IMG/VR virus record: IMGVR_UViG_3300047300_000479
Coordinates: 1-23,634 of that record
DNA from: a virus
Reading direction: 5' to 3' (one strand)
DNA length: 23,634 nucleotides
The notes below the pieces were generated by a model. The model saw nothing but the letters and a program-made list of their open reading frames with translations, was not told where the DNA came from and ran no database searches. Positions 1 to 23,634 of this stretch are shown in pieces (within the stretch, counting starts at the first letter, position 1; the number at the start of each line of letters is the position of its first letter). The translations under genes and the position numbers were made by a program.

Positions 1-191
1 GCGATGGTGATTCGAGACTTACCAGGCACGTGCTAAATGCCGTGGCTACTGAGGCTGGCTCCTTCAAGAAGGAGAAGAAGAACAGTCCTCGCAAGATTGA
101 CTTGCTTGCTTGTGCGGTTCTCGCTAATGGAGCGAGGCAAGCGACTAAAGACCGCAGAACATCTACGACCCGAAGGGCAGTAATCCTATGA
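1..191 (+). CDS. terL: Terminase large subunit, C-terminal end (partial)
   Basis: The reading frame is open from base 3 to a TGA at 189-191, and the gene begins before the window. The visible 62 residues start DGDSRLTRHVLNA and include KIDLLACAVLANGAR. In large terminases the RNase H-like nuclease domain ends with a segment of this kind, with a late acidic residue (here the D of KID) helping bind metal. The protein would cut and pump DNA into the prohead. The stop overlaps the portal start as ATGA, as expected for terL followed by portal. The assignment rests on this short tail and on position, so the ATPase domain cannot be checked here. Confidence 0.8.
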   Translation, partial: DGDSRLTRHVLNAVATEAGSFKKEKKNSPRKIDLLACAVLANGARQATKDRRTSTTRRAVIL

Positions 192-1561
192 GCCTAACGA
201 GCGATGAACTCGGTCTGATTGACATCCTGCTCAAGAAGTTGAAGCACCACGACACGAAGAACGGTGAACTGGAGCGTTACTACGAGGGCAAGAACCGTCT
301 CAAGGACTTGGGCATCTCCGTTCCTCCCACTCTGCGTCTGCTTGACTCGGTAGTGGGTTGGGCTGGCACAGCCGTGGACGTTCTTGAGGAGCGTCTAGAC
401 CTTGAGGGCTTCATTGGAGACAACTTCGGTCTGAATGACATCTTCCGTGCCAACGACCTTGACTTGGAGGCCTCACTAGGTCACAAGGATGCCCTCATCT
501 ACGGCGTGGGATTCATCGTGGTCGGTAAGGGTTCCACTGGCGAGCCAGACCCTCTAATCACCATCGAGTCGCCTAAGAAGATGACTGGCATCTACGACAT
601 GAGGACTCGTCGTTTAGCTGCAGCTCTTCTGGTGAACCGCACCGAACGTAACGAAATCTATGGAGCCTCGCTCTACCTCGCCGACCAGACCATCTTCATA
701 GAGTTCATCAAGGGCAAGCCCGTAGAGGTCGCTCGTGACGTGCACAACCTCGGTCGTGTGCCTGTGGCTCCTCTGGTCAACAACCCTCGTTCTGGCGACC
801 CTGAAGGCCGCTCAGAGATTACTCGTGCCGTCCGCTCCTACACCGACTCGGCTATGAGAACCATGCTCGGTGCTGAGGTTGCTCGTGAGTTCTATTCCAG
901 CCCACAGAGGTTCATCCTCGGTGCCAAGGAAGACATCTTCATGGACTCGGATGGCAACCCTCTGAACCCGTGGAGCGTCATCCAAGGCCGTGTGCTCGGT
1001 GTGCCGTTCAACGATGACGACAATGTGATGCCCCAGGTCGGTCAGTTCTCGGCAAACAGCCCTGCCCCCTACTTCGAGCAAGTGCGTCAATACGCTCAAC
1101 TTCTCGCAGCTGAGACTGCTATCCCTGCCTCGTATCTTGGCTTCCAGACCGACAACCCTGCTTCGGCTGACGCTATCCGTCAGATGGAGGCTCGTCTGGT
1201 GAAGCGTGCAGAGCGTCGTCAGCGTCAGTTCGGCAAGACTTGGGCTGAGGTTGCGAAGTTGGCCTTGCTGGTGCGTGACGGTTCCCTGCCGGCTGACGCT
1301 CAGAACATCCGTGCTGTCTGGCGTGACGCTTCGACCCCAACCCGTGCTGCTGCAGCTGACGAGGCTGTGAAACTCATCCAGTCTGGTGTCCTTCTGCCTG
1401 ACTCTGACGTGACCTACAACCGCATTGGTCTGTCGGAGAGTGACAAGCAGGTTCTCAAGGCTGAGAAGACCGCCAGCCAGGCTCAGACCTTCGTGGCGAA
1501 CCTTGCTGATGCAGCCCGTGCGGCCTCAAACGGACAGGCAGTGACGGGTGGCGGACAGTAA
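188..1561 (+). CDS. Portal protein (SPP1 gp6-like)
   Basis: At 457 aa this is typical for actinophage portal proteins, which form the dodecameric DNA channel at one capsid vertex and dock the terminase and connectors. The N-terminal part contains VVGWAGTAVDVLEERLDLEGF, followed by LEASLGHKDALIYGVGFIVVG, the usual start of the phage portal SPP1-type fold. A middle region (RSEITRAVRSYTDSAMRTMLGAEVA) and a late ASADAIRQMEARLVKRAERRQ helix match the stem and crown helices of the family. The C-terminus is Ala-rich and helical. ATG at 188 overlaps the terL stop. The next gene starts 14 nt before the portal stop. Position between terminase and MuF protein supports the call. Confidence 0.93.
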   Translation: MSLTSDELGLIDILLKKLKHHDTKNGELERYYEGKNRLKDLGISVPPTLRLLDSVVGWAGTAVDVLEERLDLEGFIGDNFGLNDIFRANDLDLEASLGHKDALIYGVGFIVVGKGSTGEPDPLITIESPKKMTGIYDMRTRRLAAALLVNRTERNEIYGASLYLADQTIFIEFIKGKPVEVARDVHNLGRVPVAPLVNNPRSGDPEGRSEITRAVRSYTDSAMRTMLGAEVAREFYSSPQRFILGAKEDIFMDSDGNPLNPWSVIQGRVLGVPFNDDDNVMPQVGQFSANSPAPYFEQVRQYAQLLAAETAIPASYLGFQTDNPASADAIRQMEARLVKRAERRQRQFGKTWAEVAKLALLVRDGSLPADAQNIRAVWRDASTPTRAAAADEAVKLIQSGVLLPDSDVTYNRIGLSESDKQVLKAEKTASQAQTFVANLADAARAASNGQAVTGGGQ

Positions 1562-2423
1562 CCCTCTTTACGTCACCACTCCTGACGGCAGACGAATCAC
1601 CTACGCTCGCTGGCGTTACGAGGAGACTATCAAGCAGGAACGCATTCTTGCTCAGGTGAACACTATTCTCATCTCGAAGGCCTCTGACGCTGTGGGTGTC
1701 GGTGCGACTCTAAGTCAGCAGGAATACGGTGGACTTCTTCGTGTAGTCATCCCCCAGTTGCTCGACCAATACGGCAAGGTGAACGCAACAGCTGCCGTTC
1801 AGTTCTATGACCAGACCCAACTCGCTTGGCTTCTGGCAAATGGTTCTGACGCTCGTCGGGCTGCTTCTCGTGGCAACGTGCGTCGCCAGTCTGAGCGAGT
1901 GGCTCGTGCCCGAACTCAGTCGGCTCTTGAGTTGGCTCAGACCAGCACGGACGTGTTCAAGGCCAAGTTCGCAGACTCTTATGACCTACTCGCTAAGTCG
2001 GAGAACGTCATTGGCTTCGCTATGAAGGTGCGTGCTCGTGACGGGCACCAGCCCTCAGTAGTAGCCATGAACAACGCACTTACTCGTGAGGTTGCCTCGT
2101 ATCATCGAGACACCATTTTGTTCAATGCAGCTCTTGACAACAACGTTTCGAGGGTTCAGCGAGTCGCCCAAGCCACTGCTTGTGAGTTCTGTAGGCTAAT
2201 GGCATTGGGTAGCACGGACGGAACGGTAAGAACTAGCAACTATGCAGTGCACTTCCATGACCACTGCCATTGCACGATTCAGCCCCTGTTCTCGGGTGAG
2301 ATTCCAGTCCGTCCCGACTATTACGACCAGTTTGAGGCTGGCTATAACCAGGCACGTAAAGATGCTGGCTCTGGTAGTGCCTCAGACATCCTTGCCGAGA
2401 TGCGTAAGCAGACGAGGCCCTAA
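1548..2423 (+). CDS. MuF-like minor head protein
   Basis: The 291-aa protein starts at GTG 1548 inside the end of the portal gene. The C-terminal third carries the MuF signature: C212-E-F-C215 followed by H235-F-H-D-H-C-H-C242, a probable metal-binding cluster, then IQPLF. The N-terminal two thirds are helical and rich in Arg and Gln. MuF proteins (Mu gpF, SPP1 gp7) bind the portal inside the prohead, and some members carry toxin domains at the C-terminus. This one is the short form: I see no ADP-ribosyltransferase or protease extension after the Cys/His cluster. It is probably translated by coupling to the portal gene. Confidence 0.85.
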   Translation: MADSNPLYVTTPDGRRITYARWRYEETIKQERILAQVNTILISKASDAVGVGATLSQQEYGGLLRVVIPQLLDQYGKVNATAAVQFYDQTQLAWLLANGSDARRAASRGNVRRQSERVARARTQSALELAQTSTDVFKAKFADSYDLLAKSENVIGFAMKVRARDGHQPSVVAMNNALTREVASYHRDTILFNAALDNNVSRVQRVAQATACEFCRLMALGSTDGTVRTSNYAVHFHDHCHCTIQPLFSGEIPVRPDYYDQFEAGYNQARKDAGSGSASDILAEMRKQTRP

Positions 2424-2429
2424 AGACTT

Positions 2430-2475
2430 CCAGTAACCACTGGATAGCAGCCGCATGGCTGATTCGAATCCTGCA
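2430..2475 (+). other. Tandem small hairpins with a T-loop-like element
   Basis: In the 68-nt gap between the MuF and scaffold genes two perfect 5-bp hairpins with 4-nt loops follow one another: CCAGT/ACTGG (2430-2443) and CAGCC/GGCTG (2448-2461). The palindrome GATTCGAATC (2461-2470) comes next. TTCGAAT resembles a tRNA T-loop, and GCAG (2447-2450) can pair with CTGC (2471-2474). The flanking bases do not close a proper T stem, and I cannot fold a full cloverleaf. It may be an RNA element tuning scaffold expression, an RNA processing site, or a tRNA relic. Confidence 0.35.
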
Positions 2476-2491
2476 TAGGAGAGAAACCGCA

Positions 2492-3034
2492 ATGAGTGAT
2501 GAAATCACTAATGAGCCTGTAGAGGCTCAGACACCTGAAACCGTAGTCGACGCAGAACCGCAGGGTGCAGCTGAGACCGATTGGAAGAAGGAAGCACGCA
2601 AGTGGGAAGCCCGTGCCAAGGAGGCTCAAGCCTTCAAGGAACAGGCAGACAAGTGGCGTGAATACGAGCAGAGCCAGAAGAGCGAACATGAAAAGTTGGC
2701 TGAACAACTGGCACTTGCTCAGGCAACGGCTTCTGAGGCCACTGCCAAACTGACTCGGTATGAGATTGCTTCTCAGAAGGGCATTCCTGCCGAGGCACTA
2801 GACCTGCTGACTGGCTCCAGCCGTGAGGACTTGGAGGCACAGGCAGAGAAACTGCTCTCGCTCATTGCGGAACAGTCAAAACCGAAAACCCTTATCCCAG
2901 ACGCTAATCAGGGTAAGCCGGCACCAGCCGTGGTTGGGCAGATTGACGCTGAGACTCTCAAGACGATGAGTCCCAAGGACATCATGCAAGCCAAGGCTGA
3001 AGGCCGCCTCGATGAGCTGCTGGGTAAACACTAA
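2492..3034 (+). CDS. Capsid scaffolding protein
   Basis: The 180-aa protein is very charged and predicted helical. An acidic, flexible N-terminus (about residues 1-28) leads into a long coiled coil rich in Lys, Glu, Ala and Gln (about 29-120), then a Pro-rich linker and a small helical C-terminal region (SPKDIMQAKAEGRLDELLGKH) that would bind coat protein. This matches phage scaffolds of the DUF4355/gp7 type, which guide assembly of the prohead and then leave. Its place directly before the major capsid gene is the canonical one. ATG 2492 is preceded by AGGAGAG at 2477-2483. I see no protease motif, so assembly may not involve a capsid protease encoded here. Confidence 0.85.
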   Translation: MSDEITNEPVEAQTPETVVDAEPQGAAETDWKKEARKWEARAKEAQAFKEQADKWREYEQSQKSEHEKLAEQLALAQATASEATAKLTRYEIASQKGIPAEALDLLTGSSREDLEAQAEKLLSLIAEQSKPKTLIPDANQGKPAPAVVGQIDAETLKTMSPKDIMQAKAEGRLDELLGKH

Positions 3035-3056
3035 CCAAGAAAAGGAGGAATGAAGC

Positions 3057-3872
3057 ATGGCTGTAACCAACTTCATCCCAACCATCTGGTCGGCTGCCAT
3101 CCTTGAAAACTTCAAGGCAGCTCAGGCCATCATCCCAACCCTAAACCGTCAGTATGAGGGCGAAGTTGCTCAGGGCAACATTGTCAAGATTACTGGCATC
3201 ACCAGCCCGTCGATTCAGGACTACTCGTCAAGCCGTAGCCTGACCATCGACGCTCTGTCGGACAGCACTCAGTCGCTGGCTATCGACCAGATGAAGGCCA
3301 TCTCGTTCAAGGTCGACGACGTTGACCGTGTTCAGGCTGCTGGTTCGTTTGACCCTGTAACCGCTGACGCTGGTCGTGCTCTGGCTGAGGACGCTGAGTC
3401 CTACGTCATCGCTCAGATGAAGGCTAACGGAACCTCGGCTGGAACTGGTGCTATCACCACTGCAGCCGCTGCATTCTCGGCTGTTGTGACCCTTCGCCAG
3501 GCTCTTGGCAAGGCTAAGGTTCCTGCCTCGAACCGCTACCTCGTTGTATCGCCTGAGTTCGCAGCTCTGCTTCTTGCTGAAGGCTCGAAGTTGACCTCGG
3601 CTAACGGTGCAACCGACGGCGAACTCCGCAACGGTGTTCTCGGCAACCTCCTTGGCTTCACCGTCATTGAGCACCCACTGCTGACCCACACCAGCAACCG
3701 TCCTGCAGCTATCGCCTACCACGGCCCTTCGGTGGCCTTCGTCGGTCAGTTGGACAAGGTTGAGTCGGGTCGTATGGAGTTGGCTTTCGCTGACTACATC
3801 CGTGCCCTGAACGTCTACGGTGCGAAGGTTCTTCGTGCTACCGCCGTTCAGACCTACCTCCCTGCTTCCTAA
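3057..3872 (+). CDS. Major capsid protein (HK97 fold)
   Basis: At 271 aa this is a short HK97-type coat protein. The N-terminus FIPTIWSAAILENFKAAQAI and the following YEGEVAQGNIVKITGI segment are characteristic of the major capsid family common in actinophages. The C-terminal half contains RYLVVSPEFAALLLAEG and GVLGNLLGFTVIEHPLL, matching the P-domain and A-domain strands. There is no N-terminal delta domain, consistent with a separate scaffold gene. A strong Shine-Dalgarno (AAAGGAGG, about 3041-3048) precedes ATG 3057, as expected for the most abundant virion protein. A strong hairpin follows the stop. Confidence 0.92.
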   Translation: MAVTNFIPTIWSAAILENFKAAQAIIPTLNRQYEGEVAQGNIVKITGITSPSIQDYSSSRSLTIDALSDSTQSLAIDQMKAISFKVDDVDRVQAAGSFDPVTADAGRALAEDAESYVIAQMKANGTSAGTGAITTAAAAFSAVVTLRQALGKAKVPASNRYLVVSPEFAALLLAEGSKLTSANGATDGELRNGVLGNLLGFTVIEHPLLTHTSNRPAAIAYHGPSVAFVGQLDKVESGRMELAFADYIRALNVYGAKVLRATAVQTYLPAS

Positions 3873-3888
3873 ACCTTAGGAACACCCC

Positions 3889-3918
3889 GAGAGGGGGCTG
3901 GGCAACTAGCCCCCTCTC
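3889..3918 (+). terminator. GC-rich hairpin after capsid gene
   Basis: A perfect 11-bp stem, GAGAGGGGGCT (3889-3899) with AGCCCCCTCTC (3908-3918), encloses an 8-nt loop. An outer CTTAGG/CCTAAG pairing could extend it. No U-run follows, so it is either a U-less actinobacterial terminator, a partial attenuator lowering downstream connector expression, or a 3' stabiliser for the capsid message. Complete termination is unlikely because the operon continues without a visible new promoter. Confidence 0.65.
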
Positions 3919-3943
3919 ACCCCTAAGACTTTGAAAGGCAAGA

Positions 3944-4378
3944 ATGACTTGGGCAACCTTTACTGACGTGACTGACCGTTGGGTTGGCACTGACGCACCC
4001 ACAGACACTGACCTCGTTGCAGCTCTCATCGGTGACGCTGAAGCAGTCATCCTTGCCGAGTATCCACTCATCCAAGACCGCATCACTGCTGGCACGCTAC
4101 CGCTGAACCTTGTCAAGTTGGTCGTTGTCCGCATGGTTACACGAGTTCTCCGCAACCCAGAGAACCTCACCTACTGGCAACAGCAGACAGGGCCGTTCGG
4201 TCAGGCACGCAACTTTGGGTCAGCCGGCTCGGACATCTTCATGACTGAAGAGGAAGAATCTTTGCTTGCACCTAAGAAGCGTGGCAAGGCGTTCGAGGTG
4301 AACCTAGCACCTAATGCACGCATCCAAGAGCCTCTGACGTGGTGGGAGACTGGAGAGGGCTTCACACAACTGCCATGA
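3944..4378 (+). CDS. Head-tail adaptor (gp6/gp15-like)
   Basis: The 144-aa protein starts MTWATFTDVTDRWVGTDAPTDTDLVAALIGDAEAVILAEYP, the helical N-terminus usual for head-tail adaptor 1 proteins that bind below the portal. The middle holds LVKLVVVRMVTRVLRNPENL, a typical helix of the family, and the C-terminus (WWETGEGFTQLP) is extended. Order after the major capsid gene and before a stopper and neck gene fits. AAAGG at 3934-3938 precedes ATG 3944. The stop overlaps the next start as ATGA. The role comes from fold-like features and gene order, not from a catalytic motif. Confidence 0.75.
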   Translation: MTWATFTDVTDRWVGTDAPTDTDLVAALIGDAEAVILAEYPLIQDRITAGTLPLNLVKLVVVRMVTRVLRNPENLTYWQQQTGPFGQARNFGSAGSDIFMTEEEESLLAPKKRGKAFEVNLAPNARIQEPLTWWETGEGFTQLP

Positions 4379-4710
4379 GTTTCTTCAGAGGTTCCGAGAC
4401 AGTCATCATCAAGCGTCGCTCTGCCAACTCTACAGACGAGTATGGCAACAAGACCTTCTCTCTGACCACTATCACGGTCAACAACTGCATGGTGGGCTTC
4501 GACAGCCAGAATGAGCTGCTCGAGCCGAACCGTGAGGCTACAGACCAGAGCATCACGCTCTATCTTCCGAACGGCACTCAGGTTCAGCCAGGTGACCGCT
4601 TCGTGGTGCGAGGCACCGAGTTTATTCAGGACGGCAACTCTCAGGACTGGGAGGCTCCGTTCAACTTCAACGTGGGCGTAGTAGTGAAGGTCAGGAAGCG
4701 TAATGGCTAG
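4375..4710 (+). CDS. Head-tail stopper protein
   Basis: I place the start at ATG 4375 (MSFFRGSETVIIKRR), which forms an ATGA overlap with the adaptor stop. The frame is open further upstream to 4339 but those residues lie over the adaptor gene. The 111-aa product is beta-rich, with EYGNKTFSLTTITVNNCMVGF near the start and TLYLPNGTQVQPGDRFVVRGTEF in the second half. This is the small beta-barrel pattern of stopper proteins (SPP1 gp16 type) that close the DNA channel after packaging. It overlaps the following gene by 8 nt. Confidence 0.7.
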   Translation: MSFFRGSETVIIKRRSANSTDEYGNKTFSLTTITVNNCMVGFDSQNELLEPNREATDQSITLYLPNGTQVQPGDRFVVRGTEFIQDGNSQDWEAPFNFNVGVVVKVRKRNG

Positions 4711-5041
4711 AGTGAAGGTCAAGGTAGACCCTCAGGGTGTTGCTGACTTCCTTCGCTCTAACAAGGGCGTTCGTGACCTGCTGAATGCTCAAGCCCAACA
4801 GGTGAAGGCCAATGCTGAGGCTTCGGCTTCTGCAGCTGAGAACGGCGTGGGTGGCTCTATCTCTGGCTATGCCGATGCAGGGTTCACTATTCGTTGGGTG
4901 ATGCGTGGTCGTCGCCCTCGAATCGACATCGTGTCGAATGCAGACTCTAAGACCGCTACAGCGGTTCACTTCTACACGCAGAAGCGTGACGGGGTTGCTC
5001 ACCTTCGTGCGGCCCTCTACAACATTACGACCAGAGGTTAG
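4703..5041 (+). CDS. Neck / tail-completion protein (HK97 gp10-like)
   Basis: The 112-aa protein begins MARVKVKVDPQGVADFLRSN, has a helical QAQQVKANAEASAS stretch, and ends with a beta segment (RIDIVSNADSKTATAVHFYTQ) and a short helix. This layout matches HK97 gp10-like neck proteins between stopper and tail terminator. ATG 4703 lies 8 nt inside the stopper gene, suggesting coupled translation. No enzyme motif is present, and the name depends on layout and order. It could instead be called a minor capsid or tail-joining protein. Confidence 0.65.
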   Translation: MARVKVKVDPQGVADFLRSNKGVRDLLNAQAQQVKANAEASASAAENGVGGSISGYADAGFTIRWVMRGRRPRIDIVSNADSKTATAVHFYTQKRDGVAHLRAALYNITTRG

Positions 5042-5043
5042 CC

Positions 5044-5436
5044 ATGGCAGTTCAGTTCCCTGACGTTGAGAAGACGATTGTCTCGTTCCTCAACTCCGCT
5101 CTGACGGGTTCTGCCTATGCCGGCACTCGTGTAGCGACCAAGAAGGCTCTGCCTGACGAGACTCAGCCCAGCAAGCAGGTTGTGGTCACAGTCGCCTATC
5201 AGGCTGAAGAGAACTTCGTGCTCAAGCGTGCCTCGCTCACCTTGGACGTGTGGGCTGACGACTATGCAACGGCTTCAGGTCTCGCTCTGTGGCTTGAGGC
5301 GAAGATTCGTGACGTGGTTGGCACGCAGGTGAAACTCGTCGAGGTGCGTTTAGGCCCTGTGCGTGGCTCTGACGACTCTAAGCAGGAGCATCGAATGCTC
5401 GATGTTGAGCTGCTGGTCAAGGGAACCACCATCTAA
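5044..5436 (+). CDS. Tail terminator protein
   Basis: At 130 aa, the protein starts FPDVEKTIVSFLNSALTGSAYAGTRV and contains KQVVVTVAYQAEENFVLKRASLTLDVWAD, then a helix (ASGLALWLEAKIRDVV) and a final strand pair ending in LDVELLVKG. This alternation of helix and strands, with a central ..VWADDYATA.. turn, is that of tail terminators (lambda gpU and SPP1 gp17 fold) that cap the tail tube. It sits between the neck gene (2 nt gap) and the tail tube gene, the expected slot. Confidence is moderate to good on order and pattern. Confidence 0.75.
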   Translation: MAVQFPDVEKTIVSFLNSALTGSAYAGTRVATKKALPDETQPSKQVVVTVAYQAEENFVLKRASLTLDVWADDYATASGLALWLEAKIRDVVGTQVKLVEVRLGPVRGSDDSKQEHRMLDVELLVKGTTI

Positions 5437-5475
5437 GTTTCGGCTCTCTCAGCCGAGAAACCGAGCCATCGGCTC
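5437..5475 (+). promoter_or_regulatory. Two hairpins before the tail tube gene
   Basis: Directly after the tail terminator stop, GTTT-CGGCT pairs with AGCCG-(AG)-AAAC (5437-5461), a 9-bp stem with a 2-nt bulge. GAGCC (5463-5467) then pairs with GGCTC (5471-5475) over a 3-nt loop. The pair sits upstream of the AAGGAG (5487-5492) of the tail tube gene. They may stabilise or partly terminate transcripts, so that tail tube mRNA is made at a different level from the connectors. No U-run is present. Confidence 0.45.
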
Positions 5476-5501
5476 ACTATTCGAATAAGGAGAAAACCCC
5501 T

Positions 5502-6047
5502 ATGGCACTAACTGCCTCTGCTGTAAAGGTAGGCGTGACTGGCTCGGTCTATGTCGGCTCTACTGCAACTGCTGCACCCACCTCATCTGTCTCGGCTCTT
5601 GCCGTTGGCTTTGCTGAACTCGGTTACGTCTCTCCAGACGGCATTGAGGAGAGCATCGACACCAGCACCTCGCAGATTCGTGCGTGGCAGAACGGTGACC
5701 TCATCCGTGAGGTAATCACCGAGTCGACCGCAACCTTCAAGTTCACCCTGATGGAGACCACGAAGGCCGTTGTCGAACTCTACTACGGCACCACCGTTTC
5801 GGGTGCTACCACTTCTGCCAAGGTCGACGTGAACCCTTCGGCTACTGGCGGCAAGAAGTCGTTCGTGTTCAACGTGGTCGACGGTGCTTCGGTCATCCGC
5901 ACCTACGTTGCTTCTGGTGAAGTTACCGCCATTGAGCCTGTCAAGGTCGCCAACGGCGAAGTAGTCGGTTACGGCATCACCGTGACTGCCTACCCTTCGA
6001 GCACTGGTGTTGCATTCACTAAGTGGTCGTCTGACTTCGCAGCCTAA
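5502..6047 (+). CDS. Major tail protein (tail tube)
   Basis: The 181-aa protein is beta-rich and Thr/Ser/Ala/Val-rich. It begins MALTASAVKVGVTGSVYVGS, then FAELGYVSPDGIEESIDTST, the segment usual in siphovirus tube proteins, followed by IRAWQNGDLIREVITESTATF and the FTLMETTKAVVELYYG strand. It ends GYGITVTAYPSS.. and KWSSDFAA. Tube subunits stack as hexamers around the tape measure. A strong ribosome site (AAGGAG at 5487-5492) and flanking hairpins on both sides fit a highly expressed gene. It has no C-terminal Ig-like domain. Confidence 0.88.
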   Translation: MALTASAVKVGVTGSVYVGSTATAAPTSSVSALAVGFAELGYVSPDGIEESIDTSTSQIRAWQNGDLIREVITESTATFKFTLMETTKAVVELYYGTTVSGATTSAKVDVNPSATGGKKSFVFNVVDGASVIRTYVASGEVTAIEPVKVANGEVVGYGITVTAYPSSTGVAFTKWSSDFAA

Positions 6048-6055
6048 CAAGCCGG

Positions 6056-6090
6056 CTGGGGAGGGAGTAGAGCGGTCACTTCCTCCCCAG
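6056..6090 (+). terminator. 13-bp hairpin after tail tube gene
   Basis: CTGGGGAGGGAGT (6056-6068) pairs with ACTTCCTCCCCAG (6078-6090), 13 bp with a single G-T wobble and a 9-nt loop. The following bases (TCTTCACCCCTTC) are pyrimidine-rich but without a clean U-run. Its place after the tail tube gene mirrors the hairpin after the capsid gene, so the two most abundant virion proteins each end in a strong stem. Partial termination or mRNA protection is the likely role. Confidence 0.65.
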
Positions 6091-6133
6091 TCTTCACCCC
6101 TTCAAGCACCGCTCAGACCGCAAAGGACAAGCA

Positions 6134-6421
6134 ATGACTGCAACACCGCAAGACCATCTCGCAGAGATTCCAGCGACTATCACCATTGAGACAAGCAAGG
6201 GTTCGGTAACGCTCCCTCACCCTGCCAAGATTCCGTTCGGCACGCTCCGTAAGGCCAACCAGTTGGGTGAGGCAGAGCAGCTGTTCTTCATGTTCGAGAA
6301 TCTGGCGACGGAGGAAACTCTAGCCATCCTCGACCAGTTGGAGATGGTCGAACTTGGACAGGTTCACGCACAGTGGAGTCAAGGTGGTTCGCTGGGGGAA
6401 TCCTCAGGCTCCGAGAACTAA
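6134..6421 (+). CDS. Tail assembly chaperone, short form (G)
   Basis: The 95-aa protein begins MTATPQDHLAEIPATITIET and carries SVTLPHPAKIPFGTLRKANQLGEAEQLFFMFENL, a conserved pattern of the upstream tail chaperone in actinophages. It ends in a low-complexity GGSLGESSGSEN. The chaperone binds the tape measure protein before tube assembly and is normally made in excess over a frameshifted longer form. Its place between tail tube and tape measure is diagnostic. AAAGGA (6121-6126) lies upstream of ATG 6134. Confidence 0.88.
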   Translation: MTATPQDHLAEIPATITIETSKGSVTLPHPAKIPFGTLRKANQLGEAEQLFFMFENLATEETLAILDQLEMVELGQVHAQWSQGGSLGESSGSEN

Positions 6422-6777
6422 TCGAGGAGCACCCTTCCGAGTTTGCTTACGACTTCCGTCACCGATTCAACATCGGGCTTCATGAGGTCGGTTACCGCAT
6501 CCCTTACGGGGAAGCCATCCTGCTGACTGGTGTCCTACTTCGTGACCCGTCGTCGTGGCTTCAAGCAGCTGTGAACGAGTGGAAACATCCTGCCTCCATG
6601 GAGTGGATGATTCTGGTTCAACAACTGGATGCGTTCGTGATGGCGAACAGCAAGACCAGACCTAAGCCCACGCCTATGCCGTGGCAAGGCCCTAAACGTT
6701 ACGGCAAGCCGACCGTCTCCGAGGAGAAGGTTCGTGCTGTGCTCGATGCAATGAGACCTAAGGAGAATGATGGCTGA
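6134..6777 (+). CDS. Tail assembly chaperone, -1 frameshift fusion (GT)
   Basis: The reading frame starting 6134 is in phase 2 and the following open frame is in phase 1, so a -1 shift joins them. The best join is at GGGGGAA (6394-6400): codons 6134-6397, then 6397-6777, about 214 aa. The fused product reads SLG-GILRLRELIEEH, then SEFAYDFRHRFNIGLHEVGYRIPYGEAILLTGVLL and a Trp/Lys-rich C-terminus ending in a Pro-rich PWQGPKRYGKP stretch, the typical T part. The downstream frame has no good start of its own (ATG 6373 lies within G). Both proteins are needed for tape measure folding in lambda-like systems. Confidence 0.85.
6394..6430 (+). promoter_or_regulatory. Programmed -1 frameshift site
   Basis: G-GGG-GAA at 6394-6400 lets the Gly-tRNA on GGG (6395-6397) slip back onto GGG (6394-6396). 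The A-site codon would change from GAA to GGA, so only part of the heptamer re-pairs. About 7 nt downstream GCTCC (6408-6412) can pair with GGAGC (6426-6430), or TCCTC (6401-6405) with GAGGA (6424-6428), a possible stimulatory structure. The slip position is inferred from the overlap and frame geometry. Confidence 0.65.
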
Positions 6778-8506
6778 GAGAGCCTTAGCAACAGCCTACG
6801 TAAACATTGTGCCTGGCACTCAAGCCGTTGAGCAGTATCTGAAGACTGGTCTGAGCGGTCAGGCTCAGGGTGCTGGTGAGAAGGCTGGTCAGTCTTTCGG
6901 TGGTGGCTTCAAGAGCAAGTTCTCGTCCCTCGCTCGGGGCATTATGGGGCCTCTTCTTGCCACTGCTTCTGTTGCTGGTGTAACGAACTTCTTGAGTGGA
7001 GCAGTTCAGGGTGCGTCTGACCTCAATGAACAGGCTGCAGCTGTGGGTCAGGTCTTCGGCAAGGGTGCTGGAGCGATTGACAAGTTCTCCAACGGTGCGT
7101 CTACGAGCCTCGGTCAGACTAAGACTCAGGTTCTGGAGGCTGCTAAGTCGTTCGGTATCTTCGGCAAGGCCGCTGGTCTTACGGGCACAGATAACGCCAA
7201 GTTCTCGACCTCGCTGGTTAGTCTGGCGACCGACCTTGCCTCGTTCAACAATACGTCTGTAGACGAAGCCCTCATGGCTTTGAGTTCGGGTCTGCGTGGA
7301 GAGGCTGAACCGCTTCGTCGGTATGGTGTGCTCCTCGACGATGCCTCGCTCAAGGCTCAAGCCATGTCGATGGGCATCTACAAGGGTAAAGGCCCTCTAG
7401 ACCAGCAAGCCAAGATTCTTGCAGCTAACGCTGTCATCTTCGCTCAGACTGCCACACAGCAGGGTGACTTCGCTCGCACCTCTGACGGCCTTGCTAACCA
7501 GCAACGCATCCTCACGGCTTCGTTCGCTGACGCTCAGGCGAGCCTGGGACAGGCGTTCCTGCCGACGATGACCACGGTCGTCTCGTTCCTGAACACGACA
7601 GTCATTCCGACTATCAAGCAGTTCTTTGAAGACTTCAAGGCTGGCAAGACTCCGCTCAACGACATCATTGCCGGCTTCCAGTCCTTCGGTGGCTGGGTCG
7701 TCCAGAATCAGGGCTGGCTCAAAACTCTCGGCATCATCCTGCTGACAGCGTGGGGTGCCATCAAGTTAGTGAACACTGGCTTCCTCATCGCCACGACCAT
7801 TCAGAAGGGTTATGCGGCAGCTGTAACCATCGTGAACGGCATCATGGCTCTCTGGAAGATTGCCACAGGTCAGGCAACGCTGGCACAACTTGGTCTGAAC
7901 GCTTCCATGCTTGCTAACCCTATCGGCATCGTTGTGGCCGCTGTTGCAGCTCTTGTCGCTGGTCTGGTGTGGTTCTTCACCCAGACGAAGACTGGTCAGA
8001 GAATCTGGTCAGGCTTCACAAAGTTCATGGGTGACAGTATGAAGGCTGTCGGCAAGTTCTTCGGTGACGTGTGGCACGGCATTCAGTCAGCGTTCACAGG
8101 GGTGTTCGACTTCATCGGACGAGCCTTCAGGGGTTACGTCAACACGTGGGTAAGCCTCATCAACTTCGTTATCGGTGGCTTGAACAGCCTCTCGATGGAT
8201 ATCCCTGACTGGGTGCCTCTCTTCGGTGGTCAGCATTGGGGTGTCAACATCCCCAAGATTCCGATGCTTGCTGAGGGTGGTCTGGTCAACCGACCTACTC
8301 AGGCGATTATCGGTGAGGCAGGCCCTGAGGTCGTCACGCCTCTCAAGGACTTCAAGCAGATGATGGGCATCGACGGTCAGGCTTCTGAGCGTCCTATCTA
8401 TGCGGACGGCATCGGTCTGCTTGGTTGGCTTCGTGAAGAGGCTAAGGGTCAGGCAACTCTCGTCTTCAACCGTGAACTTGACAGCATTACTAGAGGAGCA
8501 CGCTAA
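6770..8506 (+). CDS. Tape measure protein
   Basis: Start ATG 6770 is preferred over ATG 6767 because AAGGAG (6760-6765) is then 4 nt upstream rather than 1. The 578-aa product starts AERALATAYVNIVPGTQAVEQYL, has an Ala/Gly-rich helical first half with an ATDLASFNNTSVDEALMALSSGLRGE segment, then long hydrophobic stretches (about residues 322-365 and 385-408). The C-terminus carries MLAEGGLVNRPTQAIIGEAGPE, a hallmark of tape measure proteins. Length is small for an actinophage; at the usual 0.15 nm per residue it implies a tail near 85-90 nm. Trp-rich membrane segments may help DNA entry. Confidence 0.93.
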   Translation: MAERALATAYVNIVPGTQAVEQYLKTGLSGQAQGAGEKAGQSFGGGFKSKFSSLARGIMGPLLATASVAGVTNFLSGAVQGASDLNEQAAAVGQVFGKGAGAIDKFSNGASTSLGQTKTQVLEAAKSFGIFGKAAGLTGTDNAKFSTSLVSLATDLASFNNTSVDEALMALSSGLRGEAEPLRRYGVLLDDASLKAQAMSMGIYKGKGPLDQQAKILAANAVIFAQTATQQGDFARTSDGLANQQRILTASFADAQASLGQAFLPTMTTVVSFLNTTVIPTIKQFFEDFKAGKTPLNDIIAGFQSFGGWVVQNQGWLKTLGIILLTAWGAIKLVNTGFLIATTIQKGYAAAVTIVNGIMALWKIATGQATLAQLGLNASMLANPIGIVVAAVAALVAGLVWFFTQTKTGQRIWSGFTKFMGDSMKAVGKFFGDVWHGIQSAFTGVFDFIGRAFRGYVNTWVSLINFVIGGLNSLSMDIPDWVPLFGGQHWGVNIPKIPMLAEGGLVNRPTQAIIGEAGPEVVTPLKDFKQMMGIDGQASERPIYADGIGLLGWLREEAKGQATLVFNRELDSITRGAR

Positions 8507-10390
8507 ATGCCAGCACCAGCCCCAGCACTGAACTACCTCTCCTCGCCTGTTCCTTATGTTGAAGTCTACCTGCCTGACTTGCAGCTGAAGAACCTCTACA
8601 CCTCGAACAGCACACCTACCATCAGCACAGGAAACCTGACTAACTACGGCACGGGTGGAACTGGTGCGTTGACCTTCTCAGCGACTGATGGCCCTGCAGC
8701 CTACGGTTTCTCTGCTTCATCTGGTTATGCCCGTATGACTTGGACGGCTATGCCTACGGCTGGCTATGTCGGCTTCTACCGCAACCAGACTTCAGGCCCT
8801 GCACTCGGAACACCTGGTGCTTCTTACACGCACAGCGTCTGGGTTCGTCCATCCATCGACTACTTTGCAGACCGCATCTACATTGAGTGGTTCAACGGCA
8901 CGACCTCCATCGGTATCACCTCCTATGCGACTGCCAGCCTTGTGGCAAACACTTGGCAACGAGTGAGCGTCTCTGGCGTTATGCCGGCTGGTGCCGACCG
9001 TGGACGCATGATTGTTTATACGACTGCGACCAATGGTTGGACTGCAGCTTCCATCGGTGCAACGCTTGACTTCTCTTCATGGCTTGCCGAGCAGACGACT
9101 GACCTGCACGACTACTACACAGGTAACTCGGGTTATGCACGCACTAACCTAGCGGTGAACCCGTCCTTCGAGGTGGACACTTCTGGTTGGACTGCTGGTT
9201 CTGGTGTTACGGTGGCTCGTTCCACTGCTCAGGCTTACACGGGTTCTGCTTCGGCTCTGGTCACCTGTGCGGCTGCGGCCTTCCAAGGCATCGCACAGTC
9301 TGCTCGCATCCCTGTGACCGCTGGTCTGGACTACACGTTCTCTGCCTACGTTCGTGACGTGAACACCGCCGTCACCTGGCGTGTGGCTGTGGTCTGGTAT
9401 AACGCACTCACTGGTGGAACAACTGTCGGCTCTACCGCAACAGGTGCCCCGACAACCATCAGCAGCTCAGCGTGGACTCGTCTTTCTGCGAACTACAACG
9501 TGCCCACTGGTGCAACTCACGCACTCATGTATGTCACGCCGACTGTCGCCCCAACGGCTGGAACGCAAGCCTATGTCGATGGTGTGCTGTTCGAGCAGAA
9601 GGCTGGTCTGTCGGCCTACTACACGGGCACTGTCGGTTCGAACTCTGCTCCCGACACCATCACCATCTATCGTCTGGTGGACGGTGAGACCTCCACAGTT
9701 CGCAACGCTAAGGCTGTAGCGAGTTCTACAGCGTTCACTGTGAACGACTTCGAGGCACCGTTCGGCAAGCCTGTCATCTACTGGGCTGAAACCTCGGCAT
9801 CGGGAACTTCTCTCGGCATAGGAGAGAAGGCAACGACCACGCTCAACGTCAACCAAGTGTGGATTCACGACCCGCTTGACCTGTCCAATGCTATGGCTAT
9901 CTCTTTGAGTGGCGACAATGATGCGACACTCGGACAAGGGTCGTTCAACTCTATTACCGAGGGCTATGACTACACTAGAAGCACCGTCCTTGGTAAGTCT
10001 CGCCCCGTCCTTCAGTTCTACGGGCAGAAGGCTATCGAGGGGTTGCAGTTCAAGGTAGTCACTAAGGCCGCTGGCAGTGATGAACTTGCAGACCTTCTCA
10101 GCGTCGCTCCTGTGCTTATCCGTGTGCCTGGTGCTCTCAGCAACCTGCCTCGTCTCATGTATGGAGTGCTGGAAGCGTCTCAGTCTCCGCTTGATTGGCA
10201 CGTGAACTCGACGAACCCTCTCACCGAGTGGTCTGTCACCTATAACGAGACCGAGCCTCAAAGCCTCGACATCGTGTTCACGTTCTACTCCTATGCCTAC
10301 TGGCAAGCCAAGTTCTCAACCTACGACGGTGCGAACACCTCCTATGGAGCGAGCACCTACGTCAACGCAGTGAGGAACCCTCCAGCCTAA
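8507..10390 (+). CDS. Minor tail protein with two lectin-like modules
   Basis: A 627-aa minor tail protein. Two jelly-roll-like, Ser/Thr/Gly-rich modules, each of carbohydrate-binding (CBM4_9-like) character, occupy about residues 40-205 and 206-375. Each ends in a YYTG motif (near 202 and 370), and the second opens with NLAVNPSFEVDTSGW. The C-terminal 250 residues contain QVWIHDPLDLSNAM and GKSRPVLQFYGQKAIEGLQF, the conserved core of an actinophage minor tail protein that has Dit-like features. AGGAG near 8492 precedes ATG 8507, directly after the tape measure stop. It probably sits at the tail tip and contacts cell-wall sugars. The modules are assigned by sequence character. Confidence 0.8.
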   Translation: MPAPAPALNYLSSPVPYVEVYLPDLQLKNLYTSNSTPTISTGNLTNYGTGGTGALTFSATDGPAAYGFSASSGYARMTWTAMPTAGYVGFYRNQTSGPALGTPGASYTHSVWVRPSIDYFADRIYIEWFNGTTSIGITSYATASLVANTWQRVSVSGVMPAGADRGRMIVYTTATNGWTAASIGATLDFSSWLAEQTTDLHDYYTGNSGYARTNLAVNPSFEVDTSGWTAGSGVTVARSTAQAYTGSASALVTCAAAAFQGIAQSARIPVTAGLDYTFSAYVRDVNTAVTWRVAVVWYNALTGGTTVGSTATGAPTTISSSAWTRLSANYNVPTGATHALMYVTPTVAPTAGTQAYVDGVLFEQKAGLSAYYTGTVGSNSAPDTITIYRLVDGETSTVRNAKAVASSTAFTVNDFEAPFGKPVIYWAETSASGTSLGIGEKATTTLNVNQVWIHDPLDLSNAMAISLSGDNDATLGQGSFNSITEGYDYTRSTVLGKSRPVLQFYGQKAIEGLQFKVVTKAAGSDELADLLSVAPVLIRVPGALSNLPRLMYGVLEASQSPLDWHVNSTNPLTEWSVTYNETEPQSLDIVFTFYSYAYWQAKFSTYDGANTSYGASTYVNAVRNPPA

Positions 10391-11520
10391 TGCAGACCGT
10401 CAGCAGTAACTTCCTTGCAGCTGTGCAGGGTTCGACCAAGCCCGTGTTCTATGCGGACTTATGGAAGGACAATGCTCTGGTTGCCACGCTCCCTCTGGAG
10501 TCTGGTGAGGTGTCGTTCGACGCTGACTCAGATGTTCAGGGTGCGGTCAAGTTAGTTGTCGCTGACGCTAACGGAACCCTCACCCCGACCTCTATCGGTT
10601 CGCCTCTGACACCGTTCGGGTCGGTCGTGAACGTCCGTGCTGGTTTCAAGATTGGTTCCAGCGAAGAGGTTGTGTCGCTCGGCTGGTATGTCATCTGGGA
10701 CATGGAGATTGAAGAGGCATGGAAGTCCTACACCGACTCGTCGGGTGGCACAGTCCTCGTCCGTAACGGGTCACGCATCACCATAAATGGCCGTGACTTC
10801 ATGCAGAAGGTTGCCGACTACAAGTTCCTTGTCCCTACTGCTCCTGTGCAGAGCACCGCTTGGGCTGAGATTGCCTACCTGGTGTCGGACGTTGTGGGCA
10901 CTCAGGCTCCTTCGTTCATCGTGGACGACGTAGCGATTCCAAGCACGCTCACCTATGGGGAAGACCGTCTGGAGGCTGTGAAGGCTCTAGCGGCTGTTCT
11001 CGCAGCTGAACCCGTGATGACCCCAGCCGGCAAGTTGACCCTTCGCCAACTCAACCCTGCTCAGACTTCCAGCAACACGGCACCGACCTTCGGTTGGAAT
11101 GTGAACGTCACGAAGTATCGCAAGAACCTGTCCCGTGAGGGTGTCTACAACATCGTGGTGGCTCGGGGTAAGAACAGCCAGCAAGTCAATACGGTCGCTT
11201 ACTCGATTCAGACCGATGGCCCTACCTCGTTCTATTCGTCGTTCGGCCCTCGCCCTGTGTTCTACGACACCGACCTGTTGAACACGGTTGCGTCGCTTCA
11301 GGCGTATGCGGACGCACAGCTGCAGACGATTGGGCAACGCAACACCCAGAAGGTGCCGATTACTGCTCTACCTAACCCAGCGATTGAGTTGGGTGACTAC
11401 GTGACCCTGACCGTCCAAGGCACTCCGAGCCCGTTGACGTGTCGAGTGGTCGGCTTCACCTATAAGAGCCGAGGCGAGATGGACGTTGACCTGTCCATGC
11501 CTCAGAACTGGATTGCATAA
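10390..11520 (+). CDS. Minor tail protein (DUF5047-like)
   Basis: The 376-aa protein starts MQTVSSNFLAAVQGSTKPVFYADLW and continues VATLPLESGEVSFDADSDVQGAVKL, the pattern of the DUF5047-type N-terminus found in actinophage tail tips. A second half with YNIVVARGKNSQQVNTVAYSIQ and a late IELGDYVTLTVQGTPSPLTCRVVGFTY resembles baseplate-hub (gp27/Tal-like) folds. It begins with a TAATG overlap with the previous gene and ends in another, so four minor tail genes form one coupled string. Likely a tail-tip hub subunit; no lytic domain is visible. Confidence 0.75.
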   Translation: MQTVSSNFLAAVQGSTKPVFYADLWKDNALVATLPLESGEVSFDADSDVQGAVKLVVADANGTLTPTSIGSPLTPFGSVVNVRAGFKIGSSEEVVSLGWYVIWDMEIEEAWKSYTDSSGGTVLVRNGSRITINGRDFMQKVADYKFLVPTAPVQSTAWAEIAYLVSDVVGTQAPSFIVDDVAIPSTLTYGEDRLEAVKALAAVLAAEPVMTPAGKLTLRQLNPAQTSSNTAPTFGWNVNVTKYRKNLSREGVYNIVVARGKNSQQVNTVAYSIQTDGPTSFYSSFGPRPVFYDTDLLNTVASLQAYADAQLQTIGQRNTQKVPITALPNPAIELGDYVTLTVQGTPSPLTCRVVGFTYKSRGEMDVDLSMPQNWIA

Positions 11521-12248
11521 TGGCTAGAACTGCTCTTGCTAAGACAGTCAAGAAGGAAGGCCCTAAGGTCAAGACTGGCACGCTGGTCTCGTATTCGGGC
11601 TATCTGGCTACTGTCTCCATTGAGGGTCAGCAGATGACTCTTCCCATGATGGACTCGGTGTCAACGACTATTCCTGTCGGTTCAACGGTGGTCTGTCAGG
11701 TGTATGGCAACTCTGGCTTCGTCATCGGTTCGGTGAACACGGTTTCGCGCACAACGTCAGCTGCGTGGACTGGTGGCTTCAGCAACCCTCCTGTGCCGAG
11801 GCCTTCGAGCAAGGGTTACGGCTATTCAAACTTCAGCCCGACTCAGACGGGTGCTTATGACGACTCGGCTGGTTCGTTCTCAGCTGCTGGTTCGACGTTT
11901 ACTCAGAGCACGACCACTGGTGGTGCTTGGTTCTACGGTTCTGGTGCGTTCACGTCGCTGTCCACTCGCACGGTGCAGTCGATAGAGGTCTATCTTCCTC
12001 CGTTGACTTCGGGTGCTTACCCTCTGAACTTGGCTTATCACCTTTATGGCACTCGCCCAGCGTTGGGTGGCATGAACTCTCCAACGGCTCGTTCGGCCTC
12101 AGGCTGGGTTACCTTGCCGACGGCTTGGAACTCGGTTCTGCAAGCCAACCTCTCAAACTTCGGTGTCGGTGTGACCACTGGCTCGAACACCGCTGTAATC
12201 AGCAACGCACTACCTTATGGAACATTACGCATTGGATGGAGTAACTAA
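11520..12248 (+). CDS. Minor tail protein, possible OB-fold tail spike
   Basis: The 242-aa protein begins with a basic leader (MARTALAKTVKKEGPK) followed by KVKTGTLVSYSGYLATVSIEGQQMTLPMMDSVSTTIPVGSTVVCQVYGNSGFVIGSV, which looks like a small beta-barrel of OB type as in central spike proteins. The rest (about 90-242) is Ser/Thr/Gly/Tyr-rich beta sequence without recognisable motif, possibly a receptor-binding head. TAATG overlaps at both ends. Function is inferred from the tail-tip context. Confidence 0.6.
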   Translation: MARTALAKTVKKEGPKVKTGTLVSYSGYLATVSIEGQQMTLPMMDSVSTTIPVGSTVVCQVYGNSGFVIGSVNTVSRTTSAAWTGGFSNPPVPRPSSKGYGYSNFSPTQTGAYDDSAGSFSAAGSTFTQSTTTGGAWFYGSGAFTSLSTRTVQSIEVYLPPLTSGAYPLNLAYHLYGTRPALGGMNSPTARSASGWVTLPTAWNSVLQANLSNFGVGVTTGSNTAVISNALPYGTLRIGWSN

Positions 12249-12925
12249 TGGCAACCGTTGGCTCGAAGAACCAGCCTATCGTTCAGACTACTGACTCGTT
12301 CAACCCTGTGAACGACATAAACACTCTGAGCAACTGGGTGGCTAACAACTACGCTTCAACGAAGATTCTGACTGGTTCGACTCTGCACACTGCGGTGACT
12401 GGTGCTGACCTGTTCGCTGGTCTGCTCACCTATGAGACGAGCACGGGACAGTATTGGCGTTGGGACGGCTCGGCATGGTATCTGGAGGGCATCGGCTCGA
12501 ACCCTCGCATCGAGTTGACTAACACCGCTGGTTCTGGTGGCTTCTTCTTGACCACGACCAACACCGTGCTGAACTCGTGGACGACCACTGCCAGCCGTGG
12601 CGGTATGAGCGTCTCTGGTGGTGTGGTCACCGTGCCTTATACGGGTCGCTACAACATCTTCTTGACGTTCGGCTTCTCGTCGCAAGCCACTGCAGCCGGC
12701 ACACGCATAATCCGTGTGGCTACCAGTGCAGGGCCTACCTACTGGAACTCGACTGCCCCAGTGAACAGCAACGGTTCCTACATGATGCTTGCCGTGACTG
12801 GTGTGGCTTTGACCGCATCGACCACGCTCACTCCGCAGGGCTTCCAGTCATCTGGTGCGACGCTTGACTGGGTTTCTTCGGCTACTGCCCCGTCCAAGTT
12901 CATCATCGAATACGTGGGTGCGTAA
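12248..12925 (+). CDS. Minor tail protein, probable receptor-binding protein
   Basis: In the 225-aa product, residues 1-75 hold ETSTGQYWRWDGSAWYLEG, a small motif often seen in phage tail fibre proteins. The C-terminal half has GVVTVPYTGRYNIFLTFGFSSQ followed by GTRIIRVATSAG and a final KFIIEYVGA. This series of strands is typical of C1q/TNF-like jelly-roll trimerising heads. It is the last of the tail string before the lysis genes, the normal place for a host-binding protein, and starts with a TAATG overlap. No enzymatic motif seen. Confidence 0.7.
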   Translation: MATVGSKNQPIVQTTDSFNPVNDINTLSNWVANNYASTKILTGSTLHTAVTGADLFAGLLTYETSTGQYWRWDGSAWYLEGIGSNPRIELTNTAGSGGFFLTTTNTVLNSWTTTASRGGMSVSGGVVTVPYTGRYNIFLTFGFSSQATAAGTRIIRVATSAGPTYWNSTAPVNSNGSYMMLAVTGVALTASTTLTPQGFQSSGATLDWVSSATAPSKFIIEYVGA

Positions 12926-13158
12926 TGGCTGAGGAAGAGACCTCCGCTCGGGTCACCATGCTCATGCTCTACAAGGAGCTGCGTGAGACGAAGGAGATGC
13001 TCATCGAGATGCGTTCAGACCTGCACGCTCAGAAGGCGAAGGCAGAAGACCACGAGGCACGCATAAGACAGTTGGAGCAGTTCAAGTGGCTTCTCATGGG
13101 TGTGTCGGTTGCGTCGGGCGGTATCGGTGCAGCTTTGGCAAAGTTCTTTGGCTCATAA
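12925..13158 (+). CDS. XhlA-like membrane protein (lysis accessory)
   Basis: The 77-aa protein has a charged amphipathic coiled coil (LYKELRETKEMLIEMRSDLHAQKAKAEDHEARIRQLEQFK, residues 15-54) followed by one hydrophobic helix (WLLMGVSVASGGIGAALAKFF, 55-75). This matches the XhlA/hemolysin family of holin partners. It starts with a TAATG overlap with the receptor-binding gene and precedes the endolysin genes, so a role in timed membrane disruption is likely. A second membrane protein (13939) has holin shape too, so this could be the antiholin or anchor. Confidence 0.65.
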   Translation: MAEEETSARVTMLMLYKELRETKEMLIEMRSDLHAQKAKAEDHEARIRQLEQFKWLLMGVSVASGGIGAALAKFFGS

Positions 13159-13174
13159 CAAGTAAGGAATAACA

Positions 13175-13405
13175 ATGGCAAAAGTCAAACAGTTCAACCC
13201 TGAGGCCATAGACGGCGACGCTGACGGACTGGTGCAGGATGGCACCGAGTTTGAGCGTCCCGTGGCTCCTGAAGGATTCATGTTCGCTCAAGAGGGCGAC
13301 AACTATGCAGTGATTGCTGACCGTCTCGGCGTGGACGCTGTAGCACTGTGGAAACTCAACTACGAGAACCCTATCTATCCAGGCACTCTGCTAAGGAAGA
13401 AGTAA
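13175..13405 (+). CDS. LysM-domain protein with Asp-rich loop
   Basis: At 76 aa the protein has two parts. Residues 1-30 hold EAIDGDADGLVQDGTEFERP; the spaced acids (D-G-D-A-D-G) resemble an EF-hand-type calcium loop, a motif that recurs in actinophage cell-wall proteins. Residues 36-76 read FAQEGDNYAVIADRLGVDAVALWKLNYENPIYPGTLLRKK, a LysM peptidoglycan-binding domain. There is no catalytic part. Its TAA overlaps the ATG of the CHAP gene, so the two are probably translated together and could act as a split endolysin, though a virion or regulatory role is possible. AAGGAAT lies upstream of ATG 13175. Confidence 0.7.
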   Translation: MAKVKQFNPEAIDGDADGLVQDGTEFERPVAPEGFMFAQEGDNYAVIADRLGVDAVALWKLNYENPIYPGTLLRKK

Positions 13406-13932
13406 TGACAACCCCCGACAAGGTGCTTGCTGTCGCCACCCACTTCGGTGACCAGCACTACAAGGAGGGGAAGAACAACGACACCATCTTTGGTCAGTGG
13501 TATGGAATGAACCATGTCCCGTGGTGTGCCATGTTCGTCTCCTACTGTTTCGCTCAGGCTCACGCCGTCAGTCTTGTCGCAGCTACTACTCCTAAGGGCT
13601 TTGCCTCCTGCTCTGCCGGCTTGTCGTGGTTCAAGCACAAGAAGCAGGCAGTGAACGTCCGCTTCGCCAAGGCTGGCGACGTGGTGTTCTTCAACTTCGC
13701 TGGTGGCACCAGCCCGACCCATGTCGGCCTTGTCATCGACAACGACAAGAAGGCAAAGGTGCTGCACACGATTGAAGGCAACACCGTCAACCCGAACGGC
13801 TCTGGCGACCAAGTGAACGGTGATGGCGTGTATTACAAGACTCGTCCTTACCGTTACGTGGTCGGTGTAGGCCGCCCCAAGTGGGAGCCGTCCGCTCCTG
13901 CTGTCTCTTCAAAGCCTCTGAAGGCTAGTTAG
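13405..13932 (+). CDS. Endolysin, CHAP domain
   Basis: ATG 13405 gives a 175-aa protein (the frame runs upstream to 13348 only as overlap). It has the CHAP cysteine-peptidase pattern: W40-C41-A-M-F-V-S-Y-C, H106 in PTHVGLVIDN, and E124-G-N126. CHAP enzymes cut peptidoglycan as amidases or endopeptidases. Residues 1-150 form the catalytic domain. The last 25 (KWEPSAPAVSSKPLKAS) are a flexible tail without a binding module; the neighbouring LysM gene may supply that function. A TAATG overlap couples the two. No signal peptide, so holin-dependent export is expected. Confidence 0.9.
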   Translation: MTTPDKVLAVATHFGDQHYKEGKNNDTIFGQWYGMNHVPWCAMFVSYCFAQAHAVSLVAATTPKGFASCSAGLSWFKHKKQAVNVRFAKAGDVVFFNFAGGTSPTHVGLVIDNDKKAKVLHTIEGNTVNPNGSGDQVNGDGVYYKTRPYRYVVGVGRPKWEPSAPAVSSKPLKAS

Positions 13933-13938
13933 GAAACG

Positions 13939-14139
13939 ATGAAGAAGTTGCTCTCGCAAGCGTTCTGGGACTATGCCCTTGAGCGTGCCATCAAGACTGC
14001 AGCTCAGGCTGCACTGGCGGTTCTGGGTAGTGCCTCGCTCGGTGTCATCGACACTGACTGGGCTGGTGTCGGCTCAGCGGCCCTCATGGGTGCCGTAGCG
14101 TCCCTGCTCACCTCGCTGTCCACCTTCTCGGAGGAGTAG
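13939..14139 (+). CDS. Holin (r1t-like)
   Basis: The 66-aa protein begins MKKLLSQAFWDYALERAIKTAAQAALAVLGSASLGVIDTDW, then VGSAALMGAVASLLTSLSTFSEE. Two hydrophobic helices flank a short DTDW turn, the exact arrangement of the r1t-type holin family found in actinophages. Such holins make membrane lesions that release the endolysin. It sits 6 nt after the endolysin stop and before a strong terminator, ending the lysis module. The charged ends (KK.., SEE) also fit. No signal sequence. Confidence 0.85.
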   Translation: MKKLLSQAFWDYALERAIKTAAQAALAVLGSASLGVIDTDWAGVGSAALMGAVASLLTSLSTFSEE

Positions 14140-14155
14140 ACCCTCTACACACGAA

Positions 14156-14198
14156 AAGACCCCTCTAGCAAGTCATCTCGGCTCGCTAGGGGGGTCTT
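14156..14198. terminator. Bidirectional terminator between late operon and int cassette
   Basis: AAGACCCCTCTAGC (14156-14169) pairs with GCTAGGGGGGTCTT (14185-14198), a 14-bp stem with one wobble. Read leftward the stem is followed by TTTTCGTG, a short U-run, so termination is clear for the leftward genes. It also lies just beyond the holin and so serves the late operon rightward. It separates convergent genes. Confidence 0.85.
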
Positions 14199-14216
14199 CT
14201 CGCATCTGGAGGGCTG

Positions 14217-14396
14217 TCAGTCCATGACCACGCTCACACGGCTGTAGGCCTCGACGGTGACCTTCTCCTTGTTGCCTCCAGCGAGCCTGATTGCCGTCTG
14301 CCAGACCTTCGGGTGAGCGATGTTGCGAACCTCCACCTCGCTCGCCTTGTGTCGTGTTGCTTTGGTCGGGTCGGATGCCTTCAAGCGTCGTCCCAT
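14217..14396 (-). CDS. 59-aa conserved phage protein
   Basis: Reading leftward from ATG at 14396 to TGA at 14217-14219 gives MGRRLKASDPTKATRHKASE, then VEVRNIAHPKVWQTAIRLAGGNKEKVTVEAYSRVSVVMD. The core HPKVWQTAIRLAGG with a final SVV.D stretch resembles a small family I recognise from actinophages (often HP-x-VW...LA-GGD...V), whose function is not known to me. It lies 5 nt after the stop of the 84-aa Cys/His gene, in one leftward unit with integrase. At this size a recombination directionality or accessory role is possible but unproven. Confidence 0.75.
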   Translation of the reverse strand: MGRRLKASDPTKATRHKASEVEVRNIAHPKVWQTAIRLAGGNKEKVTVEAYSRVSVVMD

Positions 14397-14401
14397 TGGA
14401 C

Positions 14402-14656
14402 TCAGCCCTTCTTCTTGAGGTGTCTTGTCTTCGGAGTCGTCCGCAGCTGAGTGACTTCCATCCGCACTCGTGGCTTGCTGGGGAGGTCAACCTGCTCTGC
14501 GTGCTCCATGACCGAGAGGAGCGGTTCGGCGTGCTCGTCGCACAGGTCTATGCTCCACGCCTTCTGCTCGCCCTCACGCCACAGTCTGTAGGTGGTCGCT
14601 GGCTGACGGCAAGTTCCCTCGCCGTGGTCACACAGCAGGACGGTCTCTTTAGCCAT
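14402..14656 (-). CDS. 84-aa Cys/His protein, possible zinc finger
   Basis: Start ATG at 14654-14656 overlaps the end of the integrase gene (tATGgcTAA). The product begins MAKETVLLCDHGEG, and C9, C16, C39 and H42 in LLCDHGEGTC...DLCDEHAEP form a plausible zinc-binding set. The C-terminus is basic (RTTPKTRHLKKKG). I do not recognise a function. Position directly after int and before the 59-aa gene suggests an integration or excision accessory, DNA-binding role, or simple hitch-hiking. The frame continues upstream only as a shadow of integrase. Confidence 0.7.
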   Translation of the reverse strand: MAKETVLLCDHGEGTCRQPATTYRLWREGEQKAWSIDLCDEHAEPLLSVMEHAEQVDLPSKPRVRMEVTQLRTTPKTRHLKKKG

Positions 14657-15656
14657 ACGATTCACTCCGAATGGGCAGAATGTTCTCTCCCACAGAGAAC
14701 ATCGGCTTGCCAGCGAGTGCTTCGAGCACACGCCTCTGGTCAAGCGTGATACCCAGATAGCGTTCGGTTGTAACAGCGTTGCTGTGCCCTAGCAGAGTCT
14801 GCACCTGCCGAAGCGAGCCATCGTAGCCACTGCTCACTAGGTGGTCAAAGTAGGCTCGTGCACCAGACCGTCTCAAAGTGTGCTCTCCTTGACCCTTCTC
14901 GACCGTGTAGCCGGCACGCCTAAGCACCCTCTGAACGATGAGGTGTGGCTTGTGCACGGGTCGGTCGAGGTTCAGTGTGCCAGAGCCAGCGACCCACAGA
15001 CGTGTCACTGGGTCGGTGTGCAAGTCCTTGTTCCGTGCACAGATGAAGTGATGATGGCCTTGCAGCTCATGGCGTTCGGACAGGTAGGTGAGCCATCGTC
15101 TGACCTCTACCCCGAGTTCTGCCGAGACTGGCATCACCTGTGTGGTCTGGGTCTTGCGTCGCCATAGTTGGATGATGTTCTCGCTGAGTTTCACGTCCGC
15201 TATTCGCAGGTCTTGCTGTTCGGATGCACGCAGGAACAAATAGAGTCCCGTGGCTATCACGATGCGTTCTTGCGGATGTTGACAGGCGTTGAAAAGGCGA
15301 GGCCATTCAGCGTGAGGAATACGCAGGTGGTGCTTCTCTGGGACGGTTCTCTGTCTCCAGCCCGTCATCGGGTCGAGCATCGGGTTCATGAACTTGTTGG
15401 AGCGACACCAGCCGAAGAACGCCTTGTATTGCCCGATGCGGTTGTTCCGTGTGCCAGGTGCCCACGAGTGGGTGTTGAACAGCCTGTCGACGTGCTGGCT
15501 GGTGATGCTGTCGAGCATCAGGTCACCGATGGTGCGTTGCATGATGCGAAGCGACACCTGCTGACCTGTGATGGTCTTCGGTGCGAGGCCTCGAGCCGTG
15601 CAGTGTGCCTCGTAGCGTGCGGATGCTTCAGAGAGCCTGAGTCTCCTGCTTGCCAT
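14649..15656 (-). CDS. int: Tyrosine integrase
   Basis: I choose ATG 15656 (335 aa), with AGGGAG just upstream; a TTG at 15677 would add 7 residues. Catalytic residues of tyrosine recombinases are visible: R143 in LFLRASEQQDL, K168, H259-x-x-R262 in HTLRRSGAR, H291 in LLGHSNAVTTERYLG, and Y300. N-terminal residues 1-95 (core-binding SAM-like domain) include ARYEAHCTARGLAPKTITG. The enzyme would integrate the genome by attP x attB recombination, so the phage is temperate. No separate arm-binding domain is obvious before residue 10. It is transcribed leftward, divergent from the HTH gene. Confidence 0.93.
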   Translation of the reverse strand: MASRRLRLSEASARYEAHCTARGLAPKTITGQQVSLRIMQRTIGDLMLDSITSQHVDRLFNTHSWAPGTRNNRIGQYKAFFGWCRSNKFMNPMLDPMTGWRQRTVPEKHHLRIPHAEWPRLFNACQHPQERIVIATGLYLFLRASEQQDLRIADVKLSENIIQLWRRKTQTTQVMPVSAELGVEVRRWLTYLSERHELQGHHHFICARNKDLHTDPVTRLWVAGSGTLNLDRPVHKPHLIVQRVLRRAGYTVEKGQGEHTLRRSGARAYFDHLVSSGYDGSLRQVQTLLGHSNAVTTERYLGITLDQRRVLEALAGKPMFSVGENILPIRSESYG

Positions 15657-15692
15657 GGTCTCCCTCGGTCTCGGCAATGCAGGATGACACTA

Positions 15693-15815
15693 GCAGGTCT
15701 GAGAGTCAGGTTGCGTTCTCTAGATGAACTCAGCCATCGGCTCTGACCTGCACGTTTGCCACCCTGCTTCCCTGTTTATGACGTGCCCCCATTGCAACAT
15801 GACCATAGCAACCTG
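15693..15815. repeat. CAGGT-type repeats, candidate integrase arm sites or operators
   Basis: Four CAGGT cores lie within 122 bp: forward at 15694-15698 and 15707-15711, inverted (ACCTG) at 15746-15750 and 15811-15815. Two form longer inverted pairs: GCAGGTCTGAG (15693-15703) with CTCTGACCTGC (15741-15751), 10 of 11 matching, and CAGGTTGC (15707-15714) with GCAACCTG (15809-15816), perfect over 8. They lie between int and the HTH gene, where attP arm sites or repressor operators are expected. No tRNA-like core was recognised. Confidence 0.45.
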
Positions 15816-15822
15816 TCACGAG

Positions 15823-15852
15823 TTGACTCCTTGGAGTGACGACTGCTACGTT
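15823..15852 (+). promoter_or_regulatory. Predicted promoter for HTH gene
   Basis: TTGACT (15823-15828) and TACGTT (15847-15852) are separated by 18 bp, close to sigma-70 consensus. GTCAC/GTGAC pentamers sit at 15815-15819, 15836-15840 and 15857-15861, each 21 bp apart, which could be an operator on this promoter. The likely start site is near 15859, leaving about 25 nt of leader before ATG 15884. Confidence 0.6.
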
Positions 15853-15883
15853 CACCGTCACAGCCTAAGGGAGAGGCAAGGGG

Positions 15884-16249
15884 ATGGCTGCACCGAGGCT
15901 TCTGCCCCCAGTCAGCGAGTTGGAGCAGCTCGTGAGGCAGGGCTACACGCACCAGCAGATAGTTGACCACGTGTTGCAGACCACGGGTGTCGTGGTGTCT
16001 CGCTCGTCTGTATCGGCGGCCTTGTCACGGGCAGGGCTGTCCAAGGAGGCGATGCGTTACAAGGACGAGTTGCCGTGGCGTGTGAAGGGTGAGCATCTGA
16101 CCCACTATCCAGCACGGATGCTCAGGCTGTTGGGTCGTCGTCGAGCCAGCATCGACCTGACGATGGATGAGCAGGAACGGTTGGACGCTTGGCTTGAGGC
16201 TCTGGAGGAGAAGCTGACGGCTTCCTCTACGTGGAGGCTGACGAGGTGA
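15884..16249 (+). CDS. Helix-turn-helix DNA-binding protein
   Basis: The 121-aa protein begins MAAPRLLPPVSELEQLVRQGYTHQQIVDHVLQTTGVVVSRSSVSAALSRAGL, a winged or simple HTH in residues 10-53. The second helix is followed by SRSSVSAALSRAG as recognition helix. Then LPWRVKGEHLTHYPARMLRLLGRRR, then LTMDEQERLDAWLEALEEKL, match a family widespread in actinophages. I expect a transcriptional regulator and a candidate for the immunity function, because it diverges from int and has its own promoter, but the CI-type fold is not shown. The upstream Shine-Dalgarno is GGGAG at about 15869-15873. Confidence 0.75.
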   Translation: MAAPRLLPPVSELEQLVRQGYTHQQIVDHVLQTTGVVVSRSSVSAALSRAGLSKEAMRYKDELPWRVKGEHLTHYPARMLRLLGRRRASIDLTMDEQERLDAWLEALEEKLTASSTWRLTR

Positions 16250-16317
16250 ACGACGGAGACAACGGTGTGCCGATTCGTCGGCGACTGATTGAGGTCGAGG
16301 AGTTGGAGGGGCTTTGA
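16246..16317 (+). CDS. 23-aa coupled mini-ORF
   Basis: A GTG at 16246 overlaps the HTH stop as GTGA and reads MNDGDNGVPIRRRLIEVEEL, ending GL at TGA 16315-16317. That stop in turn overlaps the TTG start of the next gene (TTGA). The chain suggests translational coupling, but the peptide has no domain I recognise, and it could be noise. Kept at low confidence because overlaps on both sides are tight. Confidence 0.3.
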   Translation: MNDGDNGVPIRRRLIEVEELEGL

Positions 16318-16658
16318 TAACTGTTGAGGGTCTCGCTGGTGTCGAGTGGGCTGACCTATGGCCTCGGCACTTCCAGCAGGGAGACTCTGAGGCGTGGGTG
16401 GGTGGCACTCTGATGATTGCCTTGACCCGTCCGTTCACGGTCGACGAAGACCAGGTGTTCAGGTGGTTGAACGAGCAGGACGGATGCCTTCTCTATGGTG
16501 TGCACCACCTCCGTGACGGCAGGGACATCTTGCTGTTTGAGAGGTCGTTCACGAGCCAGAGCAAGGAGGATGCGATTCTGGAGCATCGTCTGCACCTTCG
16601 TATGCTCGCTCACCGTGTCGGACTCGATGCGTTCCCTTTGCAGTCGAACGCAACATGA
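16314..16658 (+). CDS. Hypothetical 114-aa protein
   Basis: TTG 16314 starts MITVEGLAGVEWADLWPRHFQQGDSEAWVGG, then a beta-like LMIALTRPFTVDEDQVFRWLNEQDGCLLYGVHHLRDGRDILLFERSF and a helical end. I do not recognise the family. Acidic and aromatic residues and no cysteines or transmembrane helices suggest a soluble protein. It is in the same rightward unit as the HTH gene. The TTG start is supported by the overlap with the mini-ORF, but no internal start is clearly better. Confidence 0.65.
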   Translation: MITVEGLAGVEWADLWPRHFQQGDSEAWVGGTLMIALTRPFTVDEDQVFRWLNEQDGCLLYGVHHLRDGRDILLFERSFTSQSKEDAILEHRLHLRMLAHRVGLDAFPLQSNAT

Positions 16659-16698
16659 CACAAGCGACACGCTGACCTGTTTGCCCAAGTGTGGTGTC

Positions 16699-16727
16699 TT
16701 GAAGCGTTACTAGGCTTGTTGTAGGCA
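16699..16727 (+). promoter_or_regulatory. Possible promoter before 87-aa gene
   Basis: TTGAAG (16699-16704) and TAGGCA (16722-16727) are 17 bp apart within a gap of about 100 bp. The -10 box is weak because it does not end in T. GGAAAGGG near 16744-16751 serves as ribosome site for ATG 16757. Confidence 0.3.
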
Positions 16728-16756
16728 ACGAAAAGTGTTGTCTGGAAAGGGAAGCA

Positions 16757-17020
16757 ATGAGCCTATTGGATGCGTTGCTCGATGATTCGTCTGAGAGCAC
16801 AGTCAAGGCACCATGTCGGGTGACGGTCATTGCTGAGGGACTAGAAGACCCCTATCTGGGGGCGTTCCTTCGGCTAATGAACTTGACCTATGACGATGGT
16901 GGAGTGGCTCCTGCCGTTGCGTCAGCGAGAGCTGCACGGGCAGGGCTACGCATTGGAGAGTCAACGATTAGCAGACACCGCAGGGGTCTGTGTGGATGCG
17001 AGAGGCAGGTGACTGCATGA
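16757..17020 (+). CDS. Putative DNA-binding protein (87 aa)
   Basis: The protein starts MSLLDALLDDSSESTVKAPCRVTV and ends in GLRIGESTISRHRRGLCGCERQ. This C-terminal IGxSTISRHRRGxCxC pattern, preceded by an Ala/Arg-rich helix (VASARAARAG), resembles a small HTH-like family repeatedly found in actinophages. The terminal Cys pair might bind metal. The stop forms an ATGA overlap with the metallophosphoesterase gene, so the two are probably coupled. Its target is unknown. Confidence 0.65.
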   Translation: MSLLDALLDDSSESTVKAPCRVTVIAEGLEDPYLGAFLRLMNLTYDDGGVAPAVASARAARAGLRIGESTISRHRRGLCGCERQVTA

Positions 17021-18291
17021 ATGATTCAAGTCCAAGGCTAGAGGCCTTGCTGACGGTTGGCACTGATGGTGCTTCCGTGGAGGTGCAACGCAAACGGCAG
17101 AAGCATCCAGCCGGCTGGGTGCCAGGTGTCACTCTTGGCTCGGAGTTCGGGACGCTGGTCACCGAGCCACTCGCTGAAGCCCCAAGCGACTGGGACAAGA
17201 TTCTTCGAGAACTACTCCCTGAAGGCATCGACCCGACTGAGTTCGCCATCGACGGCACGAGCGTCGAGGTTCGTGCATGGGACGGCAACATTGGTAACGG
17301 CGAACTGAAACGCTTCTACTACTTCAAGGCACGCATCAAGCGGAGACGTGCAGACATCGCTGGTCGTGACCTTGAGGACATTGTGAAGGCCGCCAAGTCA
17401 GCGAAGCCAAAACCAGTCCGACAGCAAGACAATGAACGCACCTACTTCATTCAGATTACCGACCTGCAAGCAGGGCAAGCAGACGGTGATGGTGTTGAAG
17501 GCATGGTTGCTAGAGCGTTGCAGCTGGGACAGTTGGCTCAAGCGGACATCGAACGTCTGAGGAAGGCTGGCACTCCAGCAACCTCCATCTTCATTCCGAT
17601 TACGGGTGACCTTGTTGAAGGCATCTCGGGCTGGTATGAGATGCAGACGTTCAGCGTGGCTCTTGACCGTCGTGACCAAGTGAAACTGGTTCGCCGTGTG
17701 CTGACCGAGATTCTGATTCATGTCTCGTCGCTAGGTCTGCCAGTCCATGTCGCTGTCGTGCCAGGTAACCATGGTGAGAACCGTCAGAACGGCAAGGCCT
17801 ACACGACACTTGGAGACAACGACGACGTTGCCGTGGTGGAGCAGATTGCGGAAGCGTTCGCTCTGTCCGACAAGTTTGAGCACGTCACCTTCTCGTTCCC
17901 TGCCAAAGACCGTCTATCACTGACCGTGGAGGTTCAGGGTTGGATTGTCGGTCTGACGCATGGACACATTGCACGCTCTACAGGCTCGCCAGCACAGAAG
18001 TTGACGAACTGGTTCAAGAACATGAGTGCTACCCGTGACCCTATCGGTGACGCAGACATTCTGTTCGTGGGTCACTATCACCACTTCATTGCTCAAAGCC
18101 TTATCGGTGACACCTATCTCGTGATGGGTGGAGCCTTGTGTGACGCATCAGCATGGTTCAGCCAGACGGCTGGTCTCGTGTCTGACCCTCTCGTGGTGAA
18201 GGGAACCATCACCGCAACCCAACCCCTTGAAACACTCATTCCTCACCGTTGGCCTAGAACCAAGGTTGAGGCTCGCACTATAGGAGAGTAA
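17017..18291 (+). CDS. Metallophosphoesterase (Mre11/SbcD-like)
   Basis: ATG 17017 gives 424 aa; the frame extends upstream to 16990 only over the previous gene. The calcineurin-like motifs appear in order: D149-L-Q151 (Q instead of the usual H), G197-D198, G250-N251-H252-G-E, H315-G-H317 and G352-H353-Y-H355-H356. The N-terminal 140 residues are a basic, mixed domain of unknown role that may bind DNA. Family members cut DNA ends, or phosphodiesters in general, with Mn/Mg. In a phage it may process double-strand ends or defend against nucleases. The 16757 gene is coupled upstream, and the sigma-like gene follows immediately. Confidence 0.85.
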   Translation: MNDSSPRLEALLTVGTDGASVEVQRKRQKHPAGWVPGVTLGSEFGTLVTEPLAEAPSDWDKILRELLPEGIDPTEFAIDGTSVEVRAWDGNIGNGELKRFYYFKARIKRRRADIAGRDLEDIVKAAKSAKPKPVRQQDNERTYFIQITDLQAGQADGDGVEGMVARALQLGQLAQADIERLRKAGTPATSIFIPITGDLVEGISGWYEMQTFSVALDRRDQVKLVRRVLTEILIHVSSLGLPVHVAVVPGNHGENRQNGKAYTTLGDNDDVAVVEQIAEAFALSDKFEHVTFSFPAKDRLSLTVEVQGWIVGLTHGHIARSTGSPAQKLTNWFKNMSATRDPIGDADILFVGHYHHFIAQSLIGDTYLVMGGALCDASAWFSQTAGLVSDPLVVKGTITATQPLETLIPHRWPRTKVEARTIGE

Positions 18292-18873
18292 GTGAACATC
18301 CATCTCGAACCGTCCGAACTCAAGACTGCGGAGAGGGTCGCTTCTCGTATCGGCTCCAAGTGGTCTGCGGTCGAGGTGGACGACCTGACCTCTCATCTCT
18401 ACCTCTGGCTGGTTCAGAACGTCGCAGCTGTGACTCGTTGGCGTTCTGAGCCGGCTGGGGAGGGCAAGTTGTATGTCTCCCTTCGTCGGGAGGCCGCTAA
18501 GTATTGTGCCCGTGAACAGGCTGCACGAGTGGGTCAGCCTATCTCCAGGGTGGACTTCTACACGACGGAACGTGTGAAGCGTGCCTTGCCTTACATCTTT
18601 GAGGAGACCCCTGAGACGCTGGTGACGGAGAATCCTGTGACTGGTGAGCCACAGTTCATCCCGAACGAGCATGGGGTTGCTCAGTCCATCCTTGCTGACC
18701 TTCGTGGGTCGTTCTACGGCCTCAACCGTGAGGTTCAGAAGGTGTTGGCTTGGCGGTTCCGTGACGGGCTGTCGTTTGAGGAGATTGGCGAGCTGCAGAA
18801 CATCACGAAGGACGGGGCGAAGAAGCAGGTTGACCGTGCTGTTCAGCGTCTCGTCGATTCATTGGAAGGTTGA
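18292..18873 (+). CDS. Sigma factor-like protein
   Basis: GTG 18292 (ribosome site AGGAG at 18282-18286) starts a 193-aa protein directly after the phosphoesterase stop. Residues 158-192 read LSFEEIGELQNITKDGAKKQVDRAVQRLVDSL, matching sigma region 4 (SFEEIA..LG.T..AVK...RA...L). The N-terminal half (VEVDDLTSHLYLWLVQ...LYVSLRREAAKYCAR) resembles a degenerate region 2. ECF-type sigma factors direct RNA polymerase to phage late promoters, which could include the late operon whose start lies outside this window. A role in switching transcription is inferred. Confidence 0.75.
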   Translation: MNIHLEPSELKTAERVASRIGSKWSAVEVDDLTSHLYLWLVQNVAAVTRWRSEPAGEGKLYVSLRREAAKYCAREQAARVGQPISRVDFYTTERVKRALPYIFEETPETLVTENPVTGEPQFIPNEHGVAQSILADLRGSFYGLNREVQKVLAWRFRDGLSFEEIGELQNITKDGAKKQVDRAVQRLVDSLEG

Positions 18874-18877
18874 AGTT

Positions 18878-19150
18878 ATGAGCGAGAATCTGGCTCAAGC
18901 GTTGCGTCTGTTGCGTGACGAATCACTTGTGTGGTCGGCAGACTTCGAAGCCGTCAGACAGCCTCTGGCGGACTTACTGACGCTGTTGGAGCAAACACCC
19001 AGCCATCAGTTTGACGAGGCTGTGTCAGCCATTGTGGAGCGTCTGGAGACCCCTTCAGCGACCGTCTCCGACCCGATGGAGTCTTGGCTGGTTGCCGTGA
19101 AGGGCAAGAACGCAGCTGAGGCTCTCAAAAACCTCTTCTCCTCGCTGTAG
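18878..19150 (+). CDS. Hypothetical helical protein (90 aa)
   Basis: ATG 18878 begins MSENLAQALRLLRDESLVWSADFEAVRQPLADLLTLLEQTPSH, an acidic helical protein ending AAEALKNLFSSL. The frame runs further upstream to 18644 but only in the shadow of the sigma gene. Not recognised; the leucine heptads suggest a coiled interaction helix. Its last 26 nt overlap the 3' end of the leftward whiB gene. It shares a rightward unit with the sigma-like gene (4 nt gap), so partner or anti-sigma roles are possible but unsupported. Confidence 0.6.
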   Translation: MSENLAQALRLLRDESLVWSADFEAVRQPLADLLTLLEQTPSHQFDEAVSAIVERLETPSATVSDPMESWLVAVKGKNAAEALKNLFSSL

Positions 19151-19496
19151 GACTGCTCACTGGGGTAAAGCGTTTACGCCCGACCATCAGGGCACGCTCG
19201 CCAGCAGTGGTGCCTCCCCAGATGTTCCACACTTCATGCTCTAGTGCGTATTCGAGGCATTGCTGGATGAGTGGGCAGGACTGGCAGAGGGACTTGGCGT
19301 TGCGGACTGCCTCCCAGTAGTCGGGCTCTCCGTAGTCAATGTCATAAGCGTCGGGATAGTTCGTGCACGGCACAGGCTCGGGGAGTTCATCGGCCGCACG
19401 GTAGAGAGCCTTCAACTCGGGGTGTATCTCGAAGGTTGCAAAGAACTCGGTTGGGTTGCTTTGTTCTACAACTCTGTCTTCTTCGTTGTCTGTCAT
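19125..19496 (-). CDS. WhiB-family Fe-S regulator
   Basis: The leftward ORF starts ATG at 19494-19496 and gives 123 aa. The four WhiB cysteines are C44, C71, C74 and C80 (C-x2-C-x5-C at 71-80), followed by W93 in NIWGGTTAGER (residues 91-101), the conserved G(V/I)W-G-G motif, and a basic tail SPTARRRGF. WhiB proteins bind a 4Fe-4S cluster and the sigma-A region 4 to tune host and phage transcription. It occurs only in actinobacteria and their phages, the best taxonomic marker here. A sigma-like gene lies close by. It overlaps the 18878 gene by 26 nt, tail to tail. Confidence 0.92.
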   Translation of the reverse strand: MTDNEEDRVVEQSNPTEFFATFEIHPELKALYRAADELPEPVPCTNYPDAYDIDYGEPDYWEAVRNAKSLCQSCPLIQQCLEYALEHEVWNIWGGTTAGERALMVGRKRFTPVSSPTARRRGF

Positions 19497-19563
19497 TCCG
19501 TGCCGTTCAATGTCCGTGGTTCTAACTAATCTGGAATCACTCTAAAACATAAACCTGACGAAA

Positions 19564-19598
19564 CACGAAAACCCGAACCAGCCGGCTCGGGTCTCGTG
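19564..19598 (+). promoter_or_regulatory. Hairpin in whiB-exonuclease intergenic region
   Basis: Between divergent whiB and the exonuclease gene, CACGA (19564-19568) and ACCCGA (19571-19576) pair with TCGGGT (19587-19592) and TCGTG (19594-19598), an 11-bp stem broken by small internal loops. It would lie in the 5' leader of the exonuclease message. The preceding AT-rich stretch (about 19520-19560) is the probable divergent promoter region. Only weak -10-like boxes such as TAAAAC are seen. Confidence 0.5.
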
Positions 19599-19625
19599 GG
19601 CCATCAGGAGAAGGGAAGAAACCCA

Positions 19626-20528
19626 ATGACTAAGACAAGTGTATCTGCTGTTCTGGACAGCATCGGCTCTGCACGCTATGAGGGAACGTTCGAGAACGGT
19701 TCTCCTGAATGGCACGCACAGAGGGCTAAGGGTATTGGCGGTTCGGATGTTGGCACGATTGTGGGTTGTAACCCGTGGCAGTCTGCCTACACTCTTGCAG
19801 CTGTTCGCCTCGGCAAGATTGACTCCAATGTTCCTGCTTCGGAAGCGATGGAGTGGGGCACCAGGTTGGAGCCTGTCGTGCTGGACAAGTTTGAAGAGTC
19901 GCACCCTGAACTTGAGGTGTTCCGTGAGGTTGGCTCGTGGAGGCACGAAGAGCGTGAGTGGCAACTGGCGAACCCTGATGGGCTGTTCCGTGACTCAGCC
20001 GGCAACTGGGGTGTGATTGAGGTCAAGACCGCACGCTATGAGGATGACTGGAAGGACGGGGTGCCTGTCTACTACCGCACTCAGGTGCAGTGGTATCTCC
20101 AGACGTTCGGCTTTGGGCGTGCCATCGTCGTGGCCTTGTTCTCAGGCTCCAAGTATCGAGAGTTTGAGGTGCTCGCTGACAAGTTCGAGCAGGACACGAA
20201 CCTTGCAGCTGTAGTCGAGTGGAAGAATGTTGTGGACGCTGGTGAACTACCTGAGTTCTCTGCACCGTTCATCTCGACCCTGACGACCACTCGTGAGATG
20301 CACCCAGAGATTGACTCTGATGCCCAAGTTGAACTCGGTCAACTGGGTATCTACTACTTCCTTGCCGAGCAGGACTTCAAACAGGCTGAGAGCCACTTCA
20401 ACGAGATGAAGGCTCGGGTCACTGAAGAGATGGGGACTGCCAAGCGTGGCCTCGTCAATGGCGACTGGTTACTGACTCGTCAGAGCCGTAACGGTGGCAC
20501 CCCTTACCTAGTTAGCAAGAGAGGATAG
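19626..20528 (+). CDS. YqaJ-like recombination exonuclease
   Basis: I choose ATG 19626 (MTKTSVSAVLDSIGS); a GTG at 19596 would add 10 weak residues. The 300-aa protein has the YqaJ viral recombinase signature: W29 with R33 and GIGGSDVGTIVG (36-47), E77, NPDG (117-120), VIEVKT (131-136) and YYRTQVQWYLQTF near 150-162. D119, E133 and K135 fit the PD-(D/E)xK core. It chews 5' ends of double-stranded DNA for single-strand annealing, like lambda exonuclease. The next gene likely encodes its partner, as in Red-type pairs. Confidence 0.88.
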   Translation: MTKTSVSAVLDSIGSARYEGTFENGSPEWHAQRAKGIGGSDVGTIVGCNPWQSAYTLAAVRLGKIDSNVPASEAMEWGTRLEPVVLDKFEESHPELEVFREVGSWRHEEREWQLANPDGLFRDSAGNWGVIEVKTARYEDDWKDGVPVYYRTQVQWYLQTFGFGRAIVVALFSGSKYREFEVLADKFEQDTNLAAVVEWKNVVDAGELPEFSAPFISTLTTTREMHPEIDSDAQVELGQLGIYYFLAEQDFKQAESHFNEMKARVTEEMGTAKRGLVNGDWLLTRQSRNGGTPYLVSKRG

Positions 20529-20532
20529 CAAC

Positions 20533-21090
20533 ATGGCACAGACATTCAACCTTCAGGACTACGAGACCGTTGAGGAGAGGCTTCGTCGGCTGTATGACCA
20601 GCACCCTGATGCTCGGGTCATCACGAAGAACCTGACGACGCTTCAAGACCGCCAGGTGTCGACGTGGGTGGTTCAGGCTGAGGTGTGGCTCCCGATTACC
20701 GACTTCAAGTTTCTGGCAGAGCAGTCACCTGCGAGTGGCTTCGTCGAGACTCCCAACGACCTGTGGATTCTGAAGGCGACAGGCATGGCCTTCGAGGTGG
20801 ACGGCTCTGGCATGACTCAGCGTGCGAACGCTCTAGAGACCTGTGAGACCTCCGCTATCGGGCGTGCCCTCGCCAACATGAACCTCTCGGGCAACAGGCG
20901 TGCCTCTCGCACCGAGATGGAGAAGGCACAGCGTGGCGTGACTCCGAAGGCTCCCCGTGACTGGGAGAAGGAGATAGCCGGCTTGAAGAACGTCGAGGCT
21001 GCTCGGAAACTCTACAACGAGGCTCGAACCGCATCGGCACCTAATGAGGTGTTGGACGCTATCAAGGCGAAGGTCGCCACCTTTGCATGA
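20533..21090 (+). CDS. Probable single-strand annealing / recombination partner
   Basis: At 185 aa, this begins MAQTFNLQDYETVEERLRRLYDQHPDARVITKNL and contains NALETCETSAIGRALANMNLSGNRRASRTEMEKA in the middle. ETSAIGRALA within a Rossmann-less, mixed fold, adjacent to a YqaJ exonuclease, fits phage annealing proteins of the ERF/Rad52-like class, but the motif is not exclusive and I cannot assign the fold. The C-terminal third is helical (EKEIAGLKNVEAARKLYNEARTA). AGAGAGG precedes ATG 20533, 4 nt after the exonuclease stop. Alternative: a replisome accessory. Confidence 0.5.
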   Translation: MAQTFNLQDYETVEERLRRLYDQHPDARVITKNLTTLQDRQVSTWVVQAEVWLPITDFKFLAEQSPASGFVETPNDLWILKATGMAFEVDGSGMTQRANALETCETSAIGRALANMNLSGNRRASRTEMEKAQRGVTPKAPRDWEKEIAGLKNVEAARKLYNEARTASAPNEVLDAIKAKVATFA

Positions 21091-21271
21091 CCTTCAGCAT
21101 GACAGGCAGATTCTGCTTGCAGCTGTGAACGACCTGCTGTCTCTGTCGGAAACGATGGAGCACAGAACTGACCTGTTGCTAGTTCGTCGAGCCATCGTGA
21201 TTGAGGCCTCCCGTATTGCGAACAGGCTCCTTGAAGTGCAGAAGAAGATAGAGGAACTCGACCTTGATTGA
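21083..21271 (+). CDS. Hypothetical 62-aa helical protein
   Basis: The most economical start is TTG 21083 (MHDLQHDRQILLAAVNDLLSL), overlapping the previous stop by 8 nt. An ATG at 21044 lies deeper in the preceding gene and gives a basic shadow-like N-terminus. The product is entirely helical with Leu, Arg and Glu, ending LEVQKKIEELDLD. Not recognised. The next gene starts 8 nt before its stop, so three small genes here are tightly packed. Confidence 0.5.
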   Translation: MHDLQHDRQILLAAVNDLLSLSETMEHRTDLLLVRRAIVIEASRIANRLLEVQKKIEELDLD

Positions 21272-21614
21272 ATACCCGTTGGACGTAATACGTGAACTGT
21301 CATCCCTTCGACAACAGGCTGAGAAGGGTGTGCAGGTTCTTGCCGAGGCTGAAGCCAAGCAGGTGCAACTGACTCTCGCAGCTGAACGTGAGGAGGCTCT
21401 TGCATTCTTGGAGGCTCAGGGCACTGTCGCTGACCGTCAGGCTGTTGCGAAGTTGGCGAGCATCAGTGCTCGTGAGGCCGCTGAACTCGCCAAGGTTGAG
21501 GTCAACCGTATCAAGACGAAGTTGAAGCAACTGTCTGAGGCTCAAATGGCTGTGCAGACTTCTGGTCGCATGGTTGAGCTGCAATGGAAGACCGCTGGGG
21601 TCGGTGAACGGTAA
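21264..21614 (+). CDS. Coiled-coil protein (116 aa)
   Basis: TTG 21264 starts MIEYPLDVIRELSSLRQQAEKGV, then a long helix EAEAKQVQLTLAAEREEALAFLEAQGTVADRQAVAKLASISAREAAELAKVEVNRIKTKLKQLSEAQMAVQTS. The pattern FLEA-GTVADRQA...A...A..A.V...K..L...L is shared by small proteins common in actinophage replication regions; no function is known to me. Its position beside recombination genes suggests a replication accessory. The last 11 nt overlap the HNH gene. Confidence 0.65.
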   Translation: MIEYPLDVIRELSSLRQQAEKGVQVLAEAEAKQVQLTLAAEREEALAFLEAQGTVADRQAVAKLASISAREAAELAKVEVNRIKTKLKQLSEAQMAVQTSGRMVELQWKTAGVGER

Positions 21615-21933
21615 GCAGTTCGCCAGGTTCCTTGAACGGGACGGTGGCTGTCTTCACTGTGGCGAGGTGGAGGCTGTCGCACCGAACCATCGGGTGAACC
21701 GTGGCATGGGTGGCTCTAAGACTCGTGACGTGCCAAGCAACATTGTTGTGCTGTGTTCTCTGCTCAACGGTCAGATTGAGGCCGATGCACGTTGGGCGAG
21801 GGTCGCTAAGTCTTACGGCTGGAAGTTGGAGAGTTGGCAAAGTCCTGTGAGTGAGCCTGTGTATAACTCGCTAACTGGCGAGTGGAGACTTCTTGACGAT
21901 GATTGGGGTTACAAAGTAGTTGAAGGGAACTAA
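21604..21933 (+). CDS. HNH endonuclease
   Basis: GTG 21604 gives 109 aa (TTG 21574 would add ten residues). Two metal cysteine knuckles flank the site: C16-L-H-C19 and C51. N28-H29-R with RGMGGS, N46 and N55 in LLNGQIEADARWARVAKSYGW form the HNH (here H-N-N) nuclease core. Sequences of this exact form are common in actinophages, where they either assist recombination and packaging or act as free-standing homing nucleases. Its location between recombination and replication genes favours a housekeeping role, but mobility is possible. Confidence 0.85.
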   Translation: MNGKQFARFLERDGGCLHCGEVEAVAPNHRVNRGMGGSKTRDVPSNIVVLCSLLNGQIEADARWARVAKSYGWKLESWQSPVSEPVYNSLTGEWRLLDDDWGYKVVEGN

Positions 21934-22772
21934 TGAACCAACCAGGCATCTATCGTGGAGCGTTGCCGTTCGAGCAGGGCTTCACACGCATTCCGAACCA
22001 TTGGCTGAGAGATAGCCGTCTAGGGTTCCGAGCCAAAGGCCTCCTCGCCTACCTCCTGTCACATGAAGTCGGCTACACCATCACGCTGGGGCAGATTAGC
22101 CGAGAGACGAACGACGGTCGGCACGCCATCCGTGCAGCTATCGACGAACTAGCCTCTGCCGGCTACCTACGCACTGAACGCACCCATGACGAACGGGGTT
22201 GGAACGCTGGACTGGCATGGTTCCTTCAAGACCCTAATCCAAAGTCTGAAAATCCAACTTTGGAAAATCCAACGTTGGAAAATCAGACCGCATTAGAAGA
22301 ACACTTTATAGAGAAGAACACTAAACAAGAAACTTCTCTTCAAGCAGGGCTTGAAGCAGGTTGGGAAGAGTTCTGGAACATCTACCCTCGCAAGCAGGAG
22401 AAGAAGGCCGCAAGGGCTTCGTTCGTGAAGGCGTTGAAGCAGGTCTCGCTTGACGAGTTGCTTGCTGGTGCTCGTCGCTATGCAGCTGACCCGAACCGTG
22501 CCAAGGAGTTCACGAAACTGCCAGCAACGTGGTTGAACCGTGGCTGTTGGGATGACGAGCCGTTGCCTCCTCGCACTCTGACTCCTGAACAGCGTGAGGC
22601 GAAGTTGCTTCAGGAACGTGAGGCTCGTTGGGCTCGGGAGCGTGCGGAGCAGGAGCGTCGCCGTGAAGAACTGAAGGCCGAGGAGGAGCGTCTTCGTCGT
22701 GACCGTGAAGAGAATCCGATTGAACGTTGTGTGCATGGACGGGTGAAGGTCATCTGTCCTCGCTGTTCATAA
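21933..22772 (+). CDS. Replication initiator, HTH protein with internal iterons
   Basis: ATG 21933 overlaps the previous stop as TAATG. Residues 16-83 (TRIPNHWLRDSRLGFRAKGLLAYLLSHEVGYTITLGQISRETNDGRHAIRAAIDELASAGYLRTER) are a winged helix typical of phage replication initiators and DnaD-type proteins. A linker about 95-130 contains ENPTLENPTLENQ, encoded by a 15-bp iteron array. A second domain near 143-210 (EEFWNIYPRKQEKKAARASFVKAL) resembles a helicase-loading region, then a charged coiled tail, and C266/H268/C275/C278 suggest a final zinc site. The product would bind the origin inside its own gene, as lambda O does. Confidence 0.8.
   Translation: MNQPGIYRGALPFEQGFTRIPNHWLRDSRLGFRAKGLLAYLLSHEVGYTITLGQISRETNDGRHAIRAAIDELASAGYLRTERTHDERGWNAGLAWFLQDPNPKSENPTLENPTLENQTALEEHFIEKNTKQETSLQAGLEAGWEEFWNIYPRKQEKKAARASFVKALKQVSLDELLAGARRYAADPNRAKEFTKLPATWLNRGCWDDEPLPPRTLTPEQREAKLLQEREARWARERAEQERRREELKAEEERLRRDREENPIERCVHGRVKVICPRCS
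22248..22284 (+). repeat. 15-bp iterons, putative replication origin
   Basis: GAAAATCCAACTTTG (22248-22262) and GAAAATCCAACGTTG (22263-22277) match at 14 of 15 and are directly adjacent. A partial third copy GAAAATC (22278-22284) follows, and a degenerate one may precede (22233-22247, 8 of 15). The whole sits in an unusually AT-rich stretch that continues to about 22330. A 5-bp inverted repeat GTCTG/CAGAC flanks it (22244-22248, 22284-22288). The pattern resembles origins with iterons in the initiator gene. Confidence 0.6.
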
Positions 22773-22796
22773 ATAGGTGTCCGCAGGAATCGTTAC

Positions 22797-22805
22797 TGTG
22801 GATAA
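22797..22805 (-). promoter_or_regulatory. Perfect DnaA box
   Basis: TGTGGATAA on the + strand is the complement of TTATCCACA, the consensus bacterial DnaA box. It lies 24 nt after the replication initiator stop, in an 81-nt gap. I saw no other exact 9-mer in the window. It supports a host DnaA contribution to replication, or host control of the SSB gene. Confidence 0.6.
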
Positions 22806-22822
22806 CAAGTGCTCACCACTTG
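22806..22822. repeat. Inverted repeat next to DnaA box
   Basis: CAAGTG (22806-22811) and CACTTG (22817-22822) are separated by CTCAC, and the repeat begins at the base after the DnaA box. It could be an operator for the SSB gene, a hairpin in its leader, or part of the origin. Confidence 0.45.
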
Positions 22823-22853
22823 GCGTGAGACCCAATAGAGAAAGAAGAAGTAA

Positions 22854-23219
22854 ATGGCTATCAAGGTTGAGTTCGAGGGCTGGGTCAATGACCGTGCCGT
22901 GTTCGACTGGGGAACCGTGTTGAAGGTGACTCACGACCAGCGTGCTAAGAACGCAGCTGGCGAGTGGGAAACTGTCGGCAAGGATTACATCGACGTGACT
23001 GTGACTCCTGACCAGGCTCGTGCTGTGGCCTCGGCGAAGGTTGTCAAGGTCTCTGGTTCGTTGAAGGTCGGCACGTATGACAAGCGTGACGGTTCGAAGG
23101 GTGTTTCGTTGAAGGTGCGTGCCACTGATGTTGCACCTGTTGAGCGAGGCTTCAAGGCTGACCCTGTGTCTGTCGTGAAGAGCGTTCTGGCTCCTGAGTC
23201 GGAAGAGTTGCCGTTCTAA
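22854..23219 (+). CDS. ssb: Single-stranded DNA-binding protein
   Basis: The 121-aa protein starts MAIKVEFEGWVNDRAVFDWGTVLKVTHDQRAK, continues WETVGKDYIDVTVTPDQARAV and SLKVGTYDKRDGSKGVSLKVRATDV, all strand-rich in OB-fold order. The acidic C-terminus PESEELPF has the ..PF tip that SSB proteins use to bind partners. It is shorter than bacterial SSB (about 170 aa), typical for phage. GAAAGAAG at about 22840-22847 precedes ATG 22854. It would protect single strands during replication and recombination beside the neighbouring exonuclease, initiator and RusA genes. Confidence 0.8.
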   Translation: MAIKVEFEGWVNDRAVFDWGTVLKVTHDQRAKNAAGEWETVGKDYIDVTVTPDQARAVASAKVVKVSGSLKVGTYDKRDGSKGVSLKVRATDVAPVERGFKADPVSVVKSVLAPESEELPF

Positions 23220-23374
23220 TGGCTCAGGCAGGGTTCGCCTATCTGGTCGCTATTCTATTGCTGGCTAACAGCGTGAATGGCGTTCCTGCATGGTTGCAGA
23301 TTACCGATGTTGTTGTTGCTGTCTACTTCGCTGTTGTGGGGTCGATTGCCGGCTGGCTTGCAGCTCGTGACTAG
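23219..23374 (+). CDS. 51-aa membrane peptide
   Basis: ATG 23219 overlaps the SSB stop (TAATG) and gives a protein beginning MAQAGFAYLVAILLLANSVNG and ending VYFAVVGSIAGWLAARD. Two hydrophobic helices (about 5-17 and 30-49) are joined by a short VPAWLQITD turn. Not recognised; small two-helix peptides in phages can be anti-host membrane factors or superinfection exclusion proteins, but nothing here proves that. It overlaps the RusA start by 8 nt, so it is likely co-translated. Confidence 0.65.
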   Translation: MAQAGFAYLVAILLLANSVNGVPAWLQITDVVVAVYFAVVGSIAGWLAARD

Positions 23375-23634
23375 ACAACTCTCGTTCGTAGCGTTCGGAA
23401 CCCCCAGACCGCAGGGTTCTAAACGTTACGTTGGCAATGGACGGTTCGTCGAGGCTTCTGACGTGAAGCCTTGGCGAGCGTCTGTTGCTGATGCGGCCTT
23501 CAAGGCTATGAGTGCGAACGACTCTGAACCGTTCGATGTTCCTGTTGTGGTTGAGGTTGTGTTCTTCATGCCTCGCCCTAAGTCGGTCAAGCGTGAATGG
23601 CCTCAGACGATGCCCGACACGGACAAGTTGTGTC
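23367..23634 (+). CDS. RusA-type Holliday junction resolvase (partial)
   Basis: GTG 23367 starts MTRQLSFVAFGTPRPQGSKRYVG, and 89 complete codons are in the window; the end is cut off. The FG-P-PQGSKR start, VKPWR (33-37), VVVEVVFFMPRPKS (60-73) and PDTDKL (83-88) with D84 and D86 are typical RusA features, where paired aspartates bind the catalytic metal. RusA cuts four-way junctions formed during recombination-dependent replication, in keeping with the exonuclease and annealing genes. It overlaps the 51-aa gene. The resolvase call is safe, while its C-terminal half is unseen. Confidence 0.88.
   Translation, partial: MTRQLSFVAFGTPRPQGSKRYVGNGRFVEASDVKPWRASVADAAFKAMSANDSEPFDVPVVVEVVFFMPRPKSVKREWPQTMPDTDKLC

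Follow-up and report, generated by a model that had tools for sequence, protein, structure and literature searches.

A putative phage replication origin in the linker-coding part of an initiator gene

Origins located inside initiator genes

That a replication origin can lie within the gene of its own initiator is an established principle, as lambda, SPP1 and pSK41 show. In the parts of the published accounts drawn on here, the O gene of lambdoid phages carries iterons and an AT-rich tract in its middle, and synonymous disruption of these iterons was carried out (PMC7466680). In the same way, gene 38 of SPP1 contains oriL with direct repeats and an AT-rich unwinding element, a second origin, oriR, being located elsewhere (PMC6316719), and rep of pSK41 holds four central Rep boxes that are bound by the N-domain of the protein, the linker encoded there being dispensable (PMC5703833). 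In work on RepA from extrachromosomal prophages of mycobacteria, the authors suspect that an origin lies in repA or upstream of it, and in the sections drawn on they report finding no repeated motifs where they looked (PMC7157519).

The locus described here would add one case. It is found in a virus record of 23,634 bases (IMGVR_UViG_3300047300_000479), the whole of which was analysed and is called the window. The gene concerned (22233-22330 being the part first pointed out) occupies positions 21933-22772 on the + strand and codes for 279 aa. The preliminary description had taken it for a replication initiator, and the PHROG_270 profile 'replication initiation protein' bears this out with a match over residues 13-252, most of the protein (E 2e-34). 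Pfam returned HTH_36 only, below cut-off (E 7.7e-4), NCBIfam gave weak unrelated matches only, and a profile search of PDB sequences with the first initiator alignment found no match. The lambda-O type Pfam family was matched neither by the window protein (E <= 0.1) nor by 27 aligned relatives (E <= 1), the RepA_N Pfam domain was likewise found in none of them, and the 'O-like' PHROG families gave weak matches to the window initiator (E 2.8e-5 and 1.7e-4). By sequence the protein thus stands outside lambda O and RepA_N; it would work like them, yet is filed as PHROG_270.

In-gene origins are a functional kind rather than a homology family, and two of their features, an array between the N- and C-domains and an adjoining AT-rich stretch, are present in the window. 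With lambda O, as far as the account drawn on describes it, the window gene has in common iterons and an AT-rich tract located centrally in the coding sequence, two full units being present in the window; the window unit, at 15 bp, is a difference. In-gene repeats with an AT-rich stretch are also shared with SPP1; gp38, like the mycobacterial prophage RepA, is set beside the window protein by description and not by sequence, in each case from part of the published account.

An AlphaFold2 model of the initiator (m0a852a920cfb; mean pLDDT 82.5, pTM 0.37) comprises a winged-helix N-domain (about residues 30-98), a linker, a helical C-domain (about 140-205), a long helix (218-260) and a tail containing Cys and His. 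Residues 105-133, encoded by the array together with some of the A-rich stretch, have a pLDDT below 50. The best structural match of the N-domain was Geobacillus DnaB 5wtn (Z 10.5, rmsd 2.8, 94 aligned). It also aligned with 4pt7, 'Structure of initiator' (Z 8.7, rmsd 3.4, 87 aligned), 5kbj, 'Structure of Rep-DNA complex' (Z 8.0, rmsd 4.0, 90 aligned), and 2v79 DnaD (Z 7.8, rmsd 4.0, 93 aligned), at values that unrelated winged helices reach too (about 8). Both 4pt7 and 5kbj are presumably pSK41-type Rep; the likeness to pSK41 Rep lies in the in-gene array and perhaps in the fold of the N-domain. Foldseek returned nothing at E <= 0.001. Of note, the C-terminus (22728-22769) encodes a CxH...CxxC-like tail, RCVHGRVKVICPRC, which is kept in several near relatives, is modelled by AlphaFold2 as two short strands and is possibly a zinc-binding finger.

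The neighbours of the initiator fit an early replication and recombination module. They include a YqaJ/RecE-like exonuclease (19596-20528) and an HNH-like gene (21574-21933), both from Pfam/PHROG matches, and, next downstream, an SSB-like gene (22854-23219, + strand; Pfam SSB E 6.8e-4, below cut-off, and PHROG_44 E 4.2e-4). No helicase or loader gene was identified in the window. Further away, a sigma-factor-like gene was observed at 18292-18873 (PHROG_354 E 6e-14, Pfam sigma-70 region 4 just under cut-off), and an ORF on the opposite strand (19125-19496, - strand) lies among + strand genes with a Cys pattern that we take to be WhiB-like in look. A tyrosine-type integrase (14649-15677, - strand; Pfam Phage_integrase E 5e-11) indicates that the phage is probably temperate. 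A DNA-level search of window positions 19500-23634 against phage records found no match.

The repeat array and its A-rich flank

Two full 15-bp repeats, a partial third and a degenerate leading copy had been described within the gene, and Tandem Repeats Finder recovered this arrangement at 22236-22284 (period 15, 3.3 copies, score 70), the top of its five rows for the window. The degenerate leading unit AATCCAAAGTCTGAA (22236-22250), identical in its letters in the relative L001, is followed by two full units, AATCCAACTTTGGAA (22251-22265) and AATCCAACGTTGGAA (22266-22280), both also located by exact-site search, and by the partial unit AATC (22281-22284), all on the + strand. Translation yields the array peptide ENPTLENPTLENQ, as claimed. 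In addition, each full unit is palindromic, a property absent from the earlier remarks: the core of unit 1, TCCAACTTTGGA (22253-22264), deviates by one mismatch from its own reverse complement pattern, and the core of unit 2, TCCAACGTTGGA (22268-22279), is a perfect palindrome. Without mismatch, TCCAACNTTGGA occurs at 22253 and 22268 only in all 23,634 bases, and no further exact site was found elsewhere in the window, possibly an incomplete genome. When up to 3 mismatches were allowed, 77 window matches were counted against 51.8 expected, a count of little meaning at such looseness. Another short 15-bp tandem repeat was seen at 8598-8629, in gene 8507-10390 (2.2 copies, score 43).

The codons of the array are unusual for this genome. 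The repeat score of the initiator gene was matched by 2 of 200 synonymous shuffles, and, with the codon usage of 18 other window genes as reference, the exact codons of ENPTLENPTLEN have a joint probability of 2.8e-9. These genes favour GAG, AAC, CCT and CTN; the array has GAA, AAT, CCA and TTG. Among 200,000 random back-translations, 101 contained two CCAANNTTGG sites and 9,436 at least one.

The stretch had also been called visibly AT-rich compared with its neighbours, and this held: positions 22235-22334, with 34% GC, are the minimum among the 100-bp stretches of the 23.6 kb record, the next separate one having 41%, and codons 102-134 contain 34.3% GC, whereas synonymous shuffles average 44.8%, none of 2000 being as low. 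In these lowest 100 bp the array is joined by an A-rich stretch (22285-22334, + strand), the candidate unwinding element. Taken alone, the A-rich stretch (codons 118-134) is modestly unusual in its GC content, 37 of 2000 shuffles being as low. Across the family, only 71 of 109 members had a linker with less GC than the remaining gene, the mean difference being 0.031.

Positions 22236-22334, inside the linker-coding part of the initiator gene, are very probably the replication origin of the phage, binding and initiation being what we infer. The steps proposed are modelled on lambda, SPP1 and pSK41, as far as the accounts drawn on describe them. Winged-helix N-domains, probably as dimers, would bind the 15-bp palindromic units, of which the window has two full ones only; their complex on the array would melt the adjoining A-rich stretch, and the C-domain would recruit a helicase or primosome. 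Palindromes to which winged-helix proteins bind are a common form of operator, and the repeats might be initiator sites that mainly regulate the gene, as an operator or transcription roadblock, rather than the start of replication. Such a role is unlikely as the main one: the array lies about 300 bp into the gene and adjoins the lowest-GC stretch of the record, linker arrays recur across relatives, and in-gene arrays are origins in lambda-type phages, SPP1 and pSK41, in the parts of their accounts drawn on.

Arrays in related initiators

Arrays of different sequence were found where the window array sits. In the RepO of phiPsal1, a Pontimonas phage (L003) and a named relative (PHROG_270 E 5.8e-45), 15-bp palindromic repeats are present at the corresponding place, but with a different unit, TTCCACTGTGGAnnn (array TTCCACTGTGGA), and a different peptide. 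Among relatives from protein-based searches, other units at the same gene position were TCCACTGTGGCTCAn in L080-L088 and GCACTGTGGCnnnnn in L090-L104; GACGGGTTCCCGnnn-like units were found there in L077-L079, and AATCCAACCCTCGCA in L075 and L076.

Tandem repetition was examined in 37 initiators chosen by protein, namely the window, 17 of 37 distinct proteins from the relative search and 19 from 363 phage records. In 30 of the 37, no more than 10 of 200 synonymous shuffles attained the tandem-repeat score; the seven that failed were L095, L251, L253, L256, L258, L263 and L266. The best period was not a multiple of 3 in five of the 37, all with none of 200 shuffles reaching the score: 11 bp in Arthrobacter KHumphrey and in Oenococcus Krappator149, 16 bp in Mycobacterium Purky, 22 bp in Arthrobacter Kepler and 32 bp in Paracoccus Pyei1. 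In a broader comparison, a repeat score of at least 15 was observed in 43 ORFs of an initiator-like set of 56, and in 13 of 225 control ORFs 180-330 aa long. The 56 include loci fetched for their repeat, which makes the shuffle test on the 37 the cleaner one; the 225 controls include an ORF (L250 at 1384) that overlaps the Aleemily initiator with equal score and period, as well as some long repetitive proteins.

A common 15-bp grammar was observed in a larger set of 112 initiators, which were left from 228 proteins after removal of near-duplicates and drew on the best 80 of 241 and the best 80 of 505 relatives. Two of the three seed alignments were taken from repeat-pattern matches, so the set is biased to array-bearing clades. 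The pattern CC-N6-GG-N5-CC-N6-GG was present in the linker of 82 of these deduplicated initiators, against 29.9 expected from synonymous shuffles, and absent in 30. The CC of the motif falls at codon position 1 in 67 of the 82 arrays and at position 2 in 15, and N6 is self-complementary over 1.45 pairs, compared with 0.83 in shuffles (largest null mean 0.99). Separate pattern scans, one with at least 120 matches, also hit many unrelated genes, for example pentapeptide-type repeats and tail-like proteins; because of this impurity no taxonomic share is claimed. In several Clostridia genomes (L107, L109, L115, L119, L124, L133, L143 and others), HTH proteins have long DLPTLENPTLDNPTLEKPTQ-type linkers that rest on the same DNA unit, some of them perhaps within integrative elements.

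The C-domain that follows the linker is not always the same. Initiator-type PHROG matches were obtained for all of L005, L018, L048, L053, L090, L133 and L003. The C-domain is of FWxxYPRK type in the window, of DnaB_2/DnaD type in L018, of DnaT type at cut-off in L090 (DnaT being matched by 7 of 27 aligned relatives at E <= 1) and DUF6017 in L133, so that one kind of winged helix with an array-bearing linker is paired with at least four C-domains.

The array may also covary with residues of the winged helix. Where the D61 position, at the start of the recognition helix, is acidic, a CC-N6-GG array was present in 79 of 95 initiators, and where it is not, in 3 of 17. Ranked by z for array presence, D61 came first among the winged-helix columns scored (13.1), R33 second and H64 third; in raw mutual information R33 and H64 stood above D61. 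N91, R83 and W90 were the columns with the highest z for the first N6 base. These statistics ignore ancestry and the alignment is uncertain for the most distant members; the covariation itself is suggestive at most, and consistent with binding by the N-domain.

Finally, the motif is not confined to initiator genes. In two syntenic virus contigs of 63 and 66 kb it occurs twice, about 9 and 10 kb apart: once in the gene (L005:1351-1375; L048:3531-3555, where L048 covers the tail of the initiator only) and once between the same two neighbouring genes (L054:1056-1080; L012:8637-8661), where nothing but short mechanical ORFs (64 and 57 aa) crosses it. In the second contig, TCCAACCTTGGA is the unit of both arrays. 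The unit thus also exists in non-coding DNA, and the intergenic array is a candidate second origin, in one conserved arrangement seen in two contigs. The pairing resembles oriL and oriR of SPP1, as given in the part of that account drawn on; the window has one exact-site array.

It is an evenly balanced proposition that these proteins form one set of winged-helix initiators, spread over actinophages, Firmicutes phages and mobile elements, in which a linker origin, the CC-N6-GG-N5 grammar in several frames and with a partly self-complementary N6, at least four C-domains and a specificity go together, array type and N6 core covarying with residues of the recognition helix and the wing. The origin and its specificity might then be predicted for very many uncultured elements from their initiator gene. 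No paper on such a family-wide 15-bp grammar was found in the literature searched, in which few subscription journals were covered.

Conservation of the linker DNA and its meaning

The array is conserved at the level of codons. In the relative L001 (IMG/VR), whose initiator is 61% identical to the window protein in the best tblastn segment, the array comprises 15 consecutive codons (45 bp) identical to those of the window, the next longest run in the gene being 4. Over residues 100-118 the two genes share the codon at 16 of 17 identical degenerate residues, against 78 of 150 elsewhere (Fisher p 5.7e-4). The comparison was extended to the window plus 14 members of its clade, picked from 37 distinct proteins for sharing its array type. 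In the repeat units of these 15 sequences, pairs of codons for the same residue are identical in 1008 of 1080 cases (93%), against about 43% in the winged helix (3060/7143), the C-domain (931/2089) and the tail (310/742); the A-rich flank (residues 118-133) reached 677/854 and the rest of the linker 185/289. The units differ synonymously 72 times, always at the third base of Thr codons, which is the palindrome centre. The GAA/GAT (Glu/Asp) difference in the spacer is non-synonymous.

This pattern points to a binding site and not to a peptide. The repeat might be a feature of the protein, an ENPTL linker kept for flexibility or protein contact with the DNA repeat as a secondary effect; members of the window clade strongly conserve the linker peptide, 67 of the 82 arrays keep one frame, and in shuffled sets a CC-N6-GG array arises from the peptide alone in about 30 of 112. 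This was put aside as very improbable in view of the codon identity of the units, the exact-codon probability, the shuffles, the second frame in 15 of 82 arrays and the periods indivisible by 3 in five of 37 initiators; moreover, the unit is also present in intergenic arrays, and the linker is the low-confidence part of the structure model. That the repeat is a recent, functionless product of slippage, as the varying copy number between relatives might suggest, is barely credible and was rejected on the codon conservation of the units, preserved across the 15 sequences, and on the 45-bp block intact in L001 despite the divergence of the remaining gene.

Judged by comparison of sequences, the letters of the linker DNA are themselves shown to be constrained, both by this codon conservation and by the arrays of other sequence, frame and period in relatives. 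The linker peptide, modelled there with low confidence, would need to do little more than stay open and flexible. The proposal of the preliminary description, that iterons inside the gene may be bound by its product as in lambda O, is therefore supported, with a function that we infer: the repeat DNA is conserved beyond its peptide, relatives carry arrays of different sequence, period and frame at the same place, and the array recurs between genes in two syntenic contigs. Near relatives conserve the peptide too, which leaves it room for a role beside that of the iterons.

If the wider reading is true, the origins of many uncultured phages and integrative elements would be readable from one gene, with the binding unit, the spacing and the unwinding stretch all coming from the initiator gene alone. 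It would also be a clear example of coding DNA with a second function, and would offer ready-made shuttle origins where hosts have no vectors. The more interesting part is the 15-bp grammar shared by actinophage and Firmicutes elements, along with a possible specificity rule; winged-helix residues set against the core of the unit would then yield testable rules of origin specificity.
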